The position numbers were made by a program, and so were the translations under genes. This document shows positions 1 through 64,000 of a stretch of 64,000 nucleotides of DNA, piece by piece (position 1 is the stretch's first letter; each line of letters opens with the position of its first letter). The notes under the pieces are model-generated. The model was not told the origin of the DNA. It did not search any database and saw nothing but the letters and a program-made list of their open reading frames with translations. The stretch is taken from positions 772,308 through 836,307 of the forward strand of contig NZ_LT732526.1 in NCBI RefSeq assembly GCF_900155545.1, in the 5' to 3' direction. The DNA is from Clostridium sp. Marseille-P2415. Lineage in GTDB: Bacteria > Bacillota > Clostridia > Lachnospirales > Lachnospiraceae.

Positions 1-649
1 ACTGGCCAACATCTATCTTCCCAAGGCGCTTCCGCTTACAGAGCTTCCGGACGAAAGAATGCAGTTTACCCTGGGGATGTACGGGGATGGCGATTTCTTT
101 GACATGAAGGGCGTTATGGAAGAATTTTTCGATCAGGCGGGAATGCACAAAAAGCCTCATTACGATCCAAAAGGCGGGAAAACCTTCCTTCATCCGGGAA
201 GACAGGCGGATATTGTGTATGACGGCGTGACCATCGGCTATTTGGGCGAGGTACACCCGGATGTGGCTGATAATTATAAAATCGGGGATCGTGCCTATGT
301 AGCTGTGATCGATATGCCATCTTTGATCCCGTTTACAAGCTTTGACCGCAAATATACCGGAATTGCCAAGTATCCGGCTGTTACCAGAGACATCAGCATG
401 GTGGTTCCGAAGGATATACTGGTTGGACAGATCGAAGAAGTCATTGAGCAGCGTGGAGGAAAGATGCTGGAAAGTTATCAGCTTTTCGATATCTATGAGG
501 GGGCGCAGGTTTTAGCCGGCTGCAAGTCGGTGGCATATTCCATTACCTTCCGTGCGGGCGATCATACTCTGGAGGATCAGGAAGTTCTTGCTGTGATGAA
601 GAAGATCCTGAATGGATTACAGGGACTGGGAATTGAGCTCAGGGCTTAA
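1..649 (+). CDS. pheT: Phenylalanine--tRNA ligase beta subunit, C-terminal part (5' end outside window)
   Basis: The reading frame is open from base 2 and ends at a TAA, giving the last 215 residues of a protein normally about 800 long. PheT pairs with PheS in the (alpha-beta)2 enzyme that charges tRNA-Phe in the cytoplasm. Visible parts are the end of the catalytic-like core ('GYLGEVHPDVADNY') and the C-terminal ferredoxin-fold anticodon-binding domain, which starts near 'KYPAVTRDISMVVP' and covers about the last 93 residues. The gene is cut by the window edge, not broken. An intrinsic terminator follows 25 bases after the stop, so this is the end of a pheST-type operon. Identification is secure. 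Confidence 0.95.
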   Translation, partial: LANIYLPKALPLTELPDERMQFTLGMYGDGDFFDMKGVMEEFFDQAGMHKKPHYDPKGGKTFLHPGRQADIVYDGVTIGYLGEVHPDVADNYKIGDRAYVAVIDMPSLIPFTSFDRKYTGIAKYPAVTRDISMVVPKDILVGQIEEVIEQRGGKMLESYQLFDIYEGAQVLAGCKSVAYSITFRAGDHTLEDQEVLAVMKKILNGLQGLGIELRA

Positions 650-672
650 AATATAGTTTTTTGGTAATAAGG

Positions 673-715
673 AAGATGTCAGGATTTGCAGGGAATGCAT
701 CCTGACATCTTTTTC
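673..715 (+). terminator. Intrinsic terminator after pheT
   Basis: A 12-bp stem (AGATGTCAGGAT / ATCCTGACATCT) is followed by a short T run. It lies between pheT and the enolase-like gene. Confidence 0.85.
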
Positions 716-792
716 ATCTCCGCCTGCATGGTTTTGGTAAATTCCGTCAATCCTTACGATAGGAATGAGTGAAAAGACAGGGAGGCAAAATC

Positions 793-1974
793 ATGTTTGG
801 CGGACTGGATATCATAGAGGTAACAGGAAGAATCGTTCTGGATTCCTGGTCGAATCCGGCGGTCGAGGCTGAGACAGTTTTGGAAAATGGCGCACACGGA
901 AGGGCGCTGGTTTCATTGGGGAATGCCGGAAAGGCAAAACAAGAGGCAGAGCTTGTGAGTGACTGGCTGTCGGAAGCCATATTGTTTGAGGACGCATCGA
1001 ATCAGGAACGCATTGACAGGCTGCTTTTGCAGGCGGCAGAGGATAAAACAATGGAAGGCAAGAGCGGAAGATATGGGGTCTTAGCCATATCCATGGCTGT
1101 TGCAAGGGCGGCAGGTGCCGGACTAGGGCTTCCTCTTTACCGCTATCTGGGTGGAACCTCGGCGCCGGTAATGCCGGTTCCCATGATGAGCATGATAAGC
1201 GGAGGAGATGCCGAAAAGGGTATTGATCTGCTTGAACTTATGATTGTCCCGCAGGGAGCGGAAACTTATTCGGAAGGATTACGCATGGGGGTGGAAATTT
1301 ACCAGACTTTAAAAAGACTTCTGGCTTTGAGCGGCTACAATACTTCCACCGGGGAAGGTGGAGGCTTTATGCCGGATATGAAAAGCACCGAAGAAGCGCT
1401 GCGTTATTTGATGGATGCCTTTCGGTTAAGCGGTTATAAGCCTGGGACGGATGTTCTGGTGGCTGTCAATGCCGGTGCGGAACGGTTATATGAAAAAGAT
1501 GAGGGAGTTTACCGTTTTTCAAAGGAAAGCAAAAAAGGCGGAATTCCCATAAACCGGGGTCAAAAGGATATGATTGCCTATTATCTGAGGCTGGCGGATG
1601 GATTTCCTGTCTGTACGGTCATGGATGGGCTGTGGAAGGAGGACTTAGAAGGAAGAAGCCAGATGATGCGGATGCTGGAGCATCGTGTTTTAATGGTGTC
1701 CGATGACTTTTTTGCTGCCAATGGAACCGTTATTAAGATGGAACAGGCCGGAACTGTTACCGGGGCACTGAAAATGGTGGAGAAAGCCCGGAAAGCGGGT
1801 CATAAGGTGATCATTTCTAACAGTTATGGAGAAACGGAAGAGCCCTTCCTTGCCGATATGGCGGCTGCAATTCATGCCGATTATATTAGGAGCGGTGCTC
1901 CCTGCAGAGGAGAATGTACGGCCAAATATAATGAACTTCTCCGCATAGAAGAATTTTATCATAAATGCAGATAG
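793..1974 (+). CDS. Enolase-like protein with degraded active site (probable pseudoenzyme)
   Basis: The 393-residue product aligns along its whole length with enolase (normally about 430): 'VLDSWSNPAVEAE', 'SMAVARAAG', 'LPLYRYLGG', 'PVPMMSMISGG', 'GAPCRGECTAKYNELLRIEE'. ATG 793 is preferred over an in-frame GTG at 769 because GGGAGG lies 7 bases before it. Key catalytic positions have changed. The 'SGAST' mobile loop reads 'SLGNAG', the catalytic 'DEGGF' reads 'EGGGF', the 'H' of 'GGAHADN' is absent, the metal ligand in 'LDVAASEF' is Asn, the ligand in 'SIEDGL' is Met, 'SHRSGET' reads 'SNSYGET', and the substrate Lys near the C-terminus is Arg. The catalytic-base Lys ('VIKMEQAGT') and one metal Asp ('SDDFF') remain. 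Position before secG-rnr is that of the normal clostridial eno. Glycolytic activity is unlikely; the function is unknown. Confidence 0.88.
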   Translation: MFGGLDIIEVTGRIVLDSWSNPAVEAETVLENGAHGRALVSLGNAGKAKQEAELVSDWLSEAILFEDASNQERIDRLLLQAAEDKTMEGKSGRYGVLAISMAVARAAGAGLGLPLYRYLGGTSAPVMPVPMMSMISGGDAEKGIDLLELMIVPQGAETYSEGLRMGVEIYQTLKRLLALSGYNTSTGEGGGFMPDMKSTEEALRYLMDAFRLSGYKPGTDVLVAVNAGAERLYEKDEGVYRFSKESKKGGIPINRGQKDMIAYYLRLADGFPVCTVMDGLWKEDLEGRSQMMRMLEHRVLMVSDDFFAANGTVIKMEQAGTVTGALKMVEKARKAGHKVIISNSYGETEEPFLADMAAAIHADYIRSGAPCRGECTAKYNELLRIEEFYHKCR

Positions 1975-2020
1975 AATGCCGATCCTATGAAAAAATCCTA
2001 TGAAAAAATATAAAAATATA

Positions 2021-2049
2021 TTGTATTTGCTTAGAAATTATGGTATGAT
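2021..2049 (+). promoter_or_regulatory. Sigma-A promoter for secG
   Basis: TTGTAT, a 17-base spacer and TATGAT lie 30 bases before the secG start, so secG can be transcribed independently of the enolase-like gene. Confidence 0.65.
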
Positions 2050-2079
2050 AACCGGTGTTTGACTATAGGAGGTGGAAAC

Positions 2080-2313
2080 ATGATCAGGATTATATTATCA
2101 ATCATATTTGTTATCATATGTATTGCTTTATCAGCAATTATCCTGTTACAGGAAGGAAAGAGTCAGGGCTTAGGTTCGATCGGTGGTATGGCAGATACTT
2201 ACTGGGGCAGAAACAAGGGCCGTTCCATGGAAGGGAAACTGGAGAAATTTACAAAGTACGGAGCAGTCCTGTTTTTTATTCTTGCGTTAGTACTGAATCT
2301 GAATATACTGTAA
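2080..2313 (+). CDS. secG: Preprotein translocase subunit SecG
   Basis: A 77-residue membrane protein with two hydrophobic segments (about residues 2-22 and 58-76). They are joined by the typical SecG loop 'LLQEGKSQGLGSIGG' and 'DTYWGRNKGRSMEGKLEK'. It is the small accessory subunit of the SecYEG channel. ATG 2080 follows AGGAGG with good spacing; an upstream TTG at 2059 would overlap that ribosome binding site and is rejected. It sits between the enolase-like gene and rnr, the usual clostridial arrangement, with a promoter before it and a terminator after it. Confidence 0.95.
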   Translation: MIRIILSIIFVIICIALSAIILLQEGKSQGLGSIGGMADTYWGRNKGRSMEGKLEKFTKYGAVLFFILALVLNLNIL

Positions 2314-2318
2314 AGATT

Positions 2319-2356
2319 AAACACTCTTGTGGTATGGTAACAAGGGTGTTTTTTTC
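2319..2356 (+). terminator. Intrinsic terminator after secG
   Basis: Stem ACACTCTTGT / ACAAGGGTGT followed by a run of seven T. rnr begins 90 bases later, so some read-through or a separate rnr promoter is expected. Confidence 0.8.
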
Positions 2357-2444
2357 GCATTATGGGAAAACTTTGTAATACCTTATGGTAAAGTGAAGAT
2401 AATAGAGAAAGAATGAAAAAGAAAGACAATAAGAGAGGGAAACA

Positions 2445-4580
2445 ATGACAGAAGAACAGTTAATGCAACGGAAAGCCATGCTTCTAAAGCTGTTTGAAGA
2501 CCCAGCCTATGTACCGATGAAATTGAAGGAGCTGGCCATTCTCTTTGATATTCCCAAAGAACAGAGAGAGGATTTAAAAGAGGTATTGGATGCTCTTTTG
2601 GCAGAAGGAAAGATTGGCGTATCACAAAAGGGCAAGTATGGAAAGCCGGATATCGGTTCCATTGCCGGAGTGTTTTCGGGCCATCCCAAGGGCTTTGGCT
2701 TTGTAACGGTAGAAGGGCTGGAACAGGACATCTTTATTCCGGAGGAGAAAACAGGCAGCGCTCTTCATGGAGATACGGTGCTTATATCGGCGGAAACGAA
2801 ACCTGGCAATGGCAAACGGGCAGAAGGCCAGGTGATCAGGGTGTTAGAACACACCAATGGGCAGATCATAGGTTATTATCAGAAAAATAAGAGCTTTGGC
2901 TTTGTGATTCCGGATAACCAGAAGATTTCAAAGGATATTTTTGTGCCTCAGGGCAAGGATATGGGCGCCATGACAGGCCACAAGGTGATTGTGAAGGTGA
3001 CGGATTTTGGCGGACCGGGACGGAAACCGGAAGGGATTATTACGGAAATTCTTGGACATGTCAATGATCCGGGCACGGATATTCTTTCGATTGTAAGGGC
3101 TTATGGGCTTCCTGAGGAATTTCCGGACAGCGTGATGAAGCAGGTGACAGCAGTGCCGGATGAGATTACGGGTAAAGATATGCAGGGACGTCTGGATTTA
3201 AGAAATTTACAGACCGTTACCATTGACGGGGAAGATGCAAAGGATCTTGACGATGCCATCACCATATCAAAGAAAGGCAATGTGTATACTCTTGGAGTTC
3301 ATATTGCGGATGTGACCAATTATGTGACAGAATACAGTCCTCTTGATGAAGAGGCATTAAAACGGGGAACCAGTGTATATCTTGTGGACCGTGTGATCCC
3401 CATGCTGCCCCATAAACTGTCAAACGGGATCTGTTCTTTGAACCAGGGAGAAGACAGGCTTGCTCTCAGTTGTATCATGGATATTGATGAGACCGGAGAT
3501 GTCATTGGCCACAGGATCGCAGAAACTGTGATCAATGTGGACAGGAGAATGACCTATACAGCAGTGAATGCAGTTGTAACAGACCGTGATGAAGCGGTGA
3601 TGAAAGAATATGAAGCATTTGTTCCCATGTTTTTACAGATGAAAGAACTGGCAGATATTCTTAGGGAAAAAAGAAAGAAAAGAGGGTCCATTGATTTCGA
3701 TTTCCCAGAGACAAAAGTCATTCTTGATGAACGGGGAAAACCTTTGGAAATCAGACCATATGACCGCAATGCCGCAACGAAAATCATTGAAGATTTTATG
3801 CTGATGGCAAATGAAACAGTGGCGGAAGATTACTTCTGGCAGGAAATCCCGTTCCTTTACCGGACCCATGATAACCCGGATCCGGAAAAAATGAAGAGCT
3901 TAGCTACCCTGATCAACAATTTCGGTTACTCCATCCGGTTCCATAACGGAGAAGTTTACCCAAAAGAAGTCCAGAAGCTGCTTGCCAATGCAGAGGATAC
4001 ACCGGAAGAAGCGTTAATCAGCCGTCTGGCTCTCCGTTCCATGAAGCAGGCAAAATATACCGTGACCAATACCGGACACTTTGGTCTGGCCGCCAAATAT
4101 TATACCCACTTCACTTCTCCTATTCGAAGATATCCGGATTTACAGATTCACCGGATCATTAAGGAGAATTTAAGGGCCGGATTAAGTGATAAGAGAATCA
4201 GCCATTATGATAAGATCTTAGGCCAGGTGTCTGTTCAGGCTTCCACTACGGAGAGAAGAGCGGATGAGGCAGAAAGAGAAACAATTAAACTTAAAAAATG
4301 CGAATATATGTCGAGATATATTGGAGAAGAGTTTGATGGAGTAATCTCCGGAGTGACAAACTGGGGACTTTATGTGGAACTTCCCAATACGGTAGAAGGT
4401 CTGGTTCATGTCAACCAGCTCCAGGACGATTATTATCATTTTGATGAAGAGCATTATGAACTGGTGGGAGAGATGACGAGAAAGACTTACAAGCTGGGAC
4501 AGCCCATTCGGGTCATGGTGGCCAGTACGGATAAGCTTTTGCGTACCATCGACTTTATTCCGGCTAAAGAGTTTCAGTAA
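2445..4580 (+). CDS. rnr: Ribonuclease R
   Basis: The 711-residue product has the standard RNase R layout. An N-terminal winged-helix region (about 1-65) is followed by two cold-shock domains (first with 'GFGFVTVEG' near residue 85). The RNB catalytic domain has the metal-binding 'DGEDAKDLDDA' near residue 261, and a C-terminal S1 domain follows ('GVISGVTNWGLYVELPN', about 625-705). It is a processive 3'-5' exoribonuclease that degrades structured RNA and works with tmRNA/SmpB in trans-translation. In most Clostridia smpB follows directly; here smpB is displaced by about 12.5 kb. ATG 2445 has a GAGAGGGA ribosome binding site. Confidence 0.96.
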   Translation: MTEEQLMQRKAMLLKLFEDPAYVPMKLKELAILFDIPKEQREDLKEVLDALLAEGKIGVSQKGKYGKPDIGSIAGVFSGHPKGFGFVTVEGLEQDIFIPEEKTGSALHGDTVLISAETKPGNGKRAEGQVIRVLEHTNGQIIGYYQKNKSFGFVIPDNQKISKDIFVPQGKDMGAMTGHKVIVKVTDFGGPGRKPEGIITEILGHVNDPGTDILSIVRAYGLPEEFPDSVMKQVTAVPDEITGKDMQGRLDLRNLQTVTIDGEDAKDLDDAITISKKGNVYTLGVHIADVTNYVTEYSPLDEEALKRGTSVYLVDRVIPMLPHKLSNGICSLNQGEDRLALSCIMDIDETGDVIGHRIAETVINVDRRMTYTAVNAVVTDRDEAVMKEYEAFVPMFLQMKELADILREKRKKRGSIDFDFPETKVILDERGKPLEIRPYDRNAATKIIEDFMLMANETVAEDYFWQEIPFLYRTHDNPDPEKMKSLATLINNFGYSIRFHNGEVYPKEVQKLLANAEDTPEEALISRLALRSMKQAKYTVTNTGHFGLAAKYYTHFTSPIRRYPDLQIHRIIKENLRAGLSDKRISHYDKILGQVSVQASTTERRADEAERETIKLKKCEYMSRYIGEEFDGVISGVTNWGLYVELPNTVEGLVHVNQLQDDYYHFDEEHYELVGEMTRKTYKLGQPIRVMVASTDKLLRTIDFIPAKEFQ

Positions 4581-4806
4581 TTATCAGTTTTGAACTATCT
4601 ATATTCTTTTGATCGAACACATGGGATTTGGTCTTGTTTTGTACAGGATTAAATCCCTGATTCTTTCATCCATATGCTCCTTTGAAATAAAATCCAAACT
4701 CTTTTTTATTCCTTCGATACCTTTGAAATGTTAAAACTAAGTGATACTTATAAAAGATTCACTGGTACATATACGAATAAAATTAACTCCAGAAGGGAGA
4801 TTTTCT

Positions 4807-5967
4807 ATGGCAATCGTCGTAAAAAAGTTAGTAAAGAATGCATATTTCTTATATAAGATGGAATTGGTTGCCGGAAGGAACGGGATGAATAACCTGGTTC
4901 AATGGGTCCATATCATTGAGGATGATGCGGTCAGCCCCTTTCTGCATGGTTATGAACTGGTATTTACAGCGGGAATTTTAAACAAATCCGATCATTGGCT
5001 TTTGGATTTTGCAAAAAAGCTGAATATGTCAGGGGTCAGTGCATTTGTAGTTAATTTAGGACCTCATACAAAAGAAATTCCCAAAGAAGTAGCAGAGTAC
5101 TGTGATGAAGTCAATATGCCATTGTTTACCATACCGTGGGAGACCCGAATGGTCGACATGACCAGGGATTTCTGCCGCCGGATCATGGTAAATGACAATG
5201 TAGAAAACAGTATGGCGACTACGATCAAGAATATTATATTTAACATTGGAGATTTGGAATCCCAGATATTACAGATGGAGCGCAACGGTTATAAAAGAAG
5301 CGACACATTTTGCTTTATCAGTCTTCTGGCTGAAAGAAATGAAAGTGCAGCTTTTGAAGAATTTATGGATCGGCTTACCATATATGCAGAAAAAACAGCA
5401 AGAAAAATCCACGAATTATTTATCTCCTTTACGTATAAAGAAAATCTTGTATTTGTATTGGTCGATTACTCGGATGAAGAAATAGAAAGCTTTGTAAAAG
5501 ACTTTTTAGAGCATGTGAAAAAAGAGAAAAATGAATCACTGGTTCATCTGGGAATCAGCTCCAATCAGCCAGGAATCTATAATCAGGAGCAGAATTTTGA
5601 GAGATCCATATCGGCCATGGAAATGGCGGAAAAGCAAAAGGAAATGGTACTTTTTTATGACCGTTTAAGTGTTTATAAAATTTTATATTCGGTCAAAGAA
5701 CGATCCGTATTGAGGAGTTTTTACAATGATACCATTGGTTTGTTGGAAAAGTATGACAGAGAAAACAAAACAGATTTGATCTCTTTGCTAAGAACTTATT
5801 TAGAAAATAACGGAAGCCTTCAGCTGGTATCGGAGAAAATGTATATTCACCGAAACACAGTGACAAATCAATTAAAGAAAATTGAAACAATAACCGGATT
5901 CAATCCTATGGAGTTAGAAGATAAGGTAAAATTATATCTGGGCTTCTATATTCAGGATATTATTTGA
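4807..5967 (+). CDS. PucR-family transcriptional regulator of the pyrimidine operon
   Basis: 386 residues. The N-terminal PucR domain (about 1-125, 'HGYELVFTAGILNKSDHWLL') is the ligand-sensing type found in purine, allantoin and pyrimidine catabolism regulators. The C-terminus (about 325-385) has the PucR helix-turn-helix 'SEKMYIHRNTVTNQLKKIE'. ATG 4807 is chosen because AGAAGGGAG lies just upstream; a GTG at 4741 has no ribosome binding site. The gene stands immediately before, and on the same strand as, the pyd operon. It is the obvious candidate to control that operon, perhaps through the palindrome at 6032-6053. The effector cannot be read from sequence; uracil, dihydrouracil or beta-alanine are guesses. 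Confidence 0.87.
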   Translation: MAIVVKKLVKNAYFLYKMELVAGRNGMNNLVQWVHIIEDDAVSPFLHGYELVFTAGILNKSDHWLLDFAKKLNMSGVSAFVVNLGPHTKEIPKEVAEYCDEVNMPLFTIPWETRMVDMTRDFCRRIMVNDNVENSMATTIKNIIFNIGDLESQILQMERNGYKRSDTFCFISLLAERNESAAFEEFMDRLTIYAEKTARKIHELFISFTYKENLVFVLVDYSDEEIESFVKDFLEHVKKEKNESLVHLGISSNQPGIYNQEQNFERSISAMEMAEKQKEMVLFYDRLSVYKILYSVKERSVLRSFYNDTIGLLEKYDRENKTDLISLLRTYLENNGSLQLVSEKMYIHRNTVTNQLKKIETITGFNPMELEDKVKLYLGFYIQDII

Positions 5968-6031
5968 AACCAAGGCATAATGCCCTGTTTATGCACAAAA
6001 ACGGCTTCTGGGAAGCTGTTTCATAAGACGG

Positions 6032-6053
6032 TAATTGTGCAACTGCACAATTA
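6032..6053. promoter_or_regulatory. Perfect inverted repeat, candidate operator of the pyd operon
   Basis: Two 10-base arms (TAATTGTGCA and TGCACAATTA) separated by two bases lie about 20 bases upstream of the predicted -35 box. The size, symmetry and place fit a dimeric activator site; PucR family proteins often act from upstream. A partial half-site (TTATGCACAA) lies near 5990. Binding is inferred. Confidence 0.55.
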
Positions 6054-6071
6054 TCTTTGTTCACTTGCTGG

Positions 6072-6101
6072 TTGCAATCCCTGTTTGACTGTGCTTATAA
6101 T
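6072..6101 (+). promoter_or_regulatory. Sigma-A promoter of the pyd operon
   Basis: TTGCAA, 18-base spacer, TATAAT. It leaves a leader of about 125 bases before pydD. Confidence 0.7.
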
Positions 6102-6123
6102 ACTACCATGTCAAAGACAGAAG

Positions 6124-6215
6124 GAAATACGCGCAAGATCAGTGCCGTATTTCACTTAGTAAAATAATGAATGCAGCGACGATGCTTACATAGCCATCGG
6201 TCCGCTGCTTTTTTT
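6124..6215 (+). promoter_or_regulatory. Structured leader with hairpin and terminator upstream of pydD (possible attenuator)
   Basis: The leader first forms a stem GAAATACG / CGTATTTC (6124-6153). A second, stronger hairpin (6173-6209, outer stem GCAGCG / CGCTGC, inner CGATG / CATCG) is directly followed by seven T, the layout of an intrinsic terminator. It ends only two bases before the AGGAGG of pydD. A terminator between promoter and first gene suggests transcription attenuation. I recognise no known riboswitch class here. Confidence 0.6.
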
Positions 6216-6231
6216 GTAGGAGGAAAAGAAC

Positions 6232-7557
6232 ATGTTGGGTGAAGAGATTAGAGGTACATTAAAGGAATATAACTTACAATCCTGGAGCAAGCAGAAAAAC
6301 ATAAATCCAATTCCAGTAGAAAAGGCAGACGGAATTTACTTTTGGGATTACGAAGGCACCCGGTATAGTGATATGTCCTCTCAGCTTGTGAATATGAATC
6401 TTGGTTTCGGAAATCAGTCCATCAGCCAGGCAATTAAGGATCAGGTAGATCAGTTTTGTTTTGTAGGACCCTCCTACGGTGCAGAGTCTAGAGCAGTTCT
6501 TGCAAAAAAAATTATTGATTTAATGCCTGATACCATGGGAAAAGTATTCTTTACCAATGCAGGGGCAGAATCCAATGAGAATGCCGTAAAAATTGCGAGA
6601 ATGTTTACCGGAAAGAATAAAATCTTCAGCCGGTACAGAAGTTATCATGGTTCTTCCTTTGGCGCCGGTAACTTAACCGGAGAGCCAAGAAGATACACAT
6701 TGGAGCCGGGAGTTCCTGGTTTTGTGAAATTTTTTGATCCCTATGTTTACAGAGAAGCCATTGATTTTGAGTCAGAGGAGGCGGCTTCCAGCTATTACTT
6801 AACAAAGTTAGAAGAGCAGATTCAGTATGAAGGACCAAACAGCATCGCAGCCATTGTGATGGAGACGATTACAGGATCAAATGGAATCCTGATTCCGCCA
6901 AGAGGATATATGCCCGGGGTTCGAGCCCTTTGCGATAAGTATGGAATTTTAATGATATGCGATGAAGTCATGACCGGCTGGTGCCGTACCGGCAAAATGT
7001 TTGCATTTGAACATTTTGATATTAAACCGGACATTGTAACCTTTGCCAAGGGAGTTACCTGCGGTTATGTTCCTCTTGGCGGAGTGGCGGTCAGCAAAGA
7101 GATTGCCGCATACTTTGACGATAACCTATTATCCTGCGGACTTACATACAGCGGCCACCCCTTATCCTGTGCAGCAGGTATTGCATGTGTCAATTATTAT
7201 GAAGAAGCAGATATCTTAGGCAATGTAAATAAGGTCGGCCAGGTTTTAGGTGAAAAGCTGGAAGAAATGAAAAAGACCCATGCATGTGTGGGAGATGTCC
7301 GCTACATCGGTTTATTTTCAGCCGTTGAACTTGTGAAAAGCAAAGAGACAAAGGAAGCTTTGGTACCATACGGGAAAGACCCGGAAGGCATTATGGGAAA
7401 AATAGCAGGACTTTTAAAAGAGCGGAAGTTTATGACTTATACCCATGAAAATATGATATTAGTTGCACCTCCGCTGATTATTACAAAGGAGCAGCTGGAA
7501 GAAGAGCTGGCCAAAATGGATGAAGTACTTACGATTGTAGACCGGGAGTTTTTATAA
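6232..7557 (+). CDS. pydD: Class III aminotransferase, probable beta-alanine transaminase (PydD)
   Basis: 441 residues with all marks of class III PLP aminotransferases: 'FFTNAGAESNENAVKIAR', the 'ICDEVMTGWCRTGK' cofactor-Asp motif, and the Schiff-base Lys273 in 'TFAKGVTCG'. The family transfers omega-amino groups to a keto acid. In this operon the substrate is inferred to be beta-alanine, giving malonate semialdehyde for the next gene product. The start at 6232 follows AGGAGG. It is the first gene of the operon, directly behind a terminator-like leader. GABA or taurine transaminase would be possible from sequence alone; the neighbourhood decides. Confidence 0.85.
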   Translation: MLGEEIRGTLKEYNLQSWSKQKNINPIPVEKADGIYFWDYEGTRYSDMSSQLVNMNLGFGNQSISQAIKDQVDQFCFVGPSYGAESRAVLAKKIIDLMPDTMGKVFFTNAGAESNENAVKIARMFTGKNKIFSRYRSYHGSSFGAGNLTGEPRRYTLEPGVPGFVKFFDPYVYREAIDFESEEAASSYYLTKLEEQIQYEGPNSIAAIVMETITGSNGILIPPRGYMPGVRALCDKYGILMICDEVMTGWCRTGKMFAFEHFDIKPDIVTFAKGVTCGYVPLGGVAVSKEIAAYFDDNLLSCGLTYSGHPLSCAAGIACVNYYEEADILGNVNKVGQVLGEKLEEMKKTHACVGDVRYIGLFSAVELVKSKETKEALVPYGKDPEGIMGKIAGLLKERKFMTYTHENMILVAPPLIITKEQLEEELAKMDEVLTIVDREFL

Positions 7558-7581
7558 TTGATAAAGAAAAAGAGGTGAACT

Positions 7582-8733
7582 ATGGCAGCTCAATTTACGT
7601 TACCGGGACGAACAATATTAGGAGCAAATGCATTAGAGAGCAGTGAAAATGCAATAAAGGGCTTAGGCAAAAAAGCGTTTATCGTAACAGGAAAAATAGT
7701 AACAAAAATGGGAACAGTCTCTATGCTTACCGGTTATCTTGACAGGTGGAAAATCGATTATAAAATATTTAATGATATAACAGGCGAGCCGACGGATGAT
7801 ATGGTTCTTGCAGGTGTAAAGGCCTATCAGGATTCCGGATGTGATTTTCTGATTGGAATCGGAGGAGGAAGTCCGTTGGATAGTGCCAAAGCAATCGGAG
7901 CTATGACCACGCTAAAAGGAAATATCGCAGATTATATGGGCGTTGAGATCAAAGGCAAGTTTCCGCCTCTGGTGCTCATACCTACAACTGCCGGAACCGG
8001 CTCAGAGACAACAAAGTTTACGGTGATAACGGATACGGAAAAAGGGGTAAAGATGCTTTTAAAAGGTGATGACTTACTTCCTGAGATAGCCATCATTGAT
8101 CCGGAGTTTACGGTGACAGCGCCAAAAAGCATCACCGCTGCAACCGGGATGGATGCTTTAACTCATGCAGTGGAGTCTTATGTCTCAAGAAAGGCAAATG
8201 CCCTGACAGATCTTTATGCATTATCTGCAATCAAACGTATCTTTCAATATTTGCCTCTTGCCTATGAGGATGGAACAGATAAAAAAGCAAGGGAAGAGAT
8301 GTCCATTGCCGCATTTGAAGCAGGTGTCTGTATCAATAATGCATCGGTAACCATTGTCCATGGAATGAGCCGGCCCATCGGAGCATTGTTTCATGTTCCC
8401 CATGGTATTTCAAACGCTATGCTAATTACGGAGTGTTTGTCTTATGTGGCCGACGGCTGTTACGGCAGATTTGCTGATATGGCTAAAGCAATCGGAGCAG
8501 CAACGGAAGTAACCGATGAAAAAGAAGCCAGTGAAGCATTTTTTAAAGCTTTAAAGAAGCTTTGCAGCCAATGTGAAATTCCAACGCTGAAAGAATATGG
8601 AATCCGGAAGGAAGACTTTGAAGCAGTTTCCGATAAGATGGCCGGTGATGCCATGGCGAGCGGAAGTCCCTCTAACACAAGAAAAGAGATTTCCAAAGAA
8701 GATTTATTAAAAATATATAGTAGATTGTTTTAA
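7582..8733 (+). CDS. pydE: Iron-containing alcohol dehydrogenase, probable malonate semialdehyde reductase (PydE)
   Basis: 383 residues of the Fe-ADH (group III) family. The cofactor-binding 'GIGGGSPLDSAKAIG' and 'PTTAGTGSET' are followed by the metal-binding region 'MDALTHAVESYVSRKAN' and 'HGMSRPIGALFHVPHG', which supplies the Asp and His ligands. In the described clostridial reductive pyrimidine pathway an enzyme of this family reduces malonate semialdehyde to 3-hydroxypropionate with NAD(P)H. The gene begins 24 bases after pydD with an AGAGGTG ribosome binding site, so the two are co-transcribed. The family is certain; substrate is inferred from context. Confidence 0.83.
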   Translation: MAAQFTLPGRTILGANALESSENAIKGLGKKAFIVTGKIVTKMGTVSMLTGYLDRWKIDYKIFNDITGEPTDDMVLAGVKAYQDSGCDFLIGIGGGSPLDSAKAIGAMTTLKGNIADYMGVEIKGKFPPLVLIPTTAGTGSETTKFTVITDTEKGVKMLLKGDDLLPEIAIIDPEFTVTAPKSITAATGMDALTHAVESYVSRKANALTDLYALSAIKRIFQYLPLAYEDGTDKKAREEMSIAAFEAGVCINNASVTIVHGMSRPIGALFHVPHGISNAMLITECLSYVADGCYGRFADMAKAIGAATEVTDEKEASEAFFKALKKLCSQCEIPTLKEYGIRKEDFEAVSDKMAGDAMASGSPSNTRKEISKEDLLKIYSRLF

Positions 8734-8766
8734 ATCATGAAACTTCCTACGAACAGAACGAAACTT

Positions 8767-8800
8767 ACAAGGGTGTAAGGCGAAAGCTTTACACCCTTGT
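8767..8800 (+). promoter_or_regulatory. Intercistronic GNRA-tetraloop hairpin before the transporter genes
   Basis: Twelve perfect pairs (ACAAGGGTGTAA / TTACACCCTTGT) plus three inner pairs enclose a GAAA loop. There is no adequate T run, so this looks like an mRNA processing or stability element rather than a terminator. Confidence 0.6.
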
Positions 8801-8821
8801 TTGCAGAACAGGAGGATTTAA

Positions 8822-9649
8822 ATGGTGAATATAGAGATCATAGATGAAGAATTTAAAGAAAGAGACGCATCACTTCCAAGAGAAACGGAAATTAAAATTG
8901 AAAATTTAAGTGTCAAATTCCCTGACAAAAACGGTGGAGAACCAATTGCAGCACTATCCAATGTTAATTTGGAAATTAAGCAGGGGGAATTTATTTCTCT
9001 TCTTGGACCTTCCGGATGCGGAAAAACGACCTTACTTCGAACCATTGCCGATTTACAGGAAAAGACATCAGGAAATATTTCCGTTCGGGGCTTATCACCA
9101 AGAGAGATCCGCCTGCAAAAAAAATATGGGATCGTGTTCCAGTCACCGGTGCTTTATGAATGGAGAACGGTTCGAAGAAATGTATGTATGCCGATGGAGT
9201 TACTCGGTATGCAAAAGAAAGACCGGACGGCAAGAGTAACAAAAATGCTTGAATTGGTGGGACTTATGGAGTTCGGAGAAAAATATCCTCATGAGTTAAG
9301 CGGAGGGATGCAGCAAAGGGTCAATATCGCAAGAGCCCTGGCGATCCGGCCGGAAATCCTTTTAATGGATGAACCGTTTTCCGCTCTGGATGAATTTACA
9401 AAGGAAAAGCTTCATGAGGATCTTTTGCGTATTTGGCAGAAGACCAATAAGACTATACTATTTGTTACCCATAACATTCAGGAAGCCGTTTATCTGTCTG
9501 ACCGGGTGGTAGTGCTTTCTCCTCATCCGGGCCGGGTATCAGCCATTGTAGACATTGATCTTCCAAGGCCCAGACCAATAGAAATGAAGGAAACCCAGGA
9601 ATTTAATGCTTTGGTATCCAAGGTAAGAAACAGCTTTGAGGGGGTATGA
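8822..9649 (+). CDS. ABC transporter ATP-binding protein (NitT/TauT type), pyrimidine or hydantoin uptake
   Basis: 275 residues. Walker A 'GPSGCGKTTLL', signature 'LSGGMQQRVNIARAL', Walker B 'ILLMDEPFSALDE' and switch His in 'FVTHNIQEA' are all present. The sequence is of the SsuB/TauB/ThiZ branch that energises uptake of sulfonates, nitrate, pyrimidine precursors and similar compounds. ATG 8822 has GGAGG 7 bases upstream. Its last four bases overlap the first permease start (ATGA), showing translational coupling. The cargo is inferred from the pyd context: uracil, dihydrouracil, hydantoin or N-carbamoyl-beta-alanine. Confidence 0.88.
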   Translation: MVNIEIIDEEFKERDASLPRETEIKIENLSVKFPDKNGGEPIAALSNVNLEIKQGEFISLLGPSGCGKTTLLRTIADLQEKTSGNISVRGLSPREIRLQKKYGIVFQSPVLYEWRTVRRNVCMPMELLGMQKKDRTARVTKMLELVGLMEFGEKYPHELSGGMQQRVNIARALAIRPEILLMDEPFSALDEFTKEKLHEDLLRIWQKTNKTILFVTHNIQEAVYLSDRVVVLSPHPGRVSAIVDIDLPRPRPIEMKETQEFNALVSKVRNSFEGV

Positions 9650-10467
9650 GTATGATTCAAATCAAAAAGATACTTTCTTCCAAGTATATGGTAACGCTTG
9701 TGTGGGTGATCGGTCTCGTTATCCTATGGGAGATAGGGGCAACCGTAATAGAAGGAACCAAGCGTTCTCCGGAGAATGTACTGCCTCATCTGTATCAGAT
9801 CCTGGGATCTGTGGTTGAAACCAATAAAGTAAATGGAACCCAGACCGCGTTTCAGATTGTATTAAGCAATGCGGGAATTACGTTTCTTCGGGCAGGAATC
9901 GGCTTTGTAATAGGAGCGGGAGTTGGATTTTTACTTGCGCTGCTGATGAATTTGTTTTTACCGGTTGAGAAGATATTGTTTCCATACCTGATGATGATAC
10001 AGATGATTCCTATTCTTGGTATGGCGCCAATTGTTCTTGCCATCACAAAAGACATTAATAAAAGCCGGATTATCATTGCTGCAATATTGACCTTTTATCC
10101 GGTTGCCACCAATACACTGGCCGGATTTAAATCCGTTTCAAAAGAAAAACATGAACTGATGTATTCCCTTGCAGCAAGTAAATTCGAGATTTACCGGAAA
10201 TTATTGATTCCGTCTTCCCTGCCGTATTTTTTTACCGGCTTAAAGATATCGGCACCCATGGCAATCACAGCAGCAATCCTTGTTGACACCTTGCAGGGAG
10301 GAGCAGGACTGGGAACCGCACTTTCCCAATCATTAAAGCATGCCACTACCATTTATATCTTTTGGCAGATTGTATTTTTAAGCGCTATTATTGGTATTCT
10401 GAGTTTTTATCTTATGGTTTTATTGGAGCAGACCATATCACCATATAAGAAAAAGAAGAAAAAGTAA
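9646..10467 (+). CDS. ABC transporter permease (first)
   Basis: 273 residues with about six hydrophobic segments. It carries the BPD-transp-1 EAA-type loop ('YSLAASKFEIYRKLLIPSSL'), where the ATPase docks. It overlaps the ATPase gene by four bases and is followed by the second permease 11 bases later. It belongs to the NitT/TauT permease family (SsuC-like). The C-terminus is Lys-rich. Together the two permeases form the membrane channel, probably as a heterodimer. Confidence 0.87.
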   Translation: MSMIQIKKILSSKYMVTLVWVIGLVILWEIGATVIEGTKRSPENVLPHLYQILGSVVETNKVNGTQTAFQIVLSNAGITFLRAGIGFVIGAGVGFLLALLMNLFLPVEKILFPYLMMIQMIPILGMAPIVLAITKDINKSRIIIAAILTFYPVATNTLAGFKSVSKEKHELMYSLAASKFEIYRKLLIPSSLPYFFTGLKISAPMAITAAILVDTLQGGAGLGTALSQSLKHATTIYIFWQIVFLSAIIGILSFYLMVLLEQTISPYKKKKKK

Positions 10468-10478
10468 AAGGAGAGGAC

Positions 10479-11288
10479 ATGAAGAAAAAAAGATATTTCA
10501 AATGGGATAAACAGTCTGCCGCAACGGTACTTTATCCGGTGTTATTTGGTATCCTTTTGCTGATTCTATGGCAGACACAGCTTTTGCATAAGTTGATCGG
10601 AGCAGATACATTTGCACTTCCTCTTCCAGGGAGAATCCTTAGGATCATTATGGATAATGGGCCGGCAATTATAAAAAATGTAAAGGCAACCGTAATTGTA
10701 GCAACCGGAGGACTTCTTTGCGGCTCTGTATTTGGATACTTACTGGGAGTCATTGCAACGGTCTTTCCGAAATGGGGTGCCGGCGGCTTAAGCATTGCAT
10801 CAGCTGTCAGTGCAGTACCAATTATTGCAATTGCCCCGATCTTAAATAATTTAACAAAGGATTTCAGTGACGATGCCAATGTAAGAAGCATGCTGGCAAA
10901 GACCATTGTAGTCACCATAACCTGTACGGTATCCATGAGCATCAATGCTTACAGAGGTTTAAACGAATTAAAGCCATTTTCATTGGATTTGATGAAAAGC
11001 TATGCGGCGAGTAAATCAACAGTCTTTTTAAAACTGAGGATCCCAAACAGTGTACCATACATATTTGTTGCCTTAAGAGTCAGTGTACCTGCCAGCATCA
11101 TCAGTGCCTTAGTCAGTGAATATTTTGCTGAATTCATCATTGGGGTAGGCAGACAGATCCGGGAAAATATCGTGCTTGCCCAGTATGCAACTGCCTGGGC
11201 GTACATTGTAGTAGCTTGTTTCATCGGGATCATTATGTATGGAATATTGCTTGCAGCAGAAGGTACCTTGCTGAAGGGAAGAAAATAG
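10479..11288 (+). CDS. ABC transporter permease (second)
   Basis: 269 residues, a second SsuC-like permease with about six membrane segments and its own docking loop ('MKSYAASKSTVFLKLRIPNS'). ATG 10479 follows AAGGAGAGG. It is a divergent paralogue of the previous gene rather than a duplicate, which fits a heterodimeric channel. It stands between the first permease and the substrate-binding lipoprotein. Confidence 0.87.
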   Translation: MKKKRYFKWDKQSAATVLYPVLFGILLLILWQTQLLHKLIGADTFALPLPGRILRIIMDNGPAIIKNVKATVIVATGGLLCGSVFGYLLGVIATVFPKWGAGGLSIASAVSAVPIIAIAPILNNLTKDFSDDANVRSMLAKTIVVTITCTVSMSINAYRGLNELKPFSLDLMKSYAASKSTVFLKLRIPNSVPYIFVALRVSVPASIISALVSEYFAEFIIGVGRQIRENIVLAQYATAWAYIVVACFIGIIMYGILLAAEGTLLKGRK

Positions 11289-11324
11289 GAAAGAAATAAC
11301 ATTCATTTTGAGGAGGAATTATTT

Positions 11325-12494
11325 ATGAAAAAACGAACAGGAAATTTAACCGCAGCAGCATTAACTCTTGCACTTACAACGGCAGCATTATCAGGCTGCG
11401 GAAGTTCACCAGAGAAAGAAGCAGCTCAGACAACGGCAGCAGCAGAGAGTACAACAGCCAAAGAGACAGGCACGAAAGAACCTGAGAGTACAGGAAAATA
11501 TTATTCTGCCAGTGCCGGCGCAGAAGATATCGTAGTGGACGCTGCAAGCAAAGGAAAGGTCGGCAACTGGGGCCTTGGCAATGAGTACGAGGTTCAGGCT
11601 CTTTTGACCAAATATGGTCAGAGCACCGATTTCTTAAGTCAGGCATTTGACATGGACGGCTTTGATGATGATTCCATTCTGCTGGCTTCTGCCATGACCT
11701 ATAACGAGCTTGGTCTTGTAAAGAACACATACAAAGGCGGATATTCTTATGGGGATTCGGTAAAATACATCGATATGAATGATGAAGGAGTAGCAATGCT
11801 TGAGGATAATATTTTTACGACAAAGGAATTTGCAGAGGCAAATCCCAACACAGTAAAAGCATTTGTCCGCGCATCCATGAAAGGCTGGGAGTATGCCTGT
11901 GCGAATCCGGAGGAAGCCGCTGAAATCGTATTCAATGCCGGTTCTTCCGTATCCAGCGAGCATCAGGCTTACATGGCAGAAGAAGTGAAGAAATTAGTGG
12001 AAACAGATACAAAAGGGAATAAAGTAGTTGATCTTGGAAAACTGGATGATGAAGCGCTGCAGCAGACCCTTGATTTAGCTAAAGAATACATCAAATTAGA
12101 CGACAGTGCTGCAGCGGAAAAATTACAGACGTTAACCTTGGATGATTTCCGTGATGCATCTTACTGGACCGATGCAATGAGTGACGTAGAACTGGGCACA
12201 CCGGAAAAAACAGATGTATCCATTCAGTTAAAATGGCTGCCTCAGGCGCAGTTTATGGGTTATTATGTGGCAGCAGCAAAAGGCTATTATAAAGATGCCG
12301 GCTTAAATGTAACCATTACACCAGGCGGCGGAGATATCGGTGAAACAACAGCAGTAAACTCCGGGCAGGTAGATTTTGGTGTGACCTGGGATGCAAACCT
12401 GATTGCAGCAAATGCAGGCGGCATGAATTTGATTGCCGTATCACAGGTATACCAGAGATCCGGCTTAGTACTTGTATATAAGGTAAACGAATAA
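11325..12494 (+). CDS. ABC transporter substrate-binding lipoprotein (NMT1-like), apparently circularly permuted
   Basis: 389 residues. A lipoprotein signal ends at lipobox 'LSGC' (Cys25), followed by an Ala/Thr/Glu-rich linker to about residue 57. What follows is unusual. Residues 58-290 match the second part of NMT1/THI5-like binding proteins ('GKVGNWGLGNEYEVQALL', 'ASAMTYNE', 'MNDEGVAMLEDNIF', 'NPNTVKAFVRASMKGWE', 'NPEEAAEIV'). Residues 296-389 match what is normally the N-terminal lobe ('VSIQLKWLPQAQFMGYYVAA', 'GQVDFGVTWDANLIAANAGG', 'AVSQVYQRSG'). The order is therefore swapped, with new termini in the hinge, while both halves are complete and in one frame. It should hold the substrate at the outer membrane face for the permeases upstream. 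AGGAGG lies before ATG 11325. Confidence 0.87.
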   Translation: MKKRTGNLTAAALTLALTTAALSGCGSSPEKEAAQTTAAAESTTAKETGTKEPESTGKYYSASAGAEDIVVDAASKGKVGNWGLGNEYEVQALLTKYGQSTDFLSQAFDMDGFDDDSILLASAMTYNELGLVKNTYKGGYSYGDSVKYIDMNDEGVAMLEDNIFTTKEFAEANPNTVKAFVRASMKGWEYACANPEEAAEIVFNAGSSVSSEHQAYMAEEVKKLVETDTKGNKVVDLGKLDDEALQQTLDLAKEYIKLDDSAAAEKLQTLTLDDFRDASYWTDAMSDVELGTPEKTDVSIQLKWLPQAQFMGYYVAAAKGYYKDAGLNVTITPGGGDIGETTAVNSGQVDFGVTWDANLIAANAGGMNLIAVSQVYQRSGLVLVYKVNE

Positions 12495-12544
12495 AGCACC
12501 GTTAAGGAAATGAAAAGCCATAAGACCAGATACCAGCAAGAATC

Positions 12545-12565
12545 GTGGGTGCGATATGCACCCAC
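12545..12565 (+). promoter_or_regulatory. Intercistronic hairpin between transporter genes and pydB
   Basis: Perfect stem GTGGGTGC / GCACCCAC with a five-base loop and no T run. With the hairpin at 8767-8800 it brackets the four transporter genes, suggesting RNA processing or differential stability. Confidence 0.5.
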
Positions 12566-12588
12566 ATGTCTGTTAAGGAGGAAGAGCG

Positions 12589-13968
12589 ATGGATTTATTA
12601 ATTAAGAATGGAACGATTGTTTCGGAAAAAGAAACATTTATGGGCGATATTGCAGTAAAAGACGGAAAAATCGTTTGCATTGGAATGAATTTATCGGTTG
12701 ATGCAAAAGAAGTTGTTGATGCCGCTGGAAAACTTGTTTTACCTGGAGCGATTGATGTACATACCCACTTAGCAATGCCTTTTGGCGGAACGGTTTCCGC
12801 AGACGGCTATTTATCAGGAACAAGAGCGGCAGCATGCGGCGGTGTGACCACCGTATTTGATTATCCGATTCAAAGAAAAGGAAAAGGAATCGTGGAAACG
12901 GTTCAGGAAAGAAAGGATATGTGCGACCCGGAAGCCTGTGTGGATTATGCATTTCACTGCTGTATCACGGATCTAAACGAAGGTGCCATTTTAGACGAAT
13001 TTGAAGCAGCCGTGGATTATGGCATAACCAGTTTTAAATGTTTCCTTGTTTATAAAAAAGAAGGCATGATGGTGGATGACGGTACCCTGGTCCGAATACT
13101 CAAAAAAGCGAAAGAAGCAGGAGCCATCACAAATATTCATGCTGAAAACCCCGATGTCATTGATTTGAATATTGAGCAGTTTAAGTCAGAGGGAAAAACA
13201 TCTGCATGGTACCACTATTTGAGCCGGCCGGAATATGTGGAGGCTGAAGCAGACAAACGGGCAGTGCATTGGGCAAAATCAGTAGATGCACCTCTTTATA
13301 TCGTACATATGGCTGATAAGGAAGGTCTGGAAGCAGCAGTCGCTGCCAAGAGAGATGGCTATCCTGTTTATATTGAAACCTGTCCTCAGTATCTGGAATT
13401 TACCTGTGATGTTTATAAAAGAGAAGATGGCAGGAACTTTGTCTGCTCTCCGCCTATGAAGGATCAGGAAAGTCAGGATGCGCTCTGGAAAGCGGTTATG
13501 GATGGAAGCATTGATACGGTGGCAACCGACCACTGTCCGTTCCAAAGCTATGAAAAAGACTGGGGAAAAGACGACTTTACAAAGATTCCCAACGGTTGTG
13601 CGGGAATAGAGAATCTATATCCTTATATGCTATCCAAAGCCAATGAAGGGAGAATAAGCTTCAACCGTGCGGTAGAACTTTGTGCAGCCAAACCGGCCAA
13701 GATTTTCGGATGCAGCCAGAAGGGTTCTTTGACGGTTGGAAAAGATGCGGATATCGTGATCTATGACAGGAATAAAGATTTAACCATTTCCGTCGATAAT
13801 ATGCATTCCGATTATGATCACACCATATGGGAAGGAATTAAGGTACAAGGCTATCCGGTACAAACTTATGTGAGAGGGACATTAGTATATGATAATGGGG
13901 AATTTGTAGGAACTCCGGGGTATGGAACCTTTGTAAAGCGAGAACCTCAAAAATATGGTTTGGAGTGA
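12589..13968 (+). CDS. pydB: Dihydropyrimidinase / hydantoinase (PydB)
   Basis: 459 residues of the cyclic amidohydrolase family. The binuclear zinc site is complete: His58 and His60 in 'DVHTHLAMPFGG', the carboxylated Lys150 in 'SFKCFLVYK', the His residues in 'NIHAEN' and 'YIVHMADKEG', and Asp314 in 'VATDHCPF'. The enzyme opens dihydrouracil to N-carbamoyl-beta-alanine, and also hydantoins. ATG 12589 follows AAGGAGG. pydA begins four bases after its stop. D-hydantoinase is the alternative name; the neighbouring dihydropyrimidine dehydrogenase makes dihydropyrimidinase the better call. Confidence 0.9.
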   Translation: MDLLIKNGTIVSEKETFMGDIAVKDGKIVCIGMNLSVDAKEVVDAAGKLVLPGAIDVHTHLAMPFGGTVSADGYLSGTRAAACGGVTTVFDYPIQRKGKGIVETVQERKDMCDPEACVDYAFHCCITDLNEGAILDEFEAAVDYGITSFKCFLVYKKEGMMVDDGTLVRILKKAKEAGAITNIHAENPDVIDLNIEQFKSEGKTSAWYHYLSRPEYVEAEADKRAVHWAKSVDAPLYIVHMADKEGLEAAVAAKRDGYPVYIETCPQYLEFTCDVYKREDGRNFVCSPPMKDQESQDALWKAVMDGSIDTVATDHCPFQSYEKDWGKDDFTKIPNGCAGIENLYPYMLSKANEGRISFNRAVELCAAKPAKIFGCSQKGSLTVGKDADIVIYDRNKDLTISVDNMHSDYDHTIWEGIKVQGYPVQTYVRGTLVYDNGEFVGTPGYGTFVKREPQKYGLE

Positions 13969-13972
13969 TAAA

Positions 13973-15481
13973 ATGAATAAATTATTATACAAAGAAGCTT
14001 CCCTTTTAGAGGAAGCTGGCGGTTGTCTTTTATGCAATGAGGCACCCTGCACCAAAGCATGTCCTTATGAACTGGGAATAGACAAAATAATACGGTGCTA
14101 TCGTTTTGAAAATAAGGCTGGCGCCATCAATCGCCTTCCGGAAAATTTTCCCTGTCAGAACTGCACAGATAAGCCGTGCTTATCAGCCTGCTTAAAAGGA
14201 AAAATTAATACACCGGTCCCTATACCTGATATGTTTGAAAAACTTTCTTCCTATATTAAGCCGGAGATGGAAGAAGTGGATTTATCCATAGATTTTTGCG
14301 GGATTCCATGTGAAAATCCTTTTTTCCTGTCTTCTTCCGTAGTGGGAAGCAATTACGAGATGGTAGCAAAAGCCTTTGACATGGGCTGGGCAGGGGTTGC
14401 CTTTAAAACCATTGGAGTCTTTGTTCCCCAGGAGGTATCCCCCAGATTTGATGCTCTGAAAAAGGAAGCACTTCCTTTTGTCGGCTTTAAAAATATAGAA
14501 CAGATTTCAGATCATACCTTAGAGGAAAATCTGGCGTTTATCAGGGATTTGAAAAGAGATTATCCGACCAAGATATTTGTTGCTTCCATTATGGGCCAGA
14601 CTGAAGAAGAGTGGACTTATCTTGCAAAAGTTGTAACCGAAGCAGGTGCGGATATCATCGAGTGTAATTTTTCCTGTCCTCATATGGCAGCCAATGGATT
14701 AGGCTCTGATGTGGGCCAGAATCCGGAACTGGTTGCAGCTTATTCAAAAGCAGTGAGAAAAGGAACGCATCTTCCTGTTTTGGCAAAAATGACACCTAAT
14801 ATAGGAAATATGGAAATACCGGCACTTGCGGCAATGCAGGCAGGAGCGGATGGAATTGCAGCCATTAATACAATAAAGAGCATTATGAACGTGGATACAG
14901 ATACTTTTGTATCCGGACCTTTTGTGGAAGGCAAAACCAGTGTGGGAGGTTATTCCGGGAAGGCAGTGAAACCCATTGCTCTACGGTTTATCCATGCAAT
15001 GAAAACCCATCCCGAACTGTCTCATGCGCCCGTCAGTGGAATGGGCGGAATTGAAACCTGGAGAGATGCATTTGAGTTTATGGCGCTTGGCTGTGAAAAC
15101 ATTCAGGTTACAACGTCAGTCATGCAATATGGGTACCGGGTTATTGATGATATGATAGAAGGAATGAAATATTATTTAAGTTCCCATGGCTATAAAAGTG
15201 TAAAAGAAATTGTTGGGAAAGCACTGGTTCATACCATACCGGCAGATGAACTGGAACGAGATTCCATCAGTTACCCCAAATTTGACAGAAATAAATGTGT
15301 GGGATGCGGAAGATGCTACTTATCCTGCTATGACGGAGGACATCAGGCATTAAAGCAGGATGAAAACACAAAGAAACCGGTTATGGACGGAAAAAAATGT
15401 GTAGGGTGCCATCTTTGCGCATTGGTATGCCCGGTAGGCGCAATATCGGCAGGCACCAGGGTGAAAAAGAAGAGAGTATAG
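13973..15481 (+). CDS. pydA: Dihydropyrimidine dehydrogenase, PreA-like with extra N-terminal Fe-S region (PydA)
   Basis: 502 residues from ATG 13973, chosen over an ATG at 13955 because GGAG lies 7 bases before it. The N-terminal 100 residues carry two cysteine clusters ('CLLCNEAPCTKACP', 'CQNCTDKPCLSAC') like domain I of mammalian-type DPD. The middle is an FMN-binding dihydroorotate-dehydrogenase-like barrel with the active-site Cys235 in 'ECNFSCPHM'. The C-terminus has two ferredoxin-type [4Fe-4S] motifs ('CVGCGRCYLSC', 'CVGCHLCALVCP'). It reduces uracil or thymine to the dihydro form. No PreT-like FAD/NADPH subunit is encoded nearby, so the electron donor may be ferredoxin or an unlinked protein. 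Family assignment is firm. Confidence 0.9.
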   Translation: MNKLLYKEASLLEEAGGCLLCNEAPCTKACPYELGIDKIIRCYRFENKAGAINRLPENFPCQNCTDKPCLSACLKGKINTPVPIPDMFEKLSSYIKPEMEEVDLSIDFCGIPCENPFFLSSSVVGSNYEMVAKAFDMGWAGVAFKTIGVFVPQEVSPRFDALKKEALPFVGFKNIEQISDHTLEENLAFIRDLKRDYPTKIFVASIMGQTEEEWTYLAKVVTEAGADIIECNFSCPHMAANGLGSDVGQNPELVAAYSKAVRKGTHLPVLAKMTPNIGNMEIPALAAMQAGADGIAAINTIKSIMNVDTDTFVSGPFVEGKTSVGGYSGKAVKPIALRFIHAMKTHPELSHAPVSGMGGIETWRDAFEFMALGCENIQVTTSVMQYGYRVIDDMIEGMKYYLSSHGYKSVKEIVGKALVHTIPADELERDSISYPKFDRNKCVGCGRCYLSCYDGGHQALKQDENTKKPVMDGKKCVGCHLCALVCPVGAISAGTRVKKKRV

Positions 15482-15560
15482 TAAAGGGTCAGGTATGAGG
15501 CCAGCGAATCGTTATGAAATATGATTTTGTATACGTGGTACATAAAAGGAGGTAAGTAGC

Positions 15561-16787
15561 ATGATTGAATGCGATTATGAAAGAATGGAAGATAAGATTA
15601 AAACCTTTAGCCGGTTTGGCGATACGGGAAAGGGGGGGATCACAAGATTTTCCTTATCGGAAGAAGCCATTGCCGCAAGAAAAGAATTCATAAAGCGTAT
15701 GGAGGCAATTGGGGCCTCTATTGCGACAGACGATATGGCAAATATATATGCAACCATTGCCGGAACAGAAGATTTACCTGCCATTTTTTCAGGTTCCCAT
15801 ATGGATTCCGTACGGCAGGGAGGAAATTACGATGGAATTTTAGGTGTCTTAACCGCAATGGAAGTGGCGGAAACCATTGTAAAAGAAAAAATACCTCACA
15901 GGCATCCGATTACGGTTATCGTATGGACCAACGAAGAAGGCGCAAGATTTGAGCCGGCGATGATGTCTTCCGGTGTTATCTGCGGAAAATTTGACAAAGA
16001 GACTATGCTTGCTTCGCAGGCAAAAGACATTCCGGGGTATACCTTTGGAGAAGCTTTGGAAAAAAGCGGTTTTAAAGGAAAGGAAGAAAATCGGCTGGAT
16101 CCTACTAAAACAAAGGCCTTAGTGGAACTTCATATCGAACAGGGACCTGTACTGGAGGCAGAAGGGATTGATATTGGAGTGGTAGAAGGCGTTTGCGGTA
16201 TGATTAATTATGAATTCACTTTTACCGGGCAGGCAGGCCACGCAGGAACAACACCCATGAAATACCGTAAGGATGCTCTTTATGCAGCGGTGAAAACCAT
16301 TCAATATCTCCATGATGAGCTGGACCAGCTGGATAGCAAATTAGTTTATACCACAGGTAAGATTTCTGCCCATCCAAACATTCATACCATTATCCCCGAT
16401 GAAGTAAAGATTACCCTGGATGCCAGACATCAGGATCCGGAAGTGATCAAGCAGGTACTTGCAGTTATTAAAAAAATTCCAGGCGTTGTGGAGCAATGCA
16501 AGGTGAGCTATGAGGAAGCATGGTCACGTAAGACCGTAAGCTTTACTTCCGAACTGGTTGATTATGTGGAAAAAAGTGCACAGGAATGCGGTTATTCCAA
16601 TCGGAGAATATACAGCGGTCCGGGCCATGACGCGCAGTTTGCGATAGATCTGGTTCCGGCTACCATGATATTTGTACCCAGCGTAGGAGGACATAGTCAT
16701 TGTGAAATTGAATACACTCCCGTGGAAAACTGCTTAAAAGGAGCAAATGTACTTTTAAAAACAATTTTACACATTGATAAGCAGTAA
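15561..16787 (+). CDS. pydC: M20-type amidase, probable N-carbamoyl-beta-alanine amidohydrolase (PydC)
   Basis: 408 residues of the Zn-dependent hydantoinase/carbamoylase family. Motifs include the metal site 'SGSHMDSVRQGGNYDGILG', 'WTNEEGARF', 'ELHIEQGPVLE', the dimerisation-domain 'GQAGHAGTTPM', 'DARHQDP' and 'GGHSHCEIEYTP'. It hydrolyses N-carbamoyl-beta-alanine to beta-alanine, CO2 and ammonia, the third step of the pathway, feeding pydD. ATG 15561 follows AGGAGGT. It is the last gene of the operon; a terminator lies about 110 bases downstream. Allantoate amidohydrolase or L-carbamoylase are family alternatives excluded mainly by context. Confidence 0.88.
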   Translation: MIECDYERMEDKIKTFSRFGDTGKGGITRFSLSEEAIAARKEFIKRMEAIGASIATDDMANIYATIAGTEDLPAIFSGSHMDSVRQGGNYDGILGVLTAMEVAETIVKEKIPHRHPITVIVWTNEEGARFEPAMMSSGVICGKFDKETMLASQAKDIPGYTFGEALEKSGFKGKEENRLDPTKTKALVELHIEQGPVLEAEGIDIGVVEGVCGMINYEFTFTGQAGHAGTTPMKYRKDALYAAVKTIQYLHDELDQLDSKLVYTTGKISAHPNIHTIIPDEVKITLDARHQDPEVIKQVLAVIKKIPGVVEQCKVSYEEAWSRKTVSFTSELVDYVEKSAQECGYSNRRIYSGPGHDAQFAIDLVPATMIFVPSVGGHSHCEIEYTPVENCLKGANVLLKTILHIDKQ

Positions 16788-16900
16788 ACAATGATAGGAC
16801 TCATAAAGCAGAACGGGGGGTGAGGATAAAACTGAGGAAACAAAAGTCAGAGATTGTGAATTGTCTTACATGCAACATTTTCATTTATAACTAATTTGTA

Positions 16901-16947
16901 AACAGTGGCTCTATGGATTTTATTGTCAATTAGCCACTGTTTTTTTA
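16901..16947 (+). terminator. Intrinsic terminator of the pyd operon
   Basis: Perfect 10-bp stem AACAGTGGCT / AGCCACTGTT with a T run directly after. Confidence 0.88.
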
Positions 16948-17061
16948 AACCTTTTTTAATAACTTTCAGAATTTTTCAAAATTTATAATTCCGTTTTCTC
17001 TGTAACTGGCCGAAGTATTACCACTAGATTTTCCAAACCCAAAGCAATTGTGTTTTAGGCC

Positions 17062-17090
17062 TTTACTTGAAATAAACAATGTAGTATCAT
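17062..17090 (+). promoter_or_regulatory. Sigma-A promoter for smpB
   Basis: TTTACT, 17-base spacer, TATCAT, ending about 30 bases before the smpB start. Confidence 0.55.
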
Positions 17091-17122
17091 AATTTAAATA
17101 TGATAGTGGGAGGTTTGATATT

Positions 17123-17584
17123 TTGGGAGAAAGAATTAAATTGATTGCAAATAATAAAAAAGCATATCATGATTATTTTATTGATGAAAAATACGAAGCG
17201 GGCATAGAACTGGCAGGAACGGAAGTGAAATCCATCCGCATGGGAAAGTGCAGTGTGAAGGAATCCTTTGTAAGGATTGACAAAGGAGAGGTTTTTGTCT
17301 ATGGCATGAACATCAGCCCCTATGAAAAAGGAAATATCTTTAATAAAGACCCATTAAGGGTCAGAAAGCTTTTGCTCCACAGGACTGAGATCGGAAAGCT
17401 GGATGCAAAGATCGCCCAAAAAGGGTATACTCTCGTTCCGCTTCAAGTATATTTTAAAGGCAGCCTGGTAAAGGTGGAGATCGGTCTTGCCCGGGGAAAG
17501 AAACTCTATGATAAAAGGGACGATATCGCTAAGAAGGATCAGAAAAGAGAATTAGAAAGAGACTTTAAGGTGAGAAATCTTTAG
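17123..17584 (+). CDS. smpB: SsrA-binding protein SmpB
   Basis: 153 residues starting at a TTG with GGGAGG nine bases upstream; no better start exists. Conserved SmpB signatures: '[16 protein letters not shown]', '[19 protein letters not shown]', '[13 protein letters not shown]', and the basic C-terminal tail '[13 protein letters not shown]'. It binds tmRNA and delivers it to stalled ribosomes. Its partner RNase R is encoded 12.5 kb upstream instead of adjacent. The tmRNA gene itself is not in this window. Confidence 0.95.
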
Positions 17585-17621
17585 CTGAGAGTGACTTTAA
17601 ACCTCCATTACAATCTGTACA

Positions 17622-17651
17622 GAAGGCTGTTTTGATGTTAAAATAGCCTTA
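17622..17651 (+). terminator. Weak hairpin after smpB
   Basis: AAGGCTGTTTT pairs with AAAATAGCCTT apart from one mismatch. The T content is inside the stem and no T run follows, so termination would be weak. Confidence 0.35.
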
Positions 17652-17675
17652 GAATAATGTTGGGAGGAGAAGTGG

Positions 17676-19637
17676 ATGGCGCTATATGATTATGTAGGGG
17701 CATTAAGGCGGGGCCGTAAACAATATCAGGCTTCCGTTTCAAAAGGGGAATATCCGTATCTGCCGGTTCTTGATGAGATCTTATCTTATACGGATATTGT
17801 TTCAGAGGTGAATCTGGGAATTATGGATATTCCGCTGGAAAAGGTGGTGGGTACCAAGACGGAGGGGCGTACCAGCGCCTTTGCCAACAATTTTATGCCG
17901 CTTTTGTCGGAAAAGTCGGAGTTTGGGGCGAAATGGGCCTATCTGTATGACCACCAGATAGAAGAGGGAATCCACGATCCGATCGTAGCCTATGAATTTA
18001 TGAACCAGTATTACGTACAGGAAGGCAATAAAAGGGTCAGTGTCTTAAAGTATGTGGAAGCTTTCAGCATTGCGGCATCTGTCACACGCCTGATTCCCAA
18101 ACGGACCGACGATTTAAATAACAGGCTTTACTATGAATTCCTGGATTTTTATCAGGTATCCTTTAACTGTGATGTCTGGTTCAGCAAGGAAGGAAGCTAT
18201 GATAAGCTGTTAAAGGTAATGAATAAGAATCCGGACGAGGCCTGGAGCGAGGATGACAGGATTATTTTCAAATCCGCCTATGACCGTTTTTCCAAGGCAT
18301 TCCATGCTTTTGGCGGCGATGATTATGATATGACATGTTCGGATGCCTTTCTCATTTATGTGGAGCTGTTTGGATATAAAGTGGTGAAGGACCGGATCGA
18401 GGGGCAGATAAAAAAAGATCTGGTAAAGATAAAGGATGAGCTCCTTCTGGCCTCCAGAGGCAATAAGATCGCCCTGGTTGAACAGCCGGAAGAGGTGGAA
18501 GATGCTTTGGACAGCAGCCCCCTTAAGCTCATCAACTGGCTGCGCCCGTTCCAGTCCATCGAGCCGCAGATGTTAAAGATCGCATTTATCCATGCCAAGA
18601 CAGCAGCGACTTCAAGCTGGACCTATGGCCATGAGCTGGGACGGATGTATCTGGAACAGGCATTTGATAAAAATCTGCAGACCAAGGCGTTTTTTAACGC
18701 GGATTCAGAGCCTGAAACAGCTAAGGCCATTGACCAGGCAATTGCTGCCGGATGCAATGTCATATTTACTACGGCTTCCCAGATGATAAATCGAAGCGTC
18801 AAGACTGCGATTGAGCATCCGGAAGTGAAAATATTCAATTGCTCGGTCAATATGTCCTATTCATCCATCTGTACCTATTATGGAAGGATGTATGAGTCGA
18901 AATTTCTTATGGGAGCGCTGGCGGCTTCCATGGCCCGGGATGATAAGCTTGGATACATTGCAGATTATCCCATTTATGGAAACATTGCCAACATCAACGC
19001 ATTTGCTCTGGGAGCCAGAATGATAAACCCATATGCAAAGGTATATTTAGAATGGTCGAGGATAAAGGGAAGGGATGCACACATGGAACTTGAGAAAGAG
19101 GGAATCTCTTTTATTTCAGGGGATGATATGATAACTCCCCAAGCTCCGACCAGAGAATATGGCCTTTACCAGAAATCGGCTGATGGAACCCTTAAAAATC
19201 TGGCGACACCCATCTGGCATTGGGGAAAATTTTATGAAAGAATCGTCAACATTACCTGCCATGGGGCTTCCGACAGAAAGGAACTGAAGGGAAAACAGGC
19301 AATCAACTACTGGTGGGGAATGTCTGCGGATGTGATTGACGTCATTTGTTCTCAAAGTCTTCCTCATGGCACCAACAGGCTGATCACGTTTCTTAAGAAT
19401 TCCATCCGGGCAGGCAGCTTCCAGCCTTTTGTGGGAACCATTTATTCCCAGGATGGCCGGATTCAGTGCGAGGAAGAGATGAGCCTCACTCCCGAGGAAA
19501 TTACTACCATGAATTGGCTGACGGATAATGTGATGGGACAGATTCCTGCATTTGACGAGCTTACGGAAGAAGCGAAGTCTCTGGTACGTCTTCAGGGACA
19601 GACGATATACGAGACCACGGATATGGAGGAGCAGTAG
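17676..19637 (+). CDS. BMP-family protein without signal peptide, with ParB-like N-terminal region
   Basis: 653 residues. The C-terminal half (about 300-600) is a basic-membrane-protein (BMP/Med) type periplasmic-binding fold: 'KIAFIHAKTAATSSWTYGHE', 'GCNVIFTTASQMINRSVKTA', 'FLMGALAASMARDDKLGYIAD'. BMP proteins normally are lipoproteins that bind nucleosides, but this one begins 'MALYDYVGALRRGRKQ' with no signal or lipobox. Residues about 75-140 ('HDPIVAYEFMNQYYVQEGNKRVSVLK') resemble the ParB/sulfiredoxin-like fold. The product is therefore predicted to be cytoplasmic, possibly a nucleoside-sensing regulator. ATG 17676 follows GGGAGGAG. The next gene starts one base after its stop. Confidence 0.75.
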   Translation: MALYDYVGALRRGRKQYQASVSKGEYPYLPVLDEILSYTDIVSEVNLGIMDIPLEKVVGTKTEGRTSAFANNFMPLLSEKSEFGAKWAYLYDHQIEEGIHDPIVAYEFMNQYYVQEGNKRVSVLKYVEAFSIAASVTRLIPKRTDDLNNRLYYEFLDFYQVSFNCDVWFSKEGSYDKLLKVMNKNPDEAWSEDDRIIFKSAYDRFSKAFHAFGGDDYDMTCSDAFLIYVELFGYKVVKDRIEGQIKKDLVKIKDELLLASRGNKIALVEQPEEVEDALDSSPLKLINWLRPFQSIEPQMLKIAFIHAKTAATSSWTYGHELGRMYLEQAFDKNLQTKAFFNADSEPETAKAIDQAIAAGCNVIFTTASQMINRSVKTAIEHPEVKIFNCSVNMSYSSICTYYGRMYESKFLMGALAASMARDDKLGYIADYPIYGNIANINAFALGARMINPYAKVYLEWSRIKGRDAHMELEKEGISFISGDDMITPQAPTREYGLYQKSADGTLKNLATPIWHWGKFYERIVNITCHGASDRKELKGKQAINYWWGMSADVIDVICSQSLPHGTNRLITFLKNSIRAGSFQPFVGTIYSQDGRIQCEEEMSLTPEEITTMNWLTDNVMGQIPAFDELTEEAKSLVRLQGQTIYETTDMEEQ

Positions 19638-19638
19638 C

Positions 19639-20244
19639 GTGAAGATTCTGGTACTGTCTGATCATGAGTCAAAAACACTCTATGAATATTATACGCCGGA
19701 GAAGCTAAGGGACATTGACTTAATTATTTCCTGTGGGGACTTAAGGGCCAATTATCTCACTTTTTTTGCCACATGTTCCCACGCTCCGGTATTTTATGTC
19801 AGGGGAAATCATGACGGCCATTATAAAAACTGTCCGCCGGAAGGCTGCACCTGCATTGAGGATGATATTGTAACTTACAGGGGGATCCGGATCCTGGGGC
19901 TGGGCGGTTCCATGGAATACATTCCGGGTTCGCCCAATCAATACACGGAGCGGAGGATGGAGCAGAGAATCCGGCGCCTGTGGTGGAAGCTTAAGAAAAA
20001 AAAGGGATTTGATATCCTGGTCACCCACGCTCCGGCGTATAAGCTAAATGATCTGCCGGATCTCCCTCATCAGGGGTTTTTCTGCTTTAAGGATCTGATG
20101 GACAAGTATTCTCCAAAATATTTTTTCCACGGACATGTCCATGCCAATTATGGAAATGGGTTTAAAAGGGAGGATCATTACGGATGTACAACCGTTATTA
20201 ATGCGTATGAATATTATATTATTGATTATCCGGGAAGTCTGTAA
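19639..20244 (+). CDS. Calcineurin-like metallophosphoesterase
   Basis: 201 residues starting at GTG 19639, which follows GGAGG at normal spacing and lies one base after the previous stop. The dimetal phosphoesterase motifs are complete: 'VLSDHES' (DxH), 'SCGDLRANY' (GD), 'VRGNHDGHY' (GNHD), 'VTHAPAY' (H) and 'FFHGHVHANYG' (GHxH). The substrate is unknown; relatives act on phosphodiesters, nucleotides or phosphoproteins. Coupling to the BMP-like gene suggests a joint role, perhaps in nucleotide signalling, but this is inference. Confidence 0.87.
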   Translation: MKILVLSDHESKTLYEYYTPEKLRDIDLIISCGDLRANYLTFFATCSHAPVFYVRGNHDGHYKNCPPEGCTCIEDDIVTYRGIRILGLGGSMEYIPGSPNQYTERRMEQRIRRLWWKLKKKKGFDILVTHAPAYKLNDLPDLPHQGFFCFKDLMDKYSPKYFFHGHVHANYGNGFKREDHYGCTTVINAYEYYIIDYPGSL

Positions 20245-20309
20245 CAAATTAAATAGGCGGTTACATACTATATAACAGAAGCCCGATCGGTAAAGCCTCA
20301 AAAAGAGTA

Positions 20310-20338
20310 TTGACAATCCGGCTCTATTTTTGTAAGAT
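20310..20338 (+). promoter_or_regulatory. Sigma-A promoter of the CDF exporter transcript
   Basis: TTGACA, 17-base spacer, TAAGAT, placed just before the riboswitch. Confidence 0.8.
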
Positions 20339-20373
20339 GTAGAGACACTCTTTGCACTGCATATTAATCTACA

Positions 20374-20470
20374 GTACAAACTGAGCAGGCGATAGCGATT
20401 TTGAGCTATAGGGCCGGGTTGCCAAGTGCGACAACGGATGATTTCATTGCATCTGTGGGACAGTAGTTTA
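20374..20470 (+). ncRNA. NiCo (czcD) riboswitch aptamer
   Basis: The segment carries the conserved strings of the cobalt/nickel riboswitch in order: ACTGAGCAGGC, GGGCCGGGTTGC, GCGACAACGGATGA, CATCTGTGGGACAGT. The expected four-way junction forms: P1 ACTG/CAGT, P2 ATAGC/GCTAT, P3 GTTG/CAAC, P4 GATG/CATC. It lies upstream of a cation-diffusion-facilitator gene, the usual partner. The family is known to sense Co2+/Ni2+ (and possibly Fe2+) and to switch expression on. Confidence 0.93.
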
Positions 20471-20502
20471 CTTGTATTGTTCCACAGGTGCATTTTTGTT
20501 TT
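20448..20502 (+). terminator. Riboswitch-controlled terminator before the CDF gene
   Basis: TGCATCTGTGG, which is part of the aptamer P4/junction, can instead pair with CCACAGGTGCA, followed by TTTTTGTTTT. Metal binding to the aptamer would block this hairpin and allow read-through. A further hairpin (GTGCATTTTT / AAAAATGCAC, 20488-20520) overlaps it. Confidence 0.82.
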
Positions 20503-20578
20503 AAAATATTAAAAATGCACGGTTGGGGACATATCGCAAGTGCCATAGGGCTATCTTATTCAATTGGAGGTAACTGTT

Positions 20579-21499
20579 ATGGAACGATTTTTAAAAAGGA
20601 AAAAGGAAAGAGACGCAATAGGCATTGCCATGCATGTATCAACCGTCAGCATTGTAATCAATCTGTTTCTTTCCGCATTTAAGCTGGCAGCCGGTATCCT
20701 GGGGCATTCGGGAGCTATGATTTCCGATGCGGTTCATTCGGCATCCGATGTATTCAGCACTTTTATCGTAATCATCGGAGTTCGCATTGCCGGTAAATCG
20801 TCAGATAAGGAGCACCCTTACGGACATGACCGGATGGAGTGTGTGGCTTCCATTATACTGGCAGTGACGCTTATGGCCACCGGAATTGCGATCGGCATAA
20901 GCGGAGTCCGTAAGATTACTGCCGGAAATGAAGAAGAAGTTGTGATACCGGGACTGCTTGCATTGTTTGCTGCGGTTTTATCCATTGTGGTAAAGGAATG
21001 GATGTACTGGTATACAAGAGCGGCTGCCAGGAAAATAAGTTCCGGGGCAGTCATGGCGGATGCCTGGCACCACCGCTCGGATGCGCTGTCATCCGTAGGA
21101 GCCATGATCGGAATTGCCGGAGCCAGGCTTGGTTTTCCGGTTCTTGATCCGGCTGCCAGCGTGGTAATCTGTTTCTTTATTGAAAAGGCAGCAATTGATG
21201 TATTCCGGGATGCCATGGATAAGATGGTGGATAAATCCTGCGATGATGATACGGTCCGGAAGATGCGGGAATCTGCTATGGCGGTGATGGGAGTGAAGCG
21301 GATCGATGATATCAGGACCAGGATGTTCGGAGCGAAAGTGTACGTGGACATTGAAATTGCGGCTGAGGGCAAGCTGGAGCTTGTGGAGTCCCATAAAATT
21401 GCTGAAAATGTACATCTTTCCATTGAGGAACATTTTCCGGATGTAAAGCACTGCATGGTACATGTGAATCCTCTGGTTGAAGCAGAAGAAAATGAATGA
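20579..21499 (+). CDS. Cation diffusion facilitator (CDF) metal exporter
   Basis: 306 residues from ATG 20579 (GGAGGT upstream; a TTG at 20564 would start inside the ribosome binding site). Six membrane segments in the first 210 residues carry the metal-site pairs 'SDAVHSASD' (segment 2) and 'ADAWHHRSD' (segment 5), each HxxxD. The C-terminal 80 residues form the cytoplasmic ferredoxin-like metal-sensing domain. CDF proteins expel divalent metals in exchange for protons. The NiCo riboswitch upstream points to cobalt/nickel, possibly iron, as the substrate. Its stop overlaps the next gene's start. Confidence 0.93.
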   Translation: MERFLKRKKERDAIGIAMHVSTVSIVINLFLSAFKLAAGILGHSGAMISDAVHSASDVFSTFIVIIGVRIAGKSSDKEHPYGHDRMECVASIILAVTLMATGIAIGISGVRKITAGNEEEVVIPGLLALFAAVLSIVVKEWMYWYTRAAARKISSGAVMADAWHHRSDALSSVGAMIGIAGARLGFPVLDPAASVVICFFIEKAAIDVFRDAMDKMVDKSCDDDTVRKMRESAMAVMGVKRIDDIRTRMFGAKVYVDIEIAAEGKLELVESHKIAENVHLSIEEHFPDVKHCMVHVNPLVEAEENE

Positions 21500-22013
21500 A
21501 ACCATTAAAAATTTACTGGAACGGAGAAGCGTGCGCAGTTATACCTCGAAACAGGTGGCAAAAGAAGTACTACATACCATTCTGGAGGCAGGTACCTTTG
21601 CACCGTCAGGGATGAACCGCCAGCCGGTGGTCATGGCAGCGGTACAAAACCCGGAAATCCGCGACAGGCTGTCTAAGCTGAATGCTTCGGTCACAGGAAC
21701 TGACAATGATCCTTTTTACGGTGCCCCTACGGTGATCGTGGTACTTGCGGACCGGACGTCAGCAACGTATGTTTATGACGGTTCCGTGGCAATGGCAAAT
21801 CTGATGAATGCGGCCCACGCTGTCGGAGTTGATTCCTGCTGGGTTCACAGGGCCAGAGAAGTATTTGAGAGTGAGGAAGGAAAGCAGCTTTTAAAAGAAT
21901 GGGGAATCCAGGGAGATTATGAAGGAATTGGCCACTGCATTCTTGGATATGGAGCAGATGAGTACCCTCAGGCTAAGCCGAGAAAAGAGCATGCAATTGT
22001 TTACGTGGAATAA
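21492..22013 (+). CDS. Nitroreductase-family FMN oxidoreductase
   Basis: 173 residues; the fold begins with the classic 'LLERRSVRSYTSKQV' and continues 'TFAPSGMNRQPVVMAAV' and 'DGSVAMANLMNAAHAVGVDS' (FMN contacts). The C-terminus 'GHCILGYGADEYPQAKPRKE' is the usual family ending. It is a single-domain NAD(P)H-type flavin reductase of unknown substrate. ATG 21492 overlaps the CDF stop by eight bases, so it is translated together with the exporter and falls under the same riboswitch. Why a flavoenzyme is co-expressed with a metal exporter is unclear. Confidence 0.88.
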   Translation: MNETIKNLLERRSVRSYTSKQVAKEVLHTILEAGTFAPSGMNRQPVVMAAVQNPEIRDRLSKLNASVTGTDNDPFYGAPTVIVVLADRTSATYVYDGSVAMANLMNAAHAVGVDSCWVHRAREVFESEEGKQLLKEWGIQGDYEGIGHCILGYGADEYPQAKPRKEHAIVYVE

Positions 22014-22028
22014 TGCAGGAAGCGAAAA

Positions 22029-22064
22029 AGGGCTGCGTACGTAAAATACGCGGCTCTTCTTTTT
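22029..22064 (+). terminator. Intrinsic terminator after the nitroreductase gene
   Basis: Stem AGGGCTGCGTA / TACGCGGCTCT (two G-T pairs) followed by a T-rich tract. Confidence 0.82.
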
Positions 22065-22118
22065 AACCTGTGTATTTCGGTATAACTTCAAATTATAATA
22101 CACATTCCTATTATTTAG

Positions 22119-22147
22119 TTGACAAATAGAAGTTAGATTGCTATCAT
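22119..22147 (+). promoter_or_regulatory. Sigma-A promoter of ilvN
   Basis: TTGACA, 17-base spacer, TATCAT. The leader would be only about 25 bases, leaving no room for a T-box or peptide attenuator. Confidence 0.75.
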
Positions 22148-22179
22148 TTAAATTATTATACAAAAAGGCAGGGATATGG

Positions 22180-22680
22180 ATGGAAAGAATCGTATTATCA
22201 TTGTTAGTTGATAACACCTCCGGCGTTTTGAGCCGTGTGGCCGGTCTGTTCAGCCGCCGCGGCTATAATATTGAAAGTCTTACGGTCGGCGTGACTGCGG
22301 ATGAGAGATATTCCAGAATGACAGTGGTGTCCATCGGCGATCAGGAGATTTTAGACCAGATTGAAAAGCAGCTCAGGAAGCTTGAGGATGTAAGGGATAT
22401 CAAAGAATTAAAGCCAGGACGTTCGGTTTACAGAGAACTCATTCTGGTCAAGGTCCGGGCCAACTCCAGTGAACGCCAGGCTGTCAGCGCCATAGCGGAT
22501 ATTTTCAGAGCCACCGTTGTAGATGTGGGCAAAGATTCCTTGACCGTCATGCTGACAGGTGACCAGTCAAAGCTTGATGCACTTATTAACCTGCTTGAGG
22601 ATTACGAGATATTAGAGCTTGCAAGAACCGGCCTTACCGGACTTTCCAGAGGCTCCGATGACATCCGTTATCTGCCGTAG
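22180..22680 (+). CDS. ilvN: Acetolactate synthase small (regulatory) subunit
   Basis: 166 residues. The N-terminal ACT domain ('VDNTSGVLSRVAGLFSRRGY', 'IESLTVGVTADERYSRMTVV') binds valine for feedback control, and a C-terminal regulatory domain follows ('VKVRANSSERQAVSAIADIF'). It pairs with IlvB, the catalytic subunit, whose gene is not adjacent. ATG 22180 follows AAGGCAGGGA; an ATG four bases upstream is out of frame. It is followed 111 bases later by ilvC. Confidence 0.94.
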   Translation: MERIVLSLLVDNTSGVLSRVAGLFSRRGYNIESLTVGVTADERYSRMTVVSIGDQEILDQIEKQLRKLEDVRDIKELKPGRSVYRELILVKVRANSSERQAVSAIADIFRATVVDVGKDSLTVMLTGDQSKLDALINLLEDYEILELARTGLTGLSRGSDDIRYLP

Positions 22681-22776
22681 GCAGTCTCAACTTATTAGCT
22701 AGGGGTATTGCCAAAGGCGGACAGTGAGCCGTCGGCATGGTTCCTTTAACAAAATATATCATGAGTCAGTATATGA

Positions 22777-23802
<1,026 letters not shown>

Positions 23803-23845
23803 GGGCTGCATTGCATAGCTACGAGCAGTGCGTCTATAAAAGCGG

Positions 23846-23886
23846 AAGAGTCCGGAAAAAAGCTTGCCTTTTTCCGGACTCTTTTG
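23846..23886 (+). terminator. Strong terminator after ilvC
   Basis: Fifteen-bp perfect stem AAGAGTCCGGAAAAA / TTTTTCCGGACTCTT with T-rich end; the A tract on the 5' arm could make it work on both strands. Confidence 0.85.
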
Positions 23887-23988
23887 ATTTTATAGACATA
23901 CGGCGACAGCCGTCAAGCGAGAAGGAGCGAAGCGGATTCGAGCTTGATCACTGCGGCCTGGCGGGTTGCACAATCAAACTTTCATTCT

Positions 23989-24885
23989 TTAATCCCTGCC
24001 TCTCCATCTCATAACTTCAAAAAAATTCTCCATAGCCGCAGACACTCCCCCCGGATTATAAGCAAACCCGACCGTTCTCCTCTTAATCGCGGTTTCTATA
24101 GGAATCTCGATCAAATCCCCGCGGTCCAGCTCCTCCTGCACAAACTCTTTTATCACACACCCGATGCCCAGCCCGATCTTGGCAAACTCAATCAAAAGAT
24201 CCATCGTGGTGACCTCTAACAACTGATTCGGCACGATCTGCCTTTCATTCAAATATTCATCAATATACTTCCTTGTCATATTATTCTTATCCAAAAGGAG
24301 TATATTCCCCGTCTGAAAGAGGTCCGCATCCCGTCCTTCCCTCAGATACAGATTATCCAGATAGGATTTTGTAGCCACAAATGTATCCTGGATGTTCATA
24401 ATCGGCTGAAACAAAAGCGGACGGCGGTTTGACGGTTCCGCGATCACCCCCAGATCGATCTGCTGCTGTTCCAGCATGCTGACCGTATGGGAAGTGGACT
24501 GGCTTTCAATCGTAATCTTAATATGAGGATATTTCTCAATGAACCCCTTCAAATAAGGGAGCAGGATATACTTACAAAGAGTATTGCTGACACCGATTCT
24601 CAAATGGCCGATATGAAAATCCTTGATCCGTTTCAGCTCCTGCTCTCCGCGGCCTAATGCCTCAAAAGCAGCCTTTGCATGATTATATAGAAGCTTTCCC
24701 TCTTCCGTGAGCTGTACTCCCCTTGAATTTCTCGTAAATAAAGCGACCTCCAGGCTGTCCTCCAGCTTACTGATGGATTTGCTGATAGCCGGTTGGCTGA
24801 TGTACAGTTCTTTCGCAGCCTTCGATATATTTCCGGCTTTTGCGACTTCATAAAATATCTTATATTGGGAAAGATTTTGTTCCAT
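23989..24885 (-). CDS. LysR-family regulator, divergent from leuCD
   Basis: 298 residues from the ATG at 24885 (minus strand, AAGGAAA upstream). The N-terminal winged helix-turn-helix reads 'FYEVAKAGNISKAAKELYIS' and 'QPAISKSISKLED'. The rest is the periplasmic-binding-like effector domain ('HLRIGVSNTLCKYILLPYL'). It is transcribed away from leuC with a 194-base AT-rich region between them. LysR regulators commonly control the divergent neighbour, so regulation of leuCD is likely. The effector, perhaps 2-isopropylmalate, is a guess. It is convergent with ilvC. Confidence 0.88.
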   Translation of the reverse strand: MEQNLSQYKIFYEVAKAGNISKAAKELYISQPAISKSISKLEDSLEVALFTRNSRGVQLTEEGKLLYNHAKAAFEALGRGEQELKRIKDFHIGHLRIGVSNTLCKYILLPYLKGFIEKYPHIKITIESQSTSHTVSMLEQQQIDLGVIAEPSNRRPLLFQPIMNIQDTFVATKSYLDNLYLREGRDADLFQTGNILLLDKNNMTRKYIDEYLNERQIVPNQLLEVTTMDLLIEFAKIGLGIGCVIKEFVQEELDRGDLIEIPIETAIKRRTVGFAYNPGGVSAAMENFFEVMRWRGRD

Positions 24886-25079
24886 ATTAAGATTTCCTTT
24901 CCTTGTTAATCGCCCACGCCCTATGGGCATAAAGGGATACCCGGAGGGTGCCTTATTTCATAACTTACTATTATATTAAATATTCATATTATGTATTTCT
25001 ATTATATCAATAAGTATGTTAGAATGTAAAGCAGGAAAATGACAGAGGTTCATTTATAATTAACAGGAGGATGCAGACT
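24886..25079. promoter_or_regulatory. Divergent control region of lysR gene and leuC
   Basis: 194 bases, very AT-rich between 24955 and 25030. A leuC -10 candidate TAGAAT (25020-25025) has only a poor -35 (TTCTAT), as expected for an activator-dependent promoter. No clear symmetric operator could be fixed by eye. Confidence 0.4.
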
Positions 25080-26345
25080 ATGGGAATGACAATGACCCAG
25101 AAGATTTTGGCAGACCATGCAGGGCTTTCCGAGGTAAAGGCCGGACAGCTTATCGAAGCGGATCTGGATCTGGTATTGGGAAATGATATCACCTCACCGG
25201 TTGCCATTAAAGAAATGGAGAAATTTAATAAGGAAACGATCTTTCATAAAGATAAGATTGCCCTGGTCATGGACCATTTTATTCCAAATAAAGACATTAA
25301 ATCTGCGGAAAACTGCAAATGCTGCCGTGATTTTGCCTGCAGGCATGAGATCACCAATTATTTCGACGTAGGACAGATGGGAATTGAACATGCCCTGCTT
25401 CCGGAAAAAGGTCTTGTCGTTGCAGGAGATGCGGTCATAGGAGCAGATTCCCATACGTGCACCTATGGCGCTTTGGGCGCTTTTTCCACCGGTGTTGGAA
25501 GCACGGATATGGCGGCAGGCATGGTAACCGGGAAAGCCTGGTTCAAGGTTCCGCCGGCAATAAAGTTCGAACTGGTTGGGAAACCATCCAAATGGGTCAG
25601 CGGCAAGGACGTTATTTTACATATCATAGGTATGATCGGCGTTGACGGCGCCTTGTATAAGTCCATGGAGTTTACCGGAGACGGGATCCGGAATTTATCC
25701 ATGGATGACCGGTTTACCATCTGCAATATGGCCATAGAGGCCGGTGGAAAGAACGGTATTTTCCCTGTGGATGATCTGGCCATCCAGTACATGAAGGACC
25801 ATTCAAAACGTGATTACAGGATTTATGAGGCGGACGCAGATGCAGAATATGAGGAAATTTACACCATCGATCTATCCAAATTAGAGCCGACGGTGGCATT
25901 CCCCCACCTTCCCGAGAATACCAGGACCATTGGTGCCTTCGGTGAAATCAAGGTTGACCAGTCCGTGATCGGTTCCTGTACCAACGGAAGGCTTGATGAC
26001 ATGCGCATAGCAGCAGCTGTCATGAAAGGACGGAAAGTGGCGAAACAGGTACGCTGCATTGTGATCCCTGCTACACAGGAAATCTATTTACAGTCTATGA
26101 AGGAAGGGCTTTTAGAAATTTTTATCGAGGTTGGAGCTGTGGTCAGTACACCAACCTGCGGTCCGTGCCTGGGCGGCTACATGGGGATTCTGGCGGCAGG
26201 AGAGCGCTGTATCTCTACTACAAACCGCAACTTTGTGGGGCGTATGGGCCATGTAGAATCAGAGGTATATCTGGCAAGTCCTGCAGTGGCGGCAGCAAGC
26301 GCCATAACCGGTCGGATATCTTCGCCCGGTGAACTGGGATTATAG
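25080..26345 (+). CDS. leuC: 3-isopropylmalate dehydratase large subunit
   Basis: 421 residues of the shorter, LeuC2/HacA-like type. [4Fe-4S] ligands are in '[10 protein letters not shown]' and '[13 protein letters not shown]'. Substrate and fold motifs include 'MDHFIPNKD', '[20 protein letters not shown]' and '[13 protein letters not shown]'. It isomerises 2-isopropylmalate to 3-isopropylmalate with LeuD. ATG 25080 is chosen because AGGAGG (25065-25070) directly abuts an earlier ATG at 25071, leaving no spacing for it. leuD follows after 13 bases. A homoaconitase or methylmalate role is possible in this subfamily but leucine synthesis fits the context. Confidence 0.92.
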
Positions 26346-26358
26346 GAGGTTGTAAAAG

Positions 26359-26847
26359 ATGAAGGCATGTGGATCTGTTTTTAAATATGGCGATAATGTA
26401 GATACCGATGTGATCATACCGGCAAGGTATTTGAATATTACGGATGGAAATGAGCTGGCAAAGCACTGCATGGAGGACATTGACAGGGCTTTTGTAAATA
26501 AAGTGAAGAAGGGAGACATCATCGTGGCCAATAAAAATTTTGGCTGTGGGTCTTCCAGGGAGCATGCTCCGTTAGTAATCAAATGCGCCGGAGTAAGTTG
26601 TGTCATTGCTGAGACATTTGCAAGGATTTTCTACCGGAACGCAATCAATATCGGCCTTCCTATTATAGAATGCCCGGAGGCAGCAAAGGCGATTCAGGCA
26701 GGAGATGAGGTATCGGTAGATTTTGACAGCGGCATCATCACCGATAAAACGACAGGGGAATCCTTTGAGGGGCAGGCGTTTCCTCCTTTTATGCAGGAAA
26801 TTATATCGGCAGGAGGATTGTTTCCTTATATAAATAAGAAAAAATAA
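26359..26847 (+). CDS. leuD: 3-isopropylmalate dehydratase small subunit
   Basis: 162 residues, typical for the small-subunit partner of HacA-like LeuC. It has the swivelling-domain motifs '[15 protein letters not shown]', '[18 protein letters not shown]' and '[19 protein letters not shown]'. The 'YLNI' loop after 'IPAR' is the specificity segment. Translation starts at ATG 26359 behind AGGAGG, 13 bases after leuC. No leuB or leuA lies nearby. A terminator follows. Confidence 0.93.
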
Positions 26848-26868
26848 CTGTTATTTCCATGGAAAACG

Positions 26869-26919
26869 AGTCCGTAATTGTCAGATATTGTATCTGGCAT
26901 TTGCGGACTTTTGTTTTTG
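26869..26919 (+). terminator. Intrinsic terminator after leuD
   Basis: Two-part stem (AGTCCG / CGGACT and GTCAGATA / TATCTGGC) with TTTTGTTTTT at the end. Confidence 0.8.
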
Positions 26920-26923
26920 AACG

Positions 26924-26952
26924 TTGTCAATCCAACTGATACGTATTATAAT
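26924..26952 (+). promoter_or_regulatory. Sigma-A promoter for ybaK
   Basis: TTGTCA, 17-base spacer, TATAAT, 28 bases before the start codon. Confidence 0.75.
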
Positions 26953-26980
26953 TAGAAAAAAATTCAAGGAGTTGATTTAT

Positions 26981-27451
26981 ATGGTAAAGACAAATGCAAT
27001 GCGCATACTTGATAAGGCAAAAATTGAATATGACACCAGGGAATACGAGGTGGATGAGCAGGACCTTTCCGGCAGTCATGCGGCGGACATGATGGGAGTG
27101 GACCACGGCAGTGTTTTTAAAACTCTTGTATTAAAAGGGGAAAAGACCGGATACTTAGTCTGCTGTATACCGGTGGACGGAGAACTGGATTTAAAAAAGG
27201 TGGCGAAGGCTGCAGGTGATAAAAAGGTGGAAATGATTCCTATGAAGGAGCTGCAGGGTGTCACGGGATACATCAGAGGAGGATGTTCCCCCATCGGCAT
27301 GAAAAAACATTTTCCTACTTTTGTCGAAGAATCGGCTCATCTTTATCCAAAAATCGCCATCAGCGGCGGATTAAGAGGCCTGCAGATCATCATCTCTCCA
27401 CAGTCTCTGGTTGGCTTTATAGGTGGAGAATTTGCTTCGCTGATGCAATAA
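26981..27451 (+). CDS. ybaK: Cys-tRNA(Pro)/Cys-tRNA(Cys) deacylase YbaK/EbsC
   Basis: 156 residues of the YbaK/EbsC trans-editing family, related to the prolyl-tRNA synthetase editing domain. Motifs: 'VFKTLVLKGEKTGYLVCCIP' with the catalytic Lys, 'DLKKVAKAAGDKKVEM', 'VTGYIRGGCSPIGMKK' and 'ISGGLRGLQIIISP'. It removes cysteine wrongly loaded on tRNA-Pro. ATG 26981 with AAGGAG is preferred over an upstream in-frame ATG at 26924, which lies inside the promoter. It has its own promoter and appears monocistronic. Confidence 0.92.
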   Translation: MVKTNAMRILDKAKIEYDTREYEVDEQDLSGSHAADMMGVDHGSVFKTLVLKGEKTGYLVCCIPVDGELDLKKVAKAAGDKKVEMIPMKELQGVTGYIRGGCSPIGMKKHFPTFVEESAHLYPKIAISGGLRGLQIIISPQSLVGFIGGEFASLMQ

Positions 27452-27613
27452 TGGTTTACATAAAACAAAAAATATAGGGACGGGCCGTTTCTGAGAAGTT
27501 GAATAGTTAACAGAAATGTAACATTATTGTAAAATCTTAATAGAAAGATAATACAAAAATAGTCTATAAAACCTTGGAAAAACAGTGCATTAAGCACAAA
27601 GGAAGGAAAGGGG

Positions 27614-27655
27614 ATGAAAATTAAGAAGTTAAAATATCACAAAAATGTTAAATGA
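27614..27655 (+). CDS. Possible 13-residue basic peptide (MKIKKLKYHKNVK)
   Basis: An ATG with AAGGAAAGGGG directly upstream opens a 13-codon frame that ends in TGA. Six of the 13 residues are Lys. No promoter was seen before it. It may be chance. Confidence 0.2.
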   Translation: MKIKKLKYHKNVK

Positions 27656-27658
27656 CCA

Positions 27659-27688
27659 TTGACTTTTTTGACGGGCTTCTTCTATAAT
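27659..27688 (+). promoter_or_regulatory. Sigma-A-like promoter of sleB
   Basis: TTGACT, 18-base spacer, TATAAT. An alternative -35, TTGACG, overlaps. A vegetative-type promoter suggests this hydrolase is not strictly sporulation-specific. Confidence 0.65.
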
Positions 27689-27764
27689 TACGAGCGTCAC
27701 CCGGAAACGGTTGTGGAATGTGTTCACAGCCCAGGCAAGTGAGATTAGAGAAAGAGGAGTATGT

Positions 27765-28631
27765 ATGCTTAAATTACGCTCTATCCTTCGACAGATTTGT
27801 CAATTCTTCAGAGGGATGACCGTGAAGGTCACAAAGCGGATGTACCGTTCTTCCGCAGTATTTATGGCGGGAGCGGCAGTCATTACTGTTGTGGCATTTA
27901 CATCAGCAGGATTCGGAAGCGGCGGAAGAAATGCGCTGACAGCATTTGCGGAAACGCCGGCAAAGGAAGACGCTGCGGATGAGGATGCAGTTGAAGAAGA
28001 GGAAACGGATACACAAGCAAAAGTACAATTGAAACTTACCGAAGCCAAGATGCAGGCACAGCAGTTAGCCGGCAATCTTCTGGAAAAAGAGGTTATACAG
28101 AAACAGGAGCTGGAAAAAGAATCCGAAGCCCAGGTCCAACGCATCAATAACCAGATCGCGATGGAGGAAGAAGCGAAAAGGCAGGCTGAGGAAGCAGCAA
28201 AGAAGGCAGAAGAAGAGGCAAGGAAGGCCGAGGAAGAGAAGGCAGTTCATGCCATGTCGGTGTCACAGGACGATTATCAGGTCTTACTGAAGATCGTGCA
28301 GGCGGAAGCAGGCATCTGTGACGAAAAGGGAAAAATCCTTGTGGCTAATGTGATTTTAAACCGGGTAAAAAGCGGCGAATTTCCCAATTCGGTAAGAGGT
28401 GTTGTCTATTCCCCTTCCCAGTTTTCACCCGTGTCGAACGGCAGTATCAATTCCGTAAACGTGACCGATGATACGAAAGCATGCGTTGACCGGGCGCTGG
28501 CAGGAGAGGATTATTCCGACGGAGCACTGTACTTTATGTACCGGGGAGGCTCCAGGAGGGGAGCCGTAAGCTGGTTCGATTCCCATTTGACCTACTTGTT
28601 TCAACATGGTAACCATGAATTTTTTAAATAA
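27765..28631 (+). CDS. SleB-type cell wall hydrolase with N-terminal membrane anchor and coiled coil
   Basis: 288 residues from ATG 27765 (AGAGGAG upstream). An N-terminal hydrophobic segment ('AVFMAGAAVITVVAF', about residues 32-50) acts as signal or anchor. A Glu/Ala/Lys-rich coiled coil follows (about 90-180). The C-terminal Hydrolase_2/SleB domain contains 'IVQAEAGICDEKGKILVANV', 'ILNRVKSGEFPNSVRGVVY' and 'SPSQFSP'. SleB and CwlJ are spore cortex-lytic transglycosylase-like enzymes. The anchored coiled-coil form here could instead act on vegetative wall. Gene is monocistronic. Confidence 0.88.
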   Translation: MLKLRSILRQICQFFRGMTVKVTKRMYRSSAVFMAGAAVITVVAFTSAGFGSGGRNALTAFAETPAKEDAADEDAVEEEETDTQAKVQLKLTEAKMQAQQLAGNLLEKEVIQKQELEKESEAQVQRINNQIAMEEEAKRQAEEAAKKAEEEARKAEEEKAVHAMSVSQDDYQVLLKIVQAEAGICDEKGKILVANVILNRVKSGEFPNSVRGVVYSPSQFSPVSNGSINSVNVTDDTKACVDRALAGEDYSDGALYFMYRGGSRRGAVSWFDSHLTYLFQHGNHEFFK

Positions 28632-28735
28632 AAACATTGTTTCATATTCTGCTTTAGGTGTATACTATATTTAACAGTCATGTGCCCTTGTGGTCTGCTG
28701 TGAAAATATACGATACATAAAAGGAGAGTAAGATT

Positions 28736-29200
28736 ATGATTTTTGACTCAGCGAAAAACCTTGATTTTTACAAAAGCCTTGGAGTGGAAGGAAGATACGC
28801 TAAGGCAGTGGATTTCCTTAAGAACACCGATCTAAAGAACCTGGCGCCGGGGAAATATGAGATTGACGGCAAGAATGTTTTTGCCAACGTAACAGAATAT
28901 ACGACGATTCCGTGGGAGGAAGCCAAGTACGAAGCCCACCATAATTATACAGATATCCAATATATGATATCCGGTTCTGAAACCATGACTTATGCACGGG
29001 TGGATGAGCTGGCAGAAAAAGTACCTTATAACGAAGAAAAAGATGTTGTATTTTACGACAATGAGAATCCTGGCTTAAAAGTAGTTGTAAAGGCCGGAGA
29101 ATATATGATTTTTAATCCTTGGGATGGACATAAACCAAAGGCAGCTGCCGGAGAACCGGCTCCGATTAAGAAAGTGATTGTTAAAATCAAAGAAGACTAA
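28736..29200 (+). CDS. YhcH/YjgK/YiaL family protein
   Basis: 154 residues, a single cupin-like domain of the DUF386 family (EbgC-like). Visible motifs are 'EAHHNYTDIQYMISGSETM' with the metal-binding His and 'FNPWDGHKPKAA' near the C-terminus. Relatives are sugar or sialic-acid metabolism proteins, possibly anomerases. ATG 28736 follows AAAGGAGAG. A promoter-like TTGTTT (18) TATACT lies about 80 bases upstream. The substrate is not evident from the neighbours. Confidence 0.87.
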   Translation: MIFDSAKNLDFYKSLGVEGRYAKAVDFLKNTDLKNLAPGKYEIDGKNVFANVTEYTTIPWEEAKYEAHHNYTDIQYMISGSETMTYARVDELAEKVPYNEEKDVVFYDNENPGLKVVVKAGEYMIFNPWDGHKPKAAAGEPAPIKKVIVKIKED

Positions 29201-29202
29201 TA

Positions 29203-29250
29203 AAAAACGGGAATCAATCCTTTGAATTAAGGACTTGTTCCCGTTTTGTT
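29203..29250. terminator. Bidirectional terminator between yhcH and the pectinesterase gene
   Basis: Stem AAAACGGGAA / TTCCCGTTTT with a smaller inner stem and T runs outward on both strands, between convergent genes. Confidence 0.85.
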
Positions 29251-29251
29251 T

Positions 29252-30217
29252 TTATGGCTGCCAGCCGTCTGATCCTGACAGGACAGCTTCTTTTGTAAAT
29301 CTTTTCAGATCAGCTTCTTTCAGGCGGTGGATCCAATCCGGCCGTTTTTCCATTCCAGCACCGGGACCGAAGCTGCCGTACTCGGCATAGAAGGTATGTT
29401 CGTGGGCCGCTTCCTTGTTCCAGTCATGCCAGCCCTCTTTGCAGATATGATCATCCATGTAGCAGTTTAGGAGCACGGTTTTCGCATATTCTCTCCATGG
29501 GCGCCCTAAGTAAGCGTTGTTTGCGGGACAGTTGCTTTCAAAACGGCAGTTTGCCATGACATAGCCGTACTCCTGTCCTTCCGGAGTGGAGGCAGCGGTT
29601 ACGTAGCTGCTGATCTCTTTTCCCGTGTATTTGGAAAAGAAGGTGCAGCCTTCAAAATAAGCTGTGGCGCTGCCGAAAATAAAGTCAATGTCTCCCTCCA
29701 GATAACAGTTTTTATAATAGTGACGGCCGTTTAACCGGGGGGCATGCTGCTTTGGCCCGATAAAACCGTTGGGTTCGATTTCCTTTGGAGGAAGAGGGCC
29801 GGTAAAAAGGGTATCCTGGTTTCCGAGGAAACGGCAGTTTTCAAAAAATAACCGGTCCCCATCGGCATAGAGAGCCAGAGCCTGTCCTACATCGGTCCCT
29901 TTTCCTGCGCTGTTCTCAAATGTAAGATTTCTGGCGGTGAAATCGTGGGTATCGATCAGGCAGGAATAGGTGCGGAAGGTCCCCCGCTTAGTGCCATCCT
30001 CCATAGTCATGCGGGCATAAAGGCCATAGGAGAGAATGGTACTTTCTGCATCTTCTCCAATAAAGGTCACGTGAGGAACTGTTACGGTGATCTGCTCTTC
30101 ATAAAACCCCTTGTGTATATAGAGGATATGTTCCGAAGATTGATCCGTTGGAAGGGAGCAAAGTGCCTCCCCAATGCTTTTGAAATCGCCTGTGCCATCT
30201 TTTGAAATGTGAATCAT
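29252..30217 (-). CDS. Pectinesterase without signal peptide
   Basis: 321 residues from the minus-strand ATG at 30217 (AAGAAGG upstream). The right-handed beta-helix pectin methylesterase motifs are complete: 'GKGTDVGQALALYADGD' with the transition-state Gln, 'FLGNQDTLFTG' with the catalytic Asp, 'GDIDFIFGSATAYFEGC' with the nucleophile Asp, and 'YLGRPWREYAKT' with the substrate Arg. It de-esterifies methylated galacturonan. The start region 'MIHISKDGTGDFKS' goes straight into the fold with no signal. The enzyme should therefore act on imported oligogalacturonides. It stands alone, not in a pectin locus. Confidence 0.91.
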   Translation of the reverse strand: MIHISKDGTGDFKSIGEALCSLPTDQSSEHILYIHKGFYEEQITVTVPHVTFIGEDAESTILSYGLYARMTMEDGTKRGTFRTYSCLIDTHDFTARNLTFENSAGKGTDVGQALALYADGDRLFFENCRFLGNQDTLFTGPLPPKEIEPNGFIGPKQHAPRLNGRHYYKNCYLEGDIDFIFGSATAYFEGCTFFSKYTGKEISSYVTAASTPEGQEYGYVMANCRFESNCPANNAYLGRPWREYAKTVLLNCYMDDHICKEGWHDWNKEAAHEHTFYAEYGSFGPGAGMEKRPDWIHRLKEADLKRFTKEAVLSGSDGWQP

Positions 30218-30266
30218 ATTTAACCTTCTTTCCATACATTGTATACATAATGCATAACATATACTA

Positions 30267-30295
30267 AATATATACATTTTTTTAGAAATTTGCAA
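30267..30295 (-). promoter_or_regulatory. Sigma-A promoter of the pectinesterase gene
   Basis: On the minus strand TTGCAA, 17-base spacer, TATATT; leader of about 45 bases. Confidence 0.55.
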
Positions 30296-30304
30296 TAGAA
30301 ATTA

Positions 30305-30333
30305 TTGACTTTTTATTAACAAAATGAGATAAT
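30305..30333 (+). promoter_or_regulatory. Sigma-A promoter of pckA
   Basis: TTGACT, 17-base spacer, GATAAT; the AGGAGG of pckA follows 24 bases later. Ten bases separate its -35 box from that of the divergent pectinesterase promoter. Confidence 0.75.
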
Positions 30334-30371
30334 AAGAACAAATTTGGATTTTTTATAAGGAGGAATTTTAT

Positions 30372-32063
30372 ATGTCAACAAAAGCTTATTACCCGATTCA
30401 TGAAATTGGAAAAGGCAAACCTGGTTTTGCAACGACACGATCAATCATTGAGGCACCGTTTTATGGAAATAATGTAATTAAAGTTAATACGCTTAGAGAG
30501 GCATATGAATTAGCTAAAAGTTCACCTGGAACTGTGGTTACAGATATGCCTGTTTACAGGGGAGAGGAATTTGGTCTTGCGAAAGATGCCAAAGTTCTTT
30601 TGTTCAACGATGGAGCGATTACCGGACGTTACGCTACTGCAAGAAGAATTGCAGGAGAGCCTGGAGTGAATTGCGGCGCTCTTGATAAAGTCGTTATGGA
30701 CGCGGTTTATGAAACCCGTTGGAAAACAATGTACCATGCAGAAGTGTTTGTAGGACTTGATCCTGAATTCATGGTAAAAGCTCATCTTCTTATCCCGGAA
30801 GGCGAGGAGAATATTCTGTACAACTGGATGTTGAATTTTCAGTATATGTCTGACGAATATGTTAAAATGTATCGGGCTTCCAAACCGGTAGGGGAAGGAA
30901 AAGAACCTGATATCTATATTTTCTCTGATCCGCAGTGGAACGGTTCTGACCGTCCTGGTGTTGATTTGTCTTGTTTAAGTGATCCAAAATGCTTGTGCTA
31001 TTTTAATACAGAACAGAACTGTGCGGCTATCTTAGGTATGAGATACTTTGGAGAGCACAAAAAGGGTACCCTTACTATGGCCTGGGCACTTGCCAACCGG
31101 AACGGATATGCTTCCTGCCATGGCGGCCAGAAGGAATACAGCTTAGCGGATGGTTCTAAATATGTTGCATCTGTATTCGGATTATCCGGATCAGGAAAAT
31201 CGACCATTACCCATGCAAAGCATGGCGGAAAATATGGTGTTACGGTTCTTCATGATGATGCATTTATCATTAATACGGATACCTGTTCATCGGTAGCATT
31301 AGAGCCTACCTATTTTGATAAAACACAGGATTATCCAACCGGATGTGAAGATAACAAATATCTGTTAACTGCTCAGAACTGTTCCTGCACATTTGATGAA
31401 GAAGGAAAGATCCAGCTGGTAACAGAAGATATCAGAAATGGGAATGGACGAGCTATCAAATCCAAATTATGGTCACCGAACCGTGTGGATAAGATTGATG
31501 AGCCGGTTAACGCTATTTTCTGGATTATGAAAGATCCTACCATTCCGCCGGTGGTAAAACTGAAAGGAGCTTCCTTAGCTTCTGTTATGGGTGCTACACT
31601 TGCAACAAAGAGATCGACGGCTGAAAGACTTGCTCCGGGAGCTGATCCGAATGCATTGGTCGTTGTACCATATGCGAATCCGTTTCGGACATACCCATTG
31701 GCAAATGACTATGAGAAATTTAAAAAATTAGTGGAAGAGAAGAACGTAGACTGCTATATCATCAACACCGGTGATTTTATGGGCAAGAAGGTTCAGCCGA
31801 AGGATACGTTAGGAATCTTAGAAGCAATTGTGGATAAGAAAGCTGATTTCAAACAGTGGGGACCATTTTCCGATATCGAAATCTTCGAATGGGAAGGATT
31901 TGTTCCGGACTTAAAAGATGCTTCTTATGTAGAGCAGTTAAGAGCCCGTATGAAGGATAGAGTTAACTTTGTTTCCAATACTGCTACTGTAAAAGACGGT
32001 TATGATAAGCTTCCGGATGACGCTTTAGCAGCAATTCAGAAAGTTGTCGATGAACTGAAATAA
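30372..32063 (+). CDS. pckA: Phosphoenolpyruvate carboxykinase (ATP family)
   Basis: 563 residues, somewhat longer than the usual 530. The kinase-1a P-loop reads 'GLSGSGKSTITHAKHGG', followed by 'VLHDDAFIIN' in the place of the kinase-2 motif and 'LKGASLASVMGATLATKRST'. It interconverts oxaloacetate and phosphoenolpyruvate using a nucleoside triphosphate; in fermenting Clostridia the carboxylating direction is common. ATG 30372 follows AAGGAGG. Sequence outside the P-loop is diverged from the E. coli type, so nucleotide preference is not certain. A strong terminator follows. Confidence 0.88.
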   Translation: MSTKAYYPIHEIGKGKPGFATTRSIIEAPFYGNNVIKVNTLREAYELAKSSPGTVVTDMPVYRGEEFGLAKDAKVLLFNDGAITGRYATARRIAGEPGVNCGALDKVVMDAVYETRWKTMYHAEVFVGLDPEFMVKAHLLIPEGEENILYNWMLNFQYMSDEYVKMYRASKPVGEGKEPDIYIFSDPQWNGSDRPGVDLSCLSDPKCLCYFNTEQNCAAILGMRYFGEHKKGTLTMAWALANRNGYASCHGGQKEYSLADGSKYVASVFGLSGSGKSTITHAKHGGKYGVTVLHDDAFIINTDTCSSVALEPTYFDKTQDYPTGCEDNKYLLTAQNCSCTFDEEGKIQLVTEDIRNGNGRAIKSKLWSPNRVDKIDEPVNAIFWIMKDPTIPPVVKLKGASLASVMGATLATKRSTAERLAPGADPNALVVVPYANPFRTYPLANDYEKFKKLVEEKNVDCYIINTGDFMGKKVQPKDTLGILEAIVDKKADFKQWGPFSDIEIFEWEGFVPDLKDASYVEQLRARMKDRVNFVSNTATVKDGYDKLPDDALAAIQKVVDELK

Positions 32064-32074
32064 TAAAATTCCAT

Positions 32075-32113
32075 AGAGGCGAAAAAGGAATTTCCTTTTT
32101 CGTCTCTGTTTTT
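32075..32113 (+). terminator. Intrinsic terminator after pckA
   Basis: Stem AGAGGCGAAAAAGG / CCTTTTTCGTCTCT with a T run. Confidence 0.87.
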
Positions 32114-32132
32114 AACCCATAAAGGAGGAAAA

Positions 32133-32777
32133 ATGGAAAAAGAATATTTGCTGTTTGACTTAGACGGGACGCTTACCGATCCCAAAGAGGGAATTACCAA
32201 ATCCGTTCAGTATGCTCTTCGTGCATTTGGGATTCAAGTGGAGGATTTGGATGAGCTTTGCTGTTTTATCGGACCGCCTTTAAAAGGCAGTTTTATGGAA
32301 TATTTCGGTTTTAGCGAGGAGGATGCAAGGAAGGCGATTGACATCTACCGGGAATACTTTTCAAGCAGGGGTTTATATGAAAATAAGGCTTATGAAGGAG
32401 TCAAAGAAGTTTTACAGTCGCTTCTGAATGCTGGGAAAAAGTTATATGTTGCTTCCTCCAAACCGGAAGTATTCGTCAAAAAAATTCTTAACTATTTTGG
32501 CCTGGATTCCTGCTTCGAGTTTATGGGCGGCGCGGATTTGGAAGAAATCCGGGTGCAAAAGGCTGATGTGATCCGTTATGTGCTGGAGCAAAACAAAATT
32601 ACCGATTTAAATAAAGTTGTGATGATCGGAGACAGAAAGCACGATATTTTGGGAGCAAAGGAGATTGGAATTGCCTCAGTTGGGGTATTGTATGGGTATG
32701 GAAGCAGACAGGAATTAGAAGATGCCGGAGCGGATGTAATCGCTGAAACGATTTTTGATTTGCAGAATCTTTTATAG
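32133..32777 (+). CDS. HAD-family phosphatase, phosphoglycolate phosphatase-like
   Basis: 214 residues of the Gph/PGP-like HAD subfamily. Motif I 'LFDLDGTLTDPKEG' has the nucleophile Asp, motif II is 'LYVASSKPE', motif III the Lys in 'RVQKADVIRY', and motif IV 'VMIGDRKHDILGAKEIG'. A helical cap domain lies at about 15-85. It hydrolyses small phosphate esters; the exact substrate is unknown. ATG 32133 follows AAAGGAGG. The neighbouring GNAT gene begins 83 bases after the stop. Confidence 0.9.
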   Translation: MEKEYLLFDLDGTLTDPKEGITKSVQYALRAFGIQVEDLDELCCFIGPPLKGSFMEYFGFSEEDARKAIDIYREYFSSRGLYENKAYEGVKEVLQSLLNAGKKLYVASSKPEVFVKKILNYFGLDSCFEFMGGADLEEIRVQKADVIRYVLEQNKITDLNKVVMIGDRKHDILGAKEIGIASVGVLYGYGSRQELEDAGADVIAETIFDLQNLL

Positions 32778-32860
32778 TGTGCTATACTAGGTCTCTAACA
32801 GGGGACAGTCCTTTTGATACGGTAAGTGAACCATGGAACACGAACGGAAGGAGGATTATT

Positions 32861-33661
32861 ATGATTGAACTGGGAAAAGAGAAAAGACAGATCATCAGAC
32901 AAATGTGCAGCGCCGCAAGCGGGGTATTGCCGCGGGGAGCTGCAGAAGGGCGAATGGGCAGGGTTTGGGTTCCGGAGCTCTCTAATCCTTCCTTTTGTCT
33001 GATTCTTCTTGGAGATTTTGCATATTTGTTCGGCATATGTCCGAAGGGTGAGCAGGCCATGGAACTGAAGGAACAGCTTTATAAGCAGTGCAGACAAGGC
33101 TTTATCACGCCTTCCGATGTGCGTTGGGAAGAATGGCTGGAGGACACTTTTGCAGGTGAGTGCAGACGTTTGTCCCGTTATGCCATGCGAAAGGACCGGA
33201 ACCATTTTTCTGAGACTGTTTTAATGGACTATGTTAAGACTCTTCCTTCCGGGATGCGGATCCTTAAGATGGATAAGAGATTATACCATATCGCTATGAA
33301 GGAGGAATGGAGCAGGGATTTTTGCTCGAATTTTGAAACTCCGGAAGATTTTTTAAGAGATGGGCTGGGGTTTGCTGCGTTAGACGGGCGTCATCTTGTT
33401 TCCGGCTGTTCGGCTTACGGAATCAGCCAGGGTATGATTCAGATGAAGGTTGCCACCAGGAAGGAATATAAACGTCAGGGCCTGGCTTTAGCCTGCAGTG
33501 CCAGGTTTATTCTGTCCTGTCTGGAACAGGGGATTTATCCGATCTGGGATGCGGATAACCTTCCTTCCGCCGGCCTTGCGGAAAAGCTGGGATACATTTT
33601 TGAGAAGGAATACCAGGTGTACAAGCTTCGGAATATGGAAAACAGGCTGATGAGAGCGTAA
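32861..33661 (+). CDS. GNAT-family N-acetyltransferase
   Basis: 266 residues from ATG 32861 (AAGGAGG upstream). The C-terminal 100 residues carry the GNAT acetyl-CoA site: 'MIQMKVATRKEYKRQGLALA' contains the R/QxxGxG/A-type loop, then 'DADNLPSAGLAEKLGYIFEK'. The N-terminal 150 residues match the 'GNAT acetyltransferase 2' layout rather than a second enzyme. The substrate is unknown. The small HPr-like gene follows 24 bases later and is probably co-transcribed. Confidence 0.82.
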   Translation: MIELGKEKRQIIRQMCSAASGVLPRGAAEGRMGRVWVPELSNPSFCLILLGDFAYLFGICPKGEQAMELKEQLYKQCRQGFITPSDVRWEEWLEDTFAGECRRLSRYAMRKDRNHFSETVLMDYVKTLPSGMRILKMDKRLYHIAMKEEWSRDFCSNFETPEDFLRDGLGFAALDGRHLVSGCSAYGISQGMIQMKVATRKEYKRQGLALACSARFILSCLEQGIYPIWDADNLPSAGLAEKLGYIFEKEYQVYKLRNMENRLMRA

Positions 33662-33685
33662 TGGGAATCAGGAGGAATACGGGAG

Positions 33686-33949
33686 ATGAAAAAGGTGGAA
33701 ATCGGATTTTGGGGGATTGAATCCATCCTGGAATTTGTCACAATTGCCAGTAAATGCAAAGAAAAAATGAATTTGTCCTGTGGAGACAGTTTGGTAAATG
33801 CAAAATCACTGCTGTCCGTACTTTCTTTGGCAAGTGTGGAAGGCGTGGAATTGATTATCCAGGAAGACTCCTGTGATTCACTTTTAAGGCGCCTGGAATT
33901 GTACGTGGAACATGGGAGGCTGATTGGCAGTAAAAAAATCGTTATGTAA
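33686..33949 (+). CDS. HPr-like protein lacking the phosphorylatable histidine
   Basis: 87 residues that align with HPr without gaps over the core: 'IASKCKEKMNLSCGDSLVNA' then 'KSLLSVLSLASVEGVELII'. The Ser46 site of regulatory phosphorylation ('AKSLLS') is kept. The active-site segment that should read 'GIHARPA' reads 'FWGIESIL', so His15 and Arg17 are gone. It cannot carry a phosphate between enzyme I and EIIA. It is comparable in logic to Bacillus Crh, which keeps Ser46 but lacks His15. The GNAT gene upstream gives no clue. ATG 33686 has GGAGATG close by. Confidence 0.65.
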   Translation: MKKVEIGFWGIESILEFVTIASKCKEKMNLSCGDSLVNAKSLLSVLSLASVEGVELIIQEDSCDSLLRRLELYVEHGRLIGSKKIVM

Positions 33950-33988
33950 TCCGGCTTTTCAAAATACAAAACTGACAGGAAAAGGAAC

Positions 33989-34017
33989 TTGAAAAATAAT
34001 ATGAAGTGGTGTATACT
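33989..34017 (+). promoter_or_regulatory. Sigma-A promoter of the probable 6S RNA
   Basis: TTGAAA, 17-base spacer, TATACT, directly upstream of a structured noncoding segment. Confidence 0.7.
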
Positions 34018-34020
34018 AAA

Positions 34021-34218
34021 AACCATAAAAGCTATGGGAATGTAATTCCTGAAATGTACGACACTCTTACCTTTTTTGAACCTACATTATGACATAAGGG
34101 ATTCCGATATTTTCAGGTGGATGTCAAGCCTCCGTTGCAGTGGAAGGCAGAAACCTGAGTGAGGTTGCCCACCTAGCAAAGCTAGGCGTCAATAAGTAAG
34201 AACCGGCATTTTGGGGTT
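34021..34218 (+). ncRNA. ssrS: Structured noncoding RNA, probable 6S RNA
   Basis: About 200 bases between a strong promoter and a terminator with no reading frame. The ends pair (AACC near 34021 with GGTT near 34218, then AAAA with TTTT), giving a closing stem. Internal hairpins include GCCTCC/GGAAGGC, AACCT/AGGTT and CCTAGC/GCTAGG. Size, closed rod-like folding and strings such as GAACCTACATT and TTGCCCACCTAG recall clostridial 6S RNA, which binds the sigma-A RNA polymerase. Assignment is from memory of the family, not a model search. Confidence 0.58.
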
Positions 34219-34227
34219 ACAAAAGAA

Positions 34228-34258
34228 AAAAGCAGCGAGCAATCGCTGCTTTAACTTT
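34228..34258 (+). terminator. Terminator after the probable 6S RNA
   Basis: Stem AAAGCAGCGA / TCGCTGCTTT with a four-base loop and a short T-rich end. Confidence 0.75.
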
Positions 34259-34323
34259 ATGTAAAAGTATGGTAGAGTATAGGATAGACGGTGGACAATA
34301 TCTTAATAACATAGGAGAATTTT

Positions 34324-35550
34324 ATGAAAGAAACAAAATTTCGGAATTATATCTGCTGGGGGGTCACAGCACTTACTGTCATAGTTTTGAGCATTACCTT
34401 TACCTTTTTCTTATCCAGGTTCCAGGCTGTAAAAGAAACGATGGATTTAGTTGCACAAATTCTGATGCCGGTCATTTACGGAGCTGTCCTTGCATATCTT
34501 TTACTGCCGGTTTATAACAGGTCCCGAAGCCTTACCGCCCGCTGGCTTTCTGCCGTATGGAAGAATGGGGGCGCAGTTAAGTCAACCTCCAGAGCCCTGG
34601 CCACTGTGGTAAGCCTTATCTTTTTGTTTGTGATCGTGGTCGGGCTTTTTTGGATGATCATTCCTCAGATCTATACCAGCATCATGGGGCTTCAGGAAAC
34701 ACTGGGCGGGAATCTCAACAATCTGGCTTTTTGGCTTCAAAATATGTTTGAAGATAACCCGTCTGTGGAGCGGGCGGTCATTCCCATGTACGATCAGCTG
34801 ACAAGCCAGCTGCAGAACTGGCTGACCTCTGATCTGGTTCCCAACATGTCCACGCTGATCGGCGGCCTTTCCAGTGGATTGCTGAGCGTGGTTCTGGTTC
34901 TTAAGAATATTCTTATCGGCATTATAGTAATGGTATATCTCCTTAACATAAAGGAGACCCTTTCCGCACAGGGGAAGAAAATTATTTACAGCTTGTTTCC
35001 TTTGAAAGCGGCAAATCAGGCCATTGAAGAGATTCGCTTTCTTCACCGGGTATTTGGCGGATTCATTACGGGCAAGCTTCTGGATTCGCTTATTATCGGA
35101 ATCCTGTGCTTCGTTCTCCTGAATGCGATGAATATGCCATATGCCCTGTTAGTGAGTGTGATTGTGGGAGTTACCAATGTAATTCCGTTTTTCGGCCCAT
35201 TTATTGGAGCTATCCCCAGCGCATTCCTGATTTTGTTAGTCAGTCCGATGAAGTGCCTGTATTTCCTGATATTTATTCTATTACTCCAGCAGTTTGACGG
35301 AAATATTCTTGGTCCGAAAATTTTGGGGCAGTCCACAGGGCTTCCCAGCTTTTGGGTGCTGTTTTCCATTTTGCTTTTTGGCGGATTGTTTGGCTTTGTG
35401 GGAATGATCATAGCGGTGCCGACCTTTGCAGTTATCTACAGTGTTATTTCAAGGCTGGTAAACCGTTCCCTGATGAAAAAGGAGCTTTCTATTGAAACGG
35501 CTGACTATTTAAATCTGGAACGGATTGATGAAAACAAAAAACATATATGA
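34324..35550 (+). CDS. AI-2E family transporter (putative permease)
   Basis: 408 residues with about eight membrane segments, including two near the N-terminus, a long extracytoplasmic loop (about 100-170), and a C-terminal cluster with the family motif 'GVTNVIPFFGPFIGAIPSA'. PF01594 proteins are proposed exporters or ion antiporters; the AI-2 link is from one E. coli member and should not be assumed. ATG 34324 follows TAGGAGA. The SpoIID-like gene starts 14 bases after its stop, indicating an operon. Confidence 0.88.
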   Translation: MKETKFRNYICWGVTALTVIVLSITFTFFLSRFQAVKETMDLVAQILMPVIYGAVLAYLLLPVYNRSRSLTARWLSAVWKNGGAVKSTSRALATVVSLIFLFVIVVGLFWMIIPQIYTSIMGLQETLGGNLNNLAFWLQNMFEDNPSVERAVIPMYDQLTSQLQNWLTSDLVPNMSTLIGGLSSGLLSVVLVLKNILIGIIVMVYLLNIKETLSAQGKKIIYSLFPLKAANQAIEEIRFLHRVFGGFITGKLLDSLIIGILCFVLLNAMNMPYALLVSVIVGVTNVIPFFGPFIGAIPSAFLILLVSPMKCLYFLIFILLLQQFDGNILGPKILGQSTGLPSFWVLFSILLFGGLFGFVGMIIAVPTFAVIYSVISRLVNRSLMKKELSIETADYLNLERIDENKKHI

Positions 35551-35564
35551 GATAAGAGGAGCGC

Positions 35565-37841
35565 ATGAATAGAAAGACATTTATCGGATTTGTTGTCGGT
35601 ATTCCTCTTTTGGTTTTGATTCTCATTGTTATTATTCTGGTAAGCGAACCGGAACCGGAAGGAATATCAAGAGGCGGCGCATATAAGTCGGCCGCTCTCC
35701 TTCTTACTGACAGAGAAAGCTGTGAAAAAATGCTGACTGATCAGAAACAGGAGTATTTCCCGGAAAAAGAGCAGAATAAATGGTATGTGAAATACATGAA
35801 TTATCTGTATGCGGGCGGGTATCTGGGTTTGAAAGAAATACCGGCGTCGGCTGAGACAGCGGAGGGGTTTTTAACTTATAAAGAAGCAGAAAACCTTGCA
35901 GAAGCTCTGGTTCCCGGGGCAGGAAAGAGCATTCATGTAGGAAAGAAAAAGCAGAATAAGCAGATTCCGGCTGACCAATGGTGGGATGTATATGAGGAAC
36001 TGAGAGAAGCGCTGGATGGGGAAGGGCAGATCAAGGAGCTCGACGTTCTGCTCTACGGCACTCCCACCAATGTGAAAACCGCATCGGCCTGGACTGCTTA
36101 TACCGGTGAGGGAAATTTCCAATTTGAAGGCATAAGCCTGGATTCTTACATAGACTGGGAATTAAAAATCCTGGTAAAGGGCAGTGAAATCATTGCTCTA
36201 AAAGAAGCGGTTACGGACTCCGTGACCTATAAGAATGTTTGGCTGACTGCAGGGGAGGGTGAGACATTCCACGTATACTTAGGGTCGGTGGAACGGACTT
36301 TTCCGCTGGAAGCCTCTTTGGGGCAGCCGGAGGAGTTCGGCGGCAATCTGGCCGATATCAGTTTAAAGAGGGGAAGTCTTCAGAAGATTACCATGAAGAA
36401 AAAGAAAATATCGGGTAAGGTTCTGGCGGTAAAGGAAGATTCCATTGAGATCGAGGGGTATGGCAGTCTGAAACTGGATAAGGACTTTAGGGTCTACCGG
36501 TTGTACGGCCAGTTTGAAGAGCGTGCCATAACGGATATTCTGGTCGGATACGATATCCAGGACTTTGTCGTGGCACACGGAAGGATATGCGCGGCCTTAT
36601 TAGTGAGAGAATTTGATGCAAAGAGCATTCGGGTCCTTTTAATGAATACTAATTTTCAATCGATTTTCCACCCCTCGGTAACGTTATCTGCCGAAAGCGG
36701 TCTGCTATTGTCCTATGGAGATGAGCAGGTTCAGGTTCCGCCCAAGGCCGAGGTGATCATAGATCCCTCTGACGAAAGGCTGAAGGCTGGACGGATTGTA
36801 GCGGCGCCATTGGAAAAAGGGGATTCTATATCCGTTGCTTCCATAAAAAGATCCAACGGTACACCGGCCTATGACGGGACGATTGAGATACGAAAAGAAT
36901 CCGATGGCCTGCTTTTGGTCAATGAGCTGTATCTGGAGGATTACTTAACAAAAGTAGTGCCAAGCGAAATGCCTGACAGCTACGAAAAAGAAGCCTTAAA
37001 AGCCCAGGCTGTCTGTGCAAGGACTTATGCTTACCGTCAGATTCAGAGTAATACCTACAGTAAATACGGGGCCCATGTGGATGACAGCACCAGGTTTCAG
37101 GTTTATAACAATCTGGAGGCCGCGGCGAAGACGGAAGAAGCCGTTCGGGAAACCTATGGAAAGCTGCTGTTTTACAATGAAAAGCCAATTGAAGCCTTTT
37201 ATTTTTCAACTTCCTGCGGGCATACCACTGATGGCAGCATTTGGGGAAGCGACCCGGCCCAGTATCCTTATCTGGATGGGTGTCTGCTTCAGGGCGACAG
37301 AGGGGTCTTGAACCTGTCTACCAATTCGGATTTTGAAGAATTCATAAAGAATAAGAATTATCCCTCTTATGATTCGTCTTTCCCCATGTACCGGTGGGAA
37401 ACCACGGTGACCAACCGCCAGCTGGAGGAGGAGATCACCGAAGTTGGTTCTATCTTGAATATTACGGTAACGGAACGCGGCGTAGGAGGAATCGTAAAAA
37501 AACTGAGGATCGAGGGTTCCGATGGAATTATGACGATCAATGGCGAAGGACAGGTGAGGGCCAAACTGGGAAATAAATATATGACGTTAACAAAACAGGA
37601 TGGTACTCTGATGAAGGACTTTGACTCTCTTCCCAGCGCTTATATTGCGATTGAAAACCAGGGCGTTAATGACAGCAACATAACAACCTTTCACATCTAT
37701 GGGGGAGGCTTTGGACATGGAGTTGGCATGAGCCAGAACGGAGCCCAGGCCATGGCAAAGGAAGGGAAGAGTTACGAGGATATCCTGAAATTTTTCTATC
37801 ATGGGGCCGAGGTGCACGAAGCCGAACACAGCGAGGAATGA
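35565..37841 (+). CDS. SpoIID/LytB-domain protein, membrane anchored
   Basis: 758 residues. A single N-terminal membrane segment (about 7-29) is followed by about 400 residues of unrecognised extracellular sequence. The SpoIID domain (about 440-745) shows 'NELYLEDYLTKVVPSEMPDS', 'EALKAQAVCARTYAYRQI' and the C-terminal 'GFGHGVGMSQNGAQAMAKEG'. SpoIID is a lytic transglycosylase acting on peptidoglycan stripped of peptides during engulfment; B. subtilis SpoIID is about 340 residues. The long N-terminal extension suggests a different or vegetative role. ATG 35565 follows AAGAGGAG. Confidence 0.86.
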   Translation: MNRKTFIGFVVGIPLLVLILIVIILVSEPEPEGISRGGAYKSAALLLTDRESCEKMLTDQKQEYFPEKEQNKWYVKYMNYLYAGGYLGLKEIPASAETAEGFLTYKEAENLAEALVPGAGKSIHVGKKKQNKQIPADQWWDVYEELREALDGEGQIKELDVLLYGTPTNVKTASAWTAYTGEGNFQFEGISLDSYIDWELKILVKGSEIIALKEAVTDSVTYKNVWLTAGEGETFHVYLGSVERTFPLEASLGQPEEFGGNLADISLKRGSLQKITMKKKKISGKVLAVKEDSIEIEGYGSLKLDKDFRVYRLYGQFEERAITDILVGYDIQDFVVAHGRICAALLVREFDAKSIRVLLMNTNFQSIFHPSVTLSAESGLLLSYGDEQVQVPPKAEVIIDPSDERLKAGRIVAAPLEKGDSISVASIKRSNGTPAYDGTIEIRKESDGLLLVNELYLEDYLTKVVPSEMPDSYEKEALKAQAVCARTYAYRQIQSNTYSKYGAHVDDSTRFQVYNNLEAAAKTEEAVRETYGKLLFYNEKPIEAFYFSTSCGHTTDGSIWGSDPAQYPYLDGCLLQGDRGVLNLSTNSDFEEFIKNKNYPSYDSSFPMYRWETTVTNRQLEEEITEVGSILNITVTERGVGGIVKKLRIEGSDGIMTINGEGQVRAKLGNKYMTLTKQDGTLMKDFDSLPSAYIAIENQGVNDSNITTFHIYGGGFGHGVGMSQNGAQAMAKEGKSYEDILKFFYHGAEVHEAEHSEE

Positions 37842-37888
37842 GAACGGGGGCTTTTGCGTAGGATGGTAGAAAAACACAGGAATATCAT

Positions 37889-39592
37889 ATGCAAGATCAA
37901 AAACTGGAGAACCTGCTCAATCTTGCCCTCAGCACGCCCCCTGAAGAGCGGGAAAAATCAATAAATTTAAACGTGGGCTTTAATCCTGATGAGGAATCCT
38001 GGGATGTGATCGTGAAACATTCCGGAGACATAAGCGGACTTTCCCAGGTGGGAATCCGGGTGGAGCAGATGGTAAACGAGTACGCCATTCTGAGGGTCCC
38101 GGAATCGTATATTGATACGTTAAGCAGTTTGCCGCAAATTGAATTTGTAGAAAAACCAAAGAGGCTGTTTTTTGCCATTAATCAGGCAAAGTCGGCCTCT
38201 TGTGTCAATCTGGTCCAGCAGGGAGCCAGCATCCTGACCGGCAGAGGGGTTTTAGTGGCCATTATTGATTCCGGAATTGACTATTATCATGATGATTTCC
38301 GCAATGCGGACGGAACTACAAGGATTTTGGCGCTGTGGGACCAGACTCTGGACCGGGTGTTTACAAAAGAAGAGATCGATGAAGCTTTAAGGACCGGAAG
38401 CAGAGCGGAGGCAAGGGCTCTGGTTCCTACCGAGGATGTCAGCGGACATGGTACGGCGGTTGCTTCTATAGCAGCCGGGAACGGCAGGGAAAACAGGGGG
38501 CAATACAGGGGAGTCGCATTCGAAAGTCCGCTTATAGTGGTAAAGCTTGGAATTCCTCAGGAAGCAGGATTTCCCAGAACTACGGAGCTTATGCGTGCGG
38601 TTAATTTTGCAGTACAGGAAGCAGTGGACCTGCAAATGCCGGTTGCCATCAATTTGAGCTTTGGAAATACCTATGGTTCTCACGATGGAACCAGTCTTTT
38701 AGAGACATTTCTTGATGATATTTCTAATTATGGAAAGAGCGTGATCGTGGTAGGAACGGGCAATGAAGGCGTGGGAGGCGGCCATAATTCGGGAACCTTA
38801 AGCATGTCAAATCCACAGGAAATTGAGCTCAGCGTAGGGGGGTATCAGACCGGTTTCAGTGTCCAGCTTTGGAAGTCCTACGCAGATTTATTTGACATCA
38901 GCATCATTACACCGCCCGGTGAAGTAATCGGACCCATAAGCAGCAGGCTGGGGCCCCAGACCATAACATACAGAAATACCCGGATCCTGCTTTACTACGG
39001 AAAGCCGGGACCCTACAGCGTAGCCCAGGAGATTTATATGGATTTTCTTCCGGCCGATACTTATGTGGATAGCGGAGTCTGGAGGTTCCGCCTCACTCCT
39101 AGGCAGATTGTGGAGGGAAATTATGATTTTTGGCTTCCGTCATCGGTGGTACTGAACCAGTCGACCCGGTTTTTAAGGCCTACGCCGGAGACCACCCTGA
39201 CCATACCTTCTACGGCAAACAAGGTAATATCAGTTGGAGCTTATGATGATACCTATCAGTCCTATGCGGATTTTTCCGGGAGAGGATTTACAAGAAGAAC
39301 CAATCTGGTAAAGCCGGATCTGGCAGCCCCTGGTGTGGGGATCATCGCAGCAAGGGCAGGAGGCGGCTATGAATCGGTCACAGGCACTTCTTTTGCGACC
39401 CCGCTTGTTACCGGGAGCGCCGCTCTTTTAATGCAATGGGGAATTGTGGACGGAAGAGATCCGTTCCTGTTCGGGGAAAAGGTAAAAGCCTATCTGATCC
39501 GGGGAGCAAGGCATCTTCCGGGGATCACCCAGTATCCAAATCCGGAACTCGGGTACGGTGCGCTGTGTGTAAGCGACAGTCTTCCTGTATAG
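37889..39592 (+). CDS. Subtilisin-like (S8) peptidase of the Csp germination-protease type
   Basis: 567 residues, no signal peptide. The catalytic triad is complete: Asp127 ('IIDSGID'), His187 ('SGHGTAVAS') and Ser501 ('TGTSFATPL'). An N-terminal prodomain of about 90 residues and a large insertion between the His and Ser parts match clostridial CspA/B/C proteases. Those process the cortex hydrolase SleC during germination. No sleC or sibling csp is adjacent. It follows the SpoIID-like gene at 47 bases with only a weak ribosome binding site (AGGAAT). General S8 peptidase is certain; the germination role is inferred. Confidence 0.85.
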   Translation: MQDQKLENLLNLALSTPPEEREKSINLNVGFNPDEESWDVIVKHSGDISGLSQVGIRVEQMVNEYAILRVPESYIDTLSSLPQIEFVEKPKRLFFAINQAKSASCVNLVQQGASILTGRGVLVAIIDSGIDYYHDDFRNADGTTRILALWDQTLDRVFTKEEIDEALRTGSRAEARALVPTEDVSGHGTAVASIAAGNGRENRGQYRGVAFESPLIVVKLGIPQEAGFPRTTELMRAVNFAVQEAVDLQMPVAINLSFGNTYGSHDGTSLLETFLDDISNYGKSVIVVGTGNEGVGGGHNSGTLSMSNPQEIELSVGGYQTGFSVQLWKSYADLFDISIITPPGEVIGPISSRLGPQTITYRNTRILLYYGKPGPYSVAQEIYMDFLPADTYVDSGVWRFRLTPRQIVEGNYDFWLPSSVVLNQSTRFLRPTPETTLTIPSTANKVISVGAYDDTYQSYADFSGRGFTRRTNLVKPDLAAPGVGIIAARAGGGYESVTGTSFATPLVTGSAALLMQWGIVDGRDPFLFGEKVKAYLIRGARHLPGITQYPNPELGYGALCVSDSLPV

Positions 39593-39606
39593 CAGCGGAA
39601 AAGCCA

Positions 39607-39635
39607 TTGGAAATTTGACCAAAATGATTTATAAT
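39607..39635 (+). promoter_or_regulatory. Promoter of the AraC-family gene
   Basis: TTGGAA, 17-base spacer, TATAAT, ending 29 bases before the start codon. Confidence 0.6.
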
Positions 39636-39663
39636 GGAATCAGTACTTTTCAGGAGGTATGAA

Positions 39664-40494
39664 ATGGACATCAGGCATGAACTGGTCATTCCCAATGACG
39701 ACCTGCCTTTTCGTATGTTTATATTTGAAGGCAGGGAAGGTAATTATAAGGTTACGAAGCACTGGCATCATTCGGTTGAGATATTTCTGGTTCAGGAGGG
39801 TGTGATTGATTTTTATATCAATAACAGCCACTTATCCCTTGCCAGGCAGGATTTTGTGCTGGTAAATTCCAATGAAGTCCATTCCATTGAATGCCCTGAT
39901 CCCAATATCACCATAGTCCTCCAGATCCCTGGAGAAACCTTTGATGATTATATGGGAGAAGAAGGCTATGTGAATTTTGAAAAAAAAGATGAGGTGCAGA
40001 ATAAACGGCTGACGGATCTGGTGACCTCCATGTTTTCTGTTTACGAGAAACAGGAATATGGCTATAGTCTGATGGTAAAAAGCCGGTTTTATGAACTTTT
40101 ATATCTTTTGGTCACGGAATTTAAGACAGGAACCATGGATAAGGAGGTCCTTCGCCAGAAAAAGCAGCTTGATAAGCTCTCCGGAGTCACTCAGTATATG
40201 AGGGAAAATTATGACCAGGAACTGAAGCTTGACGAGGTCGCCGGCCGCTTTGGCTTCAGTCCCACCTATTTATCCAGGATTTTCCAGAAGTATGCGCAGG
40301 TCAATTACCGTACGTATCTGATTGACCTGCGTGTTAAGTATGCGGTCCGGGAGCTGATCAGTACCGGTCATGAAATAGGAGAGATAGCCATGAACCACGG
40401 ATTTCCGGACAGCAGGGCTTTTTCCAAAGCCTTTAAAAAGCGGTACGGCTGTCTCCCCAGCGAGTACCGGAAAAATTTGGGTGCAGGTCCGTGA
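39664..40494 (+). CDS. AraC-family transcriptional regulator with cupin sensor domain
   Basis: 276 residues from ATG 39664 (AGGAGGT upstream; an ATG five bases earlier is out of frame). The N-terminal cupin region ('VTKHWHHSVEIFLVQEG') is the sugar-sensing type. The C-terminal 100 residues hold two helix-turn-helix units: 'KLDEVAGRFGFSPTYLSRIF' and 'IGEIAMNHGFPDSRAFSKAF'. Such regulators usually activate carbohydrate genes, but the neighbours are peptidoglycan and housekeeping genes, so no target is evident. Confidence 0.9.
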   Translation: MDIRHELVIPNDDLPFRMFIFEGREGNYKVTKHWHHSVEIFLVQEGVIDFYINNSHLSLARQDFVLVNSNEVHSIECPDPNITIVLQIPGETFDDYMGEEGYVNFEKKDEVQNKRLTDLVTSMFSVYEKQEYGYSLMVKSRFYELLYLLVTEFKTGTMDKEVLRQKKQLDKLSGVTQYMRENYDQELKLDEVAGRFGFSPTYLSRIFQKYAQVNYRTYLIDLRVKYAVRELISTGHEIGEIAMNHGFPDSRAFSKAFKKRYGCLPSEYRKNLGAGP

Positions 40495-40500
40495 CAGGTA

Positions 40501-40551
40501 TTGCAAATATTTTAATATAGGGTATTATAATTACTGAAAATATGATATAAT
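40501..40551 (+). promoter_or_regulatory. Promoter region of the dgt-dnaG-sigA operon
   Basis: Two perfect TATAAT boxes (40526-40531 and 40546-40551) precede dgt. The first has TTGCAA at a long 19-base spacing; the second has no good -35. Exact promoter is uncertain. Confidence 0.4.
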
Positions 40552-40583
40552 GTACCATAACTTTGTGCGAAGGATGTGATTGT

Positions 40584-41594
40584 ATGAATATCAGGGAATC
40601 CACGGAACAATGGGAGGAAGCATATTTGAGTCCTCATGCAGCCTTTAGCAGGGACAGCAGGGGAAGAGAGCGGGAAGAAGATCCTTGTGATATCCGGACT
40701 GCCTATCAGAGGGACCGGGACCGGATTATTCACTGTAAGGCGTTTCGAAGGCTGAAACATAAAACACAGGTCTTTCTGGCCCCGGAAGGGGATCATTACA
40801 GGACCAGACTGACCCACACCCTGGAGGTGTCTCAGATTGCCAGAACCATAGCCAAGTCTCTGCGTATGAATGAGGATCTGACTGAGGCCATTGCGCTGGG
40901 CCATGACCTGGGCCATACACCCTTCGGCCATTCGGGGGAAGCGGTTTTAAATAAAATCTGTTCCGAAGGATTCGCCCATTACAGGCAGAGCGTCCGGGTG
41001 GTGGAGGTTCTGGAAAAGGACGGCATGGGTTTAAATCTTACATGGGAGGTCCGGGATGGAATCTTAAATCACCGTACCAGCGGCCATCCTTCCACCCTGG
41101 AAGGCAGTATCGTCCGTCTGTCGGATAAGATCGCCTATATCAATCATGACATTGACGATGCCATCAGGGCCAGGATGTTTGTGGAGGAGGATTTACCCGG
41201 GTGTTATACGGATATTCTGGGACACAGTGTCCGGGAACGGCTCAATAACCTGATCCATGATATCATCCGCAATAGCTATGGGAAACAGGACATCATCATG
41301 TCGCCTGATATGGAGGAAGCCATGCAGGGACTGCGCACCTGGATGTTTGATCATGTATACAAAAGCGATATTCCAAAAGCAGAGGAAGGAAAAGCACAGC
41401 ATCTGATCGTTATGCTGTTTCACTATTATATGGATCAGCCGGACAGGCTTCCGGATGAATACCGGTCCCTGATGAAGGAACGGAAGGAAAGCAAGGAACG
41501 GGCAGTCTGCGATTACATTGCAGGAATGAGCGACAGCTATGCCATTGATAAATTTGAACAGCTTTTTGTTCCCAAAGCGTGGAAAGCAATTTAA
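40584..41594 (+). CDS. dgt: Deoxyguanosinetriphosphate triphosphohydrolase-like protein
   Basis: 336 residues of the HD-domain dGTPase family. Motifs: 'YQRDRDRIIHCKAFRRLKHK', 'TRLTHTLEVSQIARTIA', the HD pair in 'ALGHDLGHTPFGHSGE', and 'RLSDKIAYINHDIDDA'. It cleaves dNTPs to nucleosides and triphosphate and may tune dNTP pools. ATG 40584 (GAAGGATG upstream) is preferred to an in-frame GTG/TTG-type start at 40563. It leads the conserved clostridial dgt-dnaG-sigA cluster. Confidence 0.93.
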   Translation: MNIRESTEQWEEAYLSPHAAFSRDSRGREREEDPCDIRTAYQRDRDRIIHCKAFRRLKHKTQVFLAPEGDHYRTRLTHTLEVSQIARTIAKSLRMNEDLTEAIALGHDLGHTPFGHSGEAVLNKICSEGFAHYRQSVRVVEVLEKDGMGLNLTWEVRDGILNHRTSGHPSTLEGSIVRLSDKIAYINHDIDDAIRARMFVEEDLPGCYTDILGHSVRERLNNLIHDIIRNSYGKQDIIMSPDMEEAMQGLRTWMFDHVYKSDIPKAEEGKAQHLIVMLFHYYMDQPDRLPDEYRSLMKERKESKERAVCDYIAGMSDSYAIDKFEQLFVPKAWKAI

Positions 41595-41627
41595 TAAATA
41601 ATTTGGAGGAAGGAGGGGGAAAGCTCC

Positions 41628-43400
41628 ATGCGTTATTCGGAAGAAGTAATTGAAGAGGTCCGGATGAAGAATGATATCGTGGATGTGATTTCGGGATACT
41701 TAAAGCTGCAGAAAAAGGGAAGCAATTACTTTGGCCTGTGCCCTTTTCACAATGAAAAGTCACCTTCTTTTTCCGTATCCCCTGCCAAACAGATGTATTA
41801 CTGCTTTGGCTGCGGCGTGGGCGGCAACGTGATAACGTTTGTTATGGAATATGAAAACTATTCCTTCTCCGAGGCGTTAAAGGTTCTGGCTGACCGGTCG
41901 GGCGTGAAGCTTCCTGCGGCAGAATACAGCAAAGAGGCCAGGGAGCAGGAAGATCTTAGGTCCGCTCTTTTGGAGATCAATAAGCTGGCGGCCGGTTATT
42001 TTTACTATCAGCTTAAAAATGCCCAGGGAGAGGCCGGCTACCGTTATTTAAGGGACAGACAGTTAAGCGATGAGACCATAGTCCGTTTCGGGCTGGGATA
42101 TTCCAATAAGACCAGCGATGACCTTTACCGGTACTTAAGGGGCAAGGGATATGATGATGGTATCTTAAAGCATACCGGGCTTGTGACCATTGAGGAGAGG
42201 GGCGCCCATGACAAGTTCTGGAACCGGGTCATGTTTCCCATTATGGATGTGAACAACCGGGTCATTGGCTTTGGGGGCCGGGTCATGGGGGCCGGGGAAC
42301 CCAAATATTTAAATTCACCGGAGACAAAGCTTTTTGATAAAAGCAGGAACCTATATGGCCTTAATTACGCCAGGCTGTCCCGGGAAAAGTACATATTGAT
42401 TTGTGAGGGCTATATGGATGTGATCGCAATGCATCAGGCCGGATTCACCAATGCGGTGGCTTCCCTGGGCACGGCATTTACGACCCAGCATGCCCAGCTT
42501 TTAAAGCGGTATACGGATAAAGTGGTTCTCACCTATGACAGCGACGGCGCGGGTGTTAAGGCTGCACTCCGTGCCATTCCCATTTTGAAAGAAGTGGGCA
42601 TGTCCATACGGGTGCTGAATATGCAGCCTTATAAAGATCCGGATGAATTCATAAAAAACCTTGGAGCAGAAGCGTTCCGGCAGCGGATCGAAGAGGCCCG
42701 TAACAGCTTTTTGTTTGAAATCGATGTACTGAAAAAGGGCTTTAAGATGGATGACCCGGAGCAGAAAACAGAATTTTACAACCAGGTGGCAAGAAAGCTT
42801 CTGGAATTTCCAGAGGCTTTGGAACGGGATAATTATCTGGAGGCGGTATCCCGGGAATATTTCATCAACTATGAAGACTTAAAGCGTCTGGTCAATCGTC
42901 TGGGCGCTTCTCTGGGGCCTGTCCTCTCTGCATCCCGGGGAGAAGAAGAGGGGAGCATAAAAGGCCAGCGGAAAAAGGAAAAGGAAGACGGCGTGAAACA
43001 GTCTCAGAGACTGCTTCTTACCTGGCTGATTGAGAACCCCATACTGTTTGATAAAATTGAAGGAGTGGTCACTCCGGATGATTTTATAGAAGAGCTGTAT
43101 CAAAAGGTGGCACGGATGGTTTTTGACGGACACGCTGCCGGAACGTTGAATCCGGCCGAGATTTTAAATCATTTTATTAATGATGAAGATCAATACCGGG
43201 CAGTCGCAGGTCTTTTTCATGCGAGCTTAAAAGAGTCCCTAGATAATGAAGAACAGAAAAAGGCGTTTTCGGAAACGATTTTGAAGGTGAAAAAAAACAG
43301 TCTGGATTATGCCAGCCGTCATGCAGCAGGGATAGAAGAACTGCAAAGAATTATAAAGGAACAGGCTGCGCTAAAGGATTTGCATATTTCGCTGGATTAG
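41628..43400 (+). CDS. dnaG: DNA primase
   Basis: 590 residues. The N-terminal CHC2 zinc-binding domain ('CPFHNEKSPSFSVSP', 'YYCFGCGVGGNVI') recognises template. The TOPRIM catalytic core (about 255-345) includes 'LICEGYMDVIAMHQAG' and 'TYDSDGAGVKAALR'. A C-terminal helicase-interaction region is preceded by a Lys/Glu-rich linker at about 445-460. It makes RNA primers at the replication fork. ATG 41628 follows a purine-rich GGAGGAAGGAGGGGG. sigA follows 39 bases after its stop. Confidence 0.96.
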   Translation: MRYSEEVIEEVRMKNDIVDVISGYLKLQKKGSNYFGLCPFHNEKSPSFSVSPAKQMYYCFGCGVGGNVITFVMEYENYSFSEALKVLADRSGVKLPAAEYSKEAREQEDLRSALLEINKLAAGYFYYQLKNAQGEAGYRYLRDRQLSDETIVRFGLGYSNKTSDDLYRYLRGKGYDDGILKHTGLVTIEERGAHDKFWNRVMFPIMDVNNRVIGFGGRVMGAGEPKYLNSPETKLFDKSRNLYGLNYARLSREKYILICEGYMDVIAMHQAGFTNAVASLGTAFTTQHAQLLKRYTDKVVLTYDSDGAGVKAALRAIPILKEVGMSIRVLNMQPYKDPDEFIKNLGAEAFRQRIEEARNSFLFEIDVLKKGFKMDDPEQKTEFYNQVARKLLEFPEALERDNYLEAVSREYFINYEDLKRLVNRLGASLGPVLSASRGEEEGSIKGQRKKEKEDGVKQSQRLLLTWLIENPILFDKIEGVVTPDDFIEELYQKVARMVFDGHAAGTLNPAEILNHFINDEDQYRAVAGLFHASLKESLDNEEQKKAFSETILKVKKNSLDYASRHAAGIEELQRIIKEQAALKDLHISLD

Positions 43401-43439
43401 GGTGTACACTATAGGCAGGCTGTGGAAGGATGGAAGAAC

Positions 43440-44645
43440 ATGGACGAGAATGTGAAGAAGACAGCAGATAAGATGGTGGGATCAAAAAGGACAGAAGAGG
43501 AACGGGCGGCAGAGCTTAAGGCAGCGGAGTCAGCGGCCGCATTTGAGGAAAAGTTAAGCCAGCTCCTCCTTCTGGCAAGAAAGAAGCGTAACGTTCTGGA
43601 AAATCAGGAGATTCTGGATTTCTTCGCGGGAGAGAATTTAGACTCGGATAAGCTGGACCAGATTTTCGATTTCCTGGAAAGCAACAAGGTAGACGTGCTT
43701 TCCATCGGCGGCGAGGATCTGGACCTGGATGAAGACCTGTTCATGGAAGATGACATCGAGGAAGAGGAAGAAATTGATATGGAAAATATCGATTTATCCG
43801 TTCCGGAAGGCATCAGTGTGGAGGACCCGGTCCGAATGTATTTAAAGGAGATCGGAAAGGTCCCCCTTCTTTCCAGTGAAGATGAAATTGAGCTTGCAAA
43901 AAAGATCGAATTGGGTGATGAGGACGCAAAGCAGAGGCTGACAGAAGCCAACCTGCGTCTTGTAGTCAGCATTGCCAAGCGTTATGTGGGGCGGGGCATG
44001 CAGTTTTTGGACCTGATCCAGGAAGGGAACCTGGGGCTTATTAAGGCTGTTGAAAAGTTTGATTACCGGAAAGGATATAAGTTCAGCACTTATGCCACAT
44101 GGTGGATCAGGCAGGCCATTACGCGGGCGATTGCCGATCAGGCCCGGACCATACGCATCCCGGTTCACATGGTGGAGACCATCAACCGCCTGGTACGCGT
44201 ATCCAGACAGCTTTTGCAGGAACTGGGACGTGAACCGGTGCCGGAAGAAATAGCGGCGCGGGCGGATATGCAGGTTGACCGGGTGAGGGAAATCATGAAG
44301 GTATCTCAGGAGCCTGTATCCTTAGAGACCCCGATCGGGGAAGAAGAGGACAGCCACTTAGGAGATTTTATCCAGGACGAGCAGGTGGCAGTTCCGGCCG
44401 ATGCTGCTACGTTTACCATGCTGCATGAGCAGCTGATGGAGGTCCTGGATACGCTGACGGAACGGGAACAGAAGGTTTTAAAGCTTCGGTTCGGCCTTGA
44501 TGACGGGCGGCCCAGGACACTGGAAGAGGTTGGAAAAGAATTTAATGTTACAAGAGAACGGATTCGGCAGATCGAAGCGAAAGCATTGCGTAAACTGCGC
44601 CATCCCAGCAGAAGCAAGAAGCTTAAGGATTATCTGGATGATTAA
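43440..44645 (+). CDS. sigA: RNA polymerase primary sigma factor SigA (RpoD)
   Basis: 401 residues from ATG 43440 (GGAAGGA upstream; GTG 43422 lies earlier but without spacing). Regions in order: an acidic 1.1-like N-terminus with '[17 protein letters not shown]', 1.2 '[20 protein letters not shown]', 2.3-2.4 '[20 protein letters not shown]', and 4.2 '[20 protein letters not shown]' with the C-terminal '...[17 protein letters not shown]'. It directs vegetative transcription; the -10/-35 boxes annotated in this window are its targets. It belongs to the dgt-dnaG-sigA operon. Confidence 0.97.
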
Positions 44646-44666
44646 CGGTACAAGACGGAGTTTAAG

Positions 44667-45368
44667 ATGAAGTTATCAAGGCGTTTGGACACGATCGCTT
44701 CCTTTGTGCCAGAAGGAAGCAGAATTGCTGATATAGGAACCGATCATGGATACATTCCGATCCATCTGGTTCAGGAAGGAAAAGTAAAACATGCCATTGC
44801 CATGGATGTGAGGAAGGGCCCCCTTGAACGGGCCCGGGCCCATATCCGTGAGACTGGCCTGGAAGGCAGCATTGAAGTCCGTTTAAGCGACGGACTTTTA
44901 AAATTAGAGAAAAACGAAGCGGACTGTGTGGTCATAGCAGGCATGGGCGGAGAACTGATGATACATATCCTGGAGGAGGGCCATAAACTGTGGGAAAGCA
45001 TTTCCTCCTGGGTTTTATCTCCCCATTCGGAGCTCCATAAGGTGCGTAAGTTCCTGGAGGAACAGGAATTTTTCATTGAGCGGGAGACTATGATAAAAGA
45101 GGAAGGGAAATACTATACTGTCATGGGTGTTACAAGAAAGGCAGGAAACACCATGACCTATGGCCGTGAAATATTATACCGTTATGGAAAGCGGTTACTG
45201 GAATCCAATGATCCGGTATTATTGGAGTATCTGACAAAAGAAGAGGAGCAGCTAAAGAGGATCCTTGACGAACTTTCAAAGAGTGAAACCCAAGGGGCCG
45301 GAAGAAGAATCGAAGAACTGAAACAGGAACTGGCCTGGAATAAGGAGGCACAAGATGAAATGCGATGA
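44667..45368 (+). CDS. trmK: tRNA (adenine(22)-N1)-methyltransferase TrmK
   Basis: 233 residues of the COG2384 family. The Rossmann SAM site reads 'RIADIGTDHGYIPIHLVQEG', followed by 'AIAMDVRKGPLERARAHI' and 'DCVVIAGMGGELMIHILEEG'. A coiled-coil C-terminus ('EEEQLKRILDELSKSETQG') completes the fold. It methylates A22 in tRNA. It follows sigA by 21 bases, as in many Firmicutes, and overlaps the next gene by 14 bases. Confidence 0.92.
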   Translation: MKLSRRLDTIASFVPEGSRIADIGTDHGYIPIHLVQEGKVKHAIAMDVRKGPLERARAHIRETGLEGSIEVRLSDGLLKLEKNEADCVVIAGMGGELMIHILEEGHKLWESISSWVLSPHSELHKVRKFLEEQEFFIERETMIKEEGKYYTVMGVTRKAGNTMTYGREILYRYGKRLLESNDPVLLEYLTKEEEQLKRILDELSKSETQGAGRRIEELKQELAWNKEAQDEMR

Positions 45369-46176
45369 ACTGACAGAAATACTGGAACGGCTGGCACCGC
45401 CGGGATGTGCCTGCGATTGGGATAATGTAGGGCTTTTGGCGGGCAGGAGTGATAAAGAGGTAAAAAAAGTTTTCATTGCGTTGGATGCTACCGATGAAGT
45501 GGTAGAGGAAGCTGTTACATGGGGAGGAGACCTGCTGCTTACCCACCATCCCCTTATTTTTAAACCATTAAAGAAAATCAATGATAAGGATTTCATCGCG
45601 CGCCGGATCATGACGCTGATTCGTCACGACATTTCCTATTACGCCATGCATACGAACTTTGATGCTGCACCGGACTGTATGGCTGATGCAGCGGCTAAAA
45701 AGCTTGGTCTTACAAATCTGGGTGTATTGGAGCAGGAAGGCATCATGCACCGGGAAGTGAAAGGCGGGCAGGAGGAAATGCCTTATGGAATCGGGAAAAC
45801 CGGGTATCTGAAAGAGGAGATGACGGTAAAGGAGGTGGCCGGACTTGTAAAAGAACGGTTTAAGCTTCCGTTTCTGACGCTTTATGGGGAGAATGCTCCC
45901 GGAGAAGCAGTGAAGTTTATCGGAATAAGCCCGGGAGCAGGCGGAAGTATGATAAAACCGGCTCTGAAAGCCGGCGTTAAAGTTCTTGTGACCGGGGATA
46001 TCGGACATCACAATGGAATTGACGCGGCTGCAAACCACATGGCTGTCATCGACGCAGGCCATTACGGCCTGGAGTACTTGTTCCTGGATTTTATGGAAGA
46101 ATACTTAAATAAAGAGGCCGGGGAGAGCTTGGAGATCCGCAAGGCAGAAGTGGTATTTCCTGAAACATTGATATAA
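45355..46176 (+). CDS. Nif3-like dinuclear metal centre protein (YqfO family)
   Basis: 273 residues. The paired metal-binding motifs are 'LLLTHHPLIFKPLKKIN', 'YYAMHTNFDAAPDCM' and, near the end, 'VTGDIGHHNGIDAAANHMAV'. The family forms hexameric toroids; annotated as GTP cyclohydrolase I type 2 in some databases, but that activity is not general. It lacks the extra PII-like middle domain of B. subtilis YqfO (about 370 residues). ATG 45355 follows AAGGAGG and overlaps trmK by 14 bases, a very common pair. Confidence 0.9.
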   Translation: MKCDELTEILERLAPPGCACDWDNVGLLAGRSDKEVKKVFIALDATDEVVEEAVTWGGDLLLTHHPLIFKPLKKINDKDFIARRIMTLIRHDISYYAMHTNFDAAPDCMADAAAKKLGLTNLGVLEQEGIMHREVKGGQEEMPYGIGKTGYLKEEMTVKEVAGLVKERFKLPFLTLYGENAPGEAVKFIGISPGAGGSMIKPALKAGVKVLVTGDIGHHNGIDAAANHMAVIDAGHYGLEYLFLDFMEEYLNKEAGESLEIRKAEVVFPETLI

Positions 46177-46187
46177 GGAGGAAGAGA

Positions 46188-47849
46188 ATGGCATTTGTAA
46201 CAATAGACGGAGTGACAAAGGAATATCCTGTTGGTACTACCTATCAGGAAATTGCAAAGGAGTATCAGCAGCAGTATGAAAATGATATTCTGCTGGTCAG
46301 TATAAATGGAAAGCTAAGGGAGCTCCATAAGAAAGTTCAATTTGACTGCAATCTTCATTTCTTTACAGGGAAAGACCAGCCTGGAATCCAGACCTATCAC
46401 AGAAGCGCTATTTTTCTCATGATGAAGGCTTTTTATGATGTGGCAGGAATAGAAAATATTGAAAAAGTTACCGTGGACTTTACTCTTGGAAAAGGCTATT
46501 ACATCGAACCGCATGGGGAGATTAAGCTTACAGAGGACTTGATCCGCCGGGTGAAGGCCCGCATGCAGGAATATGTGAGCCAGAAAATCCCCATCATGAA
46601 GCGGAGCGTGAACACGGATGATGCCATTGAGCTGTTTCACAGACACCGCATGTATGACAAGGAGAGGCTGTTCCGCTATCGCCGGGTTTCCCGTGTCAAC
46701 ATCTACAGCATTGGCGGTTTTGAAGATTATTATTATGGATATATGGTGCAGAATACCGGATACATCAAGTATTTTGACTTGTTTTTATATGATGAAGGCT
46801 TCATGTTCATGCTTCCCCGGAAAGAAAACCCAAAGGAAGTGCCTGTTTTTGAAGCCGGGAAGAAGCAGAAGCTGTTCCGTGTGTTAAAGGAGAGCGTAAA
46901 ATGGGGAGAGCGCTTAAACGTGTCCCATGTCGGTGCTCTTAACGAAGAAATTGCAGCGGGTAATATCAATGAACTGATCTTGATCCAGGAGGCGCTTCAG
47001 GAAAAGAAGATTGCAGAAATCGCCGAAAAGATCGGCGCTGACCGAAGTAAAAAATTCGTAATGATTGCCGGTCCGTCCTCTTCCGGGAAAACTACCTTTT
47101 CCCACCGTCTGTCCGTACAGTTGAAGGCACAGGGAATGATTCCTCATCCCATTGCGGTGGATGATTATTTTGTAAACCGGGTGGACAGTCCGAGAAATCC
47201 GGATGGCAGCTACAATTACGAATTGCTGGAATGTCTGGATATCCAGCAGTTTAATAAAGATATGACCGCTCTCCTGTCCGGTGAAACCGTTGAAATGCCG
47301 CGTTATCAATTCAAGACGGGAGTCAGGGAATACAGAGGGGATTATTTGAAATTAGGAAAGGATGATATCCTGGTCATTGAGGGGATCCATTGCCTGAATG
47401 ACAAGCTGTCTTACTCCCTTCCGAAGGAATGTAAATTCCGTGTGTATGTAAGTGCTTTGACTCAGTTAAATATTGATGAACACAACCGGATTCCAACCAC
47501 GGATTGCCGCCTGATCCGCCGGATGGTCCGGGATGCCAGAACAAGAGGGGCATCGGCTCAGGATACCATTCGCATGTGGCCCGCGGTGAGACAGGGAGAA
47601 GAAGAGCATATCTTTCCGTTCCAGGAATCTGCGGATATGATGTTTAATTCTGCTACGGTTTATGAACTGGCTGTGCTGAAGCAATATGCGGAACCGCTGT
47701 TATTCGGCATTCCCCGGGAATCTCCGGAATACATGGAGGCAAAGCGGCTGCTAAAATTCCTGGATTATTTTCTGGGTGTCAACAGTGAGGATATTCCACG
47801 CAATTCCATTGTCCGGGAATTCATTGGAGGCAGCTGTTTTAAGGTTTAA
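46188..47849 (+). CDS. TGS-domain nucleoside (uridine-type) kinase fusion
   Basis: 553 residues in two parts. The first 270 resemble the N-terminus of threonyl-tRNA synthetase: a TGS domain ('VTIDGVTKEYPVGTTYQEIA') and a tRNA-editing-like (SAD) domain. The C-terminal half is a P-loop kinase of the uridine kinase/phosphoribulokinase type: Walker A 'IAGPSSSGKTTFSHRLS', 'IAVDDYFVNRVDSPRN' and 'ILVIEGIHCLND'. The kinase should phosphorylate a nucleoside; the role of the synthetase-like half is unknown. ATG 46188 follows AAGGAGG. Such fusions are known in Firmicutes, Thermotogae and Bacteroidetes. Confidence 0.88.
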   Translation: MAFVTIDGVTKEYPVGTTYQEIAKEYQQQYENDILLVSINGKLRELHKKVQFDCNLHFFTGKDQPGIQTYHRSAIFLMMKAFYDVAGIENIEKVTVDFTLGKGYYIEPHGEIKLTEDLIRRVKARMQEYVSQKIPIMKRSVNTDDAIELFHRHRMYDKERLFRYRRVSRVNIYSIGGFEDYYYGYMVQNTGYIKYFDLFLYDEGFMFMLPRKENPKEVPVFEAGKKQKLFRVLKESVKWGERLNVSHVGALNEEIAAGNINELILIQEALQEKKIAEIAEKIGADRSKKFVMIAGPSSSGKTTFSHRLSVQLKAQGMIPHPIAVDDYFVNRVDSPRNPDGSYNYELLECLDIQQFNKDMTALLSGETVEMPRYQFKTGVREYRGDYLKLGKDDILVIEGIHCLNDKLSYSLPKECKFRVYVSALTQLNIDEHNRIPTTDCRLIRRMVRDARTRGASAQDTIRMWPAVRQGEEEHIFPFQESADMMFNSATVYELAVLKQYAEPLLFGIPRESPEYMEAKRLLKFLDYFLGVNSEDIPRNSIVREFIGGSCFKV

Positions 47850-47880
47850 GAGCTAAAAAATAAGCTCAAGAAAATTAAGA

Positions 47881-47909
47881 TTGACGAATTTGAGATTATA
47901 GTGTATAAT
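47881..47909 (+). promoter_or_regulatory. Sigma-A promoter of the PTS operon
   Basis: TTGACG, 17-base spacer, TATAAT. Confidence 0.8.
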
Positions 47910-47923
47910 TATGTCGTTATATA

Positions 47924-47955
47924 GTGTGTTACTGATTGATCAGGCATTAACTATG
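47924..47955 (+). promoter_or_regulatory. Ribonucleic antiterminator (RAT) site
   Basis: GTGTTACTG...CAGGCATTAAC has the core of BglG/LicT/GlcT RNA targets (GTTACTG and CAGGC pairing across a loop). It overlaps the 5' arm of the terminator at 47944-47996. Binding of the antiterminator encoded at 50307-51143 would prevent termination. Confidence 0.78.
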
Positions 47956-47996
47956 CATAAATATTTTGGAATGTTTATGCTGGTTAGTGCTTTTTT
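47944..47996 (+). terminator. Leader terminator controlled by antitermination
   Basis: Long stem GCATTAAC..TGCATAAA / TTTATGC..GTTAGTGC followed by six T, 88 bases before the PTS gene. Confidence 0.82.
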
Positions 47997-48083
47997 GTGT
48001 GCCCGGGAACCTAAAAAGCCTCATGATAAGCATTTCAAAATCAAGGATGCTCGAAATGAAAAAGCTTGAAAGGAGACTTGTTT

Positions 48084-50210
48084 ATGAAGGACAAGATTTT
48101 TGGAGTATTACAAAGAGTTGGCAGATCATTTATGTTACCAATAGCAATTCTGCCGGTTGCTGGCCTGCTGTTGGGGATAGGCGGTTCTTTTACGAACCAG
48201 ACAATGTTAGAGGCCTATGGACTTACAACGGTCATGGGCGAAGGAACCGTACCGAATGCATTGTTACAGATTATGAACAGTGCAGGTAATATTGTATTTT
48301 CGAATTTACCAATTATTTTTGCAATTGGTGTTGCAATCGGCATGGCAGAAAAAGAGAAGGAAGTCGCGGCTTTGGCTGCGGCAATCGCATTTTTTATTAT
48401 GCATGCTTCTATCAGCTCATTGATCAGTATTCATGATAACGGGCAGGGCCTTTTATCAGGGGCTACAACTTCCGTATGCGGTATTACATCATTACAGATG
48501 GGTGTTTTTGGAGGTATTATTGTAGGCTTGGGAGTAGCAGCACTTCATAATAAATTCTATAAGATACAGCTTCCGCAGGTGCTGTCATTTTTTGGGGGAA
48601 CCCGATTTGTACCTATTATTTCCGGGTTGGTATATGTTTTTGTAGGTATTCTCATGTATTATGTCTGGCCGGTTGTTCAAACGGGAATATATGGAGTAGG
48701 AAATGTTGTTTTAAACAGTGGTTACGCAGGAACATGGGTTTATGGCTTTATGGAAAGGCTTCTGATCCCATTTGGTCTTCATCATGTATTTTACCTGCCA
48801 TTCTGGCAGACCAGTATCGGCGGAAGGTTAGAGGTTTCTGGTAAAGTAATCGAAGGCGCCCAGAATATTTTCTTTGCACAGCTTACAGATCCAACCGTAA
48901 AACATTTTGCAGTTTCGGCCACACGTTTTATGTCAGGAAAATTTCCGCTTATGATTTTCGGCCTTCCGGGAGCAGCATTTGCAATGTATCGCACTGCAAA
49001 ACCTGAAAACAGAAAGGCTGTTGGCGGATTATTATTGTCAGCAGCACTTACATCAATGCTCACAGGTATTACGGAGCCGCTTGAATTTACGTTCTTATTT
49101 GTTGCTCCGGTACTCTATGGAATTCACTGCGTTTTGGCAGGAGCAGCCTATATGATCATGCATATGTGCGGTGTTGGTGTAGGCATGACATTTTCCGGCG
49201 GATTTATTGATATGTTCTTATTTGGGATTCTTCAGGGAAATGCAAAAACCAGTTGGATATGGATTGTAATAGTAGGGATTGTATATTTCATATTTTATTA
49301 TTTTATATTCTCATTCTTAATTAAGAAACTGGATTTAAAGACACCGGGCCGTGATAAGCAGGAAGAAATAAAACTGTATACAAGAGCTGATGTAAATGCA
49401 CAAAAAAACGGCAGCAAGAAAAGTTCGGAAGATGTTGTTTCCGCAGGTATCTTAAAAGGCCTTGGAGGAAAGAAGAATATTTCTTCTGTGGATTGTTGTG
49501 CGACAAGACTTCGCTGCACGGTAATGGATGGAAAACTTGTTGACGATGATGTGTTAAAAGCAACAGGTGCAAGAGGAGTAGTGCGCAAAGGAAATGGAGT
49601 ACAGATTATATACGGTCCGAGGGTGACGATTATCAAGTCAAATTTTGAGGACTATTTAGAGACTGCACCAGAAGATGTTGACTTTGATGATACAGTGAAA
49701 TATGATTCATCAGAAGGTGTGAAATCCGAAGAAGAAAAAAAGGTGATTGATTCCGTAATCATTTCCAGTCCGTTTACAGGGGTGTCTGCAGATATTACCA
49801 CAGCGCCGGATGAAGGATTTGCAGGAAAAATGATGGGGGACGGTGCTGTAGTTACACCAACGGAAGAAATGGTCACTGCACCGGAAGATGGAGAGGTTTG
49901 TTTCGTATTTGATACAAAACATGCCATTGGTTATCAAACGGACCGTGGTATTACAATGATTATACATGTTGGAATAGATACGGTTAAACTTAATGGAAAA
50001 GGGTTTCAGGTTTTTGTGGAAAACGGGCAGAAGGTCAAGAAAGGGGATAAGCTCCTTAAAATTGATTTAGAGTACTTGAAAACAGCAGCGCCGTCGATCT
50101 GTTCTCCTGTCATCTGCACAGAACTCCAGGATAATCAGAAGATAAGACTTATTGCAAACGGTGAGGTGAAAGCAGGAGAACCATTATTTGCAGTGGATAC
50201 TTTTGAATAA
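48084..50210 (+). CDS. PTS glucose-type permease EIICBA
   Basis: 708 residues. The EIIC membrane domain (about 1-410, roughly ten segments; 'GITEPLEFTFLFVAPVLYGI') selects the sugar. EIIB follows (about 445-530) with the phosphorylated Cys in 'SSVDCCATRLRC'. EIIA at the C-terminus (about 555-700) has 'SPFTGVSADITTAPDEGFAG' and the phosphorylated His in 'TMIIHVGIDTVKLNGKG'. It imports and phosphorylates a glucose-family sugar, glucose or N-acetylglucosamine being most likely. ATG 48084 follows AAGGAG. Expression is controlled by the RAT/terminator leader and the antiterminator gene downstream. Confidence 0.92.
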   Translation: MKDKIFGVLQRVGRSFMLPIAILPVAGLLLGIGGSFTNQTMLEAYGLTTVMGEGTVPNALLQIMNSAGNIVFSNLPIIFAIGVAIGMAEKEKEVAALAAAIAFFIMHASISSLISIHDNGQGLLSGATTSVCGITSLQMGVFGGIIVGLGVAALHNKFYKIQLPQVLSFFGGTRFVPIISGLVYVFVGILMYYVWPVVQTGIYGVGNVVLNSGYAGTWVYGFMERLLIPFGLHHVFYLPFWQTSIGGRLEVSGKVIEGAQNIFFAQLTDPTVKHFAVSATRFMSGKFPLMIFGLPGAAFAMYRTAKPENRKAVGGLLLSAALTSMLTGITEPLEFTFLFVAPVLYGIHCVLAGAAYMIMHMCGVGVGMTFSGGFIDMFLFGILQGNAKTSWIWIVIVGIVYFIFYYFIFSFLIKKLDLKTPGRDKQEEIKLYTRADVNAQKNGSKKSSEDVVSAGILKGLGGKKNISSVDCCATRLRCTVMDGKLVDDDVLKATGARGVVRKGNGVQIIYGPRVTIIKSNFEDYLETAPEDVDFDDTVKYDSSEGVKSEEEKKVIDSVIISSPFTGVSADITTAPDEGFAGKMMGDGAVVTPTEEMVTAPEDGEVCFVFDTKHAIGYQTDRGITMIIHVGIDTVKLNGKGFQVFVENGQKVKKGDKLLKIDLEYLKTAAPSICSPVICTELQDNQKIRLIANGEVKAGEPLFAVDTFE

Positions 50211-50306
50211 GTATTTGTGAAATACCAATTGTAAATGTCTATTCTTTAAGTTTTATTCATGATAAAATGGAAATACAATTCATATAGAGAGGATGGCGTT
50301 TACGAA

Positions 50307-51143
50307 ATGTACCGCATAAGCAAGATATTAAATCATAACAGTGTAATAGCAATTGATATGAATGATAATAGAGAATATATTTTATTGGGAAAAGGAATTG
50401 GATTTGGGAAAAAGGTATCAGAACGTTTTGAAGCAGCGAAGGATTGCTCTATTTACTCTTTACAGGAAAAGTCAGAACGGGGAACGAACCGGGAGCTGGT
50501 AAAGAACGTTGCACCGGAATACTTTGAATATGCGAATACAATTTTAGATGAGGCAGAGAAAAAGTTTGGAAAACTTGATCGGAGCATCCTGTTTCCAATG
50601 GCTGACCATATAGCTTTTGCGGTACAGAGAATCCAAAATGGGGAGCAGATTTATAATCCGCTCACAGAAGATATAAAGGCATTATTCCATTGCGAATTTA
50701 AGGTAGCATTGGTTTTACGGGATATTTTAAAAAGTGAAAAGAACATTTATATTGATGACGATGAGATCGGATATGTTTCCCTGCATATTCATGCAGCGAA
50801 GGAAGATATTCACACCTCAATATCTATGAAAATGGCTGAGGCAGTAAGAAGATGTGTCAGTATCATAGAAAATGAAAAAAAATGCAGGATCGATGTTATG
50901 TCCCTGTCTTATAACAGGCTTATGAACCATGTAAAATATATGGTTGCCAGAATCGTAAAGGACGAAGAATTAAAATTGAATATCAATGACTATATGGAAT
51001 TTAAATTTCCTGAGTCCTTTACGATAGCAACCACAATCTGTGATGAGTTAAGTATCGCATTAAAAATGGATATAAAAGAAGTAGAAATAGGTTATCTGGC
51101 AATGCACATTGAACGTATCATATTGAATGAAGAATTGGAATAG
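50307..51143 (+). CDS. BglG/LicT/GlcT-family transcriptional antiterminator
   Basis: 278 residues. The N-terminal CAT RNA-binding domain (about 1-58: 'MYRISKILNHNSVIAIDMND', 'LGKGIGFGKK') is followed by two PTS regulation domains. PRD1 has 'FPMADHIAFAVQRIQNG' and PRD2 'GYLAMHIERI', with the conserved His residues. Phosphorylation of the PRDs by PTS proteins sets activity. Its RNA target is almost certainly the RAT site at 47924-47955. ATG 50307 is chosen because the CAT domain begins there, although AGAGAGG lies somewhat far upstream. The HPr gene follows at once. Confidence 0.9.
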   Translation: MYRISKILNHNSVIAIDMNDNREYILLGKGIGFGKKVSERFEAAKDCSIYSLQEKSERGTNRELVKNVAPEYFEYANTILDEAEKKFGKLDRSILFPMADHIAFAVQRIQNGEQIYNPLTEDIKALFHCEFKVALVLRDILKSEKNIYIDDDEIGYVSLHIHAAKEDIHTSISMKMAEAVRRCVSIIENEKKCRIDVMSLSYNRLMNHVKYMVARIVKDEELKLNINDYMEFKFPESFTIATTICDELSIALKMDIKEVEIGYLAMHIERIILNEELE

Positions 51144-51147
51144 AATG

Positions 51148-51405
51148 ATGAAGAGCTTTGTATATGTTATTAAAGATGAAAATGGAATCCATGCCAGACC
51201 GGCAGGATTATTGGTTAAAGAAGCAAAAAAGTATGACAGTAAAATAATGATTAAAGGGAACGGTAAATCAACGGATGCAACAGAACTTATGGAAATAATG
51301 GCTATGGATATAAAATGCAATGATACCGTAGAGGTCGAAGTGACTGGTGCTGATGAAGCTTTCGTATGTGCAAAGATGGAACGTTTTTTTGAGACAGAAC
51401 TCTGA
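51148..51405 (+). CDS. HPr-family phosphocarrier with His15 but without Ser46
   Basis: 85 residues from ATG 51148; an ATG one codon earlier is equally open. The active site 'NGIHARPAGLLVKEAKKYD' is intact, with the catalytic His at position 15. The regulatory site, normally 'LKSIMGVM', reads 'ATELMEIM', so Ser46 is Glu and its neighbouring Lys is Thr. It should carry phosphate from enzyme I to the EIIA domain next door but should not be a substrate of HPr kinase. It closes the PTS operon, five bases after the antiterminator stop. Confidence 0.88.
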   Translation: MKSFVYVIKDENGIHARPAGLLVKEAKKYDSKIMIKGNGKSTDATELMEIMAMDIKCNDTVEVEVTGADEAFVCAKMERFFETEL

Positions 51406-51448
51406 TTTGAATGACCAAAGAACAGTAATTCAGGAAATTACAATGTCC

Positions 51449-51477
51449 TTTACAAATGTAAAGATTTATGTTAAACT
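51449..51477 (+). promoter_or_regulatory. Sigma-A promoter of rnpB
   Basis: TTTACA, 17-base spacer, TAAACT, immediately before the RNA. Confidence 0.55.
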
Positions 51478-51483
51478 GATATG

Positions 51484-51834
51484 GTTTTGAGTAAGACAAA
51501 TGGCCGCAGCTGCAAAGCCGAAAGGCTGCAGGTGAGGAAAGTCCGGGCTTCACAGGGCAGGATGCCAGATAACGTCTGGCGGAGGTGACTCCAGGGAAAG
51601 TGCAACAGAAATATACCGCCGCATTTTGCGGTAAGGGTGGAATGGTGGTGTAAGAGACTACCGCCCTTCTGGTAACAGGAGGGGGCCATGTAAACCCCAT
51701 CCGAAGCAAGACCGAACAGGGAGCACAAGGCGGCCCGTCTGCTCCCGGGTAGGTCGCTGGAGCCTGCCGGTGACGGCAGGCCTAGATAGATGGCCATTCA
51801 ACGACATAACCCGGCTTATCGTCTTGCTCAAAAC
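51484..51834 (+). ncRNA. rnpB: RNase P RNA
   Basis: The conserved core is present: GAGGAAAGTCCGGGCT near the 5' end (CR-I), GCAGGATGCCAGATAACG, CAGGGAAAGTGCAACAGAAA, and ACAGGGAGCACAAGG toward the 3' side. The ends pair as P1 (GTTTTGAG...AAGAC with GTCTT...CTCAAAAC). About 350 bases, the catalytic RNA that matures tRNA 5' ends. The 'AACCCGGCTTATCG' near the 3' end is the usual final conserved segment. Confidence 0.95.
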
Positions 51835-51873
51835 TTATAAAAATTGTTATGATCCCGATTAAAACAAGCTAAT

Positions 51874-52095
51874 ATGCTGTTAAAACAGATTATTTTGACC
51901 AAAAGCATTCCGTTTGAAATAAAAATGCCCCAGACTTATACAGCAGATGAAAAGGCTGCAGAGGTTAGAGCATCTATGGCTATGGAAAATATGCCATTAA
52001 CTGAGGCTGATATACAGTTATTAAGAGTATATCAGGCAGCATCGGATAAGGAGAGTATCAGAAATCAGTTGTTAACTGAATATGCGGAGGTCTGA
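51874..52095 (+). CDS. VbhA-like antitoxin of a Fic toxin (orphan)
   Basis: 73 residues as read from ATG 51874, but no ribosome binding site is visible there; the true start may be the Met at 51925 or may be lost. The central part 'VRASMAMENMPLTEADIQLL' holds the Fic-inhibitory pattern [S/T]xxxE[G/N] as S-M-A-M-E-N. The following helix and 'YQAASDKESIRNQL' fit the VbhA antitoxin layout. VbhA-type antitoxins block AMP transfer by the partner Fic protein, whose gene normally follows. Here the following gene is cut to 27 codons. Assignment rests on motif and layout. Confidence 0.55.
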   Translation: MLLKQIILTKSIPFEIKMPQTYTADEKAAEVRASMAMENMPLTEADIQLLRVYQAASDKESIRNQLLTEYAEV

Positions 52096-52179
52096 ATGAG
52101 TGATAAAATATCAATGACTTTTGGCGTATTTTTAACCGTACCACAACAAAAATCAGAAATCGGGCTTTGCCGTCTCTAG
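52096..52179 (+). pseudogene. Truncated start of a Fic-toxin-like gene
   Basis: ATG 52096 lies one base after the antitoxin stop with GGAGG 6 bases upstream, the usual coupling of antitoxin and toxin. It opens 27 codons ('MSDKISMTFGVFLTVP...') and ends at a TAG inside a perfect 20-bp inverted repeat. No Fic motif (HxFxxGNG) is present. The identity as a toxin remnant is inferred only from its place. Confidence 0.35.
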
Positions 52180-52210
52180 GCAGACAGCGTAAGCCCGATT
52201 TCTGATTTTT
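52148..52210. terminator. Perfect 20-bp inverted repeat, bidirectional terminator
   Basis: Arms AAAAATCAGAAATCGGGCTT and its exact reverse complement enclose 23 bases. The A/T ends give T runs on both strands, so it can end the rnpB-side and pyrBI transcripts. The exact 20-bp symmetry is unusually long for a terminator here. Confidence 0.75.
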
Positions 52211-52213
52211 GGG

Positions 52214-52639
52214 TTATTTCGTATATTTTTCTTCACAGTACCTGCAGCGGTAGGTTTCCTTCTCTTCATCGGCCAGGTAGAATACATGGGGCAGTCCCTG
52301 TTCGATGGAGGTGATGCAGCGGGGGTTTTTACAATGGATTACATTGGTGATCTTTTTTGGAAGGCTTAATGCTTTCTTTTCCACGATCAGATTATCCCGT
52401 ATGATATTGACGGTTATGTTATGATCAATATATCCCAGGATGTCTAAGTCAATGTGATCCAGCCCGCCTTCGATTTTTATGATATCCTTTTTCCCCATCT
52501 TATTGCTTCTGGCATTCTTTATGATGGCTACCTGGCAATCCAGCCTGTCCAGGCCTAAATTATAGTAAATCTCCAGGCTTTTGCCTGCTTCTATGTGGTC
52601 TAATACGATTCCTTCTTTTAATCCGCTGATATTTAACAT
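52214..52639 (-). CDS. pyrI: Aspartate carbamoyltransferase regulatory subunit
   Basis: 141 residues. The N-terminal allosteric domain ('[19 protein letters not shown]') binds nucleotides, and the C-terminal zinc domain has four Cys in 'CKNPRCITS' and '[10 protein letters not shown]', which contacts PyrB. It confers CTP/ATP control on pyrimidine synthesis. It overlaps pyrB by seven bases and is the second gene of the operon. The zinc site is complete. Confidence 0.95.
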
Positions 52640-53556
52640 GATTTTTCTACCTCCAGTAATGTCATGATAAGAGCCATGCGCACGTAAACGCCGTACTGCG
52701 CCTGTTTGAAGTAAGCAGCTCTGGGATCGTCGTCAACTTCCACAGAGATTTCATTGACTCTGGGAAGGGGATGAAGAACGTACATATCATCTTTTGCCAG
52801 CTTCATTTTCTTTTTATCCAGAATGTAGCAGTCCTTTAAACGGATATAATCTTCCTCATTGAAGAAACGCTCCTTCTGGACGCGCGTCATGTAAAGGATA
52901 TCAAGAGACGGCATAGCATCATCAAGACTGTCCATTTCAACAAATTCAATGTTGTTGGCCCTTAAAACATCTTCCCGGATGTATTCAGGTACCCGTAGTT
53001 CTGGGGGAGAAATTAAGATAAATCTGATGTTTTCGTAACGTACCAGAGCGTTGATCAGAGAATGTACCGTACGGCCAAATTTTAAGTCGCCGCAGAGACC
53101 AATGGTTAAATCATTTAAACGGCCTTTTAAAGAACGGATAGAAAGTAAATCGGTCAGCGTCTGGGTCGGATGCTGGTGCCCGCCGTCCCCGGCATTGATC
53201 ACCGGTATGCCGGAATGATTGGCAGCTACCAGTGGAGCGCCTTCTTTCGGATGTCTCATGGCACAGATATCTGCGTAACAGGAGATGACCCGAATGGTAT
53301 CAGCAACACTTTCCCCTTTCGCGGCAGAACTGGAATCAGCAGAAGAAAAGCCCAGTACACTGCCGCCCAGATTCAACATGGCAGCTTCGAAACTCAAACG
53401 GGTTCTTGTACTTGGCTCATAAAATAATGTCGCTAATTTTTTTCCATCGCATACATGGGAATATTTTGGAAGATTTTCTTCAATGTCTTTCGCCAGATCT
53501 AAGAGTTGTCCTGTTTCTTCCATACTAAAGTCTAACGGGTTAAGTAAATGTCTCAT
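52633..53556 (-). CDS. pyrB: Aspartate carbamoyltransferase catalytic subunit
   Basis: 307 residues, the class that associates with PyrI. Carbamoyl-phosphate site '[16 protein letters not shown]', the '80s' loop '[16 protein letters not shown]', 'RHPKEGAP', '[15 protein letters not shown]' and '[10 protein letters not shown]' are all present. It makes N-carbamoyl-L-aspartate, the committed step of UMP synthesis. Its ATG has AAGGAGA upstream on the minus strand. No PyrR-type attenuator was seen in the short leader. The operon lies near, but is unrelated in direction to, the pyrimidine catabolic operon at 6-17 kb. Confidence 0.96.
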
Positions 53557-53601
53557 AAGAATCTCCTTTATCCACTAAGTTATGGTTTCAAATTCTATCC
53601 C

Positions 53602-53630
53602 ATTATATAGTATTCATTGGAATATTTCCA
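53602..53630 (-). promoter_or_regulatory. Promoter of pyrBI
   Basis: On the minus strand TGGAAA, 17-base spacer, TATAAT. A small palindrome, TGGAA-TAT-TTCCA, covers the -35 box and might be an operator. Confidence 0.5.
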
Positions 53631-53801
53631 CACTTTTTTTCAATTTATGATATAATCTCTGCGTATGGTTTTATTTTCCAGGGAACCGGTAATTTTTTCC
53701 TGTAAGGAATATTTAATAAAGTGTAAGAAAATAAAGAATGACCGATTCAAATATCTTGTTGTATAATGTGTATACAAAATAAATTAAGGGGGGTATCTGC
53801 T

Positions 53802-54542
53802 TTGACGGAAGGTAAGACACCTATGATTCAGGTTAAGAATCTATATAAGGTGTATAAAGTGGGAAATACCAAGGTCTATGCGTTAAACGGTGTGGATTTT
53901 ACCATATACAAAGGGGAATTTTGTGCGATAGTGGGACCCTCCGGTTCCGGTAAATCCACCCTTTTAAATATGATGGCGGGCCTTGAAAAACCGTCAAAGG
54001 GAGAGATCGTCATTGCCGGAAAGCATATTGAGAAGCTTTCGGAAAACCAGCTGGTTTCATTCCGAAGAAAGCATGTGGGTTTTATTTTCCAGTCCTATAA
54101 TCTTTTAAAGACCATGAATGCAGTGGAGAACGTTGCACTGCCTATGTCATTCCGTGGGGTGCCAAGGAAAATAAGGAATGAAAAGGCAAAGGAATACGTA
54201 AAGCTTGTTGGGCTTGAGAAACAGATGAAGCATATGGCCAATGAAATGTCGGGAGGACAGCAGCAGAGAGTCGGCATTGCCAGAGCGCTTGCGGTAGATC
54301 CTCAGATAATTTTTGCGGATGAGCCCACGGGAAATCTGGATTCAAAGACCACAAAGGAGATTCTGGGCCTGATGCAGAGAATCGTGAAGGAGCAGAACCA
54401 GACGCTGGTCATGGTTACCCATGATAATTACATCGCGAAGTTCGCAGACAGGCAATTCCACATTGTGGATGGAAAGATATTTAAGATTGAGGAGCAGCAT
54501 CATGAGGATACGAAGGAGGACATCGGATATGAAGAGGGGTAG
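53802..54542 (+). CDS. ABC transporter ATP-binding protein (LolD/MacB type)
   Basis: 246 residues from TTG 53802, which has AAGGGGGG eight bases upstream; ATG 53823 (GGAAGG upstream) is the alternative. Walker A 'GPSGSGKSTLLNMMAG', Q-loop 'FIFQSYNLL', signature 'MSGGQQQRVGIARAL', Walker B 'IIFADEPTGNLDS' and the switch 'VTHDN' are all present. The 'ADEPTGNLD' form marks the LolD/MacB/FtsE branch that powers FtsX-like permeases without crossing substrate through a channel. It overlaps the next gene by 14 bases. A TATAAT at 53762-53767 may be its promoter. Confidence 0.9.
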   Translation: MTEGKTPMIQVKNLYKVYKVGNTKVYALNGVDFTIYKGEFCAIVGPSGSGKSTLLNMMAGLEKPSKGEIVIAGKHIEKLSENQLVSFRRKHVGFIFQSYNLLKTMNAVENVALPMSFRGVPRKIRNEKAKEYVKLVGLEKQMKHMANEMSGGQQQRVGIARALAVDPQIIFADEPTGNLDSKTTKEILGLMQRIVKEQNQTLVMVTHDNYIAKFADRQFHIVDGKIFKIEEQHHEDTKEDIGYEEG

Positions 54543-56352
54543 GAAAGGAATTCTGTGGCTGCTTGCGGCCCTCATGATCGTTGCGGCCATGCCGTCTGCA
54601 TCGTTTGCGCAGTATGACTTAAGTAAGAATACCTACATAGATGTTAAGAAGACTCCGTCTGGCAAGACCGGGGAAAATGTTACCATTAATATGGTTTTTA
54701 CCAATGATACAAGCAATGATTTAAACGGTGTTGCAGTCATGTTTGACCGTTCTGTGGCAGAGGAAGAGTATGAGGCCACAGAAGACGATGATGGTGATGA
54801 AGAGACAAGGTACACCGGAGATGTATTCCCTTTTGAGATTACTACCAGTACGTTTGATGCGAAAATACTGGGAACGGTAAAGAGCGGAAGCTCTAAGAAT
54901 TTTTCTTTGACAGCGAGAGTGCGCAGAGACATATCGGAGGGCTATTACATGGTTCCCCTGGAGGTGAAAACCGGAGGGTCCCATGCCAGTTATGAAAAGG
55001 TTAATATCTGGATCACAAAGTCTTCCACCACCACGGAATCCGGCGATACGGAGGGAACGATCCAATTTGAGCTGGGGGAAAACCAGAATACGCCCTCCGG
55101 AACATTTCCGGAAGTGATGAACTTCAATATGAATGTCCGCAATTCTTCCAATATAACGGCCTTTGACGTAGACATCCGGATGAAGCTGGATCAGGACAGC
55201 ACCAAATTTCCGTTTGATATAAGCGATGGAAACTATACCCGGCATTATGACAGGATCGGCGGGGGTGAGTCGATTGAAGTCCCCTACAGCATGACGATCC
55301 GCAAGGATGTTTACAGCGGATACTATCCGATTACCTTTACCATTGAATACCGGGACAGCACAGAGGGGGATATCCAGAAATCAGAAGAGATTTTCTATGT
55401 AAAGGTACAGAATAAGGATAAAGAAGAAGAGACCGGGGAGTTTAATGCCAACGACAGAACAAAGGCCAGAATCATTGTCGATGGTTTCGAAACAAATCCG
55501 GAGACGGTTTATGCAGGAGATGAATTTGAACTGCTCCTTCACATGAAGAACGCCTCCGAGGATGTTGCGGCCAGCAATATCCTCTTTAATCTGGAATCAG
55601 AGAAGGTTACGGACAGTGCAGTGTTTACCATAGATGCCGGTTCTTCCTCCATTGTTGTTAATTCCCTTGGAGCAGGCCAGACAACGGATGTGAAGGTGAA
55701 GCTTCGGGCCGGGGCCTGGGTGGATCAGAGGACTTATGCCATAACCATCAATGAAAAGTACGACAGTCCGGAGTTTAAAAATGCCGAAGAAAAAGTGACG
55801 GTGAACATTCCGGTAAAACAAATGGCCCGTTTGAATACGGGAACCGTTGATGTTATGCCGGATACGATTTCCGTAGGTTCCGAGACAAATGTGATGTTCC
55901 CCATTAATAATACGGGAAAAGTACTTCTTTATAATGTAATGGTGGCTTTTGTCGGGGATTCGATCCAGCAGACCAACAGTTATGTAGGAAATATTAAACC
56001 GGGAGAATCCGGGAATGTAGATGCTATGATCACCGGAGCAGCCCCCACCATGGATGAGGGAAAGATCAAGATTCTCATTACCTATGAGGATGAAAATGGA
56101 GTGGCCAGCGACCCCATTGAGAAGGAGATAACTCTGACGGTAACGGAGCAGGCGGACCAGAATTTGGGAATGGATGATTCCGGGGATTTTCCCGCGGACA
56201 CAGAGCCGGCAGGGGTTTCTAAATACGGGAAAATCATCATTCCTTCGGTGATTGCTGTTTTGGCTGCCGGAACCATAGGTACTGTTATTATTCTGAAAAG
56301 GCGCAGAAAGAAAAAGAAAGCGGCAGAAGAGGAAATAGACAATGAGATTTAG
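54529..56352 (+). CDS. Exported, C-terminally anchored Ig-like repeat protein of an ABC system
   Basis: 607 residues from ATG 54529 (AAGGAGG upstream). A signal peptide ('ILWLLAALMIVAAMPSASFA', cleavage near residue 27) precedes three or four beta-sandwich repeats resembling COG1361/CARDB-NEW3 domains ('GENVTINMVFTNDTSNDLNG', 'YAGDEFELLLHMKNASEDVA', 'SVGSETNVMFPINNTGKVLL'). An Asp/Glu-rich stretch lies near residue 85. A C-terminal membrane helix (about 573-592) ends in 'KRRRKKKK', so it is a type I membrane protein. It sits between ATPase and permease genes and overlaps both, so it likely replaces the usual MacA-type adaptor. Confidence 0.82.
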   Translation: MKRGRKGILWLLAALMIVAAMPSASFAQYDLSKNTYIDVKKTPSGKTGENVTINMVFTNDTSNDLNGVAVMFDRSVAEEEYEATEDDDGDEETRYTGDVFPFEITTSTFDAKILGTVKSGSSKNFSLTARVRRDISEGYYMVPLEVKTGGSHASYEKVNIWITKSSTTTESGDTEGTIQFELGENQNTPSGTFPEVMNFNMNVRNSSNITAFDVDIRMKLDQDSTKFPFDISDGNYTRHYDRIGGGESIEVPYSMTIRKDVYSGYYPITFTIEYRDSTEGDIQKSEEIFYVKVQNKDKEEETGEFNANDRTKARIIVDGFETNPETVYAGDEFELLLHMKNASEDVAASNILFNLESEKVTDSAVFTIDAGSSSIVVNSLGAGQTTDVKVKLRAGAWVDQRTYAITINEKYDSPEFKNAEEKVTVNIPVKQMARLNTGTVDVMPDTISVGSETNVMFPINNTGKVLLYNVMVAFVGDSIQQTNSYVGNIKPGESGNVDAMITGAAPTMDEGKIKILITYEDENGVASDPIEKEITLTVTEQADQNLGMDDSGDFPADTEPAGVSKYGKIIIPSVIAVLAAGTIGTVIILKRRRKKKKAAEEEIDNEI

Positions 56353-57733
56353 CGATTTGCTTTCCATGAGTGTGAATAACTTAAGACGCAGGAAGCTAAG
56401 GACATTTTTAACGGTTCTGGGAGTTTTGATCGGTACGGCTTCCATTGTTGTCATGGTGTCTTTGGGGATCGGCTTTAATGAACTTACCATGGAACAGATC
56501 GCATCTTATGGAAGCCTGACAGAGATCTCGGTTTATTCGAACGCCATGATGGGAGGGAATGAGAGCAGTAAGGAGCCTGAATACATGACGGATGATGTGA
56601 TTGCACAGTTTGAACAGATCGATCACGTTACTGCAGTCTCTCCCTTGCTGGAGGCGAATGTTCTTATGACTCAGGGAGCTTATCAGGCGAATGTGAGCCT
56701 TGTCGGCGTTACTCAGGATTATATGAATAATATTACATTAAAGGAAGGCCATCTTCCGGATCCGGGGAAAAAGGAACTTCAAATGGTTATCGGAAATATG
56801 GTCGCCAGGCGTTTCAGTAATCCGAAAAGCAATAACTCCGGTTATTATGAAGATGCTTCCAGCATACCAGACATCGATTTTATGAATAGACCTCTGTTTG
56901 TGATCTTTGATACGGATGCTTATTATCAGGCTCAGAGTGGCAGCACTACAGGGGGCAGCACTACAGGGGGCGGTACCACAGAGGGCGGAACCCCCGTTAA
57001 ACCGCCGAAAAAGTATCTTCTGCCAACCGTTGGTCTGGTGGAAGGCGGAGCCGAGGACTGGAACAACTATAGTTATAATGTTTATGTGGATCTGGAGGCG
57101 CTTAAAACCCAGTTAAAACAAATTTTCAAAAAAAAGCCGATTCCCAATCAGCCAACCAATAAAAAAGGAAAACCCTACAGCTATTTTATTTATGATCAGG
57201 CAGTTGTGGAGGTGGATGACATGGCCAATGTGACATCTGTGCAGAAGGCCATTACGGATATGGGGTACCAGGCTAACAGCAATATGGAATGGCTGGAGCA
57301 GTCCCAGAAGCAGGCGAAGATGGTTCAGGCCCTTTTGGGCGGAATCGGAGCTGTTTCCCTGTTTGTAGCGGCGATCGGGATTGCCAATACCATGATGATG
57401 TCCATTTATGAGAGAACAAAGGAAATCGGGATCCTGAAGGTTTTGGGATGCGATATGAAGAATATTAGGAACATGTTCCTTTTGGAGTCCGGTTTTATCG
57501 GCTTTTTAGGGGGAATAACCGGAATTCTTTTCAGCTATGCGGTATCGCTCCTCATAAACAAGTTTCTTGCCGGCCATTTTATGACAGATATGCCGGGGGA
57601 TTTATCCCGGATTCCGCTGTGGCTTTCCCTGACGGCCGTTGGGTTCGCTGTTTTTGTGGGCATGGCTGCAGGATTTTTCCCCGCTTTACGGGCCATGAAG
57701 CTGAGTCCGCTGGCTGCGATACGGAACGAATAG
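56342..57733 (+). CDS. MacB/FtsX-type ABC transporter permease
   Basis: 463 residues. The N-terminal helix region ('SVNNLRRRKLRTFLTVLGVL') is followed by a large extracytoplasmic MacB-PCD domain (about 45-310). Three C-terminal membrane helices carry the FtsX motif 'YERTKEIGILKVLGCDMKNI'. The periplasmic domain includes a low-complexity Ser/Thr/Gly insert encoded by a short tandem repeat. With the ATPase and anchored protein it forms a mechanotransmission-type system, possibly exporting a lipoprotein or peptide or controlling a wall enzyme. It overlaps the preceding gene by 11 bases. Confidence 0.9.
   Translation: MRFSDLLSMSVNNLRRRKLRTFLTVLGVLIGTASIVVMVSLGIGFNELTMEQIASYGSLTEISVYSNAMMGGNESSKEPEYMTDDVIAQFEQIDHVTAVSPLLEANVLMTQGAYQANVSLVGVTQDYMNNITLKEGHLPDPGKKELQMVIGNMVARRFSNPKSNNSGYYEDASSIPDIDFMNRPLFVIFDTDAYYQAQSGSTTGGSTTGGGTTEGGTPVKPPKKYLLPTVGLVEGGAEDWNNYSYNVYVDLEALKTQLKQIFKKKPIPNQPTNKKGKPYSYFIYDQAVVEVDDMANVTSVQKAITDMGYQANSNMEWLEQSQKQAKMVQALLGGIGAVSLFVAAIGIANTMMMSIYERTKEIGILKVLGCDMKNIRNMFLLESGFIGFLGGITGILFSYAVSLLINKFLAGHFMTDMPGDLSRIPLWLSLTAVGFAVFVGMAAGFFPALRAMKLSPLAAIRNE
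56939..56983 (+). repeat. In-frame tandem repeat in the permease gene
   Basis: The 15-base unit GGCAGCACTACAGGG occurs twice exactly and a third time degenerate, encoding Gly-Ser-Thr-Thr-Gly units. Copy number may vary between strains. Confidence 0.7.
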
Positions 57734-57751
57734 CAGGTTCGGAAAAATTAC

Positions 57752-57780
57752 TTGCATTTCCGGCGGGAATATTATATGAT
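57752..57780 (+). promoter_or_regulatory. Sigma-A promoter of the ZTP-riboswitch transcript
   Basis: TTGCAT, 17-base spacer, TATGAT, just upstream of the aptamer. Confidence 0.65.
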
Positions 57781-57787
57781 GATAGAC

Positions 57788-57866
57788 AAGGTACGTGCGA
57801 CTGGCGGATCAGTGGAGTTACACCACGGGGAGCACGATACAAACAAGAAGCCGACCGCCTGGGCAC
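57788..57866 (+). ncRNA. ZTP (pfl) riboswitch aptamer
   Basis: The two conserved parts are present: GTGCGACTGGCGG ... CCACGGGGAGCAC and, after a linker, GCCGACCGCCTGGGCA. The last string forms the pseudoknot and the hallmark hairpin. The class senses ZMP/ZTP, which accumulates when 10-formyl-THF is short. It precedes purO and the AICAR transformylase gene, the enzyme that consumes ZMP. Confidence 0.95.
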
Positions 57867-57894
57867 CGCTATGGGATGCCCAGGCGGTTTTTTG
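57854..57894 (+). terminator. ZTP-riboswitch-controlled terminator
   Basis: ACCGCCTGGGCA, part of the aptamer, pairs perfectly with TGCCCAGGCGGT followed by TTTTTT. Ligand binding should hold the first arm in the pseudoknot and let transcription continue. Confidence 0.92.
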
Positions 57895-57925
57895 CGTTTT
57901 TATTGAGAAGGGAGGACCAGATCTG

Positions 57926-58639
57926 ATGAATTTGATTTCTTTAAAAAACGATTTAAAGAAAAATTCGTATCCGGGAAGAGGCATTGTCATGGGCAGAACA
58001 CCGGATGGAACAAAGGCAGTAGCCGCTTACTTTATCATGGGAAGAAGTGAGAACAGCCGTAACCGGGTATTTGTGGAGGAGGGGGAGGGGATCCGCACCC
58101 AGGCATTTGACCCTTTAAAGCTTACAGACCCCAGTCTGATTATTTACTCCCCGGTCCGGGTCATGGGCAATAAGACCATAGTGACCAACGGGGACCAGAC
58201 TGATACCATTTATGAAGGCATGGATATACAGTTGACCTTTGAACAGTCTTTAAGGTGCAGGGAATTTGAGCCGGACAGTCCGAATTATACTCCCCGAATT
58301 TCCGGAATCATTCACATGGAGGGAGGGCGTTTTAATTACGCCATGTCCATTCTAAAGAGCAATCATGGGAATCCTGATTCCTGCAACCGCTATACCTTTG
58401 CCTACGAGAATCCGGCGGCAGGGGAAGCTCATTTTATTCATACCTATATGCATGACGGAAATCCCCTGCCAAGCTTTGAGGGGGAACCGAAGCTTGTAGA
58501 AACTCTTGACGATATAGATGAATTCACTGCTTTGATCTGGGAAAGCTTAAACAAAGAGAATAAGGTATCACTCTTTGTAAGGTATATTGATACGGAATCA
58601 GAGACTTATGAGACCCGTATTGTGAATAAGAACAAATAA
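57926..58639 (+). CDS. purO: IMP cyclohydrolase, PurO type
   Basis: 237 residues from ATG 57926 (GGGAGG upstream). It matches the IMP cyclohydrolase family first described in archaea (PF07826): 'LKKNSYPGRGIVMGRTPDG', 'AVAAYFIMGRSENSRNRVF', 'PSLIIYSPVRV' and 'NYTPRISGIIH'. It closes FAICAR to IMP, the last purine step, normally done by the N-terminal half of bacterial PurH. The adjacent gene encodes only the other half-reaction, so the two genes together replace bifunctional PurH. Control by the ZTP riboswitch agrees. Confidence 0.88.
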   Translation: MNLISLKNDLKKNSYPGRGIVMGRTPDGTKAVAAYFIMGRSENSRNRVFVEEGEGIRTQAFDPLKLTDPSLIIYSPVRVMGNKTIVTNGDQTDTIYEGMDIQLTFEQSLRCREFEPDSPNYTPRISGIIHMEGGRFNYAMSILKSNHGNPDSCNRYTFAYENPAAGEAHFIHTYMHDGNPLPSFEGEPKLVETLDDIDEFTALIWESLNKENKVSLFVRYIDTESETYETRIVNKNK

Positions 58640-58653
58640 CAGGAGCGCAGAAG

Positions 58654-59832
58654 ATGAATGAATTAGAATTAAAATACGGCTGTAACCCAAATCAGAAACC
58701 GTCAAGGATCTTCATGCCGGAGGGAAAGAAGCTTCCGATTGAGGTCTTAAGCGGCCGGCCAGGCTACATCAATTTTTTGGATGCATTTAACGGCTGGCAG
58801 CTGGTAAAGGAATTAAAGGAAGCAACCGGTCTGCCTGCAGCGGCTTCTTTTAAGCATGTATCGCCCGCAGGCGCTGCGGTGGGTCTGCCCCTTGACCCGG
58901 TCCTTGCAAAGATTTACTGGGTAGACGACATGAAAGAGCTTTCTCCGCTGGCCTGCGCCTATGTAAGGGCAAGAGGGGCGGACCGCATGTCATCCTTTGG
59001 AGATTTCATTTCTCTGTCCGATATCTGCGATGCGGATACCGCAAAGATCATCAAGCGGGAAGTGTCTGACGGCGTGATTGCACCGGGATATGAGCCGGAG
59101 GCTTTAAAGATTTTAAAATCCAAGAAAAACGGCAATTATAATGTAATCCGGATAGACCCGGACTATATACCGGAACCGCTTGAGAGAAAGCAGGTTTATG
59201 GAATCGTATTCGAGCAGGGAAGAAATGATTTAAGGATTGATGAGGGACTTTTAAGGGATGTGGTAACGGATAATCAGGAAATCCCGGAATCCGCAAAGAT
59301 TGACCTGATTATTTCCCTTATTACTTTAAAATACACCCAGTCCAATTCCGTCTGTTTCACAAAAGGCGGACAGGCTATTGGGATCGGGGCCGGCCAGCAG
59401 TCCCGCGTTCACTGTACCAGGCTGGCGGGCAGCAAGGCGGACAACTGGTTCCTACGTCAGGCGCCAAAGGTTCTGGAACTTCCTTTCGTAGACAGCATCC
59501 GCCGTGCAGACCGCGACAATGCCATTGATGTCTACATTGGGGAGGAATATATGGATGTATTGGCAGACGGCAGATGGGAGAACATTTTTAAGGTGAAGCC
59601 AACCGTATTCACACGGGAAGAGAAGCGGGCGTGGCTGGACAAGATGACGGAAGTTTCATTGGGCTCGGATGCATTCTTCCCCTTTGGAGATAACATTGAC
59701 CGGGCTTATAAGAGCGGGGTGAAATATGTGGCCCAGCCAGGAGGCTCGGTCCGCGATGATCAGGTGATTGAAACCTGCAATAAATATGGTATGGCGATGG
59801 CATTTACCGGGATTCGCCTGTTCCATCACTAA
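58654..59832 (+). CDS. purH: Stand-alone AICAR transformylase (PurH transformylase domain)
   Basis: 392 residues, all of the AICARFT type; the MGS-like IMP cyclohydrolase domain (about 200 residues) is absent. The start is 'ELKYGCNPNQKPSRIF'. The catalytic 'AASFKHVSPAGAAVG' has the Lys-His pair, followed by 'SNSVCFTKGGQAIGIGAGQQ' with the AICAR-site residues and 'SDAFFPFGDNIDRA'. It transfers formyl from 10-formyl-THF to AICAR (ZMP). It lies 14 bases after purO in the same transcript. A terminator follows. Confidence 0.93.
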   Translation: MNELELKYGCNPNQKPSRIFMPEGKKLPIEVLSGRPGYINFLDAFNGWQLVKELKEATGLPAAASFKHVSPAGAAVGLPLDPVLAKIYWVDDMKELSPLACAYVRARGADRMSSFGDFISLSDICDADTAKIIKREVSDGVIAPGYEPEALKILKSKKNGNYNVIRIDPDYIPEPLERKQVYGIVFEQGRNDLRIDEGLLRDVVTDNQEIPESAKIDLIISLITLKYTQSNSVCFTKGGQAIGIGAGQQSRVHCTRLAGSKADNWFLRQAPKVLELPFVDSIRRADRDNAIDVYIGEEYMDVLADGRWENIFKVKPTVFTREEKRAWLDKMTEVSLGSDAFFPFGDNIDRAYKSGVKYVAQPGGSVRDDQVIETCNKYGMAMAFTGIRLFHH

Positions 59833-59845
59833 ACGATCCATTTGT

Positions 59846-59897
59846 GGTCCGGATAAGCGGTCAGGAGAATGTCCTGGTATCTTATCCGGCCTTTTTT
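59846..59897 (+). terminator. Intrinsic terminator after purH
   Basis: Stem GGTCCGGATAAG / CTTATCCGGCC with T6. Confidence 0.88.
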
Positions 59898-59971
59898 ATG
59901 GAACAATCATCAAACAGGAAAATAAGTACCAGCCAATATTTTTTGTAAAAGCACTTTAAACAGAAGGCTGG

Positions 59972-59979
59972 CATAAAAT
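59972..59979 (+). promoter_or_regulatory. Possible sigma-E/sigma-K type -10 of the sigK fragment
   Basis: CATAAAAT matches the CATANNNT -10 of mother-cell sigma factors and is 30 bases before the start codon. No convincing -35 was fixed. Confidence 0.4.
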
Positions 59980-60008
59980 GAGAGTAAGTAAGTTTAAGGT
60001 GGCTTTCT

Positions 60009-60299
60009 TTGAAAACTTTTCCCAAACCGTTAACTGCGCGAGAGGAGCGAGAGTGTCTGGAACGATACCAGAAAGGGGATCAGGAGGCGAGAGCCACACT
60101 CATCGAGCGGAATATGCGCCTGGTGGCGCATGTGGCAAAAAAATATCAGAATACGGATTATGATATGGAGGACCTTCTTTCTGTGGGGACCATCGGACTG
60201 ATTAAGGCCGTCAACACCTTCCACCCGGACAGAGGTTCAAGACTAGCCACTTATGCGGCGAAATGTGTGGAGAATGAAATCCTATCACAGCGGCTCTGA
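60009..60299 (+). pseudogene. sigK: Sigma-K N-terminal fragment, interrupted at the skin-element site
   Basis: 96 residues from TTG 60009 (AAGGTGG upstream). They match the first half of mother-cell sigma-K: 'ERNMRLVAHVAKKYQNTDYD', 'MEDLLSVGTIGLIKAVNTFH' and 'SRLATYAAKCVENEIL', that is regions 1.2 to 2.3. Homology ends exactly after 'VENEIL'; the frame then stops within four codons. The codons here contain AATGA (GAG AAT GAA), the same place and core sequence where the skin element splits sigK in Bacillus. The remaining half (regions 2.4-4) is not in the window. No hydrophobic pro-sequence is encoded. It is either one half of a developmentally rejoined gene or a broken gene. Confidence 0.82.
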
Positions 60300-60374
60300 T
60301 TTGATGCAAGGGATCCTTCCTTTGTTATAATAAGATTAAGATAATCAAATATTTTACCATGAAAGGATGATTTT

Positions 60375-61685
60375 ATGAACAAGAATTTATTTTCACCGGC
60401 CCCTCCCATGGGCTGGAATAGCTATGATTATTATGATACGACCGTAAATGAGGATCGGATTAAAGCGAATGCGGATTACATGGCCGCTCATTTAAGGAAG
60501 TTTGGCTGGGAATATATTGTTGTTGATATTGAATGGTATTCCCATGATTCCGGGACGCAGCGCGGCAAACATCAATACATACCTTTCTGGCGTGTGGAAA
60601 TGGATGAATATTCACGGCTGCTTCCTTATCCGGACCGGTTCCCGTCCTCAGCCAATGGGCGGGGCTTTGGGCCGCTTGCTGATTATGTGCATGGATTGGG
60701 CCTGAAATTTGGGATCCATATCATGCGCGGGATACCAAGGATTGCAGCTCATACCCATACAAAAATACTTGGAACAGAGAGGACGGCTAATGAAATTGCA
60801 AGTCCGTATTCCATTTGTTTGTGGAATCCGGATATGTACGGTGTAATCCCGGAGGAGGAAGGCTCTCAGGATTATTACAATTCCATTATAAGCCTATATG
60901 CTGAGTGGGGGATAGACTTTATTAAATGCGATGATATCTGCCGTATGGATGCGCCGTCTGCGAAAAAAGAAATCAGGATGCTCCATGAAGCAATTGAACA
61001 GTGCAAACGTCCGATGGTCTTAAGTCTTTCTCCGGGACCGGCGCGCATCGAAGAGGCATGGCACTATGAAAAATATGCTGATATGTGGCGGATCACCAAT
61101 GATTTCTGGGATGACTGGAAGCTGCTTCGCAATATGTTTGAACGTTGTGAGCTCTGGCAGAATCATGTGAGCTCAGGAAACTATCCGGACTGTGATATGC
61201 TCCCGGTCGGGATGCTTGGGAAAGGATTTAACGATGAGCATCTGACCCGTTTGACGCATGACGAACAGATTACCATGATGACGCTCTGGTGCATATTCCG
61301 TTCCCCGCTGATGATTGGCGGAGAGCTGACACTCCTTGATGATTGGACAATAAAGCTGCTGACTAATCCGGAAGTGCTCAGCCTTCTTACAACTTCAGAA
61401 AATGCCAGACAGCTTGAACGCGATTCGGTCCGTTGCATATGGTACAGTGAACATGCTGCAGAAAATATCCGGTATCTTGCAATATTCAATCTTTCCGACG
61501 AAGAGAGAATTATTCCGGTCGTACCAAAGCTTATGGATCTCGAAAGCTTTGCAGGCCTTAAGTTTACCGAGCTGTGGACCGGGAATACATTTGTTTGTAA
61601 AACCAAAGAGATGTGCCCGGTTCTGCCGGAGCATGGAGCAAAACTCTATCGTGTCATATCTGATGTAACGTATATTTCGCAATAA
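60375..61685 (+). CDS. GH27-family glycoside hydrolase, alpha-galactosidase-like
   Basis: 436 residues with no signal peptide. The barrel begins with the GH27 opening 'APPMGWNSYDYYDTTVNED' and has 'EYIVVDIEWY'. The nucleophile region is 'WGIDFIKCDDIC', with Asp186 as the likely nucleophile; the acid/base is probably the Asp of 'WRITNDFWDDW'. The C-terminal beta domain is present. It should release alpha-galactosyl or related sugars inside the cell. ATG 60375 follows AAAGGATG. It lies just after the split sigK and just before hydrogenase-maturation genes, with no transporter nearby, so its substrate is unknown. Confidence 0.87.
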   Translation: MNKNLFSPAPPMGWNSYDYYDTTVNEDRIKANADYMAAHLRKFGWEYIVVDIEWYSHDSGTQRGKHQYIPFWRVEMDEYSRLLPYPDRFPSSANGRGFGPLADYVHGLGLKFGIHIMRGIPRIAAHTHTKILGTERTANEIASPYSICLWNPDMYGVIPEEEGSQDYYNSIISLYAEWGIDFIKCDDICRMDAPSAKKEIRMLHEAIEQCKRPMVLSLSPGPARIEEAWHYEKYADMWRITNDFWDDWKLLRNMFERCELWQNHVSSGNYPDCDMLPVGMLGKGFNDEHLTRLTHDEQITMMTLWCIFRSPLMIGGELTLLDDWTIKLLTNPEVLSLLTTSENARQLERDSVRCIWYSEHAAENIRYLAIFNLSDEERIIPVVPKLMDLESFAGLKFTELWTGNTFVCKTKEMCPVLPEHGAKLYRVISDVTYISQ

Positions 61686-61730
61686 AGCTCATATATATTA
61701 CAAATGTTATTTACAGAAAGGAGAAACCGT

Positions 61731-62192
61731 ATGATGAAATTGGTTGCTGTCGGCAACCGGTTTATGAAGGATGACGGTATAGCAATTGCAGTGGCTGAAA
61801 GCTTGGAAAACCGGCTGAGTCATCTGGGGCTTCGGATCCTCATCGGTGAAACGGACTGCCAAAGCAGCTACTATTTATTAAACAAGGATGATTTTGTTTT
61901 TATACTGGATGCACTTTACATGGGGGCAGAGCCGGGAAGCGTTCATGTATTAAACCTTGAGGAGGTGATGTCACAACCTTCCGATTCTTTTATGCAGCAT
62001 GATATGAGCATGATTGAACTCATGAAACTTTATGGGGATCATTTGAGGGGCTATATGATTGGCATTGAGGTAGCTGAAATCGGTTTCGGCGATGAGCTTA
62101 GTCCGGTTTTAAGAGACAAACTGCCGCAAATTTGCCTGGAAATTGAAAATTCAATCAAAAAAATCATATTGGAGGAAAAAGCTTATGCATGA
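61731..62192 (+). CDS. Hydrogenase maturation protease-like protein
   Basis: 153 residues from ATG 61731 (AAAGGAG upstream). The N-terminus 'KLVAVGNRFMKDDGIAIAVA' is the start of the HycI/HyaD/HoxW endopeptidase family, and 'FVFILDALYMGAEPGSVHVL' includes the Asp of the nickel-sensing site. The family removes the C-terminal tail of [NiFe]-hydrogenase large subunits after metal insertion. Some canonical residues are altered, for instance the acidic residue in the first motif is not certain. The next gene overlaps it by eight bases. No hydrogenase structural gene is in view. Confidence 0.8.
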   Translation: MMKLVAVGNRFMKDDGIAIAVAESLENRLSHLGLRILIGETDCQSSYYLLNKDDFVFILDALYMGAEPGSVHVLNLEEVMSQPSDSFMQHDMSMIELMKLYGDHLRGYMIGIEVAEIGFGDELSPVLRDKLPQICLEIENSIKKIILEEKAYA

Positions 62193-62442
62193 TACCTTTT
62201 TAAACCAGAATTTATATGAATCAATTAATCATTTATGCAAAGAGAATGCTATCGCGAAAATCCTGAATTTGACAATTACGGTGCATACCGACAGCCATAT
62301 AAGCGAAGAGAGCATTCGGGAACATTTTGCTGACAGGAAAAGCGGGCACATCGGCGATTGGACAAACATTTTAGTTCAAAAACGGGAAATAGAACCGCTC
62401 ACCGCGGCCATAGATCAAATAGAAGGTGAAAAGCTTTCATGA
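62185..62442 (+). CDS. Small HypA-like protein lacking the zinc domain
   Basis: 85 residues from ATG 62185 (GGAGG upstream, inside the previous gene). It begins 'MHDTFLNQNLYESINHLCKE', resembling HypA, whose Met-His start binds nickel. The following strand 'KILNLTITVHTDSHISEESI' fits the HypA N-terminal fold. The CxxC...CxxC zinc loop and C-terminal half pattern of HypA are missing. Position between a maturation protease gene and hypF supports a maturation role. Its stop overlaps the hypF start (ATGA). Assignment is tentative. Confidence 0.5.
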   Translation: MHDTFLNQNLYESINHLCKENAIAKILNLTITVHTDSHISEESIREHFADRKSGHIGDWTNILVQKREIEPLTAAIDQIEGEKLS

Positions 62443-64000
62443 GGGAACGGCTGAGCTATCTGATACAGATCTTCGGGCTTGTACAGGGGGTAGGCATGAG
62501 GCCCTTTCTATATAAAACTGCAAAATCCCTGGAGCTTACCGGAGTTGTTAAAAATAAGGGCGCTTCGGTATTCATAGCGGTTTCAGGCGAAAAATGCAGG
62601 CTGGATCGTTTTTTATTTGAATTGACCCATGACCCGCCGCCTAACGCAAGGATTGATGAAATTAAAAAAACATCCCGCGCTGAAGTGGATTTTAAGGATT
62701 TTCGGATTTTAAACAGTTCAGAGGATAAAGCACGGCAGGGTCTGATTCTTCCTGACCTGGCTGTTTGCGATGAATGCCGGAAGGATATTAAAAACAGCAG
62801 GGACAGACGGTTTCGATATGCATTTACCAATTGTACCCATTGCGGACCCAGGTATTCCATCCTTAAGGATCTGCCCTATGACAGGGCCAATACATCCATG
62901 GATTCCTTTTCCATGTGTCCGGAATGCAGAGAGGAATACAAAAATCCGGAGAGCTGGAGATTCCATGCGCAGCCTGACTGCTGCCCGGCCTGCGGTCCGG
63001 AGTATTCCCTGCGAAACAGAAACGGCGTGCAGATCGAGTGTGAAGATCCCATTGAGAAAACAAAGCAGCTTCTAAAAGAAGGAGCGATAGTCGCTGTGAA
63101 AGGGATCGGAGGGTACCATCTTGTTTGCAATGCACAGGACGAAGATGCAATTTTAAAATTAAGAAACAGAAAAAACAGACCGCACCGGCCTTTTGCTGTT
63201 ATGGCTTCAGAAATGGAAGCTGTAAAGGATATCTGCACGTTGAGCATTCTCGAAGAAGAGACGGTTGCAAACAACAAACGTCCCATCGTGCTGCTGAATA
63301 AAACCGGTTCTTCCGTATTGCCGGAAATGATTGCGCCTGGCCTTAAGCGTTATGGGGTCATGCTGCCTTATTCCCCGCTTCATTATTTCCTATTTGATGA
63401 TGATATGAAATATCTCGTTATGACCAGCGGAAATGTAAGCGGAATGCCGATTTGTTATAAGGATAAGGCTGCAGTGGAACATTTAAACCGGGTGGCTGAT
63501 TATTTTCTTGTCCATAACCGTGAGATCATGACGCCTGTTGATGATTCGGTCGTGAAGGTGATCGACGATGATGTGCTGGTGAGCCGCTGCGGAAGAGGGT
63601 ATTCTCCGATGGCGCTGCCTTTAAACACATCATTGGAGCTTCTGGCTCTGGGGGGTGACCAAAAAGCAGCGGTTTGTCTGATACATAAAAAAACGGCACA
63701 TGTAAGCCAGTATCTGGGAGATCTTAAGTTTCTTGATGCCTGCAATGAGTATGGAAAAGTGATAGACCGGTTATCCCGGCTTTTGAACGCACAGCCGCAA
63801 TTTGCCGTCCATGATCTACATCCAGGTTATATTTCGACCCGCTATGCAAAAAAGTTTGGAAAAGAGCTGATTTCCGTACAGCATCATCATGCGCACATGG
63901 CCGGCTGTATGGCGGAATGTGGATTAACGGGTGATGCAATCGGTATCATTTTTGACGGTACGGGTATGGGAACGGACGGAACGGTTTGGGGCGGAGAATT
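62439..64000 (+). CDS. hypF: Carbamoyltransferase HypF (3' end outside window)
   Basis: About 520 residues are visible before the window ends; full HypF is about 750. Domains in order: acylphosphatase ('GLVQGVGMRPFLYKTAKSLE', about 10-90), two zinc fingers ('CDECRKDI', 'CTHCGPRYS', 'CPECREEY', 'CPACGPEYS'), a YrdC/Sua5-like domain (about 205-385, 'AIVAVKGIGGYHLVCNAQDE'), and the beginning of the Kae1-like domain ('SVQHHHAHMAGCMAECG', 'GIIFDGTGMGTDGTVWGGE'). It makes the thiocarbamate that becomes the cyanide ligand of [NiFe]-hydrogenases. ATG 62439 overlaps the HypA-like stop. Identification is secure. Confidence 0.95.
   Translation, partial: MRERLSYLIQIFGLVQGVGMRPFLYKTAKSLELTGVVKNKGASVFIAVSGEKCRLDRFLFELTHDPPPNARIDEIKKTSRAEVDFKDFRILNSSEDKARQGLILPDLAVCDECRKDIKNSRDRRFRYAFTNCTHCGPRYSILKDLPYDRANTSMDSFSMCPECREEYKNPESWRFHAQPDCCPACGPEYSLRNRNGVQIECEDPIEKTKQLLKEGAIVAVKGIGGYHLVCNAQDEDAILKLRNRKNRPHRPFAVMASEMEAVKDICTLSILEEETVANNKRPIVLLNKTGSSVLPEMIAPGLKRYGVMLPYSPLHYFLFDDDMKYLVMTSGNVSGMPICYKDKAAVEHLNRVADYFLVHNREIMTPVDDSVVKVIDDDVLVSRCGRGYSPMALPLNTSLELLALGGDQKAAVCLIHKKTAHVSQYLGDLKFLDACNEYGKVIDRLSRLLNAQPQFAVHDLHPGYISTRYAKKFGKELISVQHHHAHMAGCMAECGLTGDAIGIIFDGTGMGTDGTVWGGE

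Follow-up and report, generated by a model that had tools for sequence, protein, structure and literature searches.

Is the substrate-binding protein (SBP) encoded at positions 11325 to 12494 (+ strand) of the window, the whole 64,000-nucleotide stretch of clostridial DNA analysed here, a true natural circular permutant, and what accompanied the rearrangement in the transporter that it would serve? The open reading frame specifies a lipoprotein-type NMT1/THI5-like protein of 389 amino acids whose circularly permuted order is apparent from its profile matches, Pfam included. We assign a probability of about 90% to the reading that this protein is the receptor of an ABC importer, most likely one feeding pyrimidine degradation, and a genuine natural NMT1/THI5-like permutant. 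The first-pass annotation, made from the sequence of the window, had placed a normal lipoprotein signal and linker ahead of two segments in reversed order, and these leading elements are readily located. A signal peptide (residues 1-25; 11325..11399, +) ends at the cysteine of LSGC (residues 22-25), which we take to be a lipobox, and a low-complexity Ala/Thr/Glu linker in which the standard-order profile finds no match (residues 26-57; 11400..11495, +) extends to about residue 57. Part A (residues 58-290; 11496..12194, +) comprises the second lobe and, from the first lobe, its C-terminal region, whose normal place is the C-terminal two thirds of an NMT1-type protein. On alignment with standard-order proteins, residues 291-295 (12195..12209, +) are the end of the linker joining the old C terminus to the old N terminus, and part B (residues 296-389; 12210..12491, +), which runs from QLKWLPQAQFMGYYVA to VYQRSGLVLVYK, forms the N-terminal portion of the first lobe in the normal arrangement, as profiles, Pfam and the same alignment agree. 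Profile matches place the originally proposed ranges of the parts correctly to within a few residues.

Pfam family NMT1 (PF09084) has 216 positions and a curated gathering score of 20.5 bits, which the whole SBP exceeds with 106.8 bits and each part also exceeds alone: residues 58-294 score 48.3 bits at profile positions 96-216, and residues 295-389 score 67.6 bits at positions 2-80. Positions 96-216 thus precede positions 2-80, which is not the canonical linear order of the family, and judged by sequence the SBP is a permuted offshoot of PF09084 rather than a standard member. A six-frame genome search agrees on the order (96-216, then 2-96); its second match overruns the stop codon, and 2-80 is therefore the proper range. 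A custom profile of 309 positions, built from 11 standard-order relatives, likewise matches the native protein twice, with positions 102-293 at residues 73-263 (E 1e-48) and positions 3-94 at residues 296-387 (E 4e-36), and yields a single match (3-294) when the protein is rearranged by script. Parts A and B occupy separate stretches of both profiles, and the positions left unmatched at the cut are Pfam 81-95 and custom 95-101. Comparison with solved chains using phmmer gives crossed matches to 4nmy, in which SBP residues 297-364 correspond to chain residues 7-73 and SBP residues 153-220 to chain residues 186-252. The proposal that the motif order is the reverse of the standard one is therefore upheld, and the alternative outcome of an alignment in normal order is not what either profile gives. 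A practical consequence is that profile-based annotation reads the permuted SBP as two separate partial matches.

The same order recurs widely. A contig search found 139 SBP relatives, and the best 80 of these 139, which were kept, are permuted in every case (80/80). When the custom profile was run on 85 proteins already classed as permuted by pairwise search (the window SBP, the 80 kept loci and four further loci, of which at least two, L084 and L117, appear to duplicate L067 and L011), its order was reversed in all 85, so that the arrangement reflects neither chance nor misassembly. The concern that misassembly, a frameshift or a fortuitous order of motifs might mimic a permutation is answered by this survey, since the permuted order lies in one open frame in 80/80 kept loci of other genomes, isolates included; the E-values of 1e-48 and 4e-36 for the two parts also speak against it, and we regard such an explanation as extremely improbable.

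Structure prediction also treats the protein as one unit. The whole SBP is predicted as a single confident fold (pLDDT 93.2, pTM 0.92). The best PDB matches of this model are type II binding proteins, which makes a two-lobe type II fold the predicted one, and Foldseek, which compares chains in sequence order, returns TM-scores of 0.39-0.41 (top three, by query length) with an rmsd of about 13 Å, as expected for a permuted chain. It might still be argued that residues 58-290 form a complete binding protein to which the C-terminal part was added, and part A does pass the Pfam cut-off by itself (48.3 bits). However, part A spans only NMT1 positions 96-216 and, structurally, only residues 95-301 of 4nmy (model residues 4-231), whereas part B supplies NMT1 positions 2-80. 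Moreover, part B is poorly predicted alone (pLDDT 59.0, pTM 0.40) but has block-mean pLDDT values of 83-99 within the whole model. We therefore reject part A as a whole binding protein, a reading that retains very little probability.

In this fold, the first lobe is left through the strand that now stands at the chain end of the SBP. The new C terminus lies behind that strand and the new start precedes the first helix of the second lobe, positions that fit the earlier suggestion that the new termini fall in the inter-lobe hinge. Part B, the old N-terminal unit, follows the old C terminus, to which about a dozen linker residues connect it, and the chain now begins near the crossing between the lobes. 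Both lobes probably begin with the same beta-alpha-beta-alpha-beta-alpha-beta-beta unit, such that swapping their order would restore a nearly normal topology, and this might explain why the permutation is tolerated.

The genes that surround the SBP read as a cluster for reductive pyrimidine degradation, in which a regulator, enzymes and ABC transporter genes occur together. All are on the + strand, and their frequencies refer to the 80 kept loci. The cluster includes a PucR-type regulator (4741..5967; PF07905 and PF13556; 25/80), a class-III aminotransferase (6232..7557; NF004718 above cut-off; 53/80) and an iron-type alcohol dehydrogenase (7582..8733; all matches shown are below cut-offs; 38/80). 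These are followed by an ABC transporter ATPase (8822..9649; Pfam ABC_tran; 76/80) and two BPD_transp_1 permeases assigned by Pfam, permease 1 (9646..10467; 78/80) and permease 2 (10479..11288; 80/80). Downstream of the SBP lie a dihydropyrimidinase, HydA (12589..13968; NCBIfam TIGR02033 above cut-off; 73/80), the dihydropyrimidine dehydrogenase subunit PreA with an N-terminal Fer4_20 domain (13955..15481; NF006183 above cut-off; 69/80) and a hydantoinase/carbamoylase-family amidase (15561..16787; TIGR01879 above cut-off; 44/80). Their context suggests that the aminotransferase acts on beta-alanine, that the dehydrogenase reduces malonate semialdehyde and that the amidase hydrolyses N-carbamoyl-beta-alanine. 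The association of the SBP with an ATPase, two permeases and HydA/PreA is found in the window and across the 80 loci. From family and context, the ligand is quite probably a pyrimidine, with uracil or thymine the most likely. It would be bound between the lobes, which would shut on it in the manner of a Venus flytrap before the receptor engages the two permeases; the ATPase would power import, and the adjoining enzymes would degrade the imported pyrimidine.

Unpermuted homologues, which the first-pass annotation had proposed to seek in other clusters of this kind, were found. The standard-order counterparts are 38-55% identical to the permuted SBP by segment and belong to pyrimidine-degradation clusters of the same type. 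Nine of these clusters are near relatives (L150, L180-L187), and three (L180-L182) come from the window's own order of bacteria. Receptors of the near clusters, at 38-54% identity by segment, share conserved residues with the window SBP and differ from it in being unpermuted, and the permeases of these clusters average 41-42% identity to those of the permuted group. Further standard-order SBPs include L149 and L151-L155, as well as L114 from Deinococcus taeanensis and L115 from Qingshengfaniella. Separately, L099, L100 and L121 carry standard-order THI5-like domains that, in translations inspected by eye, are fused to apparent sensor histidine kinases.

The two forms were also counted in drawn genome samples, which overlap one another. 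Among 398 genomes of the phylum sample, 30 match at E 1e-10 (two permuted, seven standard pyrimidine-type and 21 weaker), and among 291 of the class sample 15 match (five permuted, one standard, eight weaker and one, G560, left out with its SBP split over contigs). The order sample of 246 genomes gives 14 matches at E 1e-15, namely 11 permuted and three standard. All six matches among the 73 genomes of the order of G367 are standard, as is the one match among nine genomes of the order of G566. In 198 spirochaete genomes there are 11 matches, comprising the permuted SBP of the centre genome, which had been chosen for that form, and ten weak ones. No genome in the samples searched was seen to carry both forms. 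Plasmid records matched in 44 cases, and the three that were checked (Azospirillum, Deinococcus and Qingshengfaniella) have the standard order. The 80 kept permuted loci include 11 named Spirochaetota, the rest being mostly clostridia or Bacillota. The permuted SBP is thus an old and widespread group rather than a local oddity.

A tree calculated from the concatenated parts (59 rows, of which 41 are permuted and 18 standard) places all permuted rows in one clade (100/100) nested inside the standard form. This clade has a stem of approximately 2 changes per column and is joined to L086/L120 by a 95/98 branch. Several rows are long, L120 included, and the outgroup is not cleanly one-sided (one row of six), which leaves some doubt about the root. 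The permuted clade is nested even though long-branch attraction should draw it outward. On these sequences, the permutation seems to have arisen once. We hold with high confidence that the SBP is circularly permuted; the tree, the order of the profile matches, the predicted structure and the unpermuted relatives in clusters of this kind all support it strongly.

Two separate spirochaete groups fall inside the clostridial permuted clade, which suggests at least two transfers. In the spirochaete loci L019, L032 and L033, identity to the window's proteins is 67-79% for the transporter but 38-46% for HydA and PreA, which are encoded on the opposite strand; the transporter therefore seems to have moved as a unit, on its own.

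How the permuted gene arose is less readily established. Its origin by tandem duplication and loss of the outer halves, as first proposed, is unproved, and no second or half copy of the SBP was found at 101 loci, made up of the window, 80 permuted loci (with at most 5 kb of flank, often less) and a further 20 larger regions, among which 16 carry a standard receptor. Four weak matches within 1.5 kb (E 1.2 to 8) look like chance. This result would favour gene fission and re-fusion in reverse order, or cut-and-paste, over duplication and trimming. However, an old event need leave no remnant and would lose its intermediates under either model, so the absence weighs little, and we consider a route other than duplication possible but rather unlikely.

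The transporter proteins have not all diverged alike. Mean identities (from 64-80 permuted, nine near and 6-9 far loci per gene) are nearly the same within the permuted group as between permuted and near loci for HydA (69.5 vs 69.4%), PreA (56.9 vs 57.7%) and the ATPase (66.6 vs 64.7%). The corresponding values are 73.2 vs 44.3% for the SBP, 64.4 vs 42.3% for one permease and 60.6 vs 41.1% for the other. Quick per-gene trees, with 26-31 permuted loci of 31 picked out of 80, give the permuted clade stems of 1.92 (SBP), 2.17 (permease 1), 1.81 (permease 2) and 0.26 (ATPase). In the HydA and PreA trees the permuted rows are not a clade and the two groups are unseparated, an intermixing which may mean that one transporter was swapped for another while the enzyme background stayed common. 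A joint tree of both permeases, each rooting the other (21 and 20 permuted rows out of 80 loci, two long rows flagged, permease 1 present in 7/9 far loci), makes permuted rows sister to near rows in both halves (99/95 and 99/94), with stems of 1.81 vs 0.31 and 1.45 vs 0.56 for permuted and near rows, respectively. The long stems indicate that receptor and permeases changed faster on the permuted branch and that the ATPase did not. Consistent differences between the permuted and standard groups affect 19/273 columns in permease 1 and 11/269 in permease 2 (two being gap differences in each) against 2/275 in the ATPase, and those of the permeases are scattered, with none assigned to a docking face. 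As a pattern, the joint change of receptor and permeases on the permuted branch is clear.

Two explanations of this pattern deserve consideration. The burst might reflect a new substrate, either another pyrimidine or a pathway intermediate, with the permutation as a neutral passenger. Change in the SBP and permeases and not in the ATPase is what would be expected of substrate-contacting parts, and in some spirochaetes the transporter adjoins unlike enzymes; however, 39 positions, wherever these lie relative to the pocket, are common to 81 permuted and 18 standard SBPs, and both forms sit in pyrimidine-degradation clusters. We consider a new substrate a serious candidate, at somewhat less than even odds. 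Alternatively, receptor and membrane partners might have been reshaped jointly on the branch that saw the permutation fixed. It is a tentative proposal that the permutation shifted the chain ends and the lipid anchor from one lobe to the other, altering permease docking such that both permeases had to co-evolve. If this docking proposal is correct, the permuted clade represents a natural experiment on ABC receptor docking, for which extant unpermuted sisters from the same bacterial order provide the control. A link between permease change and permutation would reveal the parts of an ABC importer that read the lobe order and anchoring of the receptor, and cause and effect are directly testable because the two forms remain 38-55% identical by segment, share a type of gene cluster and occur within one bacterial order.

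The lipid anchor varies within the permuted group. A lipobox regular expression matches 74 of 85 permuted receptors. Of the 11 without a match, L038 and L056, in which a cysteine follows MNG and LYG, nevertheless appear to be lipidated, as L073 perhaps does. Eight receptors have no cysteine at the lipobox position, namely seven from named Spirochaetota and L027 (L019, L027, L032, L033, L034, L043, L045 and L048); those of spirochaetes are probably free periplasmic proteins. The permuted form thus seems functional even where the lipid anchor is missing, and anchoring by itself offers no explanation. A permutation driven by the tether alone, as was suggested for MglB-2 in PMC4990184 in terms of the tether, was therefore rejected for the present group.

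The first-pass annotation was borne out in proposing a natural circular permutation, although its view that a permuted transport receptor is rare must be tempered by the precedents in print, MglB-2 and OpuAC. The glucose-binding lipoprotein Tp0684/MglB-2 is described as a naturally permuted ABC receptor (‘Type Ic’ or ‘Cluster Bc’) that occurs in treponemes and Gram-positive bacteria and retains ligand binding (PMC4990184). It has a type I fold and a sugar ligand, unlike the window SBP with its predicted type II NMT1-family fold and pyrimidine cluster. Glycine-betaine-binding proteins (2b4l, 1r9l and 1sw1) were found with CPSARST to be related by permutation among themselves and also to molybdate-binding proteins and CysB, with a type II fold and less than 24% identity between any pair in that study (PMC2395249). 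Of these, 2b4l is OpuAC by its PDB title; it belongs to another ligand family, and its likeness to the window SBP is structural only. In a Pfam scan of the SBP at E up to 1, NMT1 passed, NMT1_2 fell just short of its cut-off and three unrelated models stayed below theirs; neither a sugar-binding family nor an OpuAC family was among the matches. Solved NMT1/THI5-like proteins of PF09084 (4nmy, 3ix1 and THI5 4h6d) have an unpermuted linear order, unlike the window SBP, whose linker and lipid anchor lead into the second lobe. We found no earlier report of permutation in the NMT1/THI5 family in the literature searched, whose scope did not extend to most subscription papers, and nothing on it in the accessible parts of PMC9732360, PMC2861598 and PMC11036815. 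The window SBP adds this family to the known natural permuted receptors, and its case is clearer than that of the betaine-binding proteins because its unpermuted relatives are close. The MglB-2-type and window-type permuted receptors, although unrelated, share host groups, namely treponemes or other spirochaetes and Gram-positive bacteria.

A minor observation concerns PreA (13955..15481), in which PF14691 (Fer4_20), a domain normally on the PreT/DPD side, lies at residues 10-90 and no flavin/NAD domain was matched. Matches to the window PreA begin at residue 5-14 in nine near and five permuted clusters, and at residue 60, 91 or (in 4/6) 109 in six far clusters. This domain makeup may point to another electron donor.
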